From assembly GCF_004368405.1 (NCBI RefSeq), contig NZ_SBJH01000026.1, forward strand, positions 1 to 64,000: a DNA stretch of 64,000 nucleotides, given 5' to 3'. Shown piece after piece: positions 1-64,000 of the stretch. Made by a program: the position numbers and the translations under genes. The DNA is from Olivibacter sp. XZL3. Its GTDB lineage: Bacteria; Bacteroidota; Bacteroidia; Sphingobacteriales; Sphingobacteriaceae. The notes beneath the pieces were generated by a model. The model saw nothing but the letters and a program-made list of their open reading frames with translations. It was not told the DNA's origin and ran no database searches. How positions within the stretch are numbered: position 1 is the stretch's first letter; every line of letters starts with the position of its first letter.

Positions 1-28
1 CGGTCATTCTCTGTAATTTCGCCATCAT
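1..28 (-). CDS. possible start of a gene leaving the window
   Basis: Read on the minus strand, two consecutive ATG codons (start at 28 or 25) open a frame that stays open to the window edge, only about nine codons. The region in front of it (31-60) is an imperfect inverted repeat, TTGtCAGTTT and AAACTGtCAA around a 9-nt centre, that could be an operator or a leader hairpin. If real, this gene follows the GH3 gene in the same direction and might belong to the carbohydrate locus. Nothing can be said about its product, and so few codons could be chance. Confidence 0.25.
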
Positions 29-121
29 GCTTGTCAGTTTGTAAATAATAAACTGTCAACCTATATCAGGACAAGACAAAGACACCTTACACCCTAAACC
101 TCATACCTTATGCCTAAAAGA

Positions 122-2449
122 TCACTGCAAGGTAAACTGAGCCTCTTTCACATCACGCGAATTGCCGCCCACAAAAACTTTGAAATCGCCTGGTTCTGCT
201 ACATATTGCAAGTCGGCATTATAAAACTTCAGATCTTCTGCAGAAAGATGGAAAACCACTTGTTTGCTCTCGCCCGCCTTTAGCTCAATTTTTTGAAACG
301 CTTTAAGTTCTTTGACCGGACGGGTTATACTACCAACTAAATCCTGCGTGTACAGTTGCACCACTTCTTTGCCAGCCATTTTACCCGTATTGGTTAGCGT
401 TACAGACACAGCAATGGAGTCTCCTTCGCTGAATGAGTTCTTACTTAGCATGATATCACCATAAGCGAACGAGGTATAACTTAAGCCATAGCCAAAGGGA
501 TAAAGTGGTTCGTTATCCACATCAAGATAGTTAGAACGGAATTTTTGAAACCATTTCCCTTCCGCAAGTGGTCGCCCTGTATTTTTGTGACTATAATAAA
601 GAGGAATTTGTCCGACGTTTTTAGGGAAGGTTGCGGTAATTTTACCAGAAGGATTAACATCACCAAATAAGACATCGGTAATCGCTTTCGCCGCTTCTGT
701 GCCGCCAAACCATGCATTCAGAATAGCAGGCACATGTTCCTCTTCCCAGGTAAGCGTTAGCGGTCGACCAGCAAAAAGTACTAATACCACCGGTTTTCCG
801 GTTTTCAGTAATGCCGCAAGTAATCGTTGCTGCACCGCAGGGATATTCAGGTCGGTACGGCTTGAACTTTCACCGCTCATTTCGGAACTCTCCCCGAGAG
901 CGGCTACTACCACGTCCGACTGCTCTGCCGTGGCTACGGCCTCTTGAATTAAAGCTTCTTCCGAACGATTGTCCCGCGGAATTTCCCGACCAAACATGGT
1001 GGCGCGCTCTTGGTAAGCAGCATCTTCCAATAGGTTTGACCCTAAACTGTGTAGAATTTTCACTTTCGATCCTACTAGCTCCTTCATGCCTTCCAACAAG
1101 GATTGCGTGTTCTGTAGATCGGCATTCACGCTCCAGGTTCCCGGCATATTACTTCCGGTATTCGCCAGCGGACCAATTAGCGCTACGGTTCCTGACTTTT
1201 TTAGTGGCAAGGTGTTATTTTCGTTCTTTAATAGCACGAAGGATTGTGCGGCCACTTCGCGGGCAAAATTTAAATGTTCTTTTGACAGAATTTCCTTCTT
1301 AGCGCGTTCCTCGCTACAATATTTATAGGGATTATCAAAAAGCCCTAATTTATATTTAGCCTCCAGCACATTTCTACAAGCGCGATCAATATCTGTCTCG
1401 CTGACTTTGCCTTCCTCTAAGGATTTCTTTAAAGTGGTTAAAAAGCCTTCCCCTACCATATCCATGTCGACACCCGCCTTGAGCGATAGAGCAGAAACTT
1501 GTTGCAGATCGCCCAAACCATGATCAATCAATTCATTGATAGCGGTGTAATCGGTAGCAACCATCCCTTTAAATCCCCATTGTTTCCGTAGCACGTCGGT
1601 TAACAACCAGTAGTTAGCGGTAGCCGGTACACCGTTGATATCATTGAAAGACGTCATGATGCTTCCCGCACCGGCATCCACCGCCGCCTTGTAAGGCGGT
1701 AGATATTCATTATACATCCGATGTAGGCTCATGTCTGTGGTGTTATAATCCCGCCCGGCCTCTGCCGCACCATATAAAGCAAAATGTTTTACACAGGCCA
1801 TCAACGTATTATTCGCGGCTAAGTCGTTCCCTTGCAAGCCGCGTACCATGGCCGCGGCAATCTGCGATCCCAAATAAGTATCTTCACCGCTTCCCTCCGA
1901 TATTCTTCCCCAACGGGGATCACGGGAAATATCGACCATGGGCGAATACGCCCAATTCAAACCATCGGCGCTAGCTTCCGTTGCAGCAACGCGTGCCGTT
2001 TTTTCTATTAACGCTAAATCCCAGGTCGCTGATAGCCCCAAAGGAATAGGGAACAGCGTTTTATACCCGTGGATCACATCCTGCCCAAAGATCAAAGGGA
2101 TTTTTAGTCGACTTTGATTAACTGCAAGTTCCTGGGTCTTTCGTACCCGATCGGGCGTTGTTAAGCTAAACACGCCGCCCACCTGTCCGGCCTTGATTTT
2201 ACTTTCAAGATCGGTACTCACCACCGATCCGGTAGTAGCTTCACCTCCAGTAGGCAAATTAAGCTGTCCTATTTTTTCGTCAATGGTCATTTTAGCCATC
2301 AGCTCATTAATAAAGGCATCCATTTTATCTTTCTCGGTTTGCTTAATCGTCAAGGTTGGCTTTCTGCTAACCTTCCTTTGCGCCTGTATTTTACATGGTG
2401 CTGCCATCAACAGGGCAGCTGCCAGGGTTGGTATTATTAGTTTGTTCAT
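122..2449 (-). CDS. GH3 beta-glucosidase, exported
   Basis: This is a 775-residue family 3 glycoside hydrolase of BglX type, which removes glucose from the non-reducing end of beta-gluco-oligosaccharides. A Sec signal peptide covers residues 1-23 and ends in QAQ, so the enzyme is periplasmic or surface exposed. The TIM-barrel domain carries KHFA near 221 and the nucleophile Asp300 in GMVATDY. The second domain carries GESSEMSGESSSR near 519-531, where the acid/base is expected. A fibronectin-III-like domain closes the protein (about 660-760). It is the last recognisable gene of the susC-susD-GH144-GH43-like-GH3 series and follows the GH43-like gene by 61 nt. GH3 enzymes next to GH144 are known to act on beta-1,2-linked glucose (Bacteroides thetaiotaomicron BT_3567). 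That specificity is inferred here from context only. Confidence 0.92.
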   Translation of the reverse strand: MNKLIIPTLAAALLMAAPCKIQAQRKVSRKPTLTIKQTEKDKMDAFINELMAKMTIDEKIGQLNLPTGGEATTGSVVSTDLESKIKAGQVGGVFSLTTPDRVRKTQELAVNQSRLKIPLIFGQDVIHGYKTLFPIPLGLSATWDLALIEKTARVAATEASADGLNWAYSPMVDISRDPRWGRISEGSGEDTYLGSQIAAAMVRGLQGNDLAANNTLMACVKHFALYGAAEAGRDYNTTDMSLHRMYNEYLPPYKAAVDAGAGSIMTSFNDINGVPATANYWLLTDVLRKQWGFKGMVATDYTAINELIDHGLGDLQQVSALSLKAGVDMDMVGEGFLTTLKKSLEEGKVSETDIDRACRNVLEAKYKLGLFDNPYKYCSEERAKKEILSKEHLNFAREVAAQSFVLLKNENNTLPLKKSGTVALIGPLANTGSNMPGTWSVNADLQNTQSLLEGMKELVGSKVKILHSLGSNLLEDAAYQERATMFGREIPRDNRSEEALIQEAVATAEQSDVVVAALGESSEMSGESSSRTDLNIPAVQQRLLAALLKTGKPVVLVLFAGRPLTLTWEEEHVPAILNAWFGGTEAAKAITDVLFGDVNPSGKITATFPKNVGQIPLYYSHKNTGRPLAEGKWFQKFRSNYLDVDNEPLYPFGYGLSYTSFAYGDIMLSKNSFSEGDSIAVSVTLTNTGKMAGKEVVQLYTQDLVGSITRPVKELKAFQKIELKAGESKQVVFHLSAEDLKFYNADLQYVAEPGDFKVFVGGNSRDVKEAQFTLQ

Positions 2450-2510
2450 TTTCTTATTAGCTTTTGGCTATTAGGTTTTAGGTCTTCGTTAATACCTACG
2501 CCCTAAAAGC

Positions 2511-4271
2511 TTATTTCACTTCCTGTACCTGTATTCTTTCCGAAACTCCGTTTTCGTTAAAAGCTTCAATGGCAAAATAATAAGTTTGATCTGCAGTCAA
2601 ACTTTTCATGTCAAGGGTATTATTATCATACACCATCCACGCATTGTATAGTTTGTCAGGAGCAGTTCCCCATAAAATGTTATATCCATGCGCTTCTTTT
2701 TGCCGATCCCAGGAGAGGGTGGCATCTCTTTTATCCGGATGCCTTTCCACTTGAAACCCTTTCACACGCTTCGGAGCTTTTCCTTCGCCTTTACCAAAAA
2801 TACGCAGCCCGGAAATTGCCAAATGAGGAGTGGGGACGTGTACGTTCTTATAGCGAACGTATCGAATGCGTGCTGGCTCATTTAAAGAGACATATTCATT
2901 CGGCACATCCTGTTCGTTATTTCGCTTGTCTACTATCACATTCCAATGCTTTCCATCCAATGAGCCTTCTATTAGATATTGATGTTTGAGCCCTGGGATC
3001 CGTCCATACATATCAGATAGATAATCATGATAGTTGATTTGTATGGCATGTACTGTTGCTGGCTTTAAAAGGTCAATTTGCGCCCATTGCCTGTCATCAT
3101 TTGCTGCTGCGAGCCAAAAGGTTTTGATGCTTTCATCAACCATATGCTGTGCATTTTGCCCGCCTGCAGTCGACGAAACCGTCACCGGTTTCTGATAAGA
3201 GAGCAACATCCAGCCCGTAAATTCGCCTTGTTTCGACGTTCCTGATGCGTAGTGAGGGTAGTCGCCGAACCTCGTATCCGTATACATCAAACCTTCTTGA
3301 TCAAAATAGGTGGGGAACATGCAAATGCGCCGTTCCCAGCCCACATTTACCGAAACGGCCATCGATCCAAAATGCCAATATTGATTTCCTGCACCCACTA
3401 CGGTGCTGCCATGTCCCGCTCCATTCGCAAAGCCACCGGGCTTATAGGCGACAGGGTTATTAGGTGCATAACGATAGGGGCCCAGCGGATGGTCACTGAC
3501 ATAAACGCCGTCGCCATATACGTTAAACTCGGTACCGGGAGCAGCGTACTGCATATAATATTTGTTACCGTGCTTGGTTAGCCATGGCCCTTCTATATAT
3601 CCCCCGAGCACCGTATCCTGATGATTTTCACCGAAACGTTCCCACCCGTGCTTATCCGGATCTAGGTTAAATAATTCGTAGATTTTCTCTGAGGGGCGGA
3701 ACCGTTTATGTCGATCCAATGTTTTAGCCCTGATTGGAAATTTATTGGAGGATCCCCAGAATATATAAGCCTGACCATCATCGTCTATAAAAAGATCCGG
3801 ATCCTGTAAATCATTTAAGATCGCCGGAACAGCCTTCCAATCGCCTTTCTTTGGATTATCCGTATACAGGATACTCATCGAGCCCGATGGATCTCCAGTA
3901 ACATAGAGCACCGAATCTTTATAATTATGTGCCGCCGGTGCGTTGGAACCCTGAAAATACCATTTTTCGGGTGTAATAAAATCCCAGTTTGTCAGGTCAG
4001 TCGAATGCCAGTATCCCATCGATCGGGTAACGAACATATAATACTCGCCGCGAAATTCAACAACGGCAGGGTCAGCGCCTGAGCGGTAGGAGATATCATC
4101 ATGCGCATTATAGACCATATAGGTGTAATCCAAATTGAGCGGATTACAGTAGGTCTGCAGCTTTTGTGCATGTACTGAGAAGTTTAACCCAAAGATTAAA
4201 AGTCCAGCGGTTAACCTTCCAAGAATTTTCCAATAGGCCGATAGGTTCGCAACTGACAACTGATAACTCAT
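2511..4271 (-). CDS. GH43-like five-blade propeller enzyme with F5/8C and Fn3 domains
   Basis: This is a 586-residue exported protein. Its N-terminus is hydrophobic (about 18-36, ending VHAQ). Residues 40-350 look like a family 43/117-type five-bladed propeller. The usual acid triad is visible: Asp67 in SGADPAVV, Asp157/Asp159 in QDPDLF, and Glu227 in YIEGPWL. A discoidin (F5/8 type C) sugar-binding domain follows at about 360-495, and a fibronectin type III domain at 500-586. The gene starts 2 nt after the GH144 stop, so the two are almost certainly cotranscribed. Family 43 usually cuts arabinose, xylose or galactose linkages, which fits poorly with a pure beta-1,2-glucan target. Either the real glycan is decorated or this branch of the family has another substrate. 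Confidence 0.8.
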   Translation of the reverse strand: MSYQLSVANLSAYWKILGRLTAGLLIFGLNFSVHAQKLQTYCNPLNLDYTYMVYNAHDDISYRSGADPAVVEFRGEYYMFVTRSMGYWHSTDLTNWDFITPEKWYFQGSNAPAAHNYKDSVLYVTGDPSGSMSILYTDNPKKGDWKAVPAILNDLQDPDLFIDDDGQAYIFWGSSNKFPIRAKTLDRHKRFRPSEKIYELFNLDPDKHGWERFGENHQDTVLGGYIEGPWLTKHGNKYYMQYAAPGTEFNVYGDGVYVSDHPLGPYRYAPNNPVAYKPGGFANGAGHGSTVVGAGNQYWHFGSMAVSVNVGWERRICMFPTYFDQEGLMYTDTRFGDYPHYASGTSKQGEFTGWMLLSYQKPVTVSSTAGGQNAQHMVDESIKTFWLAAANDDRQWAQIDLLKPATVHAIQINYHDYLSDMYGRIPGLKHQYLIEGSLDGKHWNVIVDKRNNEQDVPNEYVSLNEPARIRYVRYKNVHVPTPHLAISGLRIFGKGEGKAPKRVKGFQVERHPDKRDATLSWDRQKEAHGYNILWGTAPDKLYNAWMVYDNNTLDMKSLTADQTYYFAIEAFNENGVSERIQVQEVK

Positions 4272-4273
4272 TA

Positions 4274-5641
4274 TTATAAAGAATGTTGACTACTTGAAAA
4301 ACCCAATTTCTTTAATCCTTCTTTTACCTCAGACGCACTCATAAACAGATTCCAAAGCAATCCACTCCGTTCATTTTCGATCATGACTGGAATTGGTCCT
4401 TGATCAATTGCTAAATACCGTTGAGGAAACCAGTTATCCGTTTCACTATAAGCGTCATAAAACCCATATTTACCCCACACTTTACTGCCTAATTGATCAT
4501 AAAGATAGCGGATGACCTGCATGCTATATTCCGGTGTATAAGGGTAAGAAGATAACGCAGCTGTCGGGCTGATTACGCCTAAGTCTTCTTTCGGACTATG
4601 ACCGGCATAGCCGTTTACTGAGTAACTTGCCGTTAAGCCCCAAGCGTTAGGCCCGTAGCCTTTAAAATCTTTTGGATTTTCGATGCAGTATTGCCGTTGA
4701 ATAAGCGTCTGATTTTTATTTAATTCCCAGTAATCGGCATATTCATCCTTTAATCCCCTTGGGTCTAAGCCGAGGTAGGAATAATGTGCCCAGAACATGG
4801 GACCAACAGTTCCTTCATGTCCATTGAAGCCTAAAATGATTTTATGCCCATATTGCTCTGCATCGGTTTTAATCTTTCCACTCTTTGCCCAACCCTCATG
4901 ATAAACCGCAGCAGGTACGCCATGCGTTGGAGACGCAGCCGCCAATACATACATAATCAGGCATTCATTGTAGCCCGTCACCGGAAAATTCATTTCCCAT
5001 TCATATTCGGGGCTCCAATGCCAATATAACACATTTTGATTTCCCTTGCGGTACCAGTTCCAATCGATCTCTTTCCACAATTGATCCGCTTTCGCGGCAA
5101 CCGCTTGCTCCTGTTCATTGCCGTTCGCTAAATACTGTCGTACACATAAGAGGCTTTGCGCCATAAAGGCTGTTTCTACCAGATCGCCACCATTGTCTTT
5201 CTGACCAAAGGGCTTTACTTTACCGGTAGGCCCGTGCAACCAATGGGGCCATGCACCATGAAAACGATCTGCTTTTTCCAAATAATTAACAATCTGCTCT
5301 AGCCTTTGCACACCCTCTTGCCGGGAGATAAAACCTCGTTCAATGCCTACCAAAATATTCATGACACCAAAGCCGCCGCCGCCAATGGTTACCACGTCTT
5401 GATCATTTTCCGGATACACACCGTCCAGATGAATCCGTTCACGAGCCAAACCAGAGGTCTCTTCTGCGCCTTCCCAGAAATATTGAAAGGTCTGTTGTTG
5501 TACAAGCGTCAGTAAAGAGTCGTCGGAAAGGCTGTCTGCCTGCCCGTTCACCTGCCCATCGTCTTTATTGGACGGCGATTGAGAACAGGAAAAAAGTACT
5601 GCAAAAAATGATAGAAGTAATATGTAAAAGAAATTTTTCAT
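4274..5641 (-). CDS. GH144-type (glucoamylase-like, PF10091) lipoprotein, likely beta-1,2-glucanase
   Basis: I start this at 5641 (MKNFFYIL...), six codons inside the longest frame, because it gives a clean lipoprotein signal: hydrophobic stretch, then LFSC, then a Ser/Asn/Asp-rich linker. The roughly 400-residue catalytic region has the look of the glucoamylase-like family reclassified as GH144. It opens with TFQYFWEGAEETSGLARER and goes on with GGGGFGVM, WPHWLHG, a Trp-rich YWHWSPEYEWEMNFPVTGYNE stretch, GHEGTVGPMFWAHYSYLG, and ISPTAALSSYPYTPE near the end. Characterised members (a Chitinophaga enzyme and B. thetaiotaomicron BT_3566) cut beta-1,2-glucans and release sophorose or its oligomers. 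The gene sits between susD and the GH43-like gene. The family call is good; the exact product pattern cannot be read from sequence. Confidence 0.8.
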   Translation of the reverse strand: MKNFFYILLLSFFAVLFSCSQSPSNKDDGQVNGQADSLSDDSLLTLVQQQTFQYFWEGAEETSGLARERIHLDGVYPENDQDVVTIGGGGFGVMNILVGIERGFISRQEGVQRLEQIVNYLEKADRFHGAWPHWLHGPTGKVKPFGQKDNGGDLVETAFMAQSLLCVRQYLANGNEQEQAVAAKADQLWKEIDWNWYRKGNQNVLYWHWSPEYEWEMNFPVTGYNECLIMYVLAAASPTHGVPAAVYHEGWAKSGKIKTDAEQYGHKIILGFNGHEGTVGPMFWAHYSYLGLDPRGLKDEYADYWELNKNQTLIQRQYCIENPKDFKGYGPNAWGLTASYSVNGYAGHSPKEDLGVISPTAALSSYPYTPEYSMQVIRYLYDQLGSKVWGKYGFYDAYSETDNWFPQRYLAIDQGPIPVMIENERSGLLWNLFMSASEVKEGLKKLGFSSSQHSL

Positions 5642-5723
5642 CGAATATGCATTGTTCAACTACTTTTTAAATGGAAGCGCATGCGGCTTCCATCAATAGT
5701 TGATATAGAAATAAGTTAAAGAG

Positions 5724-5810
5724 CTGTCTAAAAAGTATCTCTTAGCGAATTGATATCTCCGGGCCTACCTCCAGGGCAACATCGCGTGGAGAAAACAACT
5801 CTTTAGACAG
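5724..5810. repeat. inverted repeat between susD and the hydrolase genes
   Basis: CTGTCTAAAAAGT at 5724-5736 is matched by ACTCTTTAGACAG at 5798-5810, 13-nt arms with one mismatch around a 61-nt centre. It lies in the 186-nt gap between the susD stop and the GH144 start. On the minus-strand mRNA it could fold as a long stem that stabilises the susCD part or slows read-through into the enzymes. It could also be a decayed miniature element. No T-run follows, so it is not a standard terminator. Confidence 0.5.
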
Positions 5811-5827
5811 TCTCCAACGTGTTAGTG

Positions 5828-7354
5828 TTAGTATCCAGGGTTTTGGTGAAGCCTATTGTCGCTTGCAATAATTTCGTTTTGTGGAATCGGAAATAATTCA
5901 TGTCTGCCGTCGACGAATTGTTTCCCGTGCGCTCTTAAAACAGTTCCAGCTTGACCTGTGCGAACCAAATCGAAGAAACGATCGAACTCCATCGCCAATT
6001 CCAGCCGCCTTTCATTCCAAATCAACGGACGAAGCGCTTCCTGTCCAGCTGCTTGGATATTTGGCACCGCATTCGGATTGTTACCTCTTGCTCTTGCCCT
6101 GATAGCATTTACAGAGGATACGGCGACTGCTGTATTTCCCAATTCATTGGCCGCTTCTGCACGGATAAGATATATTTCTCCCATACGAAGAATACGAATA
6201 TTCACGTTCGAATAATCTGTGCTTCCACCATATGTTTCGTTCAAAATGCTTTGATAAGCTTTGTAATTGTATCGAGGATTGAATGCCGAATTCACTCTTA
6301 CTCCATCAAACAATGTGTTTCCGACGCTAATAATAGTCGCATCACGCCGAACATCTCCGTCTTCATAGGCGTTATATAGATCTTGAGTCGGCGTATTAAA
6401 GCCCCATCCTTGGAAAACCTGTCCAGAAGGCACATTGAACGTTCCTTCTTTTATACCTTGAACCTGGCTGAACTGTTGTACGCTGCTGTTTTGCAAACCG
6501 CTGCTTTGGATCTCAAAGAGAGACTCCGATGAATTTTCTCCTACTTCTCTCCAAATGGTGGTATAATCGCTCACTAATGCATAGGCTCCAACCGCACCGT
6601 TGATAATACTATCCGCTAAGGAATACGCTCTGTCCCATTCTTTTCTATACAAAGAAACTTTCGCCAATAAGCCTGCTGCTGCTCCCATCGTAGCTCGTCC
6701 TAGGTCTTGAGCACCATATTCAGTATTCTTCGGTAAGTTTGCCAAGGCAAATTCCAAATCACTTTTTATAAACGCGTAAATAGAATCTGCCGGTAGCTGT
6801 GTATATGCCGTCTCGCGCTCTTCTACGTTTTCATAGTCAATTACCCGGTCAATTTTAGGAATATTACCAAACATCCTGACCAAATTGAAATAATAGTAGG
6901 CTCTTAAAAAGCGTACCTCTGCGGCATATCGGGTTTTTAAACTTTCCTCTATTGCAAATTGAGGCACATTTTCAAGCGCTTGATTGCAATAACTGACACC
7001 TAAGTAGTTACTGCTCCACATGCTATAGAAAGAAGGGGTGGAAGCACTGAAAGTAAAGTTGTCTAACTGATCTTTGTCAGTCCCATTATCTCCGGGCGAA
7101 CTTCCTTTATCGGCATCATCAGAAGTGATACTGGTAACTCCAATCCAGGCAAAGGAACTTTGTTCCCAGGTCAAGAGATTGGTGTAAGCAGAATTAACAA
7201 ATCGTTGCGCATTTTGTGGATTACTAAAAGTTGAGTCATCTCCCGAAACTTGATTTTCCGGTGCTGGATTCAACCAGTCTTTACTACAGGAGGAGGCAGC
7301 CACGCCCAATGAGAGCGTAGCGAAAACACCAATATAATGAATGAATTTCTTCAT
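5828..7354 (-). CDS. SusD/RagB family glycan-binding lipoprotein
   Basis: This is a 508-residue outer-membrane lipoprotein of the SusD family, which captures glycan at the cell surface and closes over its SusC transporter. The lipoprotein signal ends at ASSC, with the cysteine at about 23. The N-terminal region shows the usual SusD traits: SAYTNLLTW, a YYFNLVRMFGNIP stretch and helical TPR-like repeats. The C-terminus has RILRMGEIYLIRAEAANELG and WNERRLELAMEFDRFFDLVRTGQ, then a closing PIPQNEI. The gene begins 4 nt after susC, so the pair is translated from one mRNA. Ligand specificity cannot be read off; the neighbouring GH144 and GH3 genes point to a beta-glucan. Confidence 0.95.
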   Translation of the reverse strand: MKKFIHYIGVFATLSLGVAASSCSKDWLNPAPENQVSGDDSTFSNPQNAQRFVNSAYTNLLTWEQSSFAWIGVTSITSDDADKGSSPGDNGTDKDQLDNFTFSASTPSFYSMWSSNYLGVSYCNQALENVPQFAIEESLKTRYAAEVRFLRAYYYFNLVRMFGNIPKIDRVIDYENVEERETAYTQLPADSIYAFIKSDLEFALANLPKNTEYGAQDLGRATMGAAAGLLAKVSLYRKEWDRAYSLADSIINGAVGAYALVSDYTTIWREVGENSSESLFEIQSSGLQNSSVQQFSQVQGIKEGTFNVPSGQVFQGWGFNTPTQDLYNAYEDGDVRRDATIISVGNTLFDGVRVNSAFNPRYNYKAYQSILNETYGGSTDYSNVNIRILRMGEIYLIRAEAANELGNTAVAVSSVNAIRARARGNNPNAVPNIQAAGQEALRPLIWNERRLELAMEFDRFFDLVRTGQAGTVLRAHGKQFVDGRHELFPIPQNEIIASDNRLHQNPGY

Positions 7355-7358
7355 GATC

Positions 7359-10300
7359 TTAAAATGTCAAATTTAAACCAAACATATAAGTGGAATATAT
7401 GGGATATACATCCAATTCAATTCCGGAATTAATCGCAGATCCTGCGTTTCGCCGGTCGGCATCGGAAATATTTCCAGATGTAGCTCCGCCGATTTCGGGA
7501 GTAAAGCCACTGTACGACTTAAACACGAAGGGATTTTGAGCTGTAGCAAATATCCGCAGTCTACTGTCTTTCAAGAATGCCCATTTTTGATCATCAAAAG
7601 TATAGCCCAATGTGATGTTGTTTACGCGCAGAAAATTTCCTGATTCGACATAATAAGTTGAAGGCCGAGGGATCGTATTTGATGCAGCTGGACTAACGGC
7701 GTTCTGATTTTGCGGCGTCCATCGGTTAGCGAAGACTTCCTGCTCCACCGCGTCATTTCCGAACCTCACGGCCCGTTTTCCATTAAAGATTTTGTTTCCG
7801 AGATTTCCATAAAGGTCAAACGCAAAATCCCACTTTTTATAATTAAATCCGGCATTAAATCCAAAATAGGCTTTGGGCTGATAAGACCCAGCAAAGATTC
7901 GATCGTTATCGTCTATAACGCCATCTTCGTTTAAATCGCGGTAAGTAAAATTACCTTGTTCATCGAAGCCCGTGGTTTCATAAACCCAAAAGCTTCCGAC
8001 AGGCTGTCCTACTTGTGTTAACGTTGTAATCTGACCGTTTCCAAGGCTTCCACCCTGTAAACGCAAGTTACCGGCAACTTCATCTACGATATTTTTATTA
8101 AAGGTTACATTACCCCCAAATCGGTACGAAAAATCATCGTTAACCCGGTTATCCCAATTCAAAGCGACTTCAAATCCTCTGTTCCTCACCCTAGCAGCTT
8201 GCGAATACACGACCCTGTCTGCATCTCCAAAAAGGGAGGGGATTGTAACGGGAACATAGGCATCGGTCAATTTATTATAGTACCCGAAACTTCCTGACAG
8301 TTTTCCTTGAATAAGACCGAACTCTAATCCGGCGTCTACGCCCTTTGTTGTTTCCCATGAAGCTCCGGCATCTCTGATTTGGTTGTAGTTGACGCCTAAA
8401 ACAGGATCGAAATTGGGAAATCCGAAGGGGTAATAACCTGTTTGTGAAACACCCAACAAGGCGGCTAAATTATTGCCTGAAATACTGATATCATTCCCTA
8501 CCTTACCATATCCCACTCTTAACCTTAAATAATCAAATAAATCTTGGTCTTTCATAAAATCTTCTTCTCCAATGTTCCATGATCCACCAATGGAGTAGAA
8601 CGTTCCCCATTTATTGTTCACCGGAAAAGAGCTAGAACCATCCCGACGTAAGGAACCGCTAATGTTGTATCGACTGTTATAGGTGTAAGTTAAACGGCCG
8701 AAAATCGACTGCCGTCGTACCAAATCGCCTCCATTGACGTTATTATTCGGGTCAATCGTGATAGTCGACACGTCTCCCTGACTGATATACCACAAATTAC
8801 GCTGATTTGGGACATCGAGCACCCTTACATTTGATCTTGTTGCGCGATCTCTTTCAAAGGAGTACCCCAATGTGGCGTTAATCTCGTGTTTATCTTCGAA
8901 AATTTTCGTATACGAGGCCTGGTTATTCCAAATGTAGTAGAATCGGCTATTATCCAGCACATTTAAGCGTGAACGATTATTTTGTTGTGCGCTAAAAACA
9001 GTATATACCGGAGCATACTGAAGACCGTCTCCATTTGTTTTATCGAAGTTGAAGTCACTTCGTAAGGTCAGCCCTTCCACTGGCTTCAAGGATATAAAAC
9101 CATTACCTTGTAGTCGTAGTGTATTGGTAAAGTCGTTGGTATAGTTAATCGTAGCTATTGAGTTCCCTACATTTAGGCCGGGTTGATATCCATAACTACC
9201 GTCCTCATTATAAATAGGCGCGGCAGGAGACATCCGATAAGCCGAGGCAAAAACGCTTGCGGGAATATTGTTCGATTTGCTATAGGTCACCGTGAGATTA
9301 TGACCGACGGAGAGAATAGGCGCTATTTTATACTCATTATTTACTCTCGCATTGAACCGATCGTATTTGGATCCTTTAAGGATACCTTGGTCTCCAAAGT
9401 AACCGGCACTAAAGTAGTAATTCGTTTTCTCTGATGATCCGCTTACGCTAACGTCATAGTTATGCACCAGTCCTTGTCGGGTCACCGCATCCATCCAATC
9501 CGTTGTTTGACTGGGCAGATTATTCGGGTCGAACAATAATTCCGGCGTTTCTCCTTCATTGGTTCCATTAATAATCGCTTCATTCGTGTAAATCGCGTAA
9601 TCCCGAGCTCCCGCCATGTCGACTTTACTCGTCATATTTCGAAAACCGGCATAGGCGTTTACATTGATCTGCATTTTACCGCTTTGTCCCGTTTTAGTCG
9701 TTACGAGGATCACCCCATTACCCGCTCTACTACCATAAATGGCTTGAGCGGAAGCATCTTTCAACACCTCAATGGAGGCGATGTCCGAATTATTGATATT
9801 GGTGATATCATCCGTAATTACACCGTCTACCACATAAATAGGATTTTGGTTGCCCGTAATTGAACCAACTCCTCTGATTCGGACTTGCGGCTGCGATCCT
9901 GGTTGTCCTGAAGCGTTGATTTGTACGCCTGATGCCTTGCCTTGCAATCCTTGAGCTGCGGTTAATACAGGTTGTTTGGTAATCTCTTCTGATTTTACTG
10001 AACTTACCGACCCAACAATTTGGCTTCGCCTCTGCGTTCCATAACCTACCACTACAACTTGATCGAGCTCCTGGTTCTCACTCGCTAAGGTTACATTAAT
10101 AGTCGTTTGGTTATTTACCGCTATTTCTTGTCTTCTGTAACTGATGAAACTGAATACTAAGGTGGCATTCGAAGGGACAGTTATACTATAGTTTCCTTCG
10201 CCATCGGTCTGGGTTCCCTTCCCAGTACCTTTCATTAAAACACTCACGCCTGGAATCCCTGTTCCGTCGAGCGAATCTGTCACTTTACCTTGAATGGTTA

Positions 10301-10376
10301 TCTGTTCTTGCGCAAAAGATATCGCCGAAAGAAACATAAACAAAACCATTAGGCAGTACGTAAATCTGTACCTCAT
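7359..10376 (-). CDS. SusC/RagA TonB-dependent glycan transporter
   Basis: I start it at 10376 (1005 residues). The longer frame to 10568 adds 64 residues without export character, whereas MRYRFTYCLMVLFMFLSAIS followed by FAQ is a good signal peptide. A CarboxypepD_reg-like domain follows (about 25-105, ITIQGKVTDSLDGTGIPGV). Then come the SusC signature VVVGYGTQRR, a TonB plug with QVRIRGVGSITGNQNPIYVVDGV, and a 22-strand-type barrel ending in an aromatic-flanked strand (FGLNLTF). There is no N-terminal anti-sigma interaction (STN) domain, which agrees with control by the neighbouring membrane regulator instead of an ECF/anti-sigma pair. It imports oligosaccharides captured by the SusD protein encoded 4 nt downstream. 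Confidence 0.95.
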   Translation of the reverse strand: MRYRFTYCLMVLFMFLSAISFAQEQITIQGKVTDSLDGTGIPGVSVLMKGTGKGTQTDGEGNYSITVPSNATLVFSFISYRRQEIAVNNQTTINVTLASENQELDQVVVVGYGTQRRSQIVGSVSSVKSEEITKQPVLTAAQGLQGKASGVQINASGQPGSQPQVRIRGVGSITGNQNPIYVVDGVITDDITNINNSDIASIEVLKDASAQAIYGSRAGNGVILVTTKTGQSGKMQINVNAYAGFRNMTSKVDMAGARDYAIYTNEAIINGTNEGETPELLFDPNNLPSQTTDWMDAVTRQGLVHNYDVSVSGSSEKTNYYFSAGYFGDQGILKGSKYDRFNARVNNEYKIAPILSVGHNLTVTYSKSNNIPASVFASAYRMSPAAPIYNEDGSYGYQPGLNVGNSIATINYTNDFTNTLRLQGNGFISLKPVEGLTLRSDFNFDKTNGDGLQYAPVYTVFSAQQNNRSRLNVLDNSRFYYIWNNQASYTKIFEDKHEINATLGYSFERDRATRSNVRVLDVPNQRNLWYISQGDVSTITIDPNNNVNGGDLVRRQSIFGRLTYTYNSRYNISGSLRRDGSSSFPVNNKWGTFYSIGGSWNIGEEDFMKDQDLFDYLRLRVGYGKVGNDISISGNNLAALLGVSQTGYYPFGFPNFDPVLGVNYNQIRDAGASWETTKGVDAGLEFGLIQGKLSGSFGYYNKLTDAYVPVTIPSLFGDADRVVYSQAARVRNRGFEVALNWDNRVNDDFSYRFGGNVTFNKNIVDEVAGNLRLQGGSLGNGQITTLTQVGQPVGSFWVYETTGFDEQGNFTYRDLNEDGVIDDNDRIFAGSYQPKAYFGFNAGFNYKKWDFAFDLYGNLGNKIFNGKRAVRFGNDAVEQEVFANRWTPQNQNAVSPAASNTIPRPSTYYVESGNFLRVNNITLGYTFDDQKWAFLKDSRLRIFATAQNPFVFKSYSGFTPEIGGATSGNISDADRRNAGSAINSGIELDVYPIYSTYMFGLNLTF

Positions 10377-10626
10377 AGCTTTTTCCGATTGGTTATTAAT
10401 TGTCGTTTTAAATATAGTCTTGGCACCTACACCTCCCAAAGTGAGTATGCCCTTCTTTTGGTTAACAAAGCAAAGTTGTCCGATTGTTTTAAAATTCGGA
10501 AAAAAAAAGCCTCTACATCTATACATCAAATGGAAAATCACTTGCTCATCGCATATCGATAAAATCATAAATTACTGTTAAACAATTGCATGGCAATAGA
10601 AAACACCTCTCATCCTAAGGGGTGAG

Positions 10627-10643
10627 TGTGTACTTAATACACA
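10627..10643. promoter_or_regulatory. perfect palindrome upstream of susC, candidate operator
   Basis: TGTGTA-CTTAA-TACACA is a perfect 6+6 inverted repeat lying about 250 bp upstream of the susC start. The 372-bp gap it sits in (10377-10748) separates susC from the regulator gene and holds no gene. I found no good TAnnTTTG promoter element in this gap on the minus strand, which would suit a promoter that needs an activator. Next to it, CTCATCC/GGGGTGAG (10608-10625) is a weaker hairpin. Assignment as the regulator's binding site is inference. Confidence 0.35.
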
Positions 10644-10748
10644 TAGCACTTGATGAGGGAATGATGTAGTGTTTTTTGATGTATGTAGGGCTGTAAGGCT
10701 ATGGACGATACGCTTCTTCGTAATGAAGATAGCTCTATGTCGATAAAG

Positions 10749-13682
10749 CTAGATACCCATTAAAAATTCGGTAAGGTTTTGGTCGTGCTCAAGATTCAAC
10801 TTTTTCCGCAACCTGTAGCGGCGTATTTCAACTCCACGCGTGCTGATGTTTAGTAGAGAGGCGATCTCTTTGCTGGACATATTCATACGCAAATAAGCAC
10901 ATAGCTTTAGGTCATTAGGCACTAATTCCGGATAGTTGGTTTTTAACTTTTTAAAGAAGTTTTCATGAGCCTCGTTGAAACTTTCTTCAAAAAGGTTCCA
11001 GTCGCGTTCGTCACTGCGGGCATCGTCTATTATCTTACTGATTCTTTTTAGTTGGTCGGTGGACAATTTTCGGCCATCAGCGTCTTTTAACTGCAGCAAC
11101 TCATCGTGTACATTATTGAGTAGCTCATTCTTGTAAACAATATTCATAGCCGAATTTGCCAGCTCCCTATTTTTGCCTGCCAGCTCTTTCTCTAGCTGAG
11201 TGTTTTTTAACTTAAACAGTCGCTGTTCATTCTCCAACATTTCCTTTTGCAGTCGCTCTTCTTGTTCGTGCAACATTTGTTTCTGCGTTTCTTCCTGATG
11301 TTTTTTAAGCTTATACAGATAATAACGTCTCGCCCCATAAAGCAAAAGCAAAAACAGTATCGTATAAATTATCCAAGCGGCACCACTTTGGTACCAAGGA
11401 GCCGCTATCTCAAACGCTAACAGGCTTTCAGGACTTATCCTTCCGTTAATTTTCGCCCGCACCCTAAAAATGTATTGCCCCGGTGAGAGATTCGTAAACT
11501 CTTTTTGGGTTACGGCACTCCATGCGGACCAGTTTTTAGCGTTTCCATCTAATTGGTACTGAAACTGCACCGCGTTGATGGAGAAATGTGGTAAAGCGTA
11601 GGTGATGCGAATATTGTTTTGTTTGGCGGTTAAAATAACATCGTCCACCTTATAAAACGCTATCGGCCTCGCTGTGCTGTCGGCAATATCTTCTATCTTC
11701 CGTATAATCGGCGCATTTATTTCCGCCCGCTTGGTATCAGCTGTCCTTCTATATAAAGCAAAACCATCGTCTAAACTGATCAACGACAAATTTGGCGTCA
11801 ATAGATTTACATTCTCATAGAAACTCAGCATTCGGTTGTTCAATACCGTAAAGCCTGTAGAGTCGATGTTTACCCGGCCCCCTTCTCCGAAACTTACTAA
11901 GGCGAGGTGTCCTTTACGAATAAACCAGTATTTACCGTCAGCTGCCGGCACTACTTTATTGGCGTTAGCAAAGGTCCCTAAGCGCTCGTTCAGCTGTGAA
12001 TAGGCGTGAAAGCGGTCGGCGATCTCATCGTGCAGATAAAACCCCGAATCCGTTGCAAAAACCACTCGCCCGGCTAAATCAAACACATTGATATAAAGGC
12101 TTTGCGGAAGTCCATCCTCTTCGGTGTATTTTTTTTGCTGCTGAACGACGGTCTTGTCATTATTCAACTGCAATGCATAGAGCCCCTTATATCCACTCAC
12201 CCAAAATCGTTGATTGCTTAGCTGCTGAAGATATTGGACCGGTTCGTTAAAGTTTCGTATTTTCTGATCGAACTCCCAGCCCTTGCCGCTCCTCTTAAAT
12301 AGCGCCAAGCCCGTATAGGTTCCTTGTATAAGGCTATCAGCCTTGTCGCTCAACGTATGCAGCGAATAGCCACCTGTAACCGTTGATAACCATTGCAGTT
12401 TGTCGCCATTAACCCTGAATGTGCCATTATTATGTCCACAGAGTAAGTCATCGCCTATTGAATAGAGCTCCCAAACCTGTCCCTGCGAGCCTTCTACCAA
12501 GTGAAAATCAAAGCGATTATTGGTTGCGGGCCACTTACTGTAATAGAGTCCCTGATTTGTGCCTATATATAATCTGCCCTCGTAAATCTTTGAGGTATAA
12601 ACCGTGCCCAATATCCCAGCGCGATCGTCAAAATAATAAATCGGTGAATTGATTTCGATACGATCGATTCCGTTATCCAGACCCGCCCATATGTTCTGAA
12701 AGGTATCTTTCTGTAGGCTTAAAACGGTATTATTTTGCAGCCCATTACTTTTATTAATATGCTGGATGAGTTTCCCGGTTTGATCAAGGATATATACGCC
12801 GTTTAAAATAGTACCGAAGACGTAACGGTTCCCCAGGACTTTAAGTCCATTATTGAGTTGATATTGGCGTAGCGCTTTATCGGCTTCATTATTCCATGGT
12901 TTGACGGATCCGTTTTCAAAGAGAAATAGACCGCTCTTTGCGGTACCTATCAATAAGCGCTGCGAATCAAAAGGGAGGATGGAGAGGACGATCGAATTAC
13001 CGTAGCGCTCTTTATCCACAAGCTTGATTAACTTGCCTTCTTTAAATTCAAATAATCCCTTCGATATGATTTCAACAACATAGCGTTTGTTTACCTGATA
13101 TAGAAAAAGAAATGGATCTTTTGTTTTCAGCACAGACAATTTCCCGTCCTGGTAGGTATAGATAGCCGAAAAGGATTGGAAAAGCACCTTTTCTTCATCC
13201 ACATAAATCTTCCAGATTTCGTCGTGAAGCTTATCCGCCGCTTTTAGCTGATCGCTGAGCGAGTGGTAGACGAGCTGTCCAAATGAATCTCTTTCCCACA
13301 CACCGAACTGGCCAAAGCCACCGGTATAAACTTTACCATCTTTTCCGGCCGCAACCGCTCGCACCAAAATCTTTCCGGGCATCGTGCTTTGGTTCCAGTG
13401 CTGCCCATCAAAAGATAAGAGGCCGTCACTGTTGGCAAAATACATCCGGCCGTCAGGGCCATAGCTTGCCGACCAATTTTGGTTTCCTGCTTGATAAGAT
13501 GTCTTCGAATAATTTTGAACGAGCGGAGCTCCTGCAAAATGGGCATCGCCGGAGACAGGAGCTACGGAAGAAATCGGAACCTTAACCTTTGATCTATTTA
13601 CCTGCCCAGTCGCCGAGTATGGCGCTGGGCTAAGAAATAAAAGAGCAAGTAGCTTTAAGGAAAAAGACCCGATACCGCGCAT
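10749..13682 (-). CDS. SusR-like membrane-spanning regulator: beta-propeller sensor, Y_Y_Y domain, LuxR-type HTH
   Basis: This 977-residue protein senses outside the cytoplasm and binds DNA inside it. After a signal sequence (1-26) come two seven-blade-type propellers built from two-component-propeller repeats (about 50-640; for example VLSLQKDTFQNIWAGLDNGI). A Y_Y_Y domain follows (about 690-765), then one membrane helix (IIYTILFLLLLYGA), a long coiled coil (about 790-870), and a C-terminal helix-turn-helix (MSSKEIASLLNISTRGVEIR). Unlike hybrid two-component sensors it has no histidine kinase or receiver, so the signal must pass straight to the DNA-binding end. It is encoded just upstream of susC on the same strand, the usual place for a locus regulator. 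Its inducer is unknown. Confidence 0.88.
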   Translation of the reverse strand: MRGIGSFSLKLLALLFLSPAPYSATGQVNRSKVKVPISSVAPVSGDAHFAGAPLVQNYSKTSYQAGNQNWSASYGPDGRMYFANSDGLLSFDGQHWNQSTMPGKILVRAVAAGKDGKVYTGGFGQFGVWERDSFGQLVYHSLSDQLKAADKLHDEIWKIYVDEEKVLFQSFSAIYTYQDGKLSVLKTKDPFLFLYQVNKRYVVEIISKGLFEFKEGKLIKLVDKERYGNSIVLSILPFDSQRLLIGTAKSGLFLFENGSVKPWNNEADKALRQYQLNNGLKVLGNRYVFGTILNGVYILDQTGKLIQHINKSNGLQNNTVLSLQKDTFQNIWAGLDNGIDRIEINSPIYYFDDRAGILGTVYTSKIYEGRLYIGTNQGLYYSKWPATNNRFDFHLVEGSQGQVWELYSIGDDLLCGHNNGTFRVNGDKLQWLSTVTGGYSLHTLSDKADSLIQGTYTGLALFKRSGKGWEFDQKIRNFNEPVQYLQQLSNQRFWVSGYKGLYALQLNNDKTVVQQQKKYTEEDGLPQSLYINVFDLAGRVVFATDSGFYLHDEIADRFHAYSQLNERLGTFANANKVVPAADGKYWFIRKGHLALVSFGEGGRVNIDSTGFTVLNNRMLSFYENVNLLTPNLSLISLDDGFALYRRTADTKRAEINAPIIRKIEDIADSTARPIAFYKVDDVILTAKQNNIRITYALPHFSINAVQFQYQLDGNAKNWSAWSAVTQKEFTNLSPGQYIFRVRAKINGRISPESLLAFEIAAPWYQSGAAWIIYTILFLLLLYGARRYYLYKLKKHQEETQKQMLHEQEERLQKEMLENEQRLFKLKNTQLEKELAGKNRELANSAMNIVYKNELLNNVHDELLQLKDADGRKLSTDQLKRISKIIDDARSDERDWNLFEESFNEAHENFFKKLKTNYPELVPNDLKLCAYLRMNMSSKEIASLLNISTRGVEIRRYRLRKKLNLEHDQNLTEFLMGI

Positions 13683-13692
13683 ATAAGCTATA

Positions 13693-14658
13693 TTAGGTCT
13701 TTGCCTCGAATTTTTTATGCTTTCTCTTGCTGAGGTTTACAGCCTGCGGAATTTTAACATAATATCCGGTGCCATCATATGGTCTTTTCCGAGGGTGTTC
13801 TTTACAGGCCTCCGAGCAGCATCCATCCATTTTCCAACCGCAATCGTCACACTGAGTGAAATGTTCATTACACTCAGGATTAGCGCAATTGATCATTTTT
13901 GCTGTCTGTTTACCGCAATTGTGACAAGTAGAGACGACGGTAGGGTTCACGGTGTTTACCTCAACAGCCACCCGATTGTCAAACACATAGCATTTTCCTT
14001 CGAAGTCTTTTCCTCCTGCCTCTTTGCCGTACTTGATAATGCCTCCGTGCAGCTGATAAACGTTTTCGAAGCCTTCGTGAAGCAACAATGCCGATGCCTT
14101 TTCACATTTAATGCCACCGGTGCAGTAGGTAAGAATTTTCTTATCCTTATATTTAGCCAGTTCATTAATCTTCTCCGGAAACTCCCTGAAATTTTCAATA
14201 TCCAAGCGAATCGCATTTTTGAAGTGGCCGACTTTATGTTCATAGTCAGAACGTACGTCTAGTACAACTACGTCGTCTCGGTCTTTCATCTCCAAGAACT
14301 CGTTCGGATCTAAATGAATCCCTGTCTTCTTGGTTGGATCTATGATCTGCGGATTGCGTAGACCAGAATGCACAATCTCAGGTTTGTATCGACAATGCAT
14401 TTTAATAAATGAAGGCTCTTCTACTTCATCTATTTTGAAGTCGGTTTTGGCAAAACGAGGATCGGCATGCACAGCATCCATATAGGCTTTACAGGACTCC
14501 GATGTACCAGACACCGTTCCGTTCAGTCCTTCATCGGCGACGATAATCCGCCCTACAAGCCCTAATGACTTGCAAAATGCTAAATGGTCTTCGGCAAATT
14601 TTTCTGCGTTCTCTATTGGGCTGTAACAGTAATACAGCAAGGTTTGATATGTTTTCAT
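13693..14658 (-). CDS. trhO: TrhO (YceA) tRNA uridine-34 hydroxylase, rhodanese family
   Basis: This 321-residue cytoplasmic enzyme belongs to the UPF0176/YceA group, which hydroxylates the wobble uridine of some tRNAs on the way to 5-methoxyuridine. The N-terminal domain (YYCYSPIENAE, VADEGLNGTVSG) is followed by a rhodanese domain whose active-site loop is TYCTGGIKCEKAS. A Cys-rich tail (CHNCGKQ, CANPEC, CDDCGW, CCSEAC) follows and probably binds zinc. Length and motif order fit the family. The gene ends 10 nt before the start of the carbohydrate-locus regulator, so read-through into that gene is possible. No functional link between the two is evident. Confidence 0.93.
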   Translation of the reverse strand: MKTYQTLLYYCYSPIENAEKFAEDHLAFCKSLGLVGRIIVADEGLNGTVSGTSESCKAYMDAVHADPRFAKTDFKIDEVEEPSFIKMHCRYKPEIVHSGLRNPQIIDPTKKTGIHLDPNEFLEMKDRDDVVVLDVRSDYEHKVGHFKNAIRLDIENFREFPEKINELAKYKDKKILTYCTGGIKCEKASALLLHEGFENVYQLHGGIIKYGKEAGGKDFEGKCYVFDNRVAVEVNTVNPTVVSTCHNCGKQTAKMINCANPECNEHFTQCDDCGWKMDGCCSEACKEHPRKRPYDGTGYYVKIPQAVNLSKRKHKKFEAKT

Positions 14659-14706
14659 ATGTCATTGATACCGCTGCAAACGGCGTTTAATGTTTTTTTT
14701 AAGCTG

Positions 14707-14714
14707 CAAAGATA
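14707..14714 (-). promoter_or_regulatory. -7 promoter element for trhO
   Basis: CAAAGATA on the plus strand is TATCTTTG read on the minus strand, an exact match to the Bacteroidota TAnnTTTG element. It lies 48 nt upstream of the trhO start. No TTTG is seen at the expected -33 position. Confidence 0.5.
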
Positions 14715-15005
14715 AGAATTATTTACTTTCTTTATTAAAAAGGACTTATCTGGAAAAATCAACATGCAATACAATGTTTAGTTAAAAATCACTATCTTAG
14801 GCTATCATCTTAGCGGCTTCATTATAATCTGCGTGTGTAGTCAATTTCAAAATTTTCAATAACCTGTATAGCTATATCAGGATAAGACACCGATGGGGCG
14901 GATCCACATCAAGTCCACGTCAACTCCACATTAAATTCACCTCAAATCCATTTGTCATTTAGCGTAGGTATAGTGTACCTTCTATGTTCTTGTTCTTCCA
15001 TTGTT

Positions 15006-15070
15006 TTGGAACAGTTCCAAGGTCATACGCCAATAGAAGGCCCGACCCTTCGGCTTTGCTCAGGGTGACG
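15006..15070. repeat. intergenic palindrome and repeat-like element
   Basis: The gap 14715-15170 has no gene I can support. It contains TTGGAAC-A-GTTCCAA, a perfect 15-bp palindrome at 15006-15020. It also contains CCCTTCGGCTTTGCTCAGGG inside 15044-15070, which resembles the TCACCCTGAGC...GAAGGG intergenic repeats scattered in many bacterial genomes. Just after (about 15079-15120) is a drifting hexamer tract of CTGCAA/CTGGTA/CTGCTA units. Short phased TCAAxTCCAC units appear near 14907-14950. None recurs elsewhere in this window. Confidence 0.45.
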
Positions 15071-15170
15071 ACTGCACGAGCGTCTGCTAGTGCTACTGCA
15101 ACTGCAACTGGTACTGCTACTATTTTATCGCTCAACCGAACAGCCAATAACCAACAAACATAACACCTAA

Positions 15171-15204
15171 TTAACAGCAAGTTAACAATACACATGTTAC
15201 TTTG
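15171..15204 (+). promoter_or_regulatory. TTAACA-N5-TTAACA direct repeat and -7-like element
   Basis: TTAACA occurs at 15171-15176 and again at 15182-15187, an 11-bp period typical of PhoB/OmpR-family sites and identical in form to the Bacillus PhoP box. TACTTTG (one base short of TAnnTTTG) ends at 15204. The distance from the second TTAACA to TTTG is 13 nt, the same as in front of the DUF47-pit genes near 56.3 kb. TACACA-N8-TGTGTA (15189-15208) also overlaps the -7 element. The LpxH-like gene starts at 15225. Role as a phosphate-control site is inference. Confidence 0.4.
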
Positions 15205-15224
15205 TGTACCAAGTTTATACTTTG

Positions 15225-16073
15225 ATGTCAAAACGTCCAATAGAGCTGGTAGTTATCTCAGATGTTCATCTTGGGACCTACGGATGTCACGCTAAAGAGC
15301 TGCTCAGTTATCTCAAGAGCATAAAACCCGAAAAGATCATACTAAATGGGGATATTATCGATATCTGGCAATTCAGTAAGCGGTATTGGCCGGAAAGCCA
15401 TATGAAAGTCGTTCGCAAACTACTTAAGTTTGTAGCAGAAGGGGTTCCCGTCTATTATTTAACAGGCAATCACGATGAAATGTTACGGAAGTTTGCCGAC
15501 TTCAACCTGGGGTCACTACAGCTTAGTAACAAACTTATACTACCCCTATCAAAGGGCAATGCCTGGATATTTCATGGCGATATTTTTGACGTGACCATGC
15601 AACATTCCAAATGGCTCGCACGTCTTGGTGCTATTGGCTACGATTCACTTATTTTGCTCAACAGTTTTGTAAACTGGTGTTTGGTGAAAATGGGCAGAGG
15701 AAAAATGAGTTTTTCTAAGAAAATCAAAGCTAGCTTTAAGGATGCGGTTAAGTTTATCAACAACTTTGAAAAAACTTGTGCAGAACTGGCGATCGAAAAA
15801 GGATATCAATATGTAATCTGTGGCCATATCCACCAACCTGAAATACGACAGATCGAAACGGAAAACGGAAGGGTAACTTATTTAAATTCGGGCGACTGGG
15901 TAGAAAACCTTACGGCCTTGGAGTATAATAAAGGGATCTGGGATATCTATCGCTATAATAAAGACGAAATCGCCCTGATGGAAGCGGAAGACATCGATCC
16001 TTTCGAAAGTGAAGACCTAAATGAAAAGTTGAACGTAAACAAGTTATTGCAATTGTTAAAGGCTGAAGGTTAA
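15225..16073 (+). CDS. LpxH-like metallophosphoesterase (UDP-2,3-diacylglucosamine diphosphatase family)
   Basis: I start at ATG 15225 (MSKRPIELVVISDVHLG, 282 residues); a GTG at 15204 would add seven residues and overlap the promoter. All calcineurin-fold metal motifs are present in order: SDVHLG, NGDIIDIW, GNHDE, HGDIFD and GHIHQP. This arrangement is that of the LpxH/LpxI-replacing phosphoesterases that cleave UDP-2,3-diacylglucosamine to lipid X during lipid A synthesis. It may equally be one of the related envelope phosphoesterases of unknown substrate. The candidate phosphate-control box in front of it is a reason to keep that question open. It is a single-gene unit, 121 nt from the next start. 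Confidence 0.82.
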   Translation: MSKRPIELVVISDVHLGTYGCHAKELLSYLKSIKPEKIILNGDIIDIWQFSKRYWPESHMKVVRKLLKFVAEGVPVYYLTGNHDEMLRKFADFNLGSLQLSNKLILPLSKGNAWIFHGDIFDVTMQHSKWLARLGAIGYDSLILLNSFVNWCLVKMGRGKMSFSKKIKASFKDAVKFINNFEKTCAELAIEKGYQYVICGHIHQPEIRQIETENGRVTYLNSGDWVENLTALEYNKGIWDIYRYNKDEIALMEAEDIDPFESEDLNEKLNVNKLLQLLKAEG

Positions 16074-16194
16074 GAAATCATAACTTGGGACATACCGCCA
16101 ATTGCCTCTTGCTTTTTTTACGTTTTAATTTTTACTTTTCCCTTCTATTGCGCTAATATTGCACTCGTATATAGCTCAATAAAGGAAAAGCAGA

Positions 16195-17175
16195 ATGATT
16201 AATTTATTCAGGAAATTTACGCCCTCTAACCTGTTATTTTTAATAGTTATAGCTTTTCTTCTATGTATCGGCGCCTTCATCCACCTGCCTGAATCGTTTC
16301 ACCCCATACTTTTTGAGCAGGCGATTATGGCTTTTGTAAAAAATGCGAACGATTTGACCTTGACCCCGCTGTCGAGCGTTTTAATCACCTTAGTGCTAAC
16401 CGTTGCACAGGCTCTTTTACTAAACCGCATTGTTGATAATCACAATTTGCTGGGAAGGCCTACCTTTCTACCGGCATTGATGTATATTACCACCGCGAGT
16501 CTTTTGTTACCATTCCTCGCTTTAACGCCTACGCTGATCTGCAATTTTCTTTTAATTTGGATGATCGATAAATTGCTGAAGACCTATCATCGTCCGGAAG
16601 TAAAGTCTACTTTATATGATTTAGGCATGCTGGTGGCCTTGGGAACCCTGTTCTACTTCCCTTTCATCTTAATGTTCTTACTATTATGGACCGCCCTCAT
16701 TATATTTAGGCCCTTCGATTGGCGCGAATGGGTGGCCGGACTTCTCGGCTTCATAACGGTTTACTTTCTTCTCGGTATTATCTACCTGTGGAACGACCGC
16801 ATACGCGAGTTTTACGCAATTTGGAAACCTTTAGCAAATCCATTCCCGACATCATACGATATAGAGCTTTACGACTATTGGGTACTGCTTCCTTTAGCAC
16901 TCGTTTTAGTCCTTTTTCTGAATACACTTAGAGAAAACTTTTATAAAAGCATTGTTCACGTTAGGAAATCGTTTCAGCTGTTGTTCTTTATGTTTCTGTT
17001 TGGTGTTTTCTCTTACTATTTAAAATCCGATGCACCCCAATATCACTTCTTGATATGTGCGCCACCGATTTCTATTTATATGGCTTATTATTTTAATTTC
17101 GCTAAAACGCAGTGGTTTTACGAGAGCATCTATGCTATCTTACTCATTGCTATCTTATACTTTCAGCTTTTTTAA
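16195..17175 (+). CDS. multi-pass membrane protein of unknown function
   Basis: I recognise no enzymatic motif in this 326-residue protein. It has about eight hydrophobic helices (for example LLFLIVIAFLLCIGAFI, FPFILMFLLLWTALIIF, ALVLVLFLNTL) joined by short loops. A KSFQLLFFMFLFGVFSYYLK segment lies near 260-280. General shape and the MINLFRKFTPSN start resemble a Bacteroidota-specific membrane family often annotated as DUF6427, an assignment I hold loosely. The gene precedes an outer-membrane protein gene and lptC, so an envelope role is plausible but unproven. Confidence 0.75.
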   Translation: MINLFRKFTPSNLLFLIVIAFLLCIGAFIHLPESFHPILFEQAIMAFVKNANDLTLTPLSSVLITLVLTVAQALLLNRIVDNHNLLGRPTFLPALMYITTASLLLPFLALTPTLICNFLLIWMIDKLLKTYHRPEVKSTLYDLGMLVALGTLFYFPFILMFLLLWTALIIFRPFDWREWVAGLLGFITVYFLLGIIYLWNDRIREFYAIWKPLANPFPTSYDIELYDYWVLLPLALVLVLFLNTLRENFYKSIVHVRKSFQLLFFMFLFGVFSYYLKSDAPQYHFLICAPPISIYMAYYFNFAKTQWFYESIYAILLIAILYFQLF

Positions 17176-17193
17176 CCAAGTAAAACTGTGTGT

Positions 17194-17250
17194 TTTAACC
17201 TTTTTTAACAAAAACACCCTGCTTCACAACTAAAAAATAAATAGCTTTGC
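17194..17250 (+). promoter_or_regulatory. promoter region of the outer-membrane protein gene
   Basis: TAGCTTTG at 17242-17249 matches TAnnTTTG and lies 45 nt before the 17294 start. The 16 bases 17235-17250 are identical to the sdhC promoter bases 25751-25766. Further upstream, TTTAAC at 17194-17199 and 17204-17209 forms a 10-bp-period direct repeat like those found before htrA and before the 62506 gene. No clear -33 TTTG is present. Confidence 0.5.
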
Positions 17251-17293
17251 AATCTCGAATTGAGATATACAGCTTCATGAACAGTAGATCCGC

Positions 17294-18607
17294 ATGAGAT
17301 TACAGATTAAGAAATACCTTTATATCATTGGAATATGCATTAGCGCAACGGCTAATGCGCAAACGAACAGCAGCTCACCATACTCGGCTTTTGGGCTAGG
17401 GGCTTTAAGAGGTGATCAGTTACCTCAGTACAGGGCGATGGGCGGGCTTTCAACAGGCGTGCGAAGTTTAGGAGGCTATAGCAATATTAACACCGCCAAT
17501 CCGGCGGCCTATTCAAGCATCCAAATATCAACATTTGATATCGGAGCCTATATGAATAGAACGATTCTCGAAAGGGGGGGGGTCAGCGAAGCGAGTGGAA
17601 ATTTTGCCCTAAACCACCTCAATTTTGCTATTCCGCTAAGTCAGCGGTCGGCCTTTAGTTTCGGCCTGATGCCGTTTTCGGATATGGGCTATAATTATGC
17701 TTCCCCTATGTCGTTCGGCAGTGCAGACACCACTCGGGCCAATCGGGTTTTCTCCGGAGAAGGAGGCCTCAGCAAAGCGTACATTGGCTACGGCGTGCAA
17801 ATTGGGAAGCACCTGAGCGTAGGAGCTAACGTTTCTTACCTCTTCGGAAAACTAAATAACATAAGCGGCATCGAATTCCCTAACCAATTGGGCGCAACGA
17901 ATTCTAAAATTGAAAACACGCGCGAAATTAACGGATTTAATTATGATCTTGGTCTTCAATACCATACTACATTAAATGAAAAGACACTATTGACCCTTGG
18001 TTATACCAATAGCCTCGGAACCAAGCTGAACTCAACCGCTTCTGAAGTTGTAACACGATATGCAAGCTACGTTTCGGGAGATATCGTTAACCCTACACTC
18101 GACACAGTATCTTCCGTTTTTGGAAATGAGGAGAAAATCACCCTACCTATGCGGCATAGTTTTGGTTTCAGTATCAACAGGGCAAATAAGTGGTTGTTGG
18201 GTGCCGATATCCGCTATGCCAAGTGGTCCGATTATAGAGACGGGTCTCTTTTTGACGATCAAACACAATACGAAAATAGCTATGGTGCAAGCGTAGGTGG
18301 ACAATGGACACCGGATATTACATCGATCCGCTATTGGAATGTGGTAGACTACCGTTTCGGATTACGATACGACAAAACCTATCTCAATCTGAACGGACAA
18401 GATATAAATGATATGGCCGTCAGTCTTGGCCTGGGTCTCCCAATACGGGCACAGGCTGGTATCCAAGCTTACTACAAAATAAACCTCACGGCGGAATATG
18501 GTCAAAGAGGAACCTTAACAAACAATTTGGTAAAAGAGCGATATTTTAACTTTACCGTATCCTTTATGTTGAACGACCGCTGGTTCCAACGGTATAGGTA
18601 TGACTAA
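17294..18607 (+). CDS. outer-membrane beta-barrel protein, unknown function
   Basis: This 437-residue protein has a signal peptide ending at about residue 23 (ATANAQ). The mature part starts SSPYSAFGLGALRGDQLPQYRAMGG and is made of alternating hydrophobic and polar strands with many aromatic girdle residues. This is the pattern of FadL/OmpP1-like Bacteroidota outer-membrane proteins. The last strand ends in an aromatic/charged run (WFQRYRYD). There is no TonB box or plug. lptC starts 56 nt downstream and ppiD after that, so the three form an envelope-assembly neighbourhood. Transported substrate, if any, is unknown. Confidence 0.8.
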   Translation: MRLQIKKYLYIIGICISATANAQTNSSSPYSAFGLGALRGDQLPQYRAMGGLSTGVRSLGGYSNINTANPAAYSSIQISTFDIGAYMNRTILERGGVSEASGNFALNHLNFAIPLSQRSAFSFGLMPFSDMGYNYASPMSFGSADTTRANRVFSGEGGLSKAYIGYGVQIGKHLSVGANVSYLFGKLNNISGIEFPNQLGATNSKIENTREINGFNYDLGLQYHTTLNEKTLLTLGYTNSLGTKLNSTASEVVTRYASYVSGDIVNPTLDTVSSVFGNEEKITLPMRHSFGFSINRANKWLLGADIRYAKWSDYRDGSLFDDQTQYENSYGASVGGQWTPDITSIRYWNVVDYRFGLRYDKTYLNLNGQDINDMAVSLGLGLPIRAQAGIQAYYKINLTAEYGQRGTLTNNLVKERYFNFTVSFMLNDRWFQRYRYD

Positions 18608-18663
18608 TTAACAGGCGGAAATACCCAGATGAAATGTATTTGATGACTGATCGGTTAATCAAA

Positions 18664-19245
18664 ATGCTCAAAAAAAAGAAAGCCATGGTTTGCAAGCACA
18701 CCATGGTTTCGTTGTTTTTCGCCGCTTTTTTTCTATCGGCGTGCGAAAACGACTTGAAGGACGTAGAACGGATAGCAAACATCAATGCTGAAGAGCCCAT
18801 CGACGTTTCTTATGGCGTAACAGTTGTTTACAGCGATTCCGCGATCGTAAAAGCAAAACTGATTTCCAGCAAGATGATTAAGCACAATATAGACAGTCCA
18901 TTTTACGAATTCCCAAAGGATGTGCTCCTGATCTTTTACGATAAAAACCAACAAGAGGAAAGAAGAGTGACCTCCAAATACGGCTTATACTTTGAAAAGA
19001 AAAACCTTGTCGAGTTGCGACACAATGTAGTAGTGACGATGGCTGACGGAACCGTTTTCAAGTCTGAGGAACTATTTTGGGACAACGATAAACGTATTTT
19101 CTTCAATAAATTACCCTTAACTATTACGAGTCCCGATGGCAGTATTTTGGAAGGAAACTTCTTTGAAGCGGACGAGAACTTTGAACACCGGAAAATAAAT
19201 GGCGCCAGAGGCGTATACAATTTAAGGGAAGGTGACGGATTGTGA
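18664..19245 (+). CDS. lptC: LptC, LPS-export periplasmic protein (lipoprotein form)
   Basis: Starting at 18664 (MLKKKKAMVCKHTMVSLFF) gives 193 residues with a basic N-terminus and a lipobox LSAC. An upstream ATG at 18634 would put ten more residues before it. The rest has the LptC beta-jellyroll pattern: VTVVYSDSAIVKAKLISSKM, FYEFPKDVLLIFYD, VTSKYGLYFEKKNLVELRHNV, and a second strand set with LFWDNDKRIFF and GNFFEADENFEH. LptC links the LptBFG ATPase to LptA in moving lipopolysaccharide outward. A lipid anchor replacing the usual membrane helix is common in Bacteroidota. Confidence 0.85.
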   Translation: MLKKKKAMVCKHTMVSLFFAAFFLSACENDLKDVERIANINAEEPIDVSYGVTVVYSDSAIVKAKLISSKMIKHNIDSPFYEFPKDVLLIFYDKNQQEERRVTSKYGLYFEKKNLVELRHNVVVTMADGTVFKSEELFWDNDKRIFFNKLPLTITSPDGSILEGNFFEADENFEHRKINGARGVYNLREGDGL

Positions 19246-19389
19246 CAATACTAAACAGTAAATACTTTTTTTATTGTTAAAAATTGTATCTTGCGCCCTC
19301 ATTTGAAAAAATGTGGTTATTATTTTAAACACTTAGTAAGCAATAAATAAAGAACTTAAAACCTTCAATCAAAATAGTATAAAGAGCAT

Positions 19390-21495
19390 ATGGGATTAAT
19401 GACCTTTTTGCGAAACCGCGCGGGAATAATCATTGTAGTAATTATCGGTTTGGCAATCGTAGCATTTTTATTAGGCGACGTTATCCGTTTCGGAACCCCG
19501 TTTTGGGCGTCCCATCAAAATGAAGTCGGGAGTATAGATGGCGAATCTATATCGTATACAGACTTCAACAGTCAAGTGGAGCAAAGTGTCGACAACATGC
19601 GTCAGCAAATGGGAGGCAATATGAATCCACAAATGACAGCTTATGCTGTTGAAGATGCATGGAATCAAAATTTAAGACGCTTATTGCTTGACAAGGAGCT
19701 GAAACGCATCGGCTTAGGCGTAGGCAAAAACGAGTTGCAGGATTTAGTGACCGGCAAAAATCCGTCTCCTATGATCGTCCAGAATTTCGGTAATCCACAA
19801 ACTGGAGAAATAGACCGCAACCAGTTAAACCAGTTTCTTGCCAATGTAGCAAAAGAGCCCGGAAACAGTGAGCTGAGTAGGCAGTGGGGCGCCTTTTTGG
19901 AAGCAATGAGAGACAACCGCTTGCAACAAAAATACAACAACCTGATACAAAACAGCGTTTATGTTACGTCATTGGAAGCGAATGAGGACTATAATCAACG
20001 GAATAAAATCGCCAACTTCAGTTACGTTTTATTGGATTATGCTTCCATTCCTGACAAGGACATCAAATTGACAGATGCCGACTATCAGAAATACTACGAT
20101 GAACACAAAGCGGCTTTCAAAAACCAGATGGAAATGCGTTCATTTGATTATGTTGTCTTTAATGCACAGCCCACCGCCCAAGACACTGCGTTGGCTAAAG
20201 AAACGATTACCAAGTTGACAGAAGAGCTCGCAAAGTCGACCAATGACTCTCTTTTTGCAATATCCAATTCGGAACAGAAGCGCCCTGTTTCTTATATAAA
20301 GAAAGGCACATTAAGCCCCGCTTTGGATTCTTTAGTGTTCAATGCGGCAAAGGGCACCACCGTTGGTCCGGTATACGCAAATGGTGTATATGAATCCGCT
20401 AAAATTTTAGATGTACGTAATAGTCCCGATTCAGTTACTGCACGTCATATTTTATTAAATCCGGCCACTGAAGGGGGCATAGACAAAGCGCTGGCGAAAG
20501 CAGATTCTATTAAAAATTTGGTTTTAACCGGTGGCAATTTTGCCGCTTTAGCCGTAGAGTTTGGTACGGACGGAACGAAGGATAATGGCGGTGAACTAGG
20601 AACCTTTGCCAGAGGCAGTATGATTCCTGCTTTCGAAGATGCCGTATTCGACGCAAAACCGGGCGATGTGCTCGTTTTAAACACGCAATATGGTGTTCAC
20701 GTTATCAAAGTAGATGCGCAAAAAGGGATGTCGAAAGTGGTAAAAGCAGCCATCATCGACAAGAGCGTCACCAGCAGCAACGAAACCTTACGGACAGCCT
20801 ACCGAAAAGCGTCTGATTTCTATGGAAAAGCCAACAGCCAAAACTTTGCCGAGGAAGCAAAAAAGGCAGGTTTGACCGTAGAGCATGCAGACAATATCAC
20901 ACCAATGCAAGGCTACTTACCTAATCTCGAAACACCAAGAGAAGTTATAAAATGGGCTTTTAAGGCTGACAAAGGCGATTTGACAGATAAGGTTTATGAA
21001 CTTGACAACCAATATGTGGTAGCCAAACTCACCAGTATCCGCCCCAAAGGACAGCTGGCCCTGGAAGATGTTAAAAAAGAAATCGAACCGGCCGTTTTGA
21101 ACCGGGCAAAAGCCGTTAAACTGCAACAAAAACTGAACGAGGCCTTAAACGGAGCAAAATCAATTGAGCAGGTAGCGCAGAAGGTGGGTAAAACACCGAA
21201 AGCCGAAGAAAATATCGTTTTTGCAAATCCGGTATTGCCCGGCGTTGCACAGGAGAATAAAGTAGTAGGTACCGTGTTCGGATTACAGCCTAAGCAACTT
21301 TCAAAGCCAATTGAAGGCACACAGGGCGTCTATGTGGTGCAGGTTACCGACTTTGTAAACCCGCCAGCCCTTGATAAAGTTGATCAACAAAAACAGCAGG
21401 TTCGGCAGCAGCTAAGACAAAGAGCTTCCAACCAGTCCTTCCAAGCTTTATTAGATAAAGCAGACATTAAGGACAACCGTGTGAGGTTCTACTAA
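19390..21495 (+). CDS. ppiD: PpiD/SurA-type membrane-anchored peptidyl-prolyl isomerase chaperone
   Basis: This 701-residue protein has a single N-terminal membrane helix (GIIIVVIIGLAIVAFLLG, about 12-29), so the bulk faces the periplasm. A SurA-N-like helical domain follows (GESISYTDFNSQVEQ and on to about 250). A parvulin domain comes next at about 345-445, with ARHILLNP, GGNFAALAVEFGTD and GGELGTFARGSMIPAFEDAVF. A long C-terminal helical region closes it. It helps newly exported outer-membrane proteins fold. A hairpin terminator lies 23 nt after the stop, so the gene ends the lptC-side transcript. Family members vary in whether the rotamase is active. Confidence 0.92.
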   Translation: MGLMTFLRNRAGIIIVVIIGLAIVAFLLGDVIRFGTPFWASHQNEVGSIDGESISYTDFNSQVEQSVDNMRQQMGGNMNPQMTAYAVEDAWNQNLRRLLLDKELKRIGLGVGKNELQDLVTGKNPSPMIVQNFGNPQTGEIDRNQLNQFLANVAKEPGNSELSRQWGAFLEAMRDNRLQQKYNNLIQNSVYVTSLEANEDYNQRNKIANFSYVLLDYASIPDKDIKLTDADYQKYYDEHKAAFKNQMEMRSFDYVVFNAQPTAQDTALAKETITKLTEELAKSTNDSLFAISNSEQKRPVSYIKKGTLSPALDSLVFNAAKGTTVGPVYANGVYESAKILDVRNSPDSVTARHILLNPATEGGIDKALAKADSIKNLVLTGGNFAALAVEFGTDGTKDNGGELGTFARGSMIPAFEDAVFDAKPGDVLVLNTQYGVHVIKVDAQKGMSKVVKAAIIDKSVTSSNETLRTAYRKASDFYGKANSQNFAEEAKKAGLTVEHADNITPMQGYLPNLETPREVIKWAFKADKGDLTDKVYELDNQYVVAKLTSIRPKGQLALEDVKKEIEPAVLNRAKAVKLQQKLNEALNGAKSIEQVAQKVGKTPKAEENIVFANPVLPGVAQENKVVGTVFGLQPKQLSKPIEGTQGVYVVQVTDFVNPPALDKVDQQKQQVRQQLRQRASNQSFQALLDKADIKDNRVRFY

Positions 21496-21517
21496 AATTA
21501 ATTATTCATACCTTTGT

Positions 21518-21553
21518 ATCCGGATAAGTTTTAAGCCTTATCCGGATTTTTTA
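21518..21553 (+). terminator. rho-independent terminator after ppiD
   Basis: ATCCGGATAAG (21518-21528) pairs with CTTATCCGGAT (21537-21547) across an 8-nt loop, giving an 11-bp perfect stem. TTTTTTATT follows. A TACCTTTG sequence just in front (21509-21516) looks like a promoter element but would start RNA inside the stem. Confidence 0.9.
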
Positions 21554-21607
21554 TTTAGTAAGGTATTGCCCTTCATCCGGCAATCCATATATAATTTTAA
21601 GTAGCGT

Positions 21608-22123
21608 ATGGAAATCCAAGAAAATATTGTCAACAGAGTTGCTAACAGTGGCCTATTAACCTTCGATTTGGCAACGCTGAAATCAAACGCTGAAATCGAA
21701 GTTTACGACATAAAAGAAAATCTTTTTCAAGGGCTTATTCTGCGCGAAAAAGAATTTCGCAGCTTTGTAAAGGAAAACGATTGGTCCAAATATACCGGAA
21801 AAAATGTACTGATAACCTGTACCGCCGATGCCATTGTGCCTACTTGGGCCTACATGCTTCTAGCAAACAAATTAGCACCTTACGCAAACGAAATCTTTTT
21901 CGGCGAGAAAAAAGTATTCGAAGATATATTGTTTGAAAGGGCTCTGTCGAGGATCGATATGGAGCAGTTCAGGGATCAGCGCGTGGTAGTAAAAGGCTGT
22001 GGCGACATAAAAGTTCCCGAATCTGCCTTTGTGACTTTCGCTTATAAACTTTCGAAAGTGGCCAAAAGCATCATGTACGGTGAACCCTGTTCGACAGTTC
22101 CGATATTTAAACGAACAACGTAA
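21608..22123 (+). CDS. DUF2480 family protein
   Basis: This 171-residue soluble protein matches the Bacteroidota DUF2480 family in length and in segments such as LILREKEFRSFVKENDW, ADAIVPTWAYMLLANKLAP and VVVKGCGDIKVPESAFVTFAYKL. It has no signal peptide or membrane segment. Two cysteines (in ITCTADA and KGCGD) and a third near the end (EPCSTVP) are spaced widely. No function is established for the family. It is followed 43 nt later by the DUF3108 gene. Confidence 0.85.
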   Translation: MEIQENIVNRVANSGLLTFDLATLKSNAEIEVYDIKENLFQGLILREKEFRSFVKENDWSKYTGKNVLITCTADAIVPTWAYMLLANKLAPYANEIFFGEKKVFEDILFERALSRIDMEQFRDQRVVVKGCGDIKVPESAFVTFAYKLSKVAKSIMYGEPCSTVPIFKRTT

Positions 22124-22166
22124 ATTGTCGTCTAAGACCTTAGCAACTTAGCGATAAACTTTAACG

Positions 22167-22943
22167 ATGAAAAAACTACTGGCTATTATCATCTCCATCA
22201 GCTTCTCAGGTCAAGTATTTGCGCAGGCACTACCCTCCCTGAAAAAAGCAGTATTTCAACCCGGAGAAGAGCTTACTTATAAACTAAAGTATGGGTTTAT
22301 ATCGGCAGCAGAAGGTGTCCTAAAGGTGCTTCCGTCCGACCTAACGTTCGACGGAAAACCGACTTACCATTTAAACGCTGTTGGTAAAACGTCGAAAGCG
22401 TTCAACATTTTTTACAATATCCGCGATCAGTACGACTCGTATATCGATCAGAAAACATACCTCCCTTATTTCTTTAGCGAAGACATAAAAGAAGGCAAGT
22501 ATAGGAGAAATGATAAGATCCGGTTTCATCAAGATAAAAGGAAAATAGAGGCCACGCGTGGAAATTTTACCGCAAAAGAGCCGCAGACATTTGACTTACT
22601 GTCTGCATATTACTTTTCCAGAACAATTGATTTGTCCAATATAAAAGAAGGAGATTCCTTTAAGCTCTCGTATTTTTTAAAGGATTCCTTGGCTTACCTT
22701 TATATTACCTATCTGGGAAAAGAGAACATAAAAACCCCTTTGGGAACACTGAGATGCTTACGGTTTAGTCCGTCGCTGGAGCCCGGACGAGTATTTAAAA
22801 AGGACAGTAAGCTTCATCTTTGGGTAACGGATGATGACAACCGGATTCCCGTTAAGGCACAAGTGGATATTTTAATAGGTGCTGTAACACTCGAACTTAC
22901 AGGCGTTAAAGGCTTAAAATATCCGCTGAAAAAATTAAAATAA
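22167..22943 (+). CDS. DUF3108 periplasmic protein
   Basis: This 258-residue exported protein has a signal peptide ending at QVFAQA (about residue 21). The mature part opens with FQPGEELTYKLKYGFISAAEG, the hallmark start of the DUF3108 beta-rich fold. It continues with YNIRDQYDSYIDQKTYLPYFF and ends in a strand-rich region (LHLWVTDDDNRIPVKAQVDI). The family is periplasmic and of unproven function; some members are thought to bind glycan or lipid. It stands between DUF2480 and DUF3109 genes in one direction. Confidence 0.85.
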   Translation: MKKLLAIIISISFSGQVFAQALPSLKKAVFQPGEELTYKLKYGFISAAEGVLKVLPSDLTFDGKPTYHLNAVGKTSKAFNIFYNIRDQYDSYIDQKTYLPYFFSEDIKEGKYRRNDKIRFHQDKRKIEATRGNFTAKEPQTFDLLSAYYFSRTIDLSNIKEGDSFKLSYFLKDSLAYLYITYLGKENIKTPLGTLRCLRFSPSLEPGRVFKKDSKLHLWVTDDDNRIPVKAQVDILIGAVTLELTGVKGLKYPLKKLK

Positions 22944-22953
22944 ACGACAAAAA

Positions 22954-22974
22954 GACAGAAAGTGACATTCTGTC
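22954..22974. other. intergenic hairpin between DUF3108 and DUF3109 genes
   Basis: GACAGAA (22954-22960) and TTCTGTC (22968-22974) form a perfect 7-bp stem with a 7-nt loop, 13 nt before the DUF3109 start. No T-run follows on the plus strand, so it more likely affects mRNA stability or DUF3109 translation than termination. Confidence 0.45.
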
Positions 22975-22986
22975 ATACAAAAAACT

Positions 22987-23559
22987 ATGATGATAGAAGT
23001 TGGAGAAGTATTGGTTAATGAAGAAATCATTAAGGAGCAATTCGTTTGCAACCTAAACCAGTGCAAAGGAGCGTGCTGTGTGGAAGGCGACTCAGGTGCT
23101 CCCCTTGATCAAAATGAACTGGCTACCTTGGCCGAGATCTACCCGAAGGTGAAACCGTACATGACCCAAAAAGGCATCGAAACCATCGAAAGCGTCGGTA
23201 CACATGTAGTGGACTCAGATGGGGATCTAACAACGCCCTGTGTGGATGGAAACAAGGAGTGTGCATACGTAACTTGGGAAAACGGCATTACAAAATGCGC
23301 CATAGAGATCGCCTATCAGCAGGGCGAAATACATTGGCAAAAGCCCATATCTTGCCATTTATACCCTATCCGCATTACAAAATACCCGGAGTTCGACGTA
23401 CTGAACTATGACCGCTGGCATATCTGTCATGACGCCTGTTCGTTTGGTCGCGAGCTAAAAGTGCCGGTATACCGCTTTTTAAAAGGGCCGCTGACAAGAA
23501 AATATGGCGAAGACTGGTTTAATGAGTTAGAAGAAGCAGCTCAGTCTCCTCATATTTAA
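22987..23559 (+). CDS. DUF3109 family cysteine-rich protein
   Basis: This 190-residue soluble protein has the pattern of the DUF3109 family, related to YkgJ-type metal-binding proteins. Cysteines are concentrated in conserved-looking settings: VCNLNQCKGACCVEGDSGAP near the N-terminus, TPCVDG, KECAYV, TKCAIE, SCHLYPIRI, and HICHDACSFG. Such spacing suggests an iron-sulfur cluster or zinc. No catalytic function is assigned. It is the last gene of a plus-strand group before a long intergenic region. Confidence 0.85.
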   Translation: MMIEVGEVLVNEEIIKEQFVCNLNQCKGACCVEGDSGAPLDQNELATLAEIYPKVKPYMTQKGIETIESVGTHVVDSDGDLTTPCVDGNKECAYVTWENGITKCAIEIAYQQGEIHWQKPISCHLYPIRITKYPEFDVLNYDRWHICHDACSFGRELKVPVYRFLKGPLTRKYGEDWFNELEEAAQSPHI

Positions 23560-23580
23560 GAATCGGCCTTTATCTCATCG

Positions 23581-23657
23581 GTATAAGCGGTTGCACTGAG
23601 GGCTCATACTTGTCTCTGCCGCACCTCTCATGCCCCTTCGCATGAGCAGCCTTATAC
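23581..23657 (+). other. possible three-stem RNA element downstream of DUF3109
   Basis: Over 77 nt three helices can be drawn: an outer stem GTATAAG/CTTATAC (23581-23587 with 23651-23657), an inner GCGG/CCGC (23587-23590 with 23619-23622, sharing one base with the outer stem), and a strong CTCATGC/GCATGAG hairpin (23627-23646). The length and closing stem recall a tRNA, but the T-arm consensus is missing. It could act as a 3' end structure; a T-run comes only 20 nt later. Low confidence. Confidence 0.3.
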
Positions 23658-23688
23658 AGATTTCATATAAATCGTGTTTTTTAAGTTT

Positions 23689-23757
23689 CTTTAACATTTT
23701 TTAACAGAAATGACAAGCGAAAAATTTGCCTTTAAGCCCCAAATGGTATTACTTTTG
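23689..23757 (+). promoter_or_regulatory. htrA promoter with upstream direct repeat
   Basis: TTTG at 23725-23728 and TACTTTTG at 23750-23757 are separated by 21 nt, a full match to the Bacteroidota TTTG-N19-21-TAnnTTTG promoter. Upstream, 23689-23707 reads CTTTAACATTTTTTAACAG, two TTAACA units 10 bp apart. The same 19 bases with one change stand at 62452-62470. The mRNA leader to the 23942 start is about 180 nt and contains no gene I can support. Confidence 0.75.
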
Positions 23758-23941
23758 AAATAGCCAAACCAAAGTTTGCAGCATGCAACTAAAGATGCAA
23801 ACCGGCTAAAACAAACAGAAGCATAAAGGGCTTTAACCGAGGGGTCAGCCGAAGGAAATTTTCCTCGAACGAAAACTGACATGCCCGGCGCAAAGACGAT
23901 AGGCTTCACTGGATTTAACAACCGCTAAAAACAAATAGAAA

Positions 23942-25495
23942 ATGAAGAAAATAGGATTAACACTACTAACAGCCCTTATTGGTGGAGCGGTGGCTGTTGG
24001 AGGTTACAAATTGTTGGAGAAGAAACAAACTAACAACATGTCGTTTGAAGAACGGCAGCAGCTTCACTATGCGAGCAACCCAAGCAACATCACCGCCTCA
24101 ACGGGAAATTTAGATTTTACACAGGCAGCGGCCGCTGTTACGCCAGCTGTCGTTCATATAAAAACCGAGTATCAACAATCTGCCCGGTCGGGAGGCGACC
24201 CTTTCCAAGATATGTTTGAAGAGTTCTTCGGCGTTCCTCGCGGCCGTCAAAGGCAAGCGCAGCCGGCACGCGCCTCGGGTTCCGGTGTGATCATTTCTAC
24301 TGACGGATACATCGTTACCAACAATCACGTGGTAGAAGGAGCAGATAAAATCACGGTTGAGTTAACCAACAAAAAGGTTTATGACGCTAAAATTATTGGT
24401 CGCGATCCAAACACCGATTTAGCCCTAATCAAAGTAAGTGCAACCGGCCTGCCTATTGTTAAACTCGGCAATTCCGATGAAGTGAATATCGGTGAATGGG
24501 TTTTGGCCGTTGGCTATCCGCTCGGCTTACAGTCTACGGTGACCGCCGGTATTGTCAGCGCAAAAGGTCGTGCCATCGGTATCTTAGCCGACCAGCAACG
24601 GCAAGAGCTTTATCAGCAATGGCAGCAAAATGGTGCTGACCCCAATAATATCCCTGCGAGCTCAGCTGTAGAATCCTTTATTCAAACAGATGCAGTGATC
24701 AACAAGGGAAATAGTGGAGGTGCTTTGGTAAACGCAAACGGCGAGTTAATCGGTATTAATGCCGCCATCATGTCGCAAAGCGGTTATTATGCCGGCTATG
24801 GCTTTGCGATTCCTGTTAACCTGGTCAAAAAAATCGCGGATGACTTCGTAAAGTACGGCAGTGTAAAACGCGGATACGTTGGCGTCACCTTCCAAGAGCT
24901 GAATACCGAGACAGCAAAAGAACTCGGAGTCGAGGAAATTAACGGACTTTACGTTAATAGCGTGGTACCTAACGGTGGTGGAGCTGCCGCAGGACTGAAA
25001 AAGGGTGATATCATCACAAAAATAGATGGAAATTTGATTTACTCAAGCCCTGACTTACAAGAACGTGTAGCTCGACTCCGTCCGGGCGATAAAGTAAAAC
25101 TTACTTACAAACGCGATGGTAAAGAAAAAGAAGTCGTAGTGACTCTAAAAGGCGATGAATCGATTAAATCTGACAAGGAAGGCAAAACGGGCAGCAACCG
25201 CAGCACCGCAGAACTGTATAATAAGCTTGGAGCAGGCTTTATCCCGGCCAATGCCGAACTGAAAAAGAAATTCAATATTTCTTCTGGCGTTGTGGTTTCT
25301 GAAGTGAGGAGAGATGGCTTGTTCGCCGAGTACAACGTGCCAAAAGGCTTTATCATCACCTCGATAAACGGTAGACCTGTTAATAATGTCGATGACGTTG
25401 AAAACGCGCTGGCACACGGCAAGAACGACATGATTCAACTCAGTGGCGTTACACAGGACGGCGCTCGTTATACCACTACATTCCCTTTGAAATAA
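23942..25495 (+). CDS. htrA: HtrA/DegQ-type periplasmic serine protease-chaperone
   Basis: This 517-residue Do-family protease has an N-terminal membrane/signal helix (about 4-22), a trypsin-like domain and two PDZ domains (about 295-390 and 430-510). The catalytic triad is visible: His129 in NNHVVEG, Asp159 in PNTDLALIK, Ser258 in GNSGGAL. An inserted Gln-rich stretch (QQRQELYQQWQQNGADP, about 218-234) sits before the serine loop. It degrades or refolds damaged envelope proteins. It has its own promoter with a long leader and its own terminator, so it is a single-gene unit, suited to stress induction. Confidence 0.95.
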   Translation: MKKIGLTLLTALIGGAVAVGGYKLLEKKQTNNMSFEERQQLHYASNPSNITASTGNLDFTQAAAAVTPAVVHIKTEYQQSARSGGDPFQDMFEEFFGVPRGRQRQAQPARASGSGVIISTDGYIVTNNHVVEGADKITVELTNKKVYDAKIIGRDPNTDLALIKVSATGLPIVKLGNSDEVNIGEWVLAVGYPLGLQSTVTAGIVSAKGRAIGILADQQRQELYQQWQQNGADPNNIPASSAVESFIQTDAVINKGNSGGALVNANGELIGINAAIMSQSGYYAGYGFAIPVNLVKKIADDFVKYGSVKRGYVGVTFQELNTETAKELGVEEINGLYVNSVVPNGGGAAAGLKKGDIITKIDGNLIYSSPDLQERVARLRPGDKVKLTYKRDGKEKEVVVTLKGDESIKSDKEGKTGSNRSTAELYNKLGAGFIPANAELKKKFNISSGVVVSEVRRDGLFAEYNVPKGFIITSINGRPVNNVDDVENALAHGKNDMIQLSGVTQDGARYTTTFPLK

Positions 25496-25515
25496 CATAG
25501 CATAACCTTTAACAG

Positions 25516-25547
25516 AAGGGCTCTTCATACGAGGAGCCCTTTTTTTA
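25516..25547 (+). terminator. rho-independent terminator after htrA
   Basis: AAGGGCTC (25516-25523) pairs with GAGCCCTT (25534-25541) over a 10-nt loop and runs into TTTTTTT, 20 nt after the htrA stop. The rest of the gap to the sdh promoter (25548-25757) holds nothing I can identify. Confidence 0.9.
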
Positions 25548-25750
25548 TGAAACGGCTATTAATTTTTCCATTTTTTATCCTCAGTGGTATGAATAAACTT
25601 ATTACAATCGGTTCAAGCCGCCGAGAACCTTAGATTAGAGATGCATGCAAGGTGTGAAGAAATGGACTATAAATTGTGCAGAAACAGATGAACATTAGAA
25701 CAATTCTAAATTGCGTAAATAGATCCCGATTATTATGTCATTATAAAATC

Positions 25751-25766
25751 AAATAAATAGCTTTGC
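25751..25766 (+). promoter_or_regulatory. -7 promoter element of the sdhCAB operon
   Basis: TAGCTTTG at 25758-25765 matches TAnnTTTG and stands 28 nt before the sdhC ATG. The 16-nt context is identical to the element before the 17294 gene. No TTTG is visible at -33. Confidence 0.55.
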
Positions 25767-25793
25767 CTACCATTATTAAAAATAACACATAAA

Positions 25794-26567
25794 ATGAGTA
25801 GTTTTAATCAAGCATTAACTTCCACATTAGGGAAAAAACTAATCATGGCCTTGACCGGTTTGTTCTTATGCGCATTCCTGATAGTACACCTGATTGGTAA
25901 TCTCCAATTATTTAAGGATGATGCAGGCAAGGCGTTCAACGACTATGCCTACTTCATGACGCATTTTACTCCTATAAAAGCGGTGTCTTATTTATTGTAC
26001 GCGTCTATTATAATCCACGCCCTTTATGCTTTAATACTGACCGTGTATAATAGAAAAGCGCGGCCTATTGGCTATGCGAGTTTTGCCGGCGACAAAAACA
26101 GCACTTGGAGTTCAAGGAACATGGGCATCTTGGGCACTGTACTGCTTGTGTTTATTGCCACACACATGGCGAACTTTTGGTGGAAATTCCATAATGACGA
26201 AGTGCCTTATATAGAGTACCGCACCGATCTGAATACGCTCGAAACACAAGTTACAGAGTTAAACGCATCGGAATTTACTGATTACCAAAACTTCACGCAG
26301 GACGGACAGGAAGTAACCAGAGCACGGGACTTGTACAAGCAAGTTGCATATGCCTTCCAGAATCCTATATTGGTGGCCTTTTATGTGCTGGCGATGGCTG
26401 CCATGTCTTTTCACCTGATACACGGATTCAACAGTGCATTTCAGTCGCTGGGATTCAACCATAGAAAATATATTCCGATTGTACGGTTTTTAGCACTTTG
26501 GGTATTCGGCATTATCATTCCGATAGCATTCGCTGCTATGCCACTGTATTTTTTCTTTTGTAAATAA
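25794..26567 (+). CDS. sdhC: succinate dehydrogenase cytochrome b subunit (SdhC, class B)
   Basis: This 257-residue membrane anchor has five predicted helices, the single-subunit diheme form that reduces menaquinone. Candidate heme-ligand histidines lie in AFLIVHLIGN, IIIHALYAL, FIATHMANFWW and SFHLIHGF. A loop after the third helix is longer than in the Wolinella type (HNDEVPYIEYRTDL to about residue 180). It anchors SdhAB to the inner membrane in the citric acid cycle and respiratory chain. First gene of sdhCAB; sdhA starts 45 nt downstream. Confidence 0.95.
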   Translation: MSSFNQALTSTLGKKLIMALTGLFLCAFLIVHLIGNLQLFKDDAGKAFNDYAYFMTHFTPIKAVSYLLYASIIIHALYALILTVYNRKARPIGYASFAGDKNSTWSSRNMGILGTVLLVFIATHMANFWWKFHNDEVPYIEYRTDLNTLETQVTELNASEFTDYQNFTQDGQEVTRARDLYKQVAYAFQNPILVAFYVLAMAAMSFHLIHGFNSAFQSLGFNHRKYIPIVRFLALWVFGIIIPIAFAAMPLYFFFCK

Positions 26568-26611
26568 ATTCACTTTTAGCTCGCTAGAATTGAGATAAAA
26601 ATAGAATAAAG

Positions 26612-28549
26612 ATGATGTTAGATTCTAAAATACCAGAAGGCCCATTAGCCGAGAAATGGTCAAAACATAAATTCAATCTTAAATTAGTTAACCCGGCCAA
26701 TAAACGTAAGTTTACGATCATTGTTGTCGGAACGGGTTTGGCAGGCGCATCCGCGGCTGCATCACTTGCAGAACTAGGCTACAATGTAAAAACGTTCTGT
26801 TATCAGGACAGCCCTCGTCGTGCGCACTCCATTGCTGCACAGGGAGGTATAAATGCCGCAAAAAATTACCAGAACGACGGCGACAGCGTATATCGGCTGT
26901 TTTATGACACCATCAAAGGAGGCGATTACCGTGCGCGCGAAGCAAACGTATACCGCTTGGCAGAAGTGTCTGTAAACATTATCGATCAATGTGTGGCGCA
27001 AGGCGTTCCTTTTGCTCGCGAATATGGCGGCCTGTTAGATAACCGTTCTTTTGGAGGAGCACAGGTATCACGTACGTTCTACGCACGGGGCCAAACGGGA
27101 CAACAGCTTCTATTAGGCGCTTACTCCGCGCTGAACCGTCAAATTAACGCTGGCAAAGTGACATCGTATACTCGTCATGAAATGTTAGACGTCGTAATGA
27201 TCGACGGACATGCGAAAGGAATTGTTACCCGCGACCTGAAAACGGGCAAAATAGAATCGCATGAAGGACATGCTGTTCTATTATGTACAGGTGGCTATGG
27301 AAACGTATTCTTCCTTTCTACCAATGCAATGGGTTGTAACGTAACAGCGGCCTGGAGAGCCCATAAGCGTGGTGCATTCTTCGCCAATCCATGTTATACG
27401 CAGATTCACCCAACCTGTATTCCGGTTACCGGCGACCACCAGTCTAAATTGACTTTGATGTCGGAGTCCTTACGTAACGATGGTAGAGTGTGGGTGCCTA
27501 AAACTGTTGATTTAGCAGAAAAACTTAGAAAAGGGGAATTGAAGCCCTCCGATATCAAAGAAGACGATAGAGACTACTTTTTGGAGCGCAAATATCCATC
27601 TTTCGGTAACCTCGTTCCGCGCGATGTGGCTTCCAGAAATGCAAAGATGATGTGCGATGAAGGAAGAGGTGTAGGTAAAACCGGACTGGCTGTATTCCTT
27701 GATTTCGCTGACGCCATCCAACGTATGGGCGAAGACACGGTCCGTGCTAAATACGGTAATCTATTCGATATGTATTATCAAATTACCGATGAGAATCCTT
27801 ACCAACAACCTATGCGTATCTATCCTGCCGTGCATTACACAATGGGCGGTCTGTGGGTCGATTATAACTTAATGACCAGTATCCCAGGCTTATATGCATT
27901 AGGCGAATGCAACTTCTCAGACCACGGTGCAAACCGCCTTGGCGCGTCGGCCTTAATGCAGGGGCTAGCAGATGGTTATTTTGTTATTCCTTATACCGTT
28001 GGTGATTACCTAACAAGTTTGGGAAGTTTTGCTCCGGTCGACAAAAATCATCCGGCATTTGAGGCTACACGAAAAGAAGTCGAAGGAAAAGTCAACAAGT
28101 TGCTTAGCTTGAAAGGATCAAAAACCGTTGATGATATCCATAAGAAATTAGGCCACATTATGTGGGAATATTGCGGCATGGCCCGCAATGAAGAAGGATT
28201 GAAAAAGGCTAAAGGTATGATCCAAGAGCTTCGGAAGGAATTTTGGAGCGATGTTACCGTGCTGGGCGAAAACGAGGAATTAAACCTTTCTTTGGAAAAG
28301 GCCGGTCGCGTAGCCGATTTCTTAGAACTCGGGGAACTTATGGTTGATGACGCACTGAATCGCAGTGAATCTTGCGGAGGACACTTCCGTGAAGAAAGCG
28401 CTACACCGGAAGGGGAAGCAAAACGAGACGATGAAAATTTTGCTTACGTAGCAGCGTGGCAATATAATGGTGATAACCAACCAGAAACGCTTCACAAAGA
28501 ACCACTTGTTTTCGAGAACGTGAAGTTAACCCAAAGAAGTTATAAATAG
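26612..28549 (+). CDS. sdhA: succinate dehydrogenase flavoprotein subunit
   Basis: This 645-residue catalytic subunit oxidises succinate to fumarate. The FAD-binding motif [18 protein letters not shown] is at about 38-55. The His that carries covalent FAD is in [17 protein letters not shown]. Substrate-site segments include [14 protein letters not shown] and the RxxxRDV segment (LVPRDVASR). [18 protein letters not shown] and [21 protein letters not shown] close the FAD domain. Full length, no frameshift. sdhB follows 28 nt later. Confidence 0.97.
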
Positions 28550-28576
28550 TTAACCACTCAAACCATATAGAGCATC

Positions 28577-29356
28577 ATGAGTGAAGAAAGAACAATGAAT
28601 TTAACGCTAAAAGTTTGGCGTCAAAAAAATGAAAACGAAAAAGGTAAATTTGTTACCATACAAGCTAACGGCATCTCTTCAGATATGTCTTTTCTAGAAA
28701 TGCTTGATGTTGTAAACGAAGACCTAACAAGAAAAGGCGAAGACCCTATATATTTTGACCACGATTGCCGTGAGGGTATTTGCGGCATGTGTTCGCTGCA
28801 TATCAACGGTCGGCCACATGGCCCAAAGCAAGGAACTACGACTTGCCAACTGCACATGCGCAGCTTCCACGATGGCCAAACCATCGTTATTGAACCATGG
28901 AGAGCCGCAGCCTTCCCGGTTATCAAAGATTTAGCGGTTGACCGTACGGCCTTTGAACGTATTCAGCAAGCGGGCGGATATGTATCGGTTAATACCGGTG
29001 GCGTCCCGGATGGTAACGCTATTCCTATTCCAAAACCAAGCGCGGACGAGGCTTTTGAATCGGCTACCTGCATCGGTTGTGGTGCTTGTGTTGCCGCGTG
29101 TAAAAATGCTTCGGCAATGCTCTTCGTGTCTGCGAAGATATCACAATATGCTTTATTACCTCAAGGCCAAGCTGAGCGCTATCAAAGAGCACAAGCAATG
29201 GTTGAGCAAATGGACCGCGAAGGATTCGGCGCCTGTACCGTGACAAAAGCCTGTGAGGCGGAATGCCCGGTAGGCATCAAATTGACAAATATCGCACGAA
29301 TGAACAGAGAGTACTTTAACGCGAAGTTTTTTAAAGAAAAGACTGCTCATTCATAA
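28577..29356 (+). CDS. sdhB: succinate dehydrogenase iron-sulfur subunit
   Basis: This 259-residue subunit carries electrons from FAD to the membrane anchor. All three clusters are visible: the [2Fe-2S] set CREGICGMC plus the later TTTC, the [4Fe-4S] set [11 protein letters not shown], and the [3Fe-4S]/[4Fe-4S] set with [12 protein letters not shown]. The cysteine pattern of the last groups is that of class B enzymes. It ends the operon 25 nt before a 13-bp-stem terminator. Confidence 0.97.
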
Positions 29357-29380
29357 AATCGTTTTACACTAACTAAACTA

Positions 29381-29415
29381 GAAAGCGGTTTCCCCTCTGA
29401 GGAAACCGCTTTCTT
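29381..29415 (+). terminator. strong rho-independent terminator of sdhCAB
   Basis: GAAAGCGGTTTCC (29381-29393) pairs perfectly with GGAAACCGCTTTC (29401-29413) over a 7-nt loop and runs into a T-rich tail. It lies between convergent genes (sdhB and the M56-TonB gene) and could stop transcription from both sides. Confidence 0.92.
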
Positions 29416-29436
29416 ACTTTCTATACTATCTTATCC

Positions 29437-31059
29437 TTAGAGACTTCGCGAATTTTCCGCCTTCGGCTCAGCTTTGCTTAGGTTTATTTGAATGGGAAGA
29501 CTATAGGAAACGCGGACAGACTCACCATTTTTCTGACCGGGCGACCACTTCGGAGAGCCTTTTAATAAATCAATTGCCGCTTGCCCTGTTCCATAGCCTA
29601 AATCCTTAAGTACCTCGATGTCATTCAGCGTACCGTCCTTTTCGATGACGAACGACAATAAAAGCGACCCGTTAACCCCTTTCTCCTTTGCCTCTGTGGA
29701 ATAGCGGAAATTCTCTCCAATCCACTTGTAAAAGGCCCGCATCCCTCCAGGAAAACTTGGCTGCACATCCAGTTCATTAAAATCGGTCGCCTTTTGCTTA
29801 GTACTGTCTTGCCAGCGAACATCAGGTTTTTGGCTACTTGCTGATGAACCGTAACCGACGATAATAAGTTCTTCCAAGTTTGCATAACCTGCCAGCTTAG
29901 CAAGGGCAATATCAGGCTTTGCCCCAGAGCGATCTCTCCGGTGGTCTCCCTCGTCGTATTGTAGCATAAACTTCACACGAAGAAGATTTTTCCCTGTCGG
30001 CATCTCTTCCTTCACATCCGGTTGTAGTAGTACACGAATGACTTCCTTTTCCTGTTCATAGCCGAAGCTATTTACAACCTTGGTTTCTATCGAGTTATTC
30101 TTTTTCTCGAATGCAATATCAACAATCCCTTCTGCTCCATCTACTTTAGCCTTCGGCAGATATCGTATATTCGATCCCACTAACTTATAAAAATTAGTTG
30201 CTTTCTGATCGTGCCGTGCTAAATCTGCCACTTGATCGCTTACTTTAGCTGATGAAAATATCAGCATCCCAATGAACAATGGCACTACCAAAATATATTT
30301 TAGTAAGGCCGATCTTTTCGATTTGTTTTTTAAAAGCATAACAATTCTGTTTTTTATAAATGATTGATTTAGAAAGTTATTGGTTAGGACAGACGATGAT
30401 ACCGAGAAGGTACGGCCAAGTAACAATTCGGCATAGGCAATTCTATCTGCATCACTGCGGTTTATCGCTTCATCGGCGATATACTCGTGCGTTAATTTCA
30501 AGGAATCTGCTAGATAATATACCACCGGGTTGAACCAGTTGAAAACCTTAACCAACTCGACATAGAGCACGTCCAACGTGTGTAGTTGCTTTGCGTGTAC
30601 AAGCTCATGCTCCATGACTTTCGCACTACCTTCCTGCTCCGTATCCACCTTAATTGTACGAATGAAAGAATAAGCATCGCCGTAATTGTTTGTCTGCAAT
30701 CGCTTTCTTAACCGCTTCATTTTCACGGTAAGCAACAAAAATTGTATTAGCACCCCTCCTATATACACATAAATCCACAAAGGCACCCTTACCCCACTCG
30801 CCCTATTAAGCAGATTTCTGTCGGCTTCCATATCAATAGTTACCGAGTCCAAACCCGATCTTGCAACAAAGACGGTTGACGATCTAAAGGCATTTTGTAG
30901 CCATTCCAACTGAATGAGTGGAAGGATAAAAGATAACACGGCGATCCCCACCAGATAGACTCTATTGAGCTGAAAAAAGGTCTCGCGCGATAAGAAAATC
31001 CTGTAAAACCCATAAAATAGGATCAGGTAAACGTTGGCAATAATCAGATAGTTCATCAT
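29437..31059 (-). CDS. BlaR1-like M56 metallopeptidase fused to a TonB C-terminal domain
   Basis: This 540-residue membrane protein has N-terminal helices (about 3-22, 34-52, 93-113) and a zinc protease motif HELVH (151-155) with Glu192/Glu197 in HEYIADE. A further helix lies near 255-272 (LLKYILVVPLFIGMLIF). A periplasmic linker and a C-terminal TonB-like domain (about 440-530, SFPGGMRAFYKWIGENFRYS to KWSPGQKNGESVRVSYSLPI) follow. BlaR1/MecR1 relatives sense a signal outside and cut a BlaI repressor inside. Here the penicillin-binding sensor is absent and a TonB domain stands in its place, a common Bacteroidota design. It follows the blaI gene by 25 nt, so the pair forms one operon. Confidence 0.9.
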   Translation of the reverse strand: MMNYLIIANVYLILFYGFYRIFLSRETFFQLNRVYLVGIAVLSFILPLIQLEWLQNAFRSSTVFVARSGLDSVTIDMEADRNLLNRASGVRVPLWIYVYIGGVLIQFLLLTVKMKRLRKRLQTNNYGDAYSFIRTIKVDTEQEGSAKVMEHELVHAKQLHTLDVLYVELVKVFNWFNPVVYYLADSLKLTHEYIADEAINRSDADRIAYAELLLGRTFSVSSSVLTNNFLNQSFIKNRIVMLLKNKSKRSALLKYILVVPLFIGMLIFSSAKVSDQVADLARHDQKATNFYKLVGSNIRYLPKAKVDGAEGIVDIAFEKKNNSIETKVVNSFGYEQEKEVIRVLLQPDVKEEMPTGKNLLRVKFMLQYDEGDHRRDRSGAKPDIALAKLAGYANLEELIIVGYGSSASSQKPDVRWQDSTKQKATDFNELDVQPSFPGGMRAFYKWIGENFRYSTEAKEKGVNGSLLLSFVIEKDGTLNDIEVLKDLGYGTGQAAIDLLKGSPKWSPGQKNGESVRVSYSLPIQINLSKAEPKAENSRSL

Positions 31060-31084
31060 AATCGGTATTTTAATCGTTAGCCCT

Positions 31085-31456
31085 CTATTTCTTCTTCGCT
31101 TTCTCCAATAAGCGTAATAGCTCGTCCGCCTCCTTTACATTCAACTTATTCTCTTGAAGGAAAAAAGAAAGCATACTCCGCGGAGAGTTGTCGAAGTAAC
31201 CGGACAGCAATTTACCCGCTGCAAACTCTTTATAAGTATCCTTACTTATTTTCGCAAAATAGCGGTAGCTTTTACCAAAACTTTCATGCCCGACAAAGCC
31301 TTTGGTTTCGAGTATGCGAATAATGGTAGAGACGGTGTTATATGCCGGCTTCGGCTCATCCATCTGCTCAATGATGTCTTTCACAAAAGCTTTTTCCAGC
31401 TTCCAGAGCTCTTGCATTACCTGCTCCTCAGCTCGCGTTAATTCCCTGATTTCCAT
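31085..31456 (-). CDS. BlaI/MecI-family transcriptional repressor
   Basis: I start it at 31456 (MEIRELTRAEEQVMQELWKL, 123 residues), dropping seven residues of the longest frame because the promoter predicts a start near 31470. The winged helix (about 8-75) shows VKDIIEQM and YNTVSTIIRILETKGFVGHE, the recognition-helix segment of this family. The C-terminal part holds the dimerisation region and FLQENKLNVKEADELLRLLE. It should repress its own operon with the M56-TonB gene until cleaved. Two operators lie in its promoter. Confidence 0.93.
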   Translation of the reverse strand: MEIRELTRAEEQVMQELWKLEKAFVKDIIEQMDEPKPAYNTVSTIIRILETKGFVGHESFGKSYRYFAKISKDTYKEFAAGKLLSGYFDNSPRSMLSFFLQENKLNVKEADELLRLLEKAKKK

Positions 31457-31476
31457 ATTGAATAACATTAATAACA

Positions 31477-31521
31477 CAAAATTAAAACTAATATATTAGT
31501 TTTGCAACTATTTTTTTAGTT
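31477..31521 (-). promoter_or_regulatory. blaI promoter with two tandem operators
   Basis: On the minus strand TTG (31505-31507) and TAATTTTG (31477-31484) are 20 nt apart, a good Bacteroidota promoter. Between them sits AACTA-N6-TAGTT (31486-31501), the core of a perfect 20-bp palindrome at 31484-31503. A second AACTA-N6-TAGTT (31506-31521) overlaps and precedes the -33 box. The two copies start exactly 20 bp apart, two helical turns, so two dimers could bind the same face and block the polymerase. Confidence 0.8.
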
Positions 31522-31526
31522 ATTGT

Positions 31527-31557
31527 GGAGAAAAAGAAAGCCCATCGAAAAATGGGC
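31527..31557 (-). terminator. minus-strand terminator after the 58-residue gene
   Basis: GCCCAT/ATGGGC (31540-31545 with 31552-31557) encloses a 6-nt loop. On the minus strand the stem is followed by TTTCTTTTTCTCC. It would end a minus-strand transcript just before the blaI promoter. Confidence 0.65.
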
Positions 31558-31625
31558 CTATAGATATCATGAACACAAACCCCTTGGCTGTGCCTTCTGG
31601 CGGAGCGCTCTTCTGTCCGGTAATG

Positions 31626-31802
31626 CTAGAATAAGAGGATCCTTACATTTAAATACTTCGGAATACTTAAAAAAGACGCATTTAACTCAACCGATGGTTC
31701 CATCACTTCCCTGTCGACATGGACACAAATCACCAAGGCCGCTATCAATATAGGAATCAATAACAACAAGAAGGGGGAAATATTTGATAAAAGCCTTTTC
31801 AT
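31626..31802 (-). CDS. small single-pass membrane protein, 58 residues, unrecognised
   Basis: ATG at 31802 to TAG at 31626-31628 encodes 58 residues. A short basic start (MKRLLSN) leads into one strongly hydrophobic segment (about 10-27, PFLLLLIPILIAALVICV). A polar tail of about 30 residues contains HVDREVMEPSVELNASF and ends LNVRILLF. A hairpin terminator on the same strand follows at 31527-31557, which supports transcription of this strand. I recognise no family. No clear Shine-Dalgarno or TAnnTTTG element was found upstream. It stands between blaI and the LytS-type kinase gene, transcribed away from the kinase. The gap 31803-32001 upstream holds nothing else I can identify. Confidence 0.5.
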   Translation of the reverse strand: MKRLLSNISPFLLLLIPILIAALVICVHVDREVMEPSVELNASFLSIPKYLNVRILLF

Positions 31803-32001
31803 ATTTCTAGGGTTTGCGTGTTAACTCTTATTTGATTATTTTACAAATAAACGAGTGTTTTCTATTTTATTAAAGTTTTTTAGACTAACACGTCATATTT
31901 ATAGACCAACTGGCTACCTTTCTATGTCGCCGATAGTAAGGCGTTCATCGCTCAGCCCGGGCTGTTTGTCTATCAAAACGCTAAAAGTGTTATAGAAAGG
32001 A

Positions 32002-32009
32002 TATATTTG
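32002..32009 (+). promoter_or_regulatory. -7 promoter element for the kinase-regulator pair
   Basis: TATATTTG matches TAnnTTTG and lies 59 nt before the kinase start at 32069. No TTTG is found at the expected -33 distance. Confidence 0.5.
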
Positions 32010-32068
32010 CTATATTAAACAACCATAGTACCGTACTTAACAACTAGAAACAGGAACAAGCGGCATCA

Positions 32069-33076
32069 ATGAAAAAAAGCCATATTCTTTATCACATCTT
32101 GGTTTGGCTTGCTTTAGCCACTCTATTGTTTTTAACCAATGACAACAAAAGCAGTGTTCCTCACCTACTCTTTTATCTCCTATTTACCGTATTTAATGTA
32201 GGCGTTTTCTATCTCACTTACTTTTTCATCGCTCCATACTTCATTGGAGATAAGCGTTATTTGTCGGGCACCATTATTTCTATATGCTGCCTACTCGCCA
32301 GCTCCTTTATCAAATTAACAATAGCAGTCTATAACGAGCCCATTCTTATGCGCTATGGGGATCATCTCGAGCGGACCTTGAGTAAAGAGGAGTATTTCAC
32401 CTCTGCTACTATTATTACCTTGTTTTTTATGTTACTGGGCTATGCCTTTAGACTGGCCACCAATTCTTATCAAATGGAGCAGGCAAGGAAGACCTTAGAA
32501 ACAGAGAAGCTAAACGCGGAACTCGCTTTCTTAAAGACCCAGATCAATCCACATTTTCTTTTTAATTCACTTAATAACATTTATTCACTCGCTTACCAGA
32601 AATCAGATAAAGCGCCCGAAGCAATTTTAAGGCTATCTGAGATTATGCGCTACATGCTGTATGAGAGCAACGACGAAAAAGTATTATTAGAAGACGAGGT
32701 GAACTATCTTGAAAACTACATAGAACTTCAAAAGCTGCGGGTTAAGGAACAAGTGTATCTGGATCTTCATATAAACATCGATAATTACCAACACCGCATC
32801 ATGCCACTGCTTGTGATCTCCTTTTTGGAAAACGTTTTTAAACATGGCGTGGCTACCGACAAGGAGCATCCTATCCGCATTACTGTTGAAGTCCTAAACA
32901 GCCGCTTATACTTTAAGGCGCAGAACAAGAAAAACAAACTGAATAAAGATAAATCCGGGGGAATTGGACTCACCAACCTTAAAAGAAGGCTGGAGCTTGG
33001 CTATCCTGATAAGCACACCTTTATCATTCAAGATAACGAAGATTATTACAGCAGCGAATTATTTGTATATTTATAA
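32069..33076 (+). CDS. LytS/YehU-type membrane sensor histidine kinase
   Basis: This 335-residue kinase has four membrane helices in the first 130 residues (for example ILYHILVWLALATLLFL, LLFYLLFTVFNVGVFYL) with almost no periplasmic loop. A coiled stretch and the His_kinase domain with His162 in TQINPHFLFNSLNNIYSLAY follow. The ATP-binding part has SFLENVFKHGV (N box) and GGIGLTNLKRRL (G box). The LytTR regulator starts 17 nt downstream, its obvious partner. Such pairs in Bacteroidota control varied targets; the signal is unknown. Confidence 0.92.
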   Translation: MKKSHILYHILVWLALATLLFLTNDNKSSVPHLLFYLLFTVFNVGVFYLTYFFIAPYFIGDKRYLSGTIISICCLLASSFIKLTIAVYNEPILMRYGDHLERTLSKEEYFTSATIITLFFMLLGYAFRLATNSYQMEQARKTLETEKLNAELAFLKTQINPHFLFNSLNNIYSLAYQKSDKAPEAILRLSEIMRYMLYESNDEKVLLEDEVNYLENYIELQKLRVKEQVYLDLHINIDNYQHRIMPLLVISFLENVFKHGVATDKEHPIRITVEVLNSRLYFKAQNKKNKLNKDKSGGIGLTNLKRRLELGYPDKHTFIIQDNEDYYSSELFVYL

Positions 33077-33093
33077 AAGTAAATTTGTGAATC

Positions 33094-33813
33094 ATGATAC
33101 GATGTTTAGTAGTTGATGATGAACCCCTGGCATTGGACATTATAGCGGATTATATTCAGAAAGTGCCCGAGCTCACCTTATCGGCAACGACAACAAGCGC
33201 CATCGAAGGCCTAGGCTTGGTACAGCAGGGAGTCATCGATTTAGTCTTTCTAGACATACAAATGCCCGAACTAACCGGTATCCAGTTTTTGAAGATTATT
33301 AACGGAAAATGCGACGTCATTCTCACCACCGCTTATCCTCAATACGCCCTTGAAGGCTATGAACTGAACGTTACTGATTACCTGTTAAAACCAATCGCTT
33401 TCGACAGGTTTTACCGATCTATTCAGAAAGTGACCAACCAAAAGAACCACTTTCAAAAAAACCAGCAAGCCGAGTTACAGAACCACAATAAAAATAATGA
33501 GTTCATTTTTGTAAAAACTGAGCATAAGATTCAGCGAATTGACTACGATGACGTCTACTATATTGAAGGACTGAAAGACTATATCTCCATTTATACCTCG
33601 AATGAAAGGATTATTACCCTCCAAAATATGAAAAGGATGGAGGAAACACTCCCTGAAGAACGATTTATCCGTGTCCATAAATCGTACATTGTTGCTCTCG
33701 AGAAAATAGAAAGCATAGAGCGTGGCAGGATTTCATTAAAAGAAAAGCTTATCCCAATAGGGGATACGTACCGGGAATCATTCTTCAAACGCATCGGCGA
33801 AAAGTATAGCTAG
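33094..33813 (+). CDS. LytTR-family response regulator
   Basis: This 239-residue regulator pairs a receiver domain with a LytTR DNA-binding domain. The receiver acid pocket is VVDDEP near the start, the phosphorylated Asp54 is in LVFLDIQMPE, and Lys of LLKPIAF is near 105-111. The LytTR part (about 135-239) has FVKTEHKIQRIDYDDVYYIEG, a RFIRVHKSYIVAL segment and IPIGDTYRE. It receives phosphate from the kinase encoded just upstream. The gene ends 14 nt from the convergent S41 protease gene. Confidence 0.94.
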   Translation: MIRCLVVDDEPLALDIIADYIQKVPELTLSATTTSAIEGLGLVQQGVIDLVFLDIQMPELTGIQFLKIINGKCDVILTTAYPQYALEGYELNVTDYLLKPIAFDRFYRSIQKVTNQKNHFQKNQQAELQNHNKNNEFIFVKTEHKIQRIDYDDVYYIEGLKDYISIYTSNERIITLQNMKRMEETLPEERFIRVHKSYIVALEKIESIERGRISLKEKLIPIGDTYRESFFKRIGEKYS

Positions 33814-33827
33814 CGAAAATCCCTTTT

Positions 33828-35570
33828 CTATTCGAGCTCGTCGGCTGACGCTAAGTGAAGCTTAGGCTTTCCAATAATGTGATAACTCCCTTTTCCAGCC
33901 AGTACATCGTTATAAACTAACTTGTTCTCAACGGTTAAGATCTGTTTTGCCCTTCCAACGGCTTCATCCCTAGCCAAGGCCACACGGTATCTCCCTTTTT
34001 GAAAGTAATACCGCGATGCAATCTCTTCCTCCAACTGTGCCTTTATATCGTCTTTATATAGCCTGAGCTCTCTATCTTTGAATCCCGATATCTTTTCGTC
34101 AAGCAGCTTTAGTACATCGGCAGCTTCCCCGCCGTGGCCTTCTTCTTCTAATGCTGATCCGAGATTCCGAAGCGCTTTTTCTGCTGGACTGCTATAGCTG
34201 AAGTTATGGGTCGACAAATAACGCAGAAAATCGTTATAGTCTTCATCCGACAAGTGAAAGGAGGAAAGATTTTTCACTAAACCGTGCTCGTGAAAATAAC
34301 GGGTCGCGTAGTCCGAAATTAAAAATTTGCCCTTTAACGCACGTATAATAGCACTCCTTTTTACCTCATTTATCTCGATATCAGGAAAAATACCGTTTCC
34401 ACTAAACACTTTTCTACCATTCCGTGTACTGAACTCGGCCATCAAACTATCGTTAATCCTTATCGCTTTACCGTTAGCATCTTTGTGGGTGTAGTCAACT
34501 GCCTGGATGCACCGGCCCGAGGGCGTATAATATTTTGCTACGGTGACTTTCACCATATTGTTATAGGGAAGCCGATAGGTTTGCTGTACAAGCCCTTTGC
34601 CGAAACTCTTATTTCCTATTATAACCGCACGGTCCAAGTCCTGCAAAGCGCCGGCTACAATCTCAGATGCCGAAGCTGAGCGCTCGTTTATTAACACCAC
34701 CAGTGGCAGATCGGGCGCTACCGGAACTTGCTTGGTGACGTAAGCAAAGCCTTTATTATCTTCATGCCTGCCTTGTTGGGACACGACTTCTTGCCCTTGC
34801 TTAACAAAAAGGTTCAGGACCTTTACCGACTCTTGTAATATCCCGCCGCCGTTATCTCTTAAATCCAACACAAAGCCTTCCAAAGGCGCTGCTTTATTCA
34901 TGTCGAGCATCGCTTTACGCACCTCGCCCGCCGCCCCAGTTAGAAACTTATCCAGTTTTACGTAGCCAATATTTCCGGACAACCTTGCGGAATAACTGAC
35001 ATTGGGCTGTGTAATATTCTGACGCACCGCTCTTATCGCCTCCTCTTTTCCTGCTATACCCTTTTTTACAAGCAGCTCAACCACTTCGCCTTCTTCTCCT
35101 TTTAAGAGCCGACTGACCTCCGCAGCATCCATACCATGAACGGAAACACCATCAATGCGCAAAATTTCGTCTCCAACTTCCAGGCCGGCCTTATGGGCCG
35201 GGTACCCTTCGAACAGCTCTGCAATTTGGACCCGCTTATTATCCCGTGCCACAATTCGGGCACCTAATCCGGCATACTTCGTGTCGACATACCGAAGACG
35301 GAACTCGGCTATTTCGGACTCCGGAACGAACTCGGTGTACGGGTCTAGCTCTTCCAGCATCGCGTTTATCCCCTTTTTTATCAACTGATTCGGGTTTACA
35401 TCGTCTACATAAGTCAGGCTAACTTGCCGATAAAGCGCAGAAAATATCTCTAAATTTTTCCCGATTTCGAAAAAATCGTCCTTTACAAAGGTAAAAGCGG
35501 TGAATAAGGTGCCTACAACTAACCCTATAAATAGCTTTACCATTCGGTTACCTTTTATTAATCTATTCAT
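33828..35570 (-). CDS. S41 C-terminal processing protease with PDZ domain
   Basis: I start at 35570 (MNRLIKGNRMVKLFIGLVVG, 580 residues), because it places a basic start directly before the membrane helix; 35636 would add 22 unlikely residues. After the helix come an N-terminal helical region, a PDZ domain (AGLEVGDEILRIDGVSVHGM) and the S41 protease core. The nucleophile Ser is in NERSASASEIVAGAL and the general-base Lys in GNKSFGKGLVQQTYRLP. A C-terminal extension of about 180 residues is helical. Enzymes of this type trim periplasmic proteins in the envelope. It follows the CsbD-like gene on the same strand by about 114 nt. Confidence 0.92.
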   Translation of the reverse strand: MNRLIKGNRMVKLFIGLVVGTLFTAFTFVKDDFFEIGKNLEIFSALYRQVSLTYVDDVNPNQLIKKGINAMLEELDPYTEFVPESEIAEFRLRYVDTKYAGLGARIVARDNKRVQIAELFEGYPAHKAGLEVGDEILRIDGVSVHGMDAAEVSRLLKGEEGEVVELLVKKGIAGKEEAIRAVRQNITQPNVSYSARLSGNIGYVKLDKFLTGAAGEVRKAMLDMNKAAPLEGFVLDLRDNGGGILQESVKVLNLFVKQGQEVVSQQGRHEDNKGFAYVTKQVPVAPDLPLVVLINERSASASEIVAGALQDLDRAVIIGNKSFGKGLVQQTYRLPYNNMVKVTVAKYYTPSGRCIQAVDYTHKDANGKAIRINDSLMAEFSTRNGRKVFSGNGIFPDIEINEVKRSAIIRALKGKFLISDYATRYFHEHGLVKNLSSFHLSDEDYNDFLRYLSTHNFSYSSPAEKALRNLGSALEEEGHGGEAADVLKLLDEKISGFKDRELRLYKDDIKAQLEEEIASRYYFQKGRYRVALARDEAVGRAKQILTVENKLVYNDVLAGKGSYHIIGKPKLHLASADELE

Positions 35571-35684
35571 CAGCCTATTTTTATGGATGGAAAAACACGC
35601 TTTAGTGACGCTCATTGGCTGCCCCCTCACTTCCATAAACGATCGGTATGGACTAAGGGCGAAAATGGAAATGCTGGATATCCA

Positions 35685-35897
35685 CTAAAGTCTGTTACCC
35701 GACAGATTTGCTAATCCCTTCTGCAAGGTAAACAAAACATACTCCGGCTTTCTTTTAACGCGTATCGATAGTCTGTTGACCAGCTCTTGCTCCTGCCCGG
35801 CCTGATAGGCCAAATCTTCGTCAGTAAGATGATTGTATTTTCGCTTGACCTTCTCCTTGAGAACCTTCCAGTCAGCTTCCGTTAAAGTAAAAGACAT
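35685..35897 (-). CDS. CsbD-like small stress protein
   Basis: I start it at 35897 (MSFTLTEADWKVLKEKVKRK, 70 residues); the longest frame begins 11 codons earlier, inside the promoter spacing. The pattern W-x2-LK-x-KVKRKY-x-HLTDEDLAYQAG-x3-ELV resembles the CsbD family of small general-stress proteins, usually 60-70 residues. The C-terminal half (RLSIRVKRKPEYVLFTLQKG) fits less well, so the call is tentative. No molecular function is known for the family. A full-consensus promoter lies directly upstream. Confidence 0.65.
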   Translation of the reverse strand: MSFTLTEADWKVLKEKVKRKYNHLTDEDLAYQAGQEQELVNRLSIRVKRKPEYVLFTLQKGLANLSGNRL

Positions 35898-35915
35898 CAT
35901 ATATCCGGTTTTAAA

Positions 35916-35947
35916 CAAACTTAAAAACAAAATTTTACTAAATCAAA
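35916..35947 (-). promoter_or_regulatory. promoter of the CsbD-like gene
   Basis: On the minus strand TTTG (35944-35947) and TAAGTTTG (35916-35923) are separated by 20 nt, a full match to the Bacteroidota consensus. The predicted RNA start near 35909 leaves a leader of about 12 nt to the 35897 ATG, which decided the start chosen. Confidence 0.75.
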
Positions 35948-36006
35948 CAGGGAACCCTAAAATATGCCTCTTACCGTAATCCGTTACTACTATTTTAGGC
36001 TCGAAA

Positions 36007-36034
36007 TTTGCGGAACCTCGATCGGTACCGCAAA
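36007..36034. promoter_or_regulatory. inverted repeat upstream of the beta-barrel gene
   Basis: TTTGCGG (36007-36013) and CCGCAAA (36028-36034) form perfect 7-nt arms around 14 nt that include the palindrome CGGTACCG (36023-36030, its last bases inside the right arm). It lies about 55 nt before the 36088 start and could be an operator. No matching regulator is nearby. Confidence 0.35.
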
Positions 36035-36087
36035 ATAGGTGCTAAACTTTACCGTATATGCTATTAACAATTAAAACACGTATTAAC

Positions 36088-36687
36088 ATGAAAAAAACAC
36101 TTTTATCTATTTGTATACTGATTAGTACACTTGCAACCGCGTCGGCGCAATTACTTCCCACTTTTCAACTCGGTATTAAGGGTGGCCTAAACTTTTCTTC
36201 GTTGAAAACAAATGATAACTGGCTGGACGGAAGCAGTCGTACAGGTTATCAGGCAGGCCTATGGGCGCGTATCGGCGGCGCCGGCTTTCATTTTCAACCA
36301 GAGCTTTATGTAACGGGCAAAAATGCCAAAGCCACCGTAAACGAAACAGATGCTGAAGTAAAAATGGATTTCACCAGTTTAGACTTGCCGCTATTATTGG
36401 GAACAAGAATCGGATTAGGCCCAATTGCCGCACGCATACAGGTCGGTCCGGTTATTTCTTTTTTAATTGATAAGGACAATTCTGTATTCGACCGCCTGGG
36501 CCAGGTAGGAAACACAGGCGCTTATAAAGATCAGGCAATCGCATTAACCGGCGGTGTTGGTGTGGACATTATGCGGCTTCGAGCAGATTTACGTTACGAA
36601 CATGGCTTGAGCAGTCTAACAAAAGACGGGGCTAGATCGCAAAAAATTAATTTGTGGACCATCGGTATCGGCTATAGGCTCTTCTAG
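36088..36687 (+). CDS. outer-membrane beta-barrel protein (porin-like)
   Basis: Starting at 36088 gives 199 residues with a textbook signal peptide (MKKTLLSICILISTLATASA, then Q). The longest frame begins ten codons earlier and would spoil it. The mature part is an eight-strand-type OmpA/OMP_b-brl barrel, opening FQLGIKGGLNFSSLK and ending LWTIGIGYRLF, with an aromatic last residue as the assembly machinery requires. There is no peptidoglycan-binding domain. Function unknown. A bidirectional terminator separates it from the convergent hemoglobin gene. Confidence 0.88.
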   Translation: MKKTLLSICILISTLATASAQLLPTFQLGIKGGLNFSSLKTNDNWLDGSSRTGYQAGLWARIGGAGFHFQPELYVTGKNAKATVNETDAEVKMDFTSLDLPLLLGTRIGLGPIAARIQVGPVISFLIDKDNSVFDRLGQVGNTGAYKDQAIALTGGVGVDIMRLRADLRYEHGLSSLTKDGARSQKINLWTIGIGYRLF

Positions 36688-36702
36688 CCGAGGCGGTACG
36701 TA

Positions 36703-36740
36703 AAAAGGTGTTTGCTCCCAAAAGCAAACACCTTTTATTT
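36703..36740. terminator. bidirectional terminator between convergent genes
   Basis: AAAAGGTGTTTGCT (36703-36716) pairs perfectly with AGCAAACACCTTTT (36723-36736), 14 bp, with a 6-nt loop. The plus side runs into TTTTATTTTTT and the minus side into a T-run as well. It serves the beta-barrel gene and the truncated hemoglobin gene, whose stop codon overlaps the stem end. Confidence 0.92.
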
Positions 36741-37121
36741 TTTCGCAACCGGATATACCCTAAGTTTATTCTGCATAATGACAGCGATGCTGTTCGCTCT
36801 GAATTTGGCTTCGTCGGCCTTTTCCCCAACAAAGAGTTCATCTACCGTATCTTCCCAAATGCGGAGCCATCTCTCAAAATGTACTGGCTTAAACGAATCT
36901 AAAAAGTGCAAGTTCATATGCTTAAAAAGCATTCCGCCTTTATACTCGCCGGTTTGAAAAAGGATATTGCCCCAGAACGACACAATGGTAGGAATATGCT
37001 CCTCCCAGTTTATGGATACCACCGTTGTGAAATAATGACCGATTACCGCATCTTTTGTGGCTCGTTCATAAAATAAGCGAACTAATCTTTCAATATCTGC
37101 TTTGTCCCTTATGTCGTTCAT
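36735..37121 (-). CDS. group III truncated hemoglobin
   Basis: This 128-residue cytoplasmic globin shows the TrHb3 pattern: IERLVRLFYERATKDAVIGHYF, SINWEEHIPTIVSFWGNILF, and the proximal-His region KHMNLHFLDSFKPVHFERWL. The glycine motifs of group I globins are absent, as expected for group III. Members bind oxygen or nitric oxide with high affinity, and their physiological roles are not settled. Single-gene unit with its own promoter and shared terminator. Confidence 0.9.
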   Translation of the reverse strand: MNDIRDKADIERLVRLFYERATKDAVIGHYFTTVVSINWEEHIPTIVSFWGNILFQTGEYKGGMLFKHMNLHFLDSFKPVHFERWLRIWEDTVDELFVGEKADEAKFRANSIAVIMQNKLRVYPVAKK

Positions 37122-37155
37122 AGCCGTAAACTGTTAACAACCTTAACCTTTTATA

Positions 37156-37186
37156 CAAAGATACCGATATAAAAAAAGGCCACCAA
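37156..37186 (-). promoter_or_regulatory. promoter of the truncated hemoglobin gene
   Basis: On the minus strand TTG (37184-37186) and TATCTTTG (37156-37163) are 20 nt apart, a consensus fit, with the start codon 35 nt downstream of the -7 box. The spacer overlaps one arm of the 37173-37203 hairpin. Confidence 0.7.
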
Positions 37187-37203
37187 GATTTTGGCAGCCT
37201 TTC
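37170..37203 (-). terminator. terminator-like hairpin facing the minus strand
   Basis: AAAGGC..CCAA and TTGG..GCCTTT (37175-37186 with 37191-37202) form a stem with a 2x2 internal loop and a 4-nt loop, followed on the minus strand by a run of seven T. No annotated minus-strand gene lies upstream. The region 37204-37615 holds only a 7-bp hairpin (ACTTGTC/GACAAGT, 37360-37381) and two tiny minus-strand frames of 17 and 23 codons that end just before this stem. I cannot support a gene there. Confidence 0.45.
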
Positions 37204-37615
37204 CGTCAGATACTAAAACAAACAGTACATACTTCTAAAGTACTTTACCGTTACCTTCAACTCCGCTTTAACGCTTATCCTCATTAAAACGAAGTAATTT
37301 CTTTATATCGATTCATCCTTTTATAGGATTCATCCATTTACGCTTTCATTTTTTAACCACTTGTCGCAATGCAGACAAGTCTTAAGAACTATTTGATGGT
37401 TAGCATTAAGGGCCTTGTTGTTCCGTCTTACCCTAACCGATTCATACACCTCTATAGAAATAACGTGCCAGAAAATAAAAACGCGCTAGGGTGCCTTTCA
37501 CGGCCATTCCACTTCCAGTTGCCACAGCATCGCCGCCACAATGTGTGGATTTTTATTCACACATTGAAGCTTTTGTCTGTTTTGCTTTATTCTTCGTACC
37601 TACCGCACGATATAT

Positions 37616-37623
37616 TATCTTTG
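37616..37623 (+). promoter_or_regulatory. -7 element placing transcription at the start codon
   Basis: TATCTTTG ends six bases before the ATG at 37629. With the usual spacing in this phylum the RNA would begin at or next to the A of the start codon, giving a leaderless mRNA. Confidence 0.55.
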
Positions 37624-37628
37624 TAAGC

Positions 37629-38000
37629 ATGAATGCATCAGAAATAAATAGCCGCTGGCGTGAACTGCAGAAATTTACTGCGACCCATTTCGACACGGAG
37701 ACACCCGATATAAAGGTGTTTTTGTTTTTAATTGGGGTGCAAGAGCTGGGGAAGGGACCGCAGAAGTTCTCTAAACGGGAGAAGGAAGAGCTTATGCACA
37801 TTGCAACGTGTCGGTTGTTTAGCGAAATGGGTTTTTATGAACTGGAGGGTAGCGACCAGGAAGGATGGCCACATTGGAAATTGGTTAAATCGATTCCTAA
37901 CTATACGTTATTAGAACAGGAGCTCATTTTAAAGTCGCTTATTATCGACTATTTTGAAGAACATATACCGAATTCCACAACAAATAGAAATTTATTATAA
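37629..38000 (+). CDS. conserved-looking small soluble protein, unknown function
   Basis: The frame is open from 37491, but I start at ATG 37629 (MNASEINSRWRELQKF, 123 residues). The -7 element at 37616-37623 rules out earlier starts, and the 46 extra residues look non-coding. The protein is acidic, helical and without signal or membrane segment. Notable segments are FLFLIGVQELGKGPQKFSKR, EKEELMHIATCRLFSEMGFY, and WPHWKLVKSIPNYTLLEQEL. I recognise no domain; the length and character suit a Bacteroidota-specific hypothetical family. The cyclophilin gene follows after 18 nt and is probably cotranscribed. Confidence 0.75.
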   Translation: MNASEINSRWRELQKFTATHFDTETPDIKVFLFLIGVQELGKGPQKFSKREKEELMHIATCRLFSEMGFYELEGSDQEGWPHWKLVKSIPNYTLLEQELILKSLIIDYFEEHIPNSTTNRNLL

Positions 38001-38018
38001 TTGACCAGCGTTCCTACC

Positions 38019-38762
38019 ATGAAGAAAATATCTCTTTTCTTATCCTTATCATTGCTCAGCTTACTTACTTTCGCAGCGAAGTCGCCATACACCTATGTTC
38101 GTATTTCAGTAAATGATACCGCCTGCATTGTACGGCTCTATAACGAAACACCCCAACATCGAGACAATTTCATTAAGCTGGTAAAAGAGGGTTTCTATAA
38201 TGGCACTCTTTTTCATCGTGTAATAAAAGATTTCATGATCCAGGGAGGCGACCCGGACTCGAAAAACGCTTCACCGGACGCACTCCTTGGTGAAGGCGAT
38301 TTAGATTATAAAATTCCGGCTGAATTCAATGATAGCCTTTTTCATAAAAAAGGTGCATTAGCGGCCGCCCGGGATAACAATCCGGAAAAATCATCTAGTG
38401 CTGCGCAATTTTACTTGGTTCAAGGTAAAACCTATACCGCTAAAGATTTGGACCGCTTGGAGCAACTGAAACTGGGGGGTAGAAAAATACCGGCTTATCA
38501 GCGCACAATATATGAAACAGTAGGCGGTACGCCTTTTCTAGATCAAAGTTACACCGTTTTTGGAGAAACGGTAAAAGGCATCGCTTTAATTGACAGTATT
38601 GCCACGCTTCCGACGGACAGCAATGATCGCCCTCTTCAAAACGTCTCAATGGAAATGAGTATTCTTACTCCATTGGCCACAAGAAAGCTCGAAGCCGAAC
38701 TGAATGGCCAACCTTACAAGCCAAACATCTTTAGACGATTTTTAGATCTTTTTGCGAAATAG
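38019..38762 (+). CDS. cyclophilin-type peptidyl-prolyl isomerase, exported
   Basis: I start at ATG 38019 (MKKISLFLSLSLLSLLTFAA, 247 residues), preferred to the TTG at 38001 because it starts a clean signal peptide. The cyclophilin core is clear: NETPQHRDNFIKLVKEGFYN, GTLFHRVIKDFMIQGGDPDS, a SSAAQFYLVQG segment and YTVFGETVKGIALIDSIA. An insertion of about 40 residues (KTYTAKDLDRLEQLKLGG region) lies between the last core strands, frequent in Bacteroidota members. The protein acts on exported proteins in the periplasm. Its end overlaps the longest frame of xth, but not the xth start I use. Confidence 0.93.
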   Translation: MKKISLFLSLSLLSLLTFAAKSPYTYVRISVNDTACIVRLYNETPQHRDNFIKLVKEGFYNGTLFHRVIKDFMIQGGDPDSKNASPDALLGEGDLDYKIPAEFNDSLFHKKGALAAARDNNPEKSSSAAQFYLVQGKTYTAKDLDRLEQLKLGGRKIPAYQRTIYETVGGTPFLDQSYTVFGETVKGIALIDSIATLPTDSNDRPLQNVSMEMSILTPLATRKLEAELNGQPYKPNIFRRFLDLFAK

Positions 38763-38805
38763 GAGACGACCAGGCTTCATTACCACAAAAAACAAGCTAT
38801 ATAGG

Positions 38806-39573
38806 ATGAAAATAGTAACCTATAATGTAAACGGTATTCGTGCCGCCATGCGTAAGGATTGGATAAACTGGTTAAAAGACGTCAATGCCGATATTATTTG
38901 TCTTCAGGAAATCAAAGCATCGCCAGATCAACTAATCGATTTATTGCTCATTGAATCGCTTGGCTATGAACACTATTGGTTTCCGGCAGAAAAGAAGGGC
39001 TACAGTGGAACAGCGATATTAACGAAGCGCAGTCCGAACCATGTAGAGTATGGCTGCGGCATCGAAGCTTACGATCGGGAAGGCAGGATTATTCGTGCCG
39101 ACTTTGATGAATTGTCTGTTATAAGCGCTTATTTTCCTTCTGGCTCGAGCGGGGATGCGCGACAAGATTTTAAATACCAATTCTTAGACGACTTTCGCCG
39201 GTATAGTGACAGGCTGCTGACTGAATATCCCAACCTTGTTATTTCTGGCGACTACAATATTTGTCATCGAGCGATAGACATTCATAATCCTAAATCGAAT
39301 GCTAAAAGCTCCGGCTTTTTGCCGGAAGAGCGCATGTGGATGGAAAGCTTTATCAACAGCGGCTATATTGACACGTTCCGACACTTTCATCCGGAACCGC
39401 ATCAATACACTTGGTGGAGTTACCGAGCGAATGCGCGAGCGAAAAACCTCGGTTGGCGTATCGACTACAATATGGCCAGTTTAGCTTTGGAAAACAACAT
39501 CAAACAAGCTGCTATTTTAGCCGACGCCGTGCATTCAGATCACTGCCCTGTATTGCTGGAGCTGGCGTTCTAA
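38806..39573 (+). CDS. xth: exodeoxyribonuclease III / AP endonuclease
   Basis: Starting at 38806, where AGG precedes the ATG closely, gives 255 residues, normal for XthA. The metal-dependent endonuclease/exonuclease/phosphatase motifs are all present: TYNVNGIRAAM, CLQEIKA, GYSGTAILTK, SGDYNICHRAIDI, WWSYRANARAKNLGWRIDY and the catalytic HSDHCPV. The enzyme cuts DNA at abasic sites and trims 3' blocking groups in base-excision repair. The start lies 43 nt after the cyclophilin stop. Confidence 0.95.
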   Translation: MKIVTYNVNGIRAAMRKDWINWLKDVNADIICLQEIKASPDQLIDLLLIESLGYEHYWFPAEKKGYSGTAILTKRSPNHVEYGCGIEAYDREGRIIRADFDELSVISAYFPSGSSGDARQDFKYQFLDDFRRYSDRLLTEYPNLVISGDYNICHRAIDIHNPKSNAKSSGFLPEERMWMESFINSGYIDTFRHFHPEPHQYTWWSYRANARAKNLGWRIDYNMASLALENNIKQAAILADAVHSDHCPVLLELAF

Positions 39574-39604
39574 CCGGAAAGCCTTGGCTTAAAACATAGC
39601 TGCT

Positions 39605-40033
39605 TTAGCTGGTATGATCGGCTACGATGAGCCATTTGCCTTCTATTTTTTTAAATAGGAGTGTAAAGGTCCCTCCCAGATCTCCATTCTCTCTTCTTAA
39701 CTGCCATTTACCCAAAACAAAATAGCTGTTTGCCGACAAGCCGTCGAAGCGTAACAGATCAAACGTTAACCGCCCCATACTTGCCTTGTCGGGATATGTT
39801 TTGATATACCTGTCCAGCGCACCCTGCCAACCATAAATAGGCCCTGCCTTACCAACAAACAGCAAGCTGTCGCTTTTCCAGTAGCCGTCCATAAATGCAT
39901 TAATGTCTCCGGCGTTCCATGCCTCTTCTTGCATTTGTAAGACTTTTTTAATAGCCGGAACGGCATCCTCCTGTGCCAAAACACTCCACGAGAAACCGCT
40001 GAGTATAAAAACGAAAAATAGTTTTTTCAACAT
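39605..40033 (-). CDS. SnoaL/NTF2-like (DUF4440-type) exported protein
   Basis: I start at 40033 (MLKKLFFVFILSGFSWSVLA, then Q), 142 residues with a good signal peptide; 14 extra codons upstream would bury it. The mature protein is a cone-shaped NTF2 fold: IKKVLQMQEEAWNAGDINAFMDGYW, DSLLFVGKAGPIYGW, FVLGKWQLRRENGDLGGTFTLLFKKIEGKWLIVADHTS. Members are thought to bind small ligands or act as weak isomerases; no substrate can be assigned. It is convergent with xth and alone on its strand. Confidence 0.85.
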   Translation of the reverse strand: MLKKLFFVFILSGFSWSVLAQEDAVPAIKKVLQMQEEAWNAGDINAFMDGYWKSDSLLFVGKAGPIYGWQGALDRYIKTYPDKASMGRLTFDLLRFDGLSANSYFVLGKWQLRRENGDLGGTFTLLFKKIEGKWLIVADHTS

Positions 40034-40163
40034 ATGCTGCTTTTGAGATCTCAAGGTAGCTAACGTCCGGTACATTTACAAGTCCCTATAAAAAACATGT
40101 ACACGGATTACAGATTGATAAAAAAATAAAGAGAAGCCGGTTCTTTTAAAAAATATTTTTTTA

Positions 40164-40171
40164 TACCTTTG
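40164..40171 (+). promoter_or_regulatory. -7 promoter element of the thiamine operon
   Basis: TACCTTTG matches TAnnTTTG and lies directly in front of the TPP riboswitch, whose first stem begins about 12 nt downstream. The -33 match is poor (TTC at 40141). Confidence 0.6.
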
Positions 40172-40179
40172 AATCAAAG

Positions 40180-42429
<2,250 letters not shown>

Positions 42430-42436
42430 TTAACGC

Positions 42437-43009
42437 ATGAGGTTGATTGTCATTAGTCCGGAAAGCTTTATTCAAAACGAGTCGCAAATAGTTAACAAAT
42501 TGTTTGAGCTCGGACTGGAATGCTTACACATAAGAAAACCTAATGCCGACATCGAATCGGTTAGAAAGTTTATTCGGACTATTGACTTTTCCTTTCATCC
42601 TAATTTGATTGTCCATTGTCATTTACCTTTGTTTGAAGAGTTTGAAATTGCCGGCATTCACCTGAAAGCACAGGAACTTAACCGCCATAAGGAAGCTCGT
42701 GGGATTATTTCAACTTCTACACATTCAATCGATGAGTTGATCGCCTTGGATAGACCGGGTCTGCAACTTTTTATCAGTCCGGTTTTCGAGAGCATATCCA
42801 AAACGGGATACTATAGCGAATCGGATTTATTGAAGGCCGGTTCTATATGTCGCCAAGGCCAATTTATTGCTCTTGGCGGTATTTCAGACCAAAATATTTG
42901 CCGGATAAAAAGAGAAGGTTTTGACGGCGCCGCGGTACTGGGACACCTCTGGCAAACCCGCAGCCCCGTAGCTAATTTTATACATTTAAAACAGTTAATA
43001 GTAGACTAA
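42437..43009 (+). CDS. TenI-like thiamine phosphate synthase homolog
   Basis: This 190-residue protein has the ThiE/TenI barrel but not the full ThiE active site. Where ThiE has an NDR motif this has VHCHLPLF. The phosphate-binding glycines GGISDQN are kept. STSTHSIDEL matches the TenI-type SVHS segment, and SPVFESISKTGY replaces GPFxxTxTK. It is therefore more likely a TenI-type thiazole tautomerase or an accessory form than a second synthase. The histidine reported as key in Bacillus TenI appears to be replaced by Pro-Val, so even that role is uncertain. A full ThiE is encoded 3 nt downstream. Confidence 0.8.
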   Translation: MRLIVISPESFIQNESQIVNKLFELGLECLHIRKPNADIESVRKFIRTIDFSFHPNLIVHCHLPLFEEFEIAGIHLKAQELNRHKEARGIISTSTHSIDELIALDRPGLQLFISPVFESISKTGYYSESDLLKAGSICRQGQFIALGGISDQNICRIKREGFDGAAVLGHLWQTRSPVANFIHLKQLIVD

Positions 43010-43012
43010 GGC

Positions 43013-43675
43013 ATGGTTCATTTTAAAAAAAACATAGCCCGCTTGCACTACATAACCCAAGCAACGCCAAGCCGGTCGATTCTAGACCAGGTGCACACCG
43101 CAACGGCGGGTGGTATACAATGGATTCAATTTAGGTCGAAATCTGCAACGGACGACGCGTTTAGAGAAGAGGCAATGACATGCCTTGCCCTTGCAAAACG
43201 CCACTTATGTACGTTTGTAGTAAACGATCGCGTGGACATTGCAAAAGAAATCGGTGCAGACGGTGTTCATATAGGAAAAGAAGACATATCGCCACGTATT
43301 GCAAGAGAATTACTCGGTCCGGAAAAAATCATCGGCTGCACAGCGAATACCTTGGATGACATTATACATTTAAGCGGGCAGCCTATAGACTATATTGGCC
43401 TAGGCCCTTTCCGGTTTACTAGCACAAAAGAAAAGCTAAGTCCGATTTTGGGCTTGGCAGGCTACCAGCAAATAATAAAAGAGGCCCTTAATCGAAACAT
43501 TTCCATCCCTGTCATTGCAATTGGAGGAATCCGATTTGAAGATATCGGGCCTTTATTTCAAACCGGCATTCAGGGCATAGCCGTGTCGGGACTGATATCA
43601 AACAGTAATCAGCCAGAGAAAGACTGCCGAGAATTATTAAAACAAACAGAAGTACAATCATGTCAAATACCTTAA
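43013..43675 (+). CDS. thiE: ThiE thiamine phosphate synthase
   Basis: This 220-residue enzyme joins the pyrimidine and thiazole halves into thiamine phosphate. The canonical residues are visible: [56 protein letters not shown] and IPVIAIGGI. This marks it as the true synthase beside the TenI-like protein before it. The last 16 nt overlap thiG, consistent with translational coupling. Confidence 0.95.
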
Positions 43676-44433
43676 AGATAGCAGATAAAACTTTCTCTTC
43701 CCGTTTATTTACAGGTACGGGAAAGTTCAGTTCCTTGTCAATCATGGAAGAAGCCTTGCTGGCATCAGAGTCAGAGCTGGTTACGGTTGCACTTAAACGC
43801 ATCGACGTCGACAAGCAGGATGCATTACTTACACATCTTGATCATCCCCGGCTTAACCTATTACCCAACACTTCGGGAGCCCGAACAGCAAGGGAGGCCG
43901 TTTATGCTGCTGAACTTGCTAGAGAAGCGCTGGAAACAAATTGGGTGAAGCTCGAGATTCATCCTGACCCGAAGTATCTGATGCCTGACCCGATAGAAAC
44001 GCTACACGCAGCAAAAGAATTAGCGGAAAAGGGCTTCATTGTGTTACCCTATTGCCATGCCGATCCCGTATTATGTAAACGGCTGGAAGAGGTGGGGGTT
44101 GCTGCCGTTATGCCGCTCGGCTCGCCTATCGGTAGCAATCAGGGCTTACAAACATTGTCTATGCTGGAGATGATTATTCAACAAGCCAAAGTACCGGTCA
44201 TCGTCGACGCCGGTATCGGTAAGCCAAGCCATGCCGCCCAAGCGATGGAAATAGGGGCGGACGCCGTACTGGTAAATACCGCTATTGCGGTAGCGCCCGA
44301 CCCGATTAACATAGCTATTGCCTTTAAAGAAGCTGTTCGCGCGGGACGCCGAGCTTATGAAGCAGGAATGGCTGCTGCCGGACAACAGGCACAGGCATCT
44401 AGCCCACTCACCTCTTTTTTAATGAATACGTAA
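43660..44433 (+). CDS. thiG: ThiG thiazole synthase
   Basis: This 257-residue barrel enzyme builds the thiazole phosphate from deoxyxylulose phosphate, dehydroglycine and ThiS thiocarboxylate. It opens with [18 protein letters not shown]. The Schiff-base lysine is in [18 protein letters not shown]. The sugar-phosphate site shows [29 protein letters not shown]. Length is normal. It overlaps thiE by 16 nt and shares one base with thiH (TAATG-type junction). Confidence 0.96.
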
Positions 44434-45545
44434 TGTTTACTACCTACTTTAACCAATTCAACTGGGAGGCCGAAAAGGCGTCTATTTATAGCAAAACGCA
44501 ACTGGAGGCCGAAAGGGCCTTGGCTGCGACACATCGCACTTATGAAGATTTTAAAGCCTTAATCTCGCCTGCGGCGCGTCCGTTGTTAGAGCAAATGGCT
44601 CTTTTGAGCCAAAAAGAAACACAACAACGTTTCGGTAAGACAATACAACTTTATGCTCCGCTGTACCTTTCGAATGAATGCCAGAACATCTGTACTTATT
44701 GCGGTTTTAGCCTGGACAATAAAATACCAAGAAAGACACTTACTTCAGTGGAAATTTTACAGGAAATTGCTGTACTGAAGGAAATGGGCTACCAACATGT
44801 CCTTCTGGTAACGGGTGAAGCACAACAACAGGTGGGAATGGACTATTTCAGAAAAGTTCTGCCTTTGATTAAACCCCATTTTGCTCATATTGCCATGGAA
44901 GTACAGCCGCTTGATGAGTGCGACTACCGGGATTTGCACCAGCTGGGTGTTAATACCATTCTGGTTTATCAGGAAACATACCACCAAGCCGATTATAAAA
45001 CACACCATACCAAGGGAAAAAAATCAAACTTTAAATACCGCTTAGAAACACCGGATAGAATCGGGCGTGCTGAAATTCATAAAATAGGGATCGGCGTGTT
45101 ATTGGGCCTCGACGATTGGCGGACCGACAGCGCTTTTGCCGCCCTTCACCTCCAATACTTGGAGCGAACCTATTGGAAGAGCCGATTTTCTGTTTCTTTT
45201 CCGCGACTTCGCCCTCATGCAGGGGGACTGGAGCCGAAGACCGTTATCACCGACGCAGAACTTGTGCAACTCATCTGCGCCTGGCGCCTATTTAATAGAG
45301 ACGTCGAACTTTCCCTGTCGACCCGTGAAAATCAGAAATTCCGGGATAATATTATTAAGTTAGGTGTCACGTCCATGAGTGCCGGTTCTAAAACAAATCC
45401 TGGCGGTTATGCCGTTGAGCCTCAGAGCTTGGAACAGTTCGAAATTGACGATGCAAGAAGCCCTGCAGAAATAGCCGCCGTTATAAAACAAGCAGGATAC
45501 GACCCCGTTTGGAAAGATTGGGATCATTCGCTGCAAATCAAATGA
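44433..45545 (+). CDS. thiH: ThiH 2-iminoacetate synthase
   Basis: This 370-residue radical-SAM enzyme cleaves tyrosine to give dehydroglycine for ThiG. The cluster motif CQNICTYCGF (CxxxCxxC) is intact, and GEAQQQVGMDYF, VQPLDECDYRDLHQLGVN, YQETYHQ and SAGSKTNPGGY follow the family order. Its presence, with no glycine oxidase ThiO, suggests an oxygen-independent route to the thiazole. It starts on the last base of thiG. Confidence 0.96.
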   Translation: MFTTYFNQFNWEAEKASIYSKTQLEAERALAATHRTYEDFKALISPAARPLLEQMALLSQKETQQRFGKTIQLYAPLYLSNECQNICTYCGFSLDNKIPRKTLTSVEILQEIAVLKEMGYQHVLLVTGEAQQQVGMDYFRKVLPLIKPHFAHIAMEVQPLDECDYRDLHQLGVNTILVYQETYHQADYKTHHTKGKKSNFKYRLETPDRIGRAEIHKIGIGVLLGLDDWRTDSAFAALHLQYLERTYWKSRFSVSFPRLRPHAGGLEPKTVITDAELVQLICAWRLFNRDVELSLSTRENQKFRDNIIKLGVTSMSAGSKTNPGGYAVEPQSLEQFEIDDARSPAEIAAVIKQAGYDPVWKDWDHSLQIK

Positions 45546-45567
45546 CTTTTTATTTAAAAGGACGCTG

Positions 45568-46578
45568 ATGGATAGAGCATATTACGACCGACAAATAAAG
45601 TTGACAGGTTTTGGCGAGATCGCTCAACAGAAACTTAGCCAAGCAAAGGTATTGGTTATAGGGGCGGGAGGACTAGGTTGCCCCATCTTACAGTACCTCG
45701 CTACAGCAGGAATAGGACATATCGGAGTTATTGATGGGGACGTGGTTGCCCTACACAACCTGCATCGGCAGATTCTTTTTAGCAGAGAAGATATCGGCCT
45801 TCCGAAAGTAGCGGTAGTTGTAAATAAAATAAAGCAATTACAGCCCGCTATCCAACTGACTTCCTACCCGTTTAGCCTGACCGCAGAAAACGCTTTAGAC
45901 ATCATATCTTCATATGATCTCGTGGTAGACGGTAGTGATAACTTCAGTACGCGGTATCTGGTGAACGATGCTTGTGTCATTGCCGACAAAGCATTCGTTT
46001 CAGGAGCGGTAAACGACTATACCGGACAGGTTTCTGTGTTTAACTACAAGGAGGGCCCAACCTACCGCTGCCTTTATCCGGATTCACCTGAACCGGAATA
46101 TTGCCACAGCTGTTCTATTAATGGAATACTCAATGTACTACCCGGTATCATCGGGCTCTTTATGGCAAATGAAGTGATAAAAATTATTACCGATTATGGA
46201 AATCCACTAAGCGGCAAATTGTTAACAATTGATATCCAGAAAAATCTTTATCAAACAATCTCCTTTAATCGTGACCTAAAGAACAAGGAAATTACCACCT
46301 TAAACAAGCACCAAAGCATTATGTCCGGTCGCGAAGCTTTGATCAATCAACGCTTAAACCCAGGTACATTACTTGTAGACGTGAGGGAAGATTGGGAATT
46401 TGAAGAAAAAAATATCGGCGGAATAAACATTCCGCTCTACGAGTTACCGCAACGCATGGCGGAAATAGATGGCGGCCAGCCGATCATTTTTTTATGCCAA
46501 ACCGGCCTAAAAAGCAGGCAAGCAGCGGCTTTGTTTAAAAACGGAAACCAACCGGTTATGATTGCCAAACTGGATTAA
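45568..46578 (+). CDS. thiF: ThiF/MoeB-type adenylyltransferase with C-terminal rhodanese domain
   Basis: This 336-residue protein fuses an E1-like adenylation domain (VIGAGGLGCPILQYLATAGI, HNLHRQILF, DGSDNFSTRYLVND; Cys cluster around YCHSCSINGIL) to a short rhodanese domain (about 250-336) with CQTGLKSRQAA. It activates the ThiS C-terminus and may also supply sulfur through the rhodanese cysteine. The second CxxC zinc pair of MoeB-like proteins is not obvious. It ends the thiamine operon; its stop overlaps the stop of the convergent MazG-like gene. Confidence 0.93.
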   Translation: MDRAYYDRQIKLTGFGEIAQQKLSQAKVLVIGAGGLGCPILQYLATAGIGHIGVIDGDVVALHNLHRQILFSREDIGLPKVAVVVNKIKQLQPAIQLTSYPFSLTAENALDIISSYDLVVDGSDNFSTRYLVNDACVIADKAFVSGAVNDYTGQVSVFNYKEGPTYRCLYPDSPEPEYCHSCSINGILNVLPGIIGLFMANEVIKIITDYGNPLSGKLLTIDIQKNLYQTISFNRDLKNKEITTLNKHQSIMSGREALINQRLNPGTLLVDVREDWEFEEKNIGGINIPLYELPQRMAEIDGGQPIIFLCQTGLKSRQAAALFKNGNQPVMIAKLD

Positions 46579-46907
46579 GGCCTGTTCAGCTTTTCGTTGT
46601 TTTTGTGCCGTTCGCCATCGCGGATGGACTTTTTATGAAGATTCTTTTCAAGGGCATCGGTTAAGTCGATACCCGTCTGATTGGCCAAGCAAATCAGAAC
46701 GAAAAGAACATCTGCCATTTCGTCTGCTAAGTTCACTTCCTTATCCGATTCCTTGAAGGATTGTTCGCCATATTGCCGCGCCATAATGCGAGCCACCTCA
46801 CCCACTTCTTCCATTAACATGGCGGTGTTAGTGAGTTCATTAAAATAACGAATGCCCTTGGTTTGGATCCAATGGTCAACTACTTCTTGTGCTTCCTTTA
46901 TCGTCAT
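46575..46907 (-). CDS. MazG-like nucleotide pyrophosphohydrolase
   Basis: This 110-residue all-alpha NTP-PPase has the metal-binding pattern EEVGEVARIM ... DEMADVLFVLICLANQTGID, that is ExxE...ExxD on facing helices. Members hydrolyse dCTP-like or damaged nucleotides. The C-terminus ends SIRDGERHKNNEKLNRP. Its stop codon lies inside the thiF stop region, so the two transcripts converge with a 4-nt overlap. The substrate is not predictable from sequence. Confidence 0.9.
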   Translation of the reverse strand: MTIKEAQEVVDHWIQTKGIRYFNELTNTAMLMEEVGEVARIMARQYGEQSFKESDKEVNLADEMADVLFVLICLANQTGIDLTDALEKNLHKKSIRDGERHKNNEKLNRP

Positions 46908-46993
46908 TATCTTTATGTAAAATAAAACCTTTGGTTATTAATCGCCTGAGTTCGATGATTCTTTAGGAGCTCAGAATTGAGATTAAACGCAGG

Positions 46994-47452
46994 TTAATAG
47001 TTGTCTTTATCCTTTGTGTTCATTACAATAGTTACAGGCCCATCGTTAAGTAGTTCAATTTTCATGTCAGCGCCAAAAATTCCGGTAGCAACAGGTTTGC
47101 CCGTCAGCTTTTGCAACTCGCCTATCATACGCTCATAAATCGGAATAGCTTGCGGGGGTTTTGCCGCCCGAATAAAAGAAGGTCTGTTGCCTTTTTTAGT
47201 CTGTGCAAAAAGGGTAAATTGCGATATAAGGAGAATATCACCGTTGACATCCATCAGTGATTTGTTCATCAAGCCATTATCGTCTCCGAAAATCCGCATA
47301 TTTACAATCTTTTGCGCTAACCAGGTTAGGTCCTCCATCTCGTCGGCTTCTTCGACTCCCAATAAGACCAATAGCCCTTGCTGTATCTCTCCGGTAATTT
47401 TTCCGGATACTTTACAGGAAGCATAACTTACACGTTGTAATACCGCTCTCAA
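46994..47452 (-). CDS. dtd: Dtd D-aminoacyl-tRNA deacylase, TTG start
   Basis: This 152-residue enzyme removes D-amino acids and glycine mischarged on tRNA. The family motifs SQFTLFAQTKKGNRPSF and NDGPVT are intact, as is the opening MRAVLQRVSYASC. The only start that gives this opening is a TTG at 47452, which overlaps the pepT stop (TTGA). Translation is therefore probably coupled to pepT. The use of TTG is unusual but decided by the conserved N-terminus. Confidence 0.93.
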   Translation of the reverse strand: MRAVLQRVSYASCKVSGKITGEIQQGLLVLLGVEEADEMEDLTWLAQKIVNMRIFGDDNGLMNKSLMDVNGDILLISQFTLFAQTKKGNRPSFIRAAKPPQAIPIYERMIGELQKLTGKPVATGIFGADMKIELLNDGPVTIVMNTKDKDNY

Positions 47453-48717
47453 TTAGGTGCCTCCTTTTTTGTCCAAAGATGAGCAATATGGATAATAGTC
47501 AGCGCTGCCTTTTGCATGTCTTGTACGGATACCCATTCGTGTTTGCCATGAAAAGCATGTTCTCCGGCGAATATGTTCGGACAAGGGAGACCCATAAACG
47601 AAAGTCGAGACCCATCGGTACCTCCTCTGATACTCCTCCTGATCGGATTCAGACCGGCCAATCGGATCGCCTCCAGTCCAATGTTTATAATTGCCGGAAA
47701 TTCGTCCAGCACCTGCTTCATATTACGATATTGTTCATGAATAGCTAACTGATAAGAACATCCAGCATGTCGTTCCACCACCGTCTTTGCAATATCTTCC
47801 AAGACCTGCGCATGCATAGCAAGCTGTTTATCATTGAAGTCGCGGATTATGAACTCCACCTTAGCCTGCTCCACGGTACCTGATATTGAAACAGGATGAA
47901 TGAAGCCCTCTTTGTGGCTCGTTGTCTCTGGAGAAAGTCGGTCTTTTGGTAGCGCATTGATAATCTCCGCAGCGATCTTTATGGCACTTTGCATTTTCCC
48001 TTTGGCGAAGCCAGGATGAGCACTTATTCCGTTGATAGTCAGAACTGCCTCGTCCGCAGAGAAGGTTTCGTCCTCAATGGAGCCGGCAGTTTCACCGTCA
48101 ACAGTGTAGCCAAAATCGGCGCCAAGTTTCTCTATATTCACTTTATCCACGCCCCGGCCTATTTCTTCGTCTGGGGTAAACAAAATTCTTATTTTGCCAT
48201 GTTTTATTTCCGGATGTTTAGTCAGTAAAGCAACTGCATCCATAATGGCAGCAAGCCCTGCTTTATTATCGGCTCCCAACAAGGTTGTGCCACTCGCTGT
48301 TATAATATCATTCCCAAGCTGTGTTCGAAGGTCAGGGTGCTCTTCTTCGGTAAGAACCTGCGTTGGATCGTCCGGCAATACAATCGGCCCGCCCTGGTAA
48401 TTTTTGTGAATAATTGGTTTTACATCCTTTCCGCTACAGTCGGGCGAGGTGTCCATATGCGAACAAAAACAGATAACGGGTATCGCTGGATCCTCCACAT
48501 TGGCCTCTACGGTTGCGTATACATATCCAAATTCGTCAAGGTGGGCATCATGGATTCCCAGAGCCAGCAATTCTTCTACCAACAGTCGCCCCAAATTCTT
48601 TTGCTTTTCTGTAGAGGGTTGAGAGGAAGAGTGCGGATCACTTTGTGTATCTATCTTCACATAACGTAAAAAACGTTCGGTAACACCATGCTCCTCCGGC
48701 TTTATCAAAATACTCAT
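47449..48717 (-). CDS. pepT: PepT peptidase T (tripeptide aminopeptidase)
   Basis: This 422-residue M20 metallopeptidase releases the N-terminal residue of tripeptides. Metal and catalytic motifs: CFCSHMDTSPDCSGKDV, TLLGADNKAGLAAIM, FTPDEEIGRGVD, FGYTVDG, RGGTDGSRLSFMGLP and FAGEHAFHGKHEWV. Cytoplasmic, full length. Lies 10 nt after the TPR-protein gene and shares its stop with the dtd start. Confidence 0.96.
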   Translation of the reverse strand: MSILIKPEEHGVTERFLRYVKIDTQSDPHSSSQPSTEKQKNLGRLLVEELLALGIHDAHLDEFGYVYATVEANVEDPAIPVICFCSHMDTSPDCSGKDVKPIIHKNYQGGPIVLPDDPTQVLTEEEHPDLRTQLGNDIITASGTTLLGADNKAGLAAIMDAVALLTKHPEIKHGKIRILFTPDEEIGRGVDKVNIEKLGADFGYTVDGETAGSIEDETFSADEAVLTINGISAHPGFAKGKMQSAIKIAAEIINALPKDRLSPETTSHKEGFIHPVSISGTVEQAKVEFIIRDFNDKQLAMHAQVLEDIAKTVVERHAGCSYQLAIHEQYRNMKQVLDEFPAIINIGLEAIRLAGLNPIRRSIRGGTDGSRLSFMGLPCPNIFAGEHAFHGKHEWVSVQDMQKAALTIIHIAHLWTKKEAPN

Positions 48718-48727
48718 GGAGGTAAAA

Positions 48728-50221
48728 TTAATACTTTCCTTCCATTCTTTTTAAAGCTTCCTTCGCTTTATTCTCTATGCTACTTTCATAATCGTGATTT
48801 TTCATATCGATCGCTTTATGATAATAGCTAGAAGCCGTTTTATATTGCTTTTTGGCAACATAAATATCGCCCAAGAAAAGAGCCGCATTAGCTGCGTAAT
48901 AGTACTTTGCATCTTTACCAAAGGCTATGGTATATTGATAAAACTTGATCGCTCCGTTCACCCCACCGGTTTCATGGAACACCCGCGCAAAACGATAACA
49001 GTATTCAATCTTATCGCGCTTTTGTTTGTAGCTGTTCGCATTCTCCTTGGCCAATAAGTCTTTTGCTCTTTTGTAATACCCTCCGTCAAATAGAAACCTT
49101 GCTTTTAGCAAGCTTATGTTAGGTATTCCTTCGTCGACTTCACTGAGCGCTTGTTTGTCTTTCTCATCGTACGTTGTACCTTCGACCTTTACTTTTGAAC
49201 AATAGGTTTTATACGCAGCGCTATCTCCCTTCAGTAAAGAAATATAGGCTAAATGGAGGTAAGCGTCCTTTACATAACTGCCGCCGTTACTTCCATTAAG
49301 AAAGCGTTGGAAATCCGTTACGGCCGAAAAGTCCAATTTATGAAGTTTAGCCATTCCGAGTAAATAATCGAGGTAAGGATAATCGACATAATCTGCATCT
49401 TTCGGCCTCGAACTTAGGTGTTTAATCGCTTCATCGTTATGCCCGGTCTTAAACGCAGTAAATGCACGCATATAAAGCTTCAGCAAACTGGTATCTTCCA
49501 TAGGATCCGTCAAGACATAGATGGCTTCGAATGCCTGCTTTTTCTTCGTAATGTTAACCCAAACCTGCATCAGATAAAAGACAGACTCATCGTAGAACAT
49601 TTTATAGGGCGACTTGGGCAAGTCTTCCACCAGCCCTTCCAACATCTTTTCCCCACGCTCGGTGCTCCCACGCACGCCCAGCGTTCCTAAAGCCTTTTGT
49701 GCACTCGAAGGCAACGAACCAATCAAGGCATTTACCATTCCCAAACCTTTTTTGTTTGGAAGAAAGTCAGGATATTTCTCGAGGTTTTCATTCAGCATAT
49801 TATAAGCTTTTTTTATCTCAAGTGCACTCGCCACATACTCCTGATACTTACCGCGAACGAGCGCCCATTGCAAATTTATTTCGGCTTGGGCAAACAGGTA
49901 ATACGGCGATTCCTTCGAGCCCTCACTGATTTTGGACAGGCGTGCCGACTTATTTTTCTTAAGCTTATCAAACAGTGATTTATCATCGCTTGAGAGGATA
50001 CGAAAGTAATCTACATAATTTTCTAATAGCGGAATAAGCCTATTTTCAGGATTTGCCTCCCGTTCTTTCTCCAGGTATTGTTGAGCGACATCCAGCCGCA
50101 GATTTAAGATTTCCGTATAGGCTTGCTTGCAGTTGGTGGTGAACTCAAAAGAAGCGTAAGTATATGGAATTAAGCTAAATGAAAGTAAAAGGAATAATAT
50201 TAACCTGCGCGTCATATACAT
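48728..50221 (-). CDS. exported TPR-repeat protein, unknown function
   Basis: This 497-residue protein has a Sec signal (about 6-23, ending YASF) and otherwise helical repeats. TPR-like units are clearest at the C-terminus (YYYAANAALFLGDIYVAKKQ, YKTASSYYHKAIDM) and in the middle (YLLGMAKLHKLDFSAVTDF). An ALIGSLPSSAQKALGTLGVR segment near 165-185 is a typical conserved patch of a Bacteroidota hypothetical family. It likely sits in the periplasm and binds proteins. No partner is indicated by its neighbours. An ATG two codons in is an equal start. Confidence 0.85.
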   Translation of the reverse strand: MYMTRRLILFLLLSFSLIPYTYASFEFTTNCKQAYTEILNLRLDVAQQYLEKEREANPENRLIPLLENYVDYFRILSSDDKSLFDKLKKNKSARLSKISEGSKESPYYLFAQAEINLQWALVRGKYQEYVASALEIKKAYNMLNENLEKYPDFLPNKKGLGMVNALIGSLPSSAQKALGTLGVRGSTERGEKMLEGLVEDLPKSPYKMFYDESVFYLMQVWVNITKKKQAFEAIYVLTDPMEDTSLLKLYMRAFTAFKTGHNDEAIKHLSSRPKDADYVDYPYLDYLLGMAKLHKLDFSAVTDFQRFLNGSNGGSYVKDAYLHLAYISLLKGDSAAYKTYCSKVKVEGTTYDEKDKQALSEVDEGIPNISLLKARFLFDGGYYKRAKDLLAKENANSYKQKRDKIEYCYRFARVFHETGGVNGAIKFYQYTIAFGKDAKYYYAANAALFLGDIYVAKKQYKTASSYYHKAIDMKNHDYESSIENKAKEALKRMEGKY

Positions 50222-50274
50222 TTATATAAATAAAATTGTTCTTTATCAGCACGAACGATGCCAAAGTATGCTGT

Positions 50275-50308
50275 TAATAAAAAAGCTCAGGACATATGAC
50301 CTGAGCTT
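50275..50308 (-). terminator. terminator after the zinc-ribbon gene
   Basis: AAGCTCAGG (50283-50291) and CCTGAGCTT (50300-50308) form a 9-bp stem with an 8-nt loop. On the minus strand it is followed by TTTTTTATT. It ends the Nif3/zinc-ribbon transcript before the TPR gene. Confidence 0.88.
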
Positions 50309-50334
50309 AACAATATGTTATATGACGAATCCTT

Positions 50335-51078
50335 CTAGGCTTCCAAGGTATTCTCTACAAAGGCCTCATCTACCAGAATGCGACCGCAGTGTTCACAAAC
50401 GATAATTTTTTTGCGCTGACGGATATCTAGCTGCCTTTGTGGCGGAATCTGATTGTGACATCCCGAGCATGAATCCCTGTCTATAGTCACTACGGCTAAG
50501 CCATTCTTCGCGTTGTTTCTTAATCGCGTATAAGCGATCAGCAAACGCTCTTCAATGTTTGTCTCTGCTTCTTCTGCCTTATGCAACAAGGTATCTTCAT
50601 CCTTTTGCGTTTCAGAAGTTATGGTATCTAACTCCTCTTGTTTAACGGCCAAATCTTTTTTCCGCTCTTCTAGGTCCCCTTGCGTCTTTTCGTAAATCTC
50701 TGTTTTATTACGAATTTCGAACTCATGCTCGCGAATCTTCTTTTCGCAAACTTGAATCTCCAGTCCCTGAATCTCAATTTCTTTAGTGATAGCGTCGTAC
50801 TCTCTGTTGTTCTTTACTTCATTCAGCTGAGATTCGTATTTTTTTATAGCCGCCTGCGCTTCCTTAATCATATTTTTACGATTAACGATGGCGTCCTCTA
50901 AGTCGTCTAGCTCGGAACGGATTTTCTCCATACGCGTTTCTAGACCAGCCACTTCATCTTCTAGATCAGCAACTTCAATCGGTAATTCCCCGCGGACCTG
51001 ACGGATCTTATCAATTTTGGTATGAATTGTCTGCAAATCCCAAAGGGCCTGCAACTTTTGCTCTACGGTTTGTTCCAT
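50335..51078 (-). CDS. C4-type zinc-ribbon coiled-coil protein
   Basis: This 247-residue cytoplasmic protein has a long coiled coil (about 30-190, rich in Glu/Lys/Leu heptads) followed by a zinc ribbon. The ribbon has paired cysteines in CSGCHNQIPP and CEHCGRILVDEAFV. The family is widespread and is often encoded beside Nif3, as here, where its ATG overlaps the Nif3 stop. A DNA- or ribosome-linked role has been suggested for relatives, but nothing is settled. Confidence 0.92.
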   Translation of the reverse strand: MEQTVEQKLQALWDLQTIHTKIDKIRQVRGELPIEVADLEDEVAGLETRMEKIRSELDDLEDAIVNRKNMIKEAQAAIKKYESQLNEVKNNREYDAITKEIEIQGLEIQVCEKKIREHEFEIRNKTEIYEKTQGDLEERKKDLAVKQEELDTITSETQKDEDTLLHKAEEAETNIEERLLIAYTRLRNNAKNGLAVVTIDRDSCSGCHNQIPPQRQLDIRQRKKIIVCEHCGRILVDEAFVENTLEA

Positions 51079-52175
51079 TAAATATAATAATTTATGGGGT
51101 TTGTATTTATTCCGGTTAAACGGACTGCAAAGTTAGGAAATTTTTTTTGAATTATTTCTAACAATAATTCCTGCGTAAACTGCTCACTTTCAAAATGTCC
51201 AACATCGGCGATAACGATTTTGCCCTCTGCGTCGAAAAATTCGTGATACTTGTAATCAGCTGTAACAAATACATCCGCACCTTGCCTGATCGCATAGGGA
51301 AGCAAAAACCCTCCCGAACCCCCACAAACGGCAATTCGCTGCACCTTCCTTCCTTTCAGGTTAGTATGTCGTACAACTTTCGCCGCCAACCTGTCCTTCA
51401 GAAACCCGAGAAAGGCGGCTTCTTCCATTGGCTGTGCTAAACTTCCAATCATGCCGCTACCCACCTGGTCATAGCTGTTCTGGAGTTTGTAAAGATCATA
51501 AGCGACTTCTTCATAGGGATGCGATTCATACATCGCTCTCAAAATCTCCCGTTCTTTATGCTGTGGATAGATCACCTCTATGCGCTCTTCATTTTCTTCA
51601 TGTCGCTTACCCACCTGCCCCACATAGGGATTGGCGTCGGCTTCTGCCTTAAAAGTCCCTGTTCCTGAGATATTAAAACTACATTCGCTGTAATTACCGA
51701 TGTGTCCGGCCCCGGCGCCGAACAAGGCCGACCGAAGCTGTTCCGCCTGTTGTTTTGGCACGAAAACCGCCAATTTTCGCAGCAATTCTTCTTTAGGAGA
51801 AAGAATTGAAAGATGTTGCAACGTGAGCCTTTCGGCAATCTTCTTATTTACGCCCCCGTAAATATTGTCTAAATTCGTATGGATCGCGTACAGGGAAATA
51901 TCATGTTTAATAGCTTTCATCACAACCCGCTCCACATAAGTACTCCCATTAAAGCGCTTCAACCCTTTAAATACAATCGGATGATGAGAAATGATTAACT
52001 GGCATCCCGACCGGATTGCTTCGTCAACCACTTCTTCGGTGCAATCAAGCGATACAATCGCGCTATCAACTTCCTGATTCCGGTTCCCGACGATCAATCC
52101 TGAATTATCATAAGATTCTTGATAGCGAAGGGGAGCAATGCTTTCTAAATAGTCTATTAATACCGCTAAGTTCAT
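51078..52175 (-). CDS. Nif3-like dinuclear metal-centre protein (YbgI/YqfO family)
   Basis: This 365-residue protein has the two Nif3 halves with an inserted domain of about 100 residues between them (about 130-235), as in the longer YqfO type. Metal-binding motifs: SYDNSGLIVGN, ISHHPIVFKGLKRF, IHTNLDNIYGGVN and, at the end, VFVTADYKYHEFFDA and DVGHFESEQ. It forms hexameric toroids. Relatives have been tied to GTP cyclohydrolase-like or phosphodiesterase roles, none proven here. Cotranscribed with the zinc-ribbon gene. Confidence 0.92.
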   Translation of the reverse strand: MNLAVLIDYLESIAPLRYQESYDNSGLIVGNRNQEVDSAIVSLDCTEEVVDEAIRSGCQLIISHHPIVFKGLKRFNGSTYVERVVMKAIKHDISLYAIHTNLDNIYGGVNKKIAERLTLQHLSILSPKEELLRKLAVFVPKQQAEQLRSALFGAGAGHIGNYSECSFNISGTGTFKAEADANPYVGQVGKRHEENEERIEVIYPQHKEREILRAMYESHPYEEVAYDLYKLQNSYDQVGSGMIGSLAQPMEEAAFLGFLKDRLAAKVVRHTNLKGRKVQRIAVCGGSGGFLLPYAIRQGADVFVTADYKYHEFFDAEGKIVIADVGHFESEQFTQELLLEIIQKKFPNFAVRLTGINTNPINYYI

Positions 52176-52180
52176 GAAAT

Positions 52181-52657
52181 TTAATTTTCTTGCTTTTTCT
52201 GTTCTTCAAGGAACATGTTGTGGTCCTTCAACAATTCGCGAAACTTATTCATTTTAACCCAATAGGCAAAAAAATAAAAAAGATAAACTAAGTTTATACC
52301 CATCAAAATGCTGAGCGAGAGCGGAAACATCGTAACAATGTATAAGATGGCTACCGTAATCCCTGTGGAACGCCCAGGGTACTCTTCTTCAGCAATCTTG
52401 CGATCGTAAAATTCGTTGGTCAACGAGTCCGACATCCGCTTTGCCAGCTCAAAGTTCCAATACATATTAAAGAGGGGAATTAACACTAAAAATGCTTCAC
52501 CCGGCTTCATAAACCGGTTTTCCGGAGCAATCAGCTTGAGGGTAGCGCTAAATGTATTCGCATATAGGACTTTAATAACGAAAAAAATAGCGGCCATAAC
52601 ACCCGCCGCCAAGAGGGCTTCCTGATCAATATTGTTTATGTCCAATTCCATTTGCAC
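52181..52657 (-). CDS. small membrane protein (DUF4328-like)
   Basis: This 158-residue protein has three to four hydrophobic segments (ALLAAGVMAAIFFVIKVLY, GEAFLVLIPLFNMYW, ITVAILYIVTMFPLSLSIL, LVYLFYFFAYWVKM). The PLFNMYWNFELAKRMSDSL segment between them is reminiscent of DUF4328-type proteins. No motif points to a reaction. It precedes the Nif3 gene by 5 nt and is probably in its operon. Confidence 0.7.
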   Translation of the reverse strand: MQMELDINNIDQEALLAAGVMAAIFFVIKVLYANTFSATLKLIAPENRFMKPGEAFLVLIPLFNMYWNFELAKRMSDSLTNEFYDRKIAEEEYPGRSTGITVAILYIVTMFPLSLSILMGINLVYLFYFFAYWVKMNKFRELLKDHNMFLEEQKKQEN

Positions 52658-52774
52658 GAAAGTACATCAAAAACTTAGATAACGTGGATTTTATCTGCAA
52701 TTTACGAAATAGCGTAGAAAGCGAAGCCGTCGGCTATGCGTACATAAACAATTAGGGATATAGGAACTAAACTG

Positions 52775-53281
52775 CTAAAGATTTCTTGGCTTGTTCATAA
52801 ACCAGAGACTTACTGCCAAATTTAATAAAATTCCGACCAGCAGAGCACCGCCAAAGCGGCCGATATATTCTTCCATATAAGGTTGTCGTTCGTACTGCAG
52901 CAACAAGGCCGTGGCTAAACCCGCCAATACGCCCCCAACTAATAGAATCATAAACCCCTGGACGAAAGCTCTAAAAAACGACAGTCGCCTGTCCGGAAGG
53001 ATATTCTTGTAGTGACCAATCCCAAAATAGAGCCCTAAAAATGGAATAAAAACGGAAAGGTACTCCATCCATGAAATTCCAAGGAATCCTGTTGAATGGC
53101 CTTCCCCTGTTTTCTGAATAACAAAAATCCATATTCCGCTAAGAATACCGATGAGAACACCGTATGGCCACGCTTGTTTCATAACCAGTGCTTTTAATTG
53201 TTCTTGTATAACAAGGCTGATTCCCAATTGTTTCCTTCTTTTCACCCTATACCGCACTTGTACGCCATGACGCACTTTCAA
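52775..53281 (-). CDS. DUF4199-like membrane protein
   Basis: This 168-residue protein has four hydrophobic helices (GVLIGILSGIWIFVI, YLSVFIPFLGLYFGIG, FMILLVGGVLAGLATALLL, ALLVGILLNLAVSLWF) in a layout like DUF4199 proteins. The first 33 residues are strongly basic and hydrophilic (MKVRHGVQVRYRVKRRKQLG). A start at ATG 53182 (MKQAWPYG) would match the family better. No function is known. It is divergent from the sigma-factor gene. Confidence 0.65.
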   Translation of the reverse strand: MKVRHGVQVRYRVKRRKQLGISLVIQEQLKALVMKQAWPYGVLIGILSGIWIFVIQKTGEGHSTGFLGISWMEYLSVFIPFLGLYFGIGHYKNILPDRRLSFFRAFVQGFMILLVGGVLAGLATALLLQYERQPYMEEYIGRFGGALLVGILLNLAVSLWFMNKPRNL

Positions 53282-53345
53282 GCCTTAAACAATTGCGAAA
53301 GTTGTTTTATATGGCTACTTTAGACTCTTATAAAAAACACGCGCA

Positions 53346-53918
53346 TTGGCATTTCAGAGAAGAACCAACATAAAGAATGAAGCAGATTTATTGGAACAAT
53401 ATAAATCAACGGGCGAGCTACAGGTTTTAGGCGCCCTATACGAGCCTTATATGCCTTTGGTTTACGGTGTTTGTCTGAAATATTTGAAAGACGAGGCCTT
53501 AAGTGAAGACGCCGTGATGCAGATATTTGAGCAACTTATAAAAAAGCTACGTATCCATACAGTGAGCAATTTTAAAAGTTGGCTATATTCGTTCGCGAGA
53601 AATTATTGCCTGATGGCACTAAGAGCAGCGAATAAAGGAAATACTGTACCGATAGACGAAAATTCGTTTATGGAAAATGAGCTCATTGAGCATCCATCTT
53701 TAGGAGAAGATACGCTTGAAAGCAAACTTACGTTGATGGAAAACTGTTTACAACAGTTAAACACAGAACAAAGGGTATGTGTACGTTTATTTTACTTAGA
53801 TCAAAAGTGCTATAAAGAAATTGCAGACATAACCGGCTACGATCTAAATAAGGTAAAAAGCTATATACAGAATGGCAAGCGAAACTTAAAAATATGTATG
53901 GAAAAAAATGACAAGTAA
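53346..53918 (+). CDS. ECF-type RNA polymerase sigma factor, TTG start
   Basis: This 190-residue sigma-70 family protein has region 2 (LLEQYKSTGELQVLGALYEP, LSEDAVMQIFEQLIKKL, FKSWLYSFARNYCLM) and region 4 (LNTEQRVCVRLFYLDQKCYK, EIADITGYDLNKVKSYIQNG). Region 2 reaches back so far that the only usable start is the TTG at 53346; no ATG precedes it in frame. A transmembrane protein that overlaps it by 11 nt is its probable anti-sigma factor. Targets are unknown. Confidence 0.92.
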   Translation: MAFQRRTNIKNEADLLEQYKSTGELQVLGALYEPYMPLVYGVCLKYLKDEALSEDAVMQIFEQLIKKLRIHTVSNFKSWLYSFARNYCLMALRAANKGNTVPIDENSFMENELIEHPSLGEDTLESKLTLMENCLQQLNTEQRVCVRLFYLDQKCYKEIADITGYDLNKVKSYIQNGKRNLKICMEKNDK

Positions 53919-54561
53919 TTCAACCAATATCATACGCATTCAGCAATATTTGAAAGGACAGCTGTCGCCCGAAGAGATGAATAAATTGGAGCGGGAGGCC
54001 TTGGATGATCCGTTTTTAAATGATGCCCTTGAAGGCTACACGCAGAAAGGACTCAACCCCCATCAGCTCACCCTATTACAGCAGCGTTTACAAGATAGAA
54101 TAACCGAACAGCCGCAAGAAAGGAACCGGATGCTCTTCACCTCTCAGCGACTTGGTATAGCGACCGCTGCCTGTTTACTGTTTATATTAGCCTGTGTGCT
54201 CCTATGGATGGTAAACAACATGAATCAGGCCAACAACGGCACTAAAGAAGTAACGGTTGAACTCAATACTGAGGGTGCATCTGGCAGTAAACTGCCGATC
54301 GCTAAACAAGTAGCGGGATCGTCGGCATCACCAGCGGGGGGTTGGGATCGCTTTAACAATTATATTGCGAAAAATGTAAAAGCAAGTATCGAAAGGGGGG
54401 AGGCAATTGTCCGTTTTGAAGTAGACGAGGAAGGACGACCTTTTAGTATACAAGCGATAAAAGGGAACGAAGCGCAAATAGACGAGGCCAAGCGCTTACT
54501 TGAGGCTGGACCTCGGTGGCAAAGGAGTAAATTTGGCGAAGTAGCGTTCGTTTTTGATTAG
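53908..54561 (+). CDS. transmembrane anti-sigma-like protein with TonB-C-like domain
   Basis: This 217-residue protein has an N-terminal cytoplasmic part (about 1-75; RIQQYLKGQLSPEEMNKLER, a layout common in anti-sigma proteins). A single membrane helix (TAACLLFILACVLLWMV, about 85-101) and a periplasmic part follow. The last 75 residues (WDRFNNYIAKNVKASIERG, IVRFEVDEEGRPFSIQAIKG, RLLEAGPRW) look like a TonB C-terminal fold. An overlapping start with the sigma-factor gene supports a matched pair. The TonB-like end is unusual for an anti-sigma factor and might sense the outer membrane. Confidence 0.75.
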   Translation: MTSNSTNIIRIQQYLKGQLSPEEMNKLEREALDDPFLNDALEGYTQKGLNPHQLTLLQQRLQDRITEQPQERNRMLFTSQRLGIATAACLLFILACVLLWMVNNMNQANNGTKEVTVELNTEGASGSKLPIAKQVAGSSASPAGGWDRFNNYIAKNVKASIERGEAIVRFEVDEEGRPFSIQAIKGNEAQIDEAKRLLEAGPRWQRSKFGEVAFVFD

Positions 54562-54590
54562 GCGGAAAAACCCTTCAAAAACAAACGCCC

Positions 54591-55598
54591 TTACAAAATA
54601 TAATGCATGATGCCGTAGGTTATACCTGCTAAAATGGCAGATACCGGAATGGTTAACACCCAAGCCCATAAAAGGCTGATGGTAACGCCCCAACGAACGG
54701 CCGAAACGCGCTTAACTAAGCCGACACCGATGATAGAACCGGTAATGGTATGCGTTGTAGAAACGGGGATACCAAAATGTTCGGTGATTCCCAATGTTAA
54801 TGCGCCCGCCGTTTCAGCTCCTACTCCCTCTAATGCGGTTACCTTGGTGATTTTGGTTCCCATTGTCTTTACAATTTTCCATCCGCCACTCATTGTCCCC
54901 AGTGCGATGGCCGAATAACACGTAAGGGGAATCCACTCCGGCATATGATCCGCATTTGGCAAGTATCCTCCAGCAACCATGGCGACCACAATAATACCCA
55001 TAACTTTTTGCGCATCATTTCCGCCGTGAGCAAAACTGAGGGCAGCAGAAGAAATAAGTTGCGTCCGTCTAAACCACTTCTCCGCAATAGCCGGTCGGGA
55101 ATGCTTAGCCAAATGTAAAATAATAAGCGTTATTACAATCGATATCAGCATACCGATAACCGGAGCCAAAACAATGAAAGAGATAATTTTTAGTGTAGGG
55201 CCTAAATTAATCGCCCCCATGACAGAATCTCCTAAAAATAGCGCGTGAGCCATCCCGGCGCCGGCAAAGCCGCCGATTAATGTATGCGAAGAACTGGACG
55301 GTATACCGTAATACCAAGTAAATAAGTTCCAGCTAATAGCTGCAATTAATCCTGCGAGGATCACTTCCAAGGTAATGTAGTTTTCAACAACGGTCTTAGC
55401 GATCGTGTTGGCAACTTTATGATCGGTAAAATAAAAATACGCCGCAAAGTTAAAGGCGGCGGCCCAAAGTACTGCCTGAAAAGGGGTGAGCACCTTTGTT
55501 GATACAATGGTAGCGATAGAGTTGGCTGCATCGTGGAAACCGTTTATGTAGTCAAAAGCAACCGCTAACACAATAACAACGACCAATATGGTTAACAT
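54591..55598 (-). CDS. pit: Pit-type inorganic phosphate transporter
   Basis: This 335-residue inner-membrane carrier moves phosphate with protons or metal-phosphate complexes. Both signature repeats are present: GFHDAANSIATIVSTKVLTP near the start and SFAHGGNDAQKVMGIIVVAM in the middle. The partner segment SSSHTLIGGFAGAG and the matching VSTTHTITGSIIG also show the inverted-repeat design. About ten helices; this short form is common in Bacteroidota. It follows the DUF47 gene, its usual regulatory partner, 58 nt downstream on the same mRNA. Confidence 0.95.
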   Translation of the reverse strand: MLTILVVVIVLAVAFDYINGFHDAANSIATIVSTKVLTPFQAVLWAAAFNFAAYFYFTDHKVANTIAKTVVENYITLEVILAGLIAAISWNLFTWYYGIPSSSSHTLIGGFAGAGMAHALFLGDSVMGAINLGPTLKIISFIVLAPVIGMLISIVITLIILHLAKHSRPAIAEKWFRRTQLISSAALSFAHGGNDAQKVMGIIVVAMVAGGYLPNADHMPEWIPLTCYSAIALGTMSGGWKIVKTMGTKITKVTALEGVGAETAGALTLGITEHFGIPVSTTHTITGSIIGVGLVKRVSAVRWGVTISLLWAWVLTIPVSAILAGITYGIMHYIL

Positions 55599-55656
55599 AG
55601 ATTTTAAATTTTAACTTGTGAAGGGCTTAAATGTATTCTTGATTACAGTCAAGATG

Positions 55657-56304
55657 TTATGCGTTTTTCACTAAAATACTTTCCAAGACATTTGCCACAT
55701 CTTCACACATATCTGTTGCCGTTTCCAGCGTGGCAAGAACTTCCTTATACTTTATAAGCGCTATCGCATCTTTTTCATATAAGAACAGGTCGCCTATCGC
55801 TTTATTGTAAACGTAGTCGGCCTTATTCTCCACACTATTCACCCGAACACAGGCATCGGCAATACTCCGGACGTTTTTAAGATTTCTCAACTCATGCATT
55901 CCTTTGGAAAGAGCATTGACAGCCTCTACGATTAATCCGGCCAATTCGCGTATCGGCTCTGTAATCGTGTCCACGTGGTAAAGTTCCATCCGGTTGGCAG
56001 AATCAAAAATATAATCGGCGATGTCATCCAAAGCGCTGGCAAGCGTATGGATGTCTTCACGATCAAACGGGGTGATAAAGTTTTTGCCTAACTCTAAATG
56101 TATTTGATGCGTAATATCATCGCCTTTGTGCTCTAAATCTTTGACCTTTTTATAAAGTGATTTTCTTAGTTCTAGATCATCCGTATTAACCGCTTCATTA
56201 AGCGCCTGAGCGATGTCTATCAGGTTGGTACTTGCCTGTTCAAAAAGGGGGAAAAACTTTTTGTCCTTTGGAACGAAGTATTGGAATATACTGTTTAGCG
56301 ACAT
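55657..56304 (-). CDS. DUF47 (PhoU-like) phosphate-transport accessory protein
   Basis: This 215-residue all-helical cytoplasmic protein has the DUF47/PhoU-like pattern with metal-site style Asp/Glu-rich repeats: VKDLEHKGDDITHQIHLELG, FITPFDREDIHTLASALDDI, DYIFDSANRMELYH and VNSVENKADYVYNKAIGDLF. Members modulate Pit activity. It is the first gene of the DUF47-pit unit, with a -7 element and a candidate phosphate box upstream. Confidence 0.93.
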   Translation of the reverse strand: MSLNSIFQYFVPKDKKFFPLFEQASTNLIDIAQALNEAVNTDDLELRKSLYKKVKDLEHKGDDITHQIHLELGKNFITPFDREDIHTLASALDDIADYIFDSANRMELYHVDTITEPIRELAGLIVEAVNALSKGMHELRNLKNVRSIADACVRVNSVENKADYVYNKAIGDLFLYEKDAIALIKYKEVLATLETATDMCEDVANVLESILVKNA

Positions 56305-56327
56305 TTTGTTTTTTATAAATTATCCTG

Positions 56328-56365
56328 CAAAGGTATATCCTTTATGTTAAGTTAATGTTAAGTTT
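56328..56365 (-). promoter_or_regulatory. candidate PHO box and -7 element for DUF47-pit
   Basis: On the minus strand TACCTTTG (56328-56335) is preceded by two back-to-back 11-mers, ACTTAACATTA-like copies identical at 10 of 11 positions (56344-56365). Within them TTAACA repeats with a 5-nt gap. The repeats take the place of the -33 box, as in activator-dependent PhoB promoters. The end of TTAACA to TTTG is 13 nt. A PhoR-like kinase gene lies just upstream. Confidence 0.6.
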
Positions 56366-56414
56366 ATGCAAACTCTATCAGGACAGGCCTTTGTGTAACG
56401 TACTACCGTGGCGA

Positions 56415-57440
56415 TCAGACCTTGGCCAAGGTAAAGCCAAATGTCGATCCGATTCCCTCCGTACTTCTAACGGAAACGGTCTGTTGATGCGCTTCGAGTA
56501 TATGTTTGACAATGGCAAGACCGAGCCCCGAACCGCCAATCTGCCTTGAGCGACTCCGATCCGTCCTGAAAAACCTTTCGAATAAACGAGGTAGATATTT
56601 CTCTTCGATTCCGATTCCATCATCAGTTACTTCGACAAGCACTTGATCGTGCAGTTCATAAGTTTTGATATAAGTATGACCTTTTTCTTTACCATACTTA
56701 ATCGAATTGCTAATTAGATTTACCAGCACCTGACGGATCTTTTCGCGATCGGCATTTACAAAAATCGGGTGACTGTACTTCTGCTTAAAAATCAACTCTA
56801 TGCCGTGTTTCTCGGCCTTTAACTCCAGCGATTCCATGACTTCCTTCACAAGCAAAGAGAGATCAAATCGCTGATAATTGATCTTGATTTCACCGCTTTC
56901 CAATTTAGCAATTTCGTCCAAATCCTTTATTAAGTAACTCAGCCGATCAATATTATTGGATGCTTTTTGTAAAAAGGCCTCCGCTCTTTCAGGATCCTCA
57001 TACATTAATCCGTCTTGTACAGCTTCTAAATAGCCCTGTATAGCAAACAAAGGAGTCTTAAATTCGTGTGATATATTGGAAAGAAACTCTCGGCGAAATT
57101 GCTCTTGGTTCTTTAAAGCGTCGATTTCTATCTTTTTTTCCCTCGCCCAGGATCTCACCTCTTCGTGTACGTCGTTAATAGGATCATCGCCCAATTGCTC
57201 ACCCAAGGCCTCCTTCAGTTCTTTGCCGAGCTTCAGGTTATGAATCATCTTATAAATGAGTGTTATTTTTCGATAGACGTAGCGCTCTATGAGATAGTAA
57301 AAAACGAAAAAGCTGCAAATAAAGGCAATTACAAAGGTAATAAGGAAATAATACCAGCTGTGCTGAAAGTAGAAATTTACGGAGCTTAACGATAGGGCAA
57401 CAATCAATGCATTTAGTGAAACCAATAACTTGAATTGCAT
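56415..57440 (-). CDS. PhoR-like membrane sensor histidine kinase
   Basis: This 341-residue kinase has two close membrane helices (about 5-22 and 30-50), a short linker, a HisKA domain with FLSNISHEFKTPLFAIQGYL, and an HATPase domain with VNLISNSIKYG, VTDDGIGIEEKYLPRLFERFF and GGSGLGLAIVKHILEAH. The lack of a periplasmic sensor domain and the general layout resemble PhoR. No response regulator gene is adjacent, so its partner lies elsewhere. It stands between psd and DUF47-pit, whose promoter carries a PhoB-type repeat. Confidence 0.9.
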   Translation of the reverse strand: MQFKLLVSLNALIVALSLSSVNFYFQHSWYYFLITFVIAFICSFFVFYYLIERYVYRKITLIYKMIHNLKLGKELKEALGEQLGDDPINDVHEEVRSWAREKKIEIDALKNQEQFRREFLSNISHEFKTPLFAIQGYLEAVQDGLMYEDPERAEAFLQKASNNIDRLSYLIKDLDEIAKLESGEIKINYQRFDLSLLVKEVMESLELKAEKHGIELIFKQKYSHPIFVNADREKIRQVLVNLISNSIKYGKEKGHTYIKTYELHDQVLVEVTDDGIGIEEKYLPRLFERFFRTDRSRSRQIGGSGLGLAIVKHILEAHQQTVSVRSTEGIGSTFGFTLAKV

Positions 57441-57458
57441 ATCCGCTTAGATTAGATC

Positions 57459-58136
57459 TTAACTAATAGGCTGTTCTTCGTCAAACTCGCCTAAAACTGT
57501 AACGCCTCCCTTCACCTTATCACCAAGCTTTACGTTCACTTTGGTGCCAAGAGGCAGAAACACATCTACGCGCGAACCAAATTTAATAAAGCCGAATTCT
57601 TCACCTTGTTTTACTTCTTTCCCTTCATTTACATACCACACAATTCGCCTTGCCAAAGCACCGGCAATTTGCCTAAATAAAACCTCTACACCGAAGGAGC
57701 TTTCCACGACGATGGTGGTCCGCTCGTTTAAAGTGGACGATTTTGGGTTCCAAGCCATCAGGTATTTCCCCGGATGATATTTGAAAAACCGAACGACTCC
57801 CGCAATCGGACTGCGGTTGATGTGTACGTTGATAGGTGACATGAAAATAGATATCTGTAAACGTCGATCCTTGAAGTATTCGGTTTCTTCTGTTTCCTCG
57901 ATAACTACGACCTTGCCGTCGGCCGGACACAGAATCTTTTGCTCACCGGGGGTTATCTTACGAATTGGACTTCTGAAAAACTGTATAACCGTTACCAAAA
58001 GCACGAACGAAATGATATACACAATCCAGGTCAGCACGACATTGTCTGAATAAAAAAAATGCACCAATGCGTTTATTACAAAAACGAACAATATGGAAAG
58101 CGCTAACGTTGTGTAACCCTCTTTGTGAAATTTCAT
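57459..58136 (-). CDS. psd: phosphatidylserine decarboxylase proenzyme (short type)
   Basis: This 225-residue membrane-associated enzyme makes phosphatidylethanolamine. N-terminal helices (TTLALSILFVFVINALVHFF, LTWIVYIISFVLLVTVI) are followed by the Psd domain with CPADGKVVVIEE, FMSPINVHINRSPIAG, RIVWYV and the self-cleavage site in IKFGSRVDVFLP, where the Ser becomes the pyruvoyl group. The short length puts it in the Psd-B/archaeal-like class. It starts 57 nt downstream of a -7 element and 18 nt before the kinase gene. Confidence 0.94.
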   Translation of the reverse strand: MKFHKEGYTTLALSILFVFVINALVHFFYSDNVVLTWIVYIISFVLLVTVIQFFRSPIRKITPGEQKILCPADGKVVVIEETEETEYFKDRRLQISIFMSPINVHINRSPIAGVVRFFKYHPGKYLMAWNPKSSTLNERTTIVVESSFGVEVLFRQIAGALARRIVWYVNEGKEVKQGEEFGFIKFGSRVDVFLPLGTKVNVKLGDKVKGGVTVLGEFDEEQPIS

Positions 58137-58171
58137 CCGTGTATAAAATTGTATTTACCTGTATTACGGTA

Positions 58172-58179
58172 CAAACTTA
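58172..58179 (-). promoter_or_regulatory. -7 promoter element for psd
   Basis: CAAACTTA on the plus strand is TAAGTTTG on the minus strand, a match to TAnnTTTG, 36 nt upstream of the psd start. The -33 position has no TTTG. Confidence 0.5.
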
Positions 58180-58255
58180 GCATATTTTTTTCATTCGAAT
58201 GCCCTGCTTCCCCCACCTGGTGTAAATACCTGTTAGTTGTCACCTGAAAGCCGCC

Positions 58256-58792
58256 TCATACAGCCCGGTAAATGTCTTTCAGATTACGCCCTATCCCGTT
58301 ATAATCCAACCCATACCCCACCACGAACTCATTTTCAATTTCAAAACCGACATAAGCCAGCTCCTCAAATTCATGTTCCAAGGCATCGGGCTTTAATAGC
58401 AAGGTACAAACAGCAATGGAGGCTGGTTCTTCTTTCTCTACCATTTGTATCACTTCTTTCAACGTGTTTCCAGTGTCTATAATATCCTCAACAATAATCA
58501 CTTCTCTTCCTTTTAAAGAGTGGCTCAGACCGATCAAACTTTTTACTTCTTCCTGCCGTTGATCTCCATTATATGAAGCCATTTTGACGAAACAAACTTC
58601 TGAAGCAATGTGAACCTCCTTCATCAGATCCGCCATAAACATAAAGCACCCATTAAGTACACCAATAAATACGGGTATGCTATACTCGTAGGCTACATTC
58701 AGTTGGATCCCTATCAGCCGCAAGCGCTTTTTAACTTGCTCGTGCTCGATCATTAACTCGAAATCTTTATGGTCTATTTGTATTTTCATCAC
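58256..58792 (-). CDS. hpt: hypoxanthine phosphoribosyltransferase
   Basis: This 178-residue purine-salvage enzyme makes IMP and GMP from hypoxanthine and guanine. The PRPP-binding motif is VIIVEDIIDTGNTLKEVIQM. The pyrophosphate loop (VFIGVLNGCFMFMADL), the flexible loop (VCFVKMASYNG) and the end segment FVVGYGLDYNGIGRNLKDI are all present. Cytoplasmic. The gene follows the GT51 gene by 3 nt on the same strand. Confidence 0.95.
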   Translation of the reverse strand: MMKIQIDHKDFELMIEHEQVKKRLRLIGIQLNVAYEYSIPVFIGVLNGCFMFMADLMKEVHIASEVCFVKMASYNGDQRQEEVKSLIGLSHSLKGREVIIVEDIIDTGNTLKEVIQMVEKEEPASIAVCTLLLKPDALEHEFEELAYVGFEIENEFVVGYGLDYNGIGRNLKDIYRAV

Positions 58793-58795
58793 TTC

Positions 58796-60814
58796 TTATT
58801 GCTCTTGCTTTTTATCTTTTCCAAAAAGCTTTTCCAAAAAGCTTTTTGCTTCTTCGAATTCCTGTTCCAAAAGATCGCGTTTTATCGTGTCTGTTTGAAG
58901 TGTGTCTGGCCGCGCCGGCCTAAGCGCCTCACGAAGCCTCACGTCATAAAACCCATAGCTGCTGCTATCACGCGGAACAAGCCCTCTTCTCGCCATAATA
59001 CCGCCTATTAGCCGAAAATACCCCCCTAAATAGGGCTTCAAGTGACCGTCCCATAGGAAAGGATAGAGACCTGTTTTCGGCTTCGGTATAATGCTGGCCA
59101 AGTAAATACTTTCACCCAAGTTTAGTTGCGATGGATGTTTGCCGAAATAAAACCTAGACGCTTCTCCAATTCCGTACACATTTCTTCCCCATTCGATGAT
59201 ATTGAGATACACCTCGAACATTCTGCTTTTACTTACTACCCGGTTGTTTTCTATTAACCACACCATCAGGATCTCTTCAATCTTTCTCGCCAAAGTCTTC
59301 TCTCTTCCGAGATATACGTTTTTTACCAGTTGCATGGAAATAGTGCTTCCCCCCCGCTTAAAAGCCTTTGCCTTTAGATTAGCGGTAATTGACGCTTTAA
59401 AGGCATCTTCCACAAAACCCTTATGACTGAAAAAGGAAGGATCTTCGGCCGTTAATACAGCATTTTTAAGAACAGGGGCGATTTGATCCAAAGGCGTAAA
59501 ATTGGGATTCTCAGGCGATACATGGATGCTCCGCATCGCTTTCCCATCTTCGTACGCTGTATATATAAATGGCGTATTGATCTTAGCTAGATTTGTTTTT
59601 CCCCAGGAGTTTATTCTAAAATCCTTCTTATCCATTCCGGCAGACAAACGCACACTGTCGGGGTTATCCAAGTCGACAAACAAGTCTAAGTGATATTTTA
59701 ATTTTCCGGATACCCTGATGCCTTCCAGGTTATCGAACATTCCCTGTGGAAAGGAATCGAACATGTCCTGTGCCTCTATTTCCGGCATCAATACTCCGGC
59801 CTCTACCGTTCGATGCGGCCTGAAGCTTAGCTTACCGAATGGGTGGGCCGACAATTGTTTGATCTTTACTTCAGAACTTTTATCTAAACTTATGTAGCTT
59901 TCGCCCACCAATACCTTTGCGTCGATAGTGGTTCGCGGAACTGCGATCTCTTGCTCGGATATTCTCCAATGTTGAACAATCAGATTTTTGGCTGCCAAAC
60001 CACCGGAAACCTGCAATTCCCCACGGTCCATTACAACATTCCGAAGGTCGGTTTCCAAGGTATCGAACTTCAAGGTGAGCCCATATTTCCGCTTGATAAT
60101 AGGCAATTCGACAGCCTTTCCTTCGGCATAAACCTTGAAGTAAAGCTGCTTTTTTTTCGGCTGAACTTTCCCGAGAACGTGCCATATTGCCTCCTTGCCA
60201 TTGATTTCCACCGTAGAGGAGAGGTTTCCATCGTCAATTATGGCTTTCGGTACGGATAAGGTTTGTTTAGTGCTGTCATCTAGATAAGTCGCTTCGAAAT
60301 GCGCCAGTTTCATGTTCTCGGGAACCTTATAAAGTACGCTATTGATCAATTTGTCAGCGAGTTCGGCCAGGTTCATGTCCGCCTGCCGTCGTACCGTATC
60401 TGCTTGTTTCTGCTTAAATAAAAAGTCGTAATTGCTCAAACTGTCCTTCTTCACAAAAGAGAGTTTGGCATCATGAAGGTTCAGTGCAGATACCTTGACA
60501 TTGCCTGCTAACAGCGGCCACAGTTCTACCGTCACGTCGAGATACTCCACGTCTAATAGCTGGGCTCGCTGATTCGGTTGTACCCGAAAATTTTCGAACG
60601 TCACCGTACTGAACGCGGAAAAATAGGCATCATCTATGCTTACATCCAGATCATATTCGGTCTTTGCCCGCTCTTTTATTTGTTGTAAGGCCTCTTGTAG
60701 TAGGCCCGCTCTTTTATAATAAATGATGCCAAGTACAACAGCCGACACCACCAATATACCTCCAACGGCGATTAAAGCAATTTTAACGTGTTTTGAGTGA
60801 ATCTTTTTAAACAT
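58796..60814 (-). CDS. GT51 peptidoglycan glycosyltransferase with AsmA-like N-terminal region
   Basis: This 672-residue protein has one membrane helix (about 11-29, IALIAVGGILVVSAVVLGII), a periplasmic region of about 380 residues with an AsmA-like repeat pattern (LLDVEYLDVTVELWPLLAGN, KVSALNLHDAKL, DDAYFSAFSTVTF), and a C-terminal GT51 domain. GT51 motifs: LTAEDPSFFSHKGF (catalytic Glu), KRGGSTISMQLVKNVYLGRE and KIEEILMVWLIE, then NIIEWGRNVYGIGEASRFYFGK. There is no transpeptidase domain, so it is a monofunctional transglycosylase like MtgA with a large extra domain. It polymerises lipid II glycan. Confidence 0.9.
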   Translation of the reverse strand: MFKKIHSKHVKIALIAVGGILVVSAVVLGIIYYKRAGLLQEALQQIKERAKTEYDLDVSIDDAYFSAFSTVTFENFRVQPNQRAQLLDVEYLDVTVELWPLLAGNVKVSALNLHDAKLSFVKKDSLSNYDFLFKQKQADTVRRQADMNLAELADKLINSVLYKVPENMKLAHFEATYLDDSTKQTLSVPKAIIDDGNLSSTVEINGKEAIWHVLGKVQPKKKQLYFKVYAEGKAVELPIIKRKYGLTLKFDTLETDLRNVVMDRGELQVSGGLAAKNLIVQHWRISEQEIAVPRTTIDAKVLVGESYISLDKSSEVKIKQLSAHPFGKLSFRPHRTVEAGVLMPEIEAQDMFDSFPQGMFDNLEGIRVSGKLKYHLDLFVDLDNPDSVRLSAGMDKKDFRINSWGKTNLAKINTPFIYTAYEDGKAMRSIHVSPENPNFTPLDQIAPVLKNAVLTAEDPSFFSHKGFVEDAFKASITANLKAKAFKRGGSTISMQLVKNVYLGREKTLARKIEEILMVWLIENNRVVSKSRMFEVYLNIIEWGRNVYGIGEASRFYFGKHPSQLNLGESIYLASIIPKPKTGLYPFLWDGHLKPYLGGYFRLIGGIMARRGLVPRDSSSYGFYDVRLREALRPARPDTLQTDTIKRDLLEQEFEEAKSFLEKLFGKDKKQEQ

Positions 60815-60850
60815 ATTCTTATCCTAGCGAATGAAGGCTTCTATATTTGG

Positions 60851-60858
60851 CAAAAGTA
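60851..60858 (-). promoter_or_regulatory. -7 promoter element for the GT51 gene
   Basis: CAAAAGTA on the plus strand is TACTTTTG on the minus strand, a match to TAnnTTTG, 37 nt upstream of the start. No -33 match is seen. Confidence 0.45.
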
Positions 60859-60999
60859 ACACTATTCTATCATTATCAGCGGTAAACCTCATGAAGATAG
60901 GCGTACAAGCGCCATTCCGTTACGCAGAACCCGTTTGTTTATAAAATGTAGAAATACCGCAAACCTCCACAAACTCCACATTATGTGCCCCATATTTCG

Positions 61000-61007
61000 T
61001 ATTTTTG
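61000..61007 (+). promoter_or_regulatory. -7 promoter element for mrp
   Basis: TATTTTTG matches TAnnTTTG. RNA should begin near 61013, leaving about 14 nt before ATG 61028, with GGAG at 61018-61021 as a ribosome site. Confidence 0.55.
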
Positions 61008-61027
61008 CAAAAAACATGGAGTTCAAA

Positions 61028-62116
61028 ATGATAACTAAAGAACAGGTATTACATGCTTTAAGTTTTGTTGAAGATCCTGATTTCAAAAAAGATCTTGTAA
61101 CCCTGAATATGGTTAAAGACATTGAGATCATGCCCAACAAGGTTAGCTTTAGCGTGGTACTGACTACTCCGGCATGTCCAATGAAAGATCATATTGAACA
61201 TGCCTGCCGTAACGCCATTGCACACTTCGTCGATAAAGATATTGAAGTTTCCATTAATATGACCTCACAGGTAAAGAGTGCTCCGAACCAACAGCTGGAG
61301 AACATTAAAAACATTATCGTTGTAGCTTCGGGTAAAGGTGGAGTTGGTAAATCAACCGTAGCAGCTAATTTGGCATTAGCCCTGCATTTAAAAGGGGCTA
61401 AAACGGGCTTATTAGATGCAGACATATATGGTCCTTCAATCCCTATTATGTTCGGCGTGGAAGGTGCACGTCCAAAAGCCTCGAAAACGGCCGACGGCAA
61501 GACTAAGATTGAGCCTATCGAAAAATTTGGAATTAAACTGCTATCCATTGGCTTCTTCACCGATCCAAACCAGCCCATTCCTTGGCGCGGCCCTATGGTA
61601 AGCGCGGCTATTAAACAATTATTCAATGATGCCGACTGGGGCGACTTGGACTACCTGGTCGTTGATCTACCTCCGGGCACCGGCGACGTACATATTACGG
61701 TTGCTCAAAATTATCCGGTGGCTGGTGCCGTGATTGTGACAACGCCACAAAACGTAGCATTGGCGGACGCCACGAAAGGAATCGGCATGTTTATGATGAA
61801 CACGGTGAATATCCCCTTATTGGGAATTGTTGAAAACATGGCATATTTCACACCAGCGGAGCTGCCTGCCAACAAATATTATATTTTTGGAAAGGACGGC
61901 GGAAAACACCTTGCTGAAAAATTCGAGGCTCCTTTTTTAGGTGAACTTCCTTTGGTCAAAAGCATTAGCGATGCGGGCGACAACGGTTATCCTATCGTGA
62001 CAGACGAAGACGACTTAATTGCACAGAACTTTTTGTCTATTGCCGAGAAGGTTGCACAGCAACTGTCTTTACAACACCGCTTGTCCGCACAACACAAGCC
62101 CGATTTTATACAATAA
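61028..62116 (+). CDS. mrp: Mrp/NBP35-type P-loop ATPase, iron-sulfur carrier family
   Basis: I start at 61028 (MITKEQVLHALSFVEDPDFK, 362 residues). It has GGAG six nt upstream and begins the conserved DUF59 domain; upstream ATGs at 61016 and 60935 lie at or before the promoter. The DUF59 domain (about 1-90) is followed by the deviant Walker A motif ASGKGGVGKSTVAANLALAL, DADIYGPSIP, DYLVVDLPPGTGD and a GIVENMAYFTPAELP stretch. Mrp/ApbC proteins carry iron-sulfur clusters; the CxxC that usually binds them is absent in the last segment. The NifU-like gene follows 45 nt later. Confidence 0.93.
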   Translation: MITKEQVLHALSFVEDPDFKKDLVTLNMVKDIEIMPNKVSFSVVLTTPACPMKDHIEHACRNAIAHFVDKDIEVSINMTSQVKSAPNQQLENIKNIIVVASGKGGVGKSTVAANLALALHLKGAKTGLLDADIYGPSIPIMFGVEGARPKASKTADGKTKIEPIEKFGIKLLSIGFFTDPNQPIPWRGPMVSAAIKQLFNDADWGDLDYLVVDLPPGTGDVHITVAQNYPVAGAVIVTTPQNVALADATKGIGMFMMNTVNIPLLGIVENMAYFTPAELPANKYYIFGKDGGKHLAEKFEAPFLGELPLVKSISDAGDNGYPIVTDEDDLIAQNFLSIAEKVAQQLSLQHRLSAQHKPDFIQ

Positions 62117-62161
62117 ATAATTTTTAGTATCTTTACATCTATTTTTAAACCCACAAAGGTT

Positions 62162-62440
62162 ATGAGCTTACAGGAGAGAGTAGAAGAAGCACTGAACACC
62201 CTAAGACCTTATCTTGAGGCAGACGGTGGCAATGTAACCATAGAAGAAATCACGCCGGACAATGTCGTTCGCTTGCGTTTGTTGGGGTCCTGTGCGTCGT
62301 GTTCAATGAGTATTATGACCTTCAAAGCGGGATTGGAACAGGCCATTCAAAAAGCCGTTCCTGAGATTACCGCGGTAGAAGCCATTAACATTACCGACCC
62401 GAATGACCCGAACGCCACCATGCCTCAACGCATTAACTAA
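62162..62440 (+). CDS. NifU-like (C-terminal domain) iron-sulfur scaffold
   Basis: This 92-residue protein is a stand-alone NifU C-terminal domain: ALNTLRPYLEADGGNVTIEEI, then the cluster-binding LLGSCASCSMSIMTFKAGLE (CxxC). It holds a transient [4Fe-4S] cluster for delivery. It stands behind mrp in the same direction and is likely its functional partner. Confidence 0.94.
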   Translation: MSLQERVEEALNTLRPYLEADGGNVTIEEITPDNVVRLRLLGSCASCSMSIMTFKAGLEQAIQKAVPEITAVEAINITDPNDPNATMPQRIN

Positions 62441-62451
62441 ACCTGATCGTC

Positions 62452-62470
62452 CTTTAACATTATTTAACAG
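62452..62470 (+). promoter_or_regulatory. TTAACA-N4-TTAACA repeat upstream of a secreted protein gene
   Basis: CTTTAACATTATTTAACAG at 62452-62470 differs by one base from 23689-23707 upstream of htrA. The next gene starts at 62506. A weak -7 match (TAGTTTTA, 62491-62498) lies between. Confidence 0.45.
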
Positions 62471-62505
62471 GTGGTTTTGTTGAGTTTTGGTAGTTTTACT
62501 GCATT

Positions 62506-63159
62506 ATGAAAAACATCATCTTTGTAGCTTGCTTACTTATTTTTGGCGTACCTGCTTTGGCACTAGCCCAGCAGTCTACGGAAAGAAAGCTCGTGCAGTT
62601 TAGTGGAGTTATACATAATGCCGATTCCAACATTGCTGTTCCTTATGTGACCTTAACAAACCTTTCTTATCAAAGGCAACTTTTTAACGCAAATCACCAA
62701 GGGTTCTTTTCATTTGTGGCTCATGAAGGAGATACAATTAAACTAAGTGCCGTAGGCTACCGCTCGGAACAGCTCGTTATACCAAGAACAAATGACAATA
62801 AAGTCACCGTTAACTTAACCATGAAGGCGCAGATTATTGATCTTCCTGTTGTTACCGTATACCCTTGGGCAAGTATCGACGAGTTCAACTACGCCTTTAT
62901 GAACTTGCAGATTGCAGACGACGATTACTTGATCGCCCAAAGAAACCTCTCGTATGAGTCTTTGGTAGCAATGTCTAAAGTGGTTCCAAGAAATGCCGCG
63001 GAAATACAAAATCTAGATGCAACAGGCAGGCATATCGGATTGACGAACAAGGCTGTCAATCAACGTAATTCTAATGCTTTATTTAGTCCCTTAGCATGGG
63101 CAAACTTTATCAATCAGATTACCCAAGGAGATAAAAGCAGAGCGAGAGACCGGAATTGA
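62506..63159 (+). CDS. secreted CarboxypepD_reg-like protein
   Basis: This 217-residue protein has a signal peptide ending at about residue 22 (ALALAQ). A beta-sandwich CarboxypepD_reg-like domain (about 30-110) follows: QFSGVIHNADSNIAVPYVTL, the GFFSFVAHEGDTIKLSAVGYRS stretch, and a conserved turn before a basic C-terminal region (ASIDEFNYAFMNLQIADDDY, SPLAWANFINQITQGDKSRA). This domain is common at the start of SusC-type transporters; here it stands alone, as in many small Bacteroidota surface proteins. Function unknown. Confidence 0.8.
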   Translation: MKNIIFVACLLIFGVPALALAQQSTERKLVQFSGVIHNADSNIAVPYVTLTNLSYQRQLFNANHQGFFSFVAHEGDTIKLSAVGYRSEQLVIPRTNDNKVTVNLTMKAQIIDLPVVTVYPWASIDEFNYAFMNLQIADDDYLIAQRNLSYESLVAMSKVVPRNAAEIQNLDATGRHIGLTNKAVNQRNSNALFSPLAWANFINQITQGDKSRARDRN

Positions 63160-63199
63160 TCGCTCGGAGATGATTTCATGCATTTGTGGCGAATAAGCT

Positions 63200-63772
63200 T
63201 TAACGCTTCACCCAGCGAATTTTTTCTTCGATAGGCTTTCGCAATCCGAGCCTTTCCTTTTCCTCATGATATCCTAAGTAGAAAAGACCCAAGCACTCTT
63301 CATGCGCTTCAAGTTGTAAAAATTCCTGCATATCGCCTAGCGTCCCGGGCGTACTCCAATAGCCCCCGATGCCTTTTGCGCGTGCAGCTAACCATAGATT
63401 TTGTGTTGCACATCCTACAGCCGCAATTTCCTCCCACCGAGGAACCACATCGCTATAGGCTATATTAATCGCAATTACCGCTGCGGATTTCAGAACCTTT
63501 TCGCGAATATTGTCGTACTTTTTTTGTAAAAACTGCTCTTCGTCTGTTTGCAAGCGATATAACTCAGCCATCTTATCTGCAAGCCCTAAGAGGCCCTCCC
63601 CGTTGAACACCGTAAAAAACCAAGGTTGCGTAAGTTTGTGACTTGGCGCGTAATTCGCATATGTCAGAAGTTCTTTAATTACCTCATCCGGAATATCCCG
63701 ATCAATATAACTTGCAGGGAAAATACTCCTTCTGTATTTTATATTATCCAAAATGATCTTCTCAGTAGACAT
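63200..63772 (-). CDS. nitroreductase-family protein
   Basis: This 190-residue FMN-dependent oxidoreductase fold opens with ILDNIKYRRSIFPASY (the RRS flavin motif), continues with ANYAPSHKLTQPWFFTVF and AVGCATQNLWLAARAKGIGGYW, and ends LGLFYLGYHEEKERLGLRKP. Members reduce nitro groups, quinones or other electrophiles with NAD(P)H. No substrate can be assigned. Convergent with the secreted protein gene; a -7 element is buried in the large hairpin upstream. Confidence 0.9.
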   Translation of the reverse strand: MSTEKIILDNIKYRRSIFPASYIDRDIPDEVIKELLTYANYAPSHKLTQPWFFTVFNGEGLLGLADKMAELYRLQTDEEQFLQKKYDNIREKVLKSAAVIAINIAYSDVVPRWEEIAAVGCATQNLWLAARAKGIGGYWSTPGTLGDMQEFLQLEAHEECLGLFYLGYHEEKERLGLRKPIEEKIRWVKR

Positions 63773-63826
63773 AAGAAACTATTATAGGTAAACACTAACT
63801 CTTCTTATTTTTAAATGTAGAAAAAT

Positions 63827-63873
63827 CCTGTAAACAAAGATAGCCACTTCGAGTGGCTATCTTTGTTTACAGG
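63827..63873. terminator. 22-bp perfect hairpin, terminator of the gene leaving the window
   Basis: CCTGTAAACAAAGATAGCCA at 63827-63846, together with CT (63847-63848), pairs perfectly with 63852-63873 across a 3-nt loop, 22 bp. On the minus strand ATTTTTC follows, so it most likely ends the gene whose stop is at 63890. Each arm contains TATCTTTG, one on each strand. The minus-strand copy (63835-63842) could start the nitroreductase mRNA about 57 nt before its ATG. Confidence 0.8.
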
Positions 63874-63889
63874 AGGCGCCCCCTAGGCA

Positions 63890-64000
63890 CTACCTTACCG
63901 CGGTGGCTGTCTTGCTATTAGCGGCCGGCTTCAACTCTATAAAATCAGCCATAATCTCCAGACTTTCGTCTTCAATAAAATCATTATCCATGCGTGGCAA
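63890..64000 (-). CDS. 3' end of an unidentified gene
   Basis: A minus-strand frame enters from the right edge and stays open for 36 codons before a TAG at 63890-63892. The visible part reads MDNDFIEDESLEIMADFIEL followed by KPAANSKTATAVR, an acidic helix then a polar tail. The perfect hairpin at 63827-63873 lies directly downstream as its terminator, which supports a real gene end. I cannot identify the family from this fragment. Confidence 0.55.
   Translation of the reverse strand: MPRMDNDFIEDESLEIMADFIELKPAANSKTATAVR

What the first reader, a model, noticed from the sequence alone, without database searches (positions are those of the whole stretch)
31527..31802. Unannotated 58-residue membrane protein with its own terminator
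A minus-strand frame with a basic start, one hydrophobic helix and a polar tail is followed by a same-strand terminator just before the blaI promoter. Small proteins of this shape are easily missed and often regulate a membrane partner, here perhaps the nearby kinase or M56 protein.
Basis: partly seen in the sequence, partly recalled or inferred. Interest (0 to 1): 0.55.

Follow-up and report, generated by a model that had tools for sequence, protein, structure and literature searches.

The report
Tiny membrane protein with dedicated control
A real, previously unclassified 58-residue membrane protein sits beside a sensor kinase and regulator pair that appears, from a rigidly conserved DNA switch, to exist mainly to turn this one small gene on across a whole family of soil bacteria.

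Summary
The 58-codon minus-strand frame (31626-31802) is a real gene: homologues lie in 296 of 400 family genomes, and Olivibacter copies show purifying selection. A terminator follows it in all 4 Olivibacter genomes examined.

The gene belongs with the divergent LytS-type kinase (32069-33076) and LytTR response regulator (33094-33813), not with BlaI/M56. Upstream lies a LytTR-type direct repeat, GTTNGTCTA-N12-GTTAGTCTAA. It scores at least 14/18 in 60 of 68 hand-picked genomes, and in all 60 a promoter-like TTTG starts exactly 32 bp after it. In five Olivibacter genomes it is the only site with fewer than three mismatches. The repeat stays where the regulator lies elsewhere (10 of 10) and is missing where no regulator orthologue was found (6 of 6); one genome with a broken regulator keeps it.

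The small gene survives in genomes without the regulator, so I read it as the system's membrane effector rather than only a kinase feedback inhibitor. In 20 of 68 loci an ABC ATPase gene follows directly. The regulation is well supported by sequence; the biochemical role is inferred. No Pfam or NCBIfam family matched the members scanned.

The parts
31626..31802 (-). 58-aa single-helix membrane protein gene (K-K/R...SPFLLLLIP motif)
31527..31560 (-). intrinsic terminator of the small gene (stem 31559-31538, then T-rich tail)
31880..31910 (-). LytTR-type operator: GTTGGTCTA (31910-31902) - 12 bp - GTTAGTCTAA (31889-31880)
31844..31851 (-). -7-like promoter element TTTATTTG (consensus TANNTTTG has A at the second place); its TTTG starts exactly 32 bp after the operator
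31943..31972 (+). second 21-bp-period repeat facing the kinase gene: GTTCATCGC - 12 bp - GTTTGTCTA (possible autoregulation)
32002..32009 (+). TATATTTG, likely -7 element of the kinase-regulator promoter
   Evidence: consensus TANNTTTG from PMC6847099 passages
32069..33076 (+). LytS-type sensor histidine kinase (PF06580)
33094..33813 (+). response regulator, REC + LytTR
31484..31503 (.). neighbour, not part of the system: perfect 20-bp dyad AAAACTAATATATTAGTTTT, likely BlaI operator, on the far side of the terminator
31085..31477 (-). neighbour: BlaI-type repressor (Penicillinase_R)
29437..31059 (-). neighbour: M56 peptidase-like protein with TonB_C domain

Best explanation
The small gene is the dedicated output of the divergent LytS-type kinase / LytTR regulator pair. 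Inferred sequence of events: the kinase (hydrophobic N-terminal part, read by eye) senses a membrane or envelope cue; the phosphorylated regulator binds the two direct half-sites at 31880-31910 and recruits RNA polymerase to the promoter whose TTTG lies 32 bp downstream; a short mRNA encoding only the 58-aa protein is made and stopped at the terminator; the protein inserts in the inner membrane with the basic N-terminus inside and the polar tail outside. A weaker repeat facing the kinase may give autoregulation. The protein itself is most likely the effector, acting through its conserved SPFLLLLIP membrane segment on a membrane partner; in 20 of 68 loci an ABC ATPase gene follows it directly. 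Shown by sequence comparison: the gene, its selection, the repeat, the fixed promoter spacing, and the tracking of the repeat with the regulator. Inferred: binding, activation, topology, effector role, signal.
For: Repeat score at least 14/18 in 60 of 68 genomes; TTTG at offset 32 in all 60, any other offset within the first 60 bp in at most 6. Repeat in 48 of 50 loci with an adjacent kinase, in 10 of 10 where the regulator orthologue lies elsewhere, in 0 of 6 where no orthologue was found; also in G025 (broken regulator) and G013 (regulator not looked for). Fisher p = 3e-7 for 58/60 against 0/6, those two left out, no phylogenetic correction. All 18 of 18 genomes with the regulator orthologue have the small gene, against 8 of 21 without, one genome not examined. 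Exactly one 0-mismatch site per genome in 5 of 5 Olivibacter genomes, none with 1-2 mismatches. Third-position bias of substitutions. LytTR regulators bind two imperfect direct repeats about 12 bp apart; AlgR core CCGTTCGTC (PMC4064291, passages). In another family the same unit, with one mismatch, stands before what by eye is a kinase-LytTR-type regulator pair (L213).
Against: No expression or binding data. Two loci with an adjacent kinase have weak repeats (12/18: G064; and G095, where no TTTG lies at 32 bp). G025 keeps the repeat with a broken regulator. The -7 element reads TTnnTTTG rather than TANNTTTG. The composite pattern (up to 1 mismatch) also matches 33 of 380 class genomes outside the family, against 12 for the backward control by my count; 15 of the 28 such sites read lie inside coding genes. 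A looser repeat pattern gave 41 listed sites in 60 genomes, 18 at small genes, the other 23 no more than the backward control's 25. The 68 genomes were hand-picked to cover genera and are related. The effector role rests only on retention without the regulator and on the ABC neighbours. A regulon of one is shown only at this match stringency.
Confidence: 0.7

Rival explanations
1. MgrB-like feedback: the regulator switches on the small protein, which binds the kinase's membrane domain and damps it.
For: Single-helix protein with a repeat tied to the regulator, divergent to the kinase in 50 of 68 loci; precedent MgrB/PhoQ (PMC2789325 and PMC8404706, starts of abstracts in a search listing).
Against: The gene is kept in genomes where no regulator orthologue was found (G009, G033, G071, G006, G030, G068, G020) or where it is broken (G025), so it must have another use at least there.
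Confidence: 0.3
2. Peptide signal precursor: the tail is released and exported (by the ABC-2 transporter where present) and the kinase senses it, as in peptide quorum sensing with LytTR regulators.
For: LytTR regulators include AgrA, PlnC and PlnD (PMC4064291 passages; that these serve peptide signalling is recalled); an ABC ATPase gene directly downstream in 20 of 68; the tail varies more than the helix.
Against: Conservation is in the membrane segment (P17 in 68 of 68, P10 in 67, F11 in 64, L14 in 62), not the tail; the ABC ATPase was not found in 5 of 5 Olivibacter genomes at E 1e-60; retained without the regulator. A maturation peptidase was not searched for.
Confidence: 0.1
3. Accessory subunit of the neighbouring ABC-2 transporter, kept as a relic where the transporter was lost.
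For: Overlapping or closely adjacent reading frames with the ABC ATPase in 20 of 68 loci; ABC_tran and ABC2_membrane_4 domains.
Against: Olivibacter shows no orthologue at E 1e-60 in 5 of 5 genomes, yet the small gene is under purifying selection there, so it is not a relic.
Confidence: 0.15
4. The small protein acts on or with the BlaI/M56 pair.
For: BlaI/M56 often lie in the same neighbourhood, even where the kinase has moved away.
Against: In Olivibacter a terminator and a separate dyad lie between them; distance 134 bp to 4.6 kb; not seen nearby in 46 of 68 loci, four of which had short flanks.
Confidence: 0.05

Closest known systems
BtsS/BtsR and YpdA/YpdB of E. coli (LytS/LytTR systems with one target gene each)
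   Same: LytS-type kinase plus REC-LytTR regulator; each regulator controls one single target gene, for a membrane transporter (PMC5552118 passages, and abstracts in listing).
   Different: Targets there are transporters; here a 58-aa single-helix protein. The kinase here gave no 5TM-5TMR_LYT hit in the Pfam scan.
LytTR Regulatory Systems (HdrRM, BrsRM)
   Same: 9-bp direct repeats mostly 12 bp apart just upstream of the promoter, a membrane protein, and sometimes ABC transporter genes (PMC6193735 passages).
   Different: There a LytTR regulator shares an operon with a membrane inhibitor, distinct from two-component systems; here a full two-component system faces a divergent small gene.
MgrB-PhoQ/PhoP
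   Same: Very small membrane protein made under a two-component system (PMC2789325, PMC8404706, starts of abstracts in listing).
   Different: No sequence relation shown; this protein persists without the regulator.

Membership tests
LytS/LytTR two-component system with a dedicated target | His_kinase (PF06580) sensor plus REC-LytTR regulator | tested here: met
   PF06580 4.9e-27; Response_reg 1.7e-17; LytTR 2.9e-20
LytS/LytTR two-component system with a dedicated target | 5TM-5TMR_LYT input domain in the kinase | tested here: not met
   no such hit at E <= 0.1; so a LytS-type relative, not a LytS-family member in the strict sense
LytS/LytTR two-component system with a dedicated target | direct repeats about 12 bp apart before the target promoter | tested here: met
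   (60 of 68 loci)
LytS/LytTR two-component system with a dedicated target | single target gene | tested here: inconclusive
   by sequence, 1 site with <3 mismatches in each of 5 Olivibacter genomes; weaker kinase-facing sites and no binding data
LytTR Regulatory System (LRS) | LytTR regulator in one operon with its membrane inhibitor, no two-component kinase | tested here: not met
   kinase and REC domain present; small gene divergent
MgrB-type kinase inhibitor | binds and inhibits the kinase | not testable with these tools
   needs a binding or activity assay
MgrB-type kinase inhibitor | occurs only with its two-component system | tested here: not met
   8 of 21 examined genomes without the regulator orthologue still have the gene
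any curated protein family | Pfam or NCBIfam match | tested here: not met
   Pfam: 17 members, no hit shared by two, best single 0.012; NCBIfam: 0 hits for 4 members

The most novel reading that the evidence does not exclude
A family-wide, undescribed signalling module of Sphingobacteriaceae: a two-component system with a near one-gene regulon whose conserved output is a new family of roughly 55-70-residue single-helix membrane proteins that are themselves the effectors of an envelope response.
Probability: 0.45. Interest if true: 0.65.

Novelty: new variant of a known kind. Interest (0 to 1): 0.55.

Why it matters
Kinase-LytTR pairs are common in Bacteroidetes and most have no known target (recalled). 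Here sequence alone links one such pair to one gene, gives the operator and its exact promoter spacing, and names the product. That makes both the regulator and an unclassified small-protein family directly testable in harmless laboratory strains, and the operator-to-promoter rule may help find targets of other LytTR regulators in the phylum.

Tried and rejected
Small RNA reading: Rfam gave two sub-threshold matches; the one over this region scores 20 bits against a gathering score of 95. NdhO and FtsL_2 Pfam hits: single members, 0.029 and 0.091. Heyndrickxia locus L061 encodes a 205-aa protein with a chance motif; dropped. Links to BlaI/M56: see rivals. ABC-2 transporter as a universal partner: rejected, not found in Olivibacter. 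Sites outside the family: of 29 loci read, one gave no hit, 15 lie inside coding genes, and in none did I recognise a member of the small family downstream; a profile search of 197 class genomes found 6 at E 1e-4, all in the same family; the weak class-level matches (E 0.15 or worse) I take as chance. The structure gave only one helix, so no fold search was made. Kinase-small-protein covariation was not tried. The first profile search scored at most 16 candidates per genome, so absences there are not proof. The kinase-facing part crashed and was redone; that repeat has no shuffle control. Chance level of the small-gene repeat: 46 of 3100 windows of 350 bp score 14 or more, real sites included.

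Full report
What is there. The minus-strand frame 31802-31626 encodes MKRLLSNISPFLLLLIPILIAALVICVHVDREVMEPSVELNASFLSIPKYLNVRILLF. Named relatives place the window in Olivibacter, Sphingobacteriaceae (O. jilunii 79%, O. domesticus 67%). A terminator stem lies at 31559-31538 on the same strand. The four Olivibacter genomes examined (G000, G001, G003, G004) each have a hairpin with a T-rich tail after the gene, with different sequences; G002 was not examined and no shuffles were made. Beyond it is a perfect 20-bp dyad (31484-31503) before blaI, also perfect but with another centre in G001 and mostly kept in G004, the likely BlaI operator. So the small gene looks like its own transcription unit.

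Is it a gene? Homologues at E 1.9e-23 to 3.1e-21 occur in three of four congeners; the fourth, G002, was found by profile at 1.5e-4. The profile matched 296 of 400 family genomes at E 0.01, in 18 of 22 genera. Of 197 class genomes 6 matched at E 1e-4, all in the same family. Between G000 and G001, dN is 0.136 and dS 1.82, with 29 of 44 differences in third positions (p = 1e-5); between G003 and G004, 33 of 46 (p = 1e-7). dS could not be computed in 4 of 6 pairs, so the ratio is only indicative. In an alignment of 68 members M1 and P17 are invariant, P10 is in 67, F11 and K2 in 64, L14 in 62, S9 in 57, while the tail is variable. The prediction is one helix, residues 10-32, and a low-confidence tail.

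Whom does it belong to? I took one locus from each of 68 genomes, hand-picked to cover 17 of the 18 matching genera plus one more genome (G013), and including genomes found to lack the regulator; it is not a random draw. The kinase is divergent and adjacent in 50 of 68. BlaI was seen downstream on the same strand within 6 kb in 22; four loci had only about 1.5 kb of flank. An ABC ATPase gene follows within 150 bp of the small frame in 20. Among the 18 loci with that ATPase (two of them one genome), 16 also show the ABC-2 permease; domains are ABC_tran and ABC2_membrane_4. Olivibacter shows no such ATPase at E 1e-60 in 5 of 5 genomes.

The control site. Upstream of the small gene is GTTNGTCTA-N12-GTTAGTCTAA. 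It scores 14 or more of 18 in 60 of 68 loci; 46 of 3100 windows of 350 bp reach that score in the same regions, real sites included. In all 60 the tetramer TTTG starts exactly 32 bp after the repeat; no other offset in the first 60 bp has more than 6. TTTG is the core of the Bacteroidetes -7 element TANNTTTG (PMC6847099, passages), though here the element reads TTnnTTTG. LytTR regulators bind two imperfect direct repeats of 8-13 bp about 12 bp apart, and the AlgR core is CCGTTCGTC (PMC4064291, passages); LRS repeats are also mostly 12 bp apart, often 10 bp upstream of -35 (PMC6193735, passages). A second repeat with the same 21-bp period faces the kinase gene at 31943-31972, followed by TATATTTG at 32002-32009. 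Over 50 loci the best such site scores 12 or 13 of 14 in 41, and TTTG or TTTA lies 32-34 bp after it 36 times (a locus could count twice); this is less sharp than for the small gene and has no shuffle control. It suggests autoregulation.

Does the site track the regulator? In a search of 40 genomes the regulator orthologue (65-100% identity) was found in 18, and all 18 have the small gene; of the other 22, 8 have it, 13 do not, and one (G027) was not examined for it (Fisher p = 2.6e-5). In ten genomes of genera g7, g12 and g20 the orthologue is elsewhere in the genome; the repeat is still before the small gene in 10 of 10. G025 has a broken regulator, no kinase match, and keeps gene and repeat, a possible snapshot of loss. 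Results against: G064 and G095 have an adjacent kinase but weak repeats (12/18), and G095 has no TTTG at 32 bp. G013 has the repeat, but its regulator was not looked for. G068's site was not inspected.

How many targets? In 5 of 5 Olivibacter genomes there is exactly one site with no mismatch, before the small gene, and none with one or two; 13 further sites have three mismatches, against 61 backward-control matches. A looser repeat pattern in 60 relatives gave 41 listed sites, of which 18 lie at a small gene; the other 23 are no more than the 25 of the backward control (my counts). The composite pattern (repeat plus TTTG at 32 bp, up to 1 mismatch) occurs in 13 of 15 family genomes, once each except G018 with a second site; the two without it belong to genus g16 and have no small-gene match. 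For 8 of the 13 I could check from the lists that a site lies at the small gene. Outside the family 33 of 380 genomes match, against 12 for the backward control; of 28 such sites read, 15 lie inside coding genes, and one (L213) stands before what by eye is another kinase and regulator pair.

Function. The gene persists in genomes without the regulator, so it has a use beyond damping that kinase. I therefore favour an effector in the membrane, with the ABC-2 transporter as an occasional partner. This last step is inference. BtsR and YpdB of E. coli each control one single target gene (PMC5552118, passages), encoding a transporter; this system has the same logic with a much smaller product.

Literature. 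Seven searches on LytTR, Bacteroidetes, small membrane proteins and the genera showed no description of this gene or pairing in the listings I saw (one search listed 10 of 45 papers, one search listed 10 of 12); the library holds only open-licence PubMed Central papers. No paper was read whole: of PMC4064291, PMC6193735, PMC5552118, PMC11237479 and PMC6847099 I saw passages.

Noticed in passing
window 31484-31503: Perfect 20-bp dyad AAAACTAATATATTAGTTTT before blaI; in G001 the centre differs but the dyad stays perfect, in G004 it is mostly kept: a likely BlaI operator.
   Followed up: partly
window 29437-31059: BlaR1-like M56 protein carries a TonB C-terminal domain; M56 and BlaI homologues recur near the small gene in many of the family loci.
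   Followed up: no
L213 (G708, another family) around 1500: The same 21-bp-period repeat with TTTG at the same spacing (one mismatch) stands before frames that by eye are a kinase and a response regulator, suggesting the promoter rule holds for other systems of the class.
   Followed up: partly
L196 (G025) 4480-5170: LytTR regulator homologue broken by stops and a frame change, no kinase match, BlaI and M56 matches also decayed, while the small gene and its repeat are intact.
   Followed up: partly
L100 and L018 (genus g3): A distant version of the small gene, without the repeat, lies among other genes; its C-terminus resembles that of the g15 members.
   Followed up: no
L044 (G031) around 1500: In Parapedobacter another GTTNGTCTA-type repeat with further half-sites lies about 150 bp upstream of a frame with a signal-peptide-like start, though inside an opposite-strand 171-codon frame; a possible extra LytTR target.
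   Followed up: no
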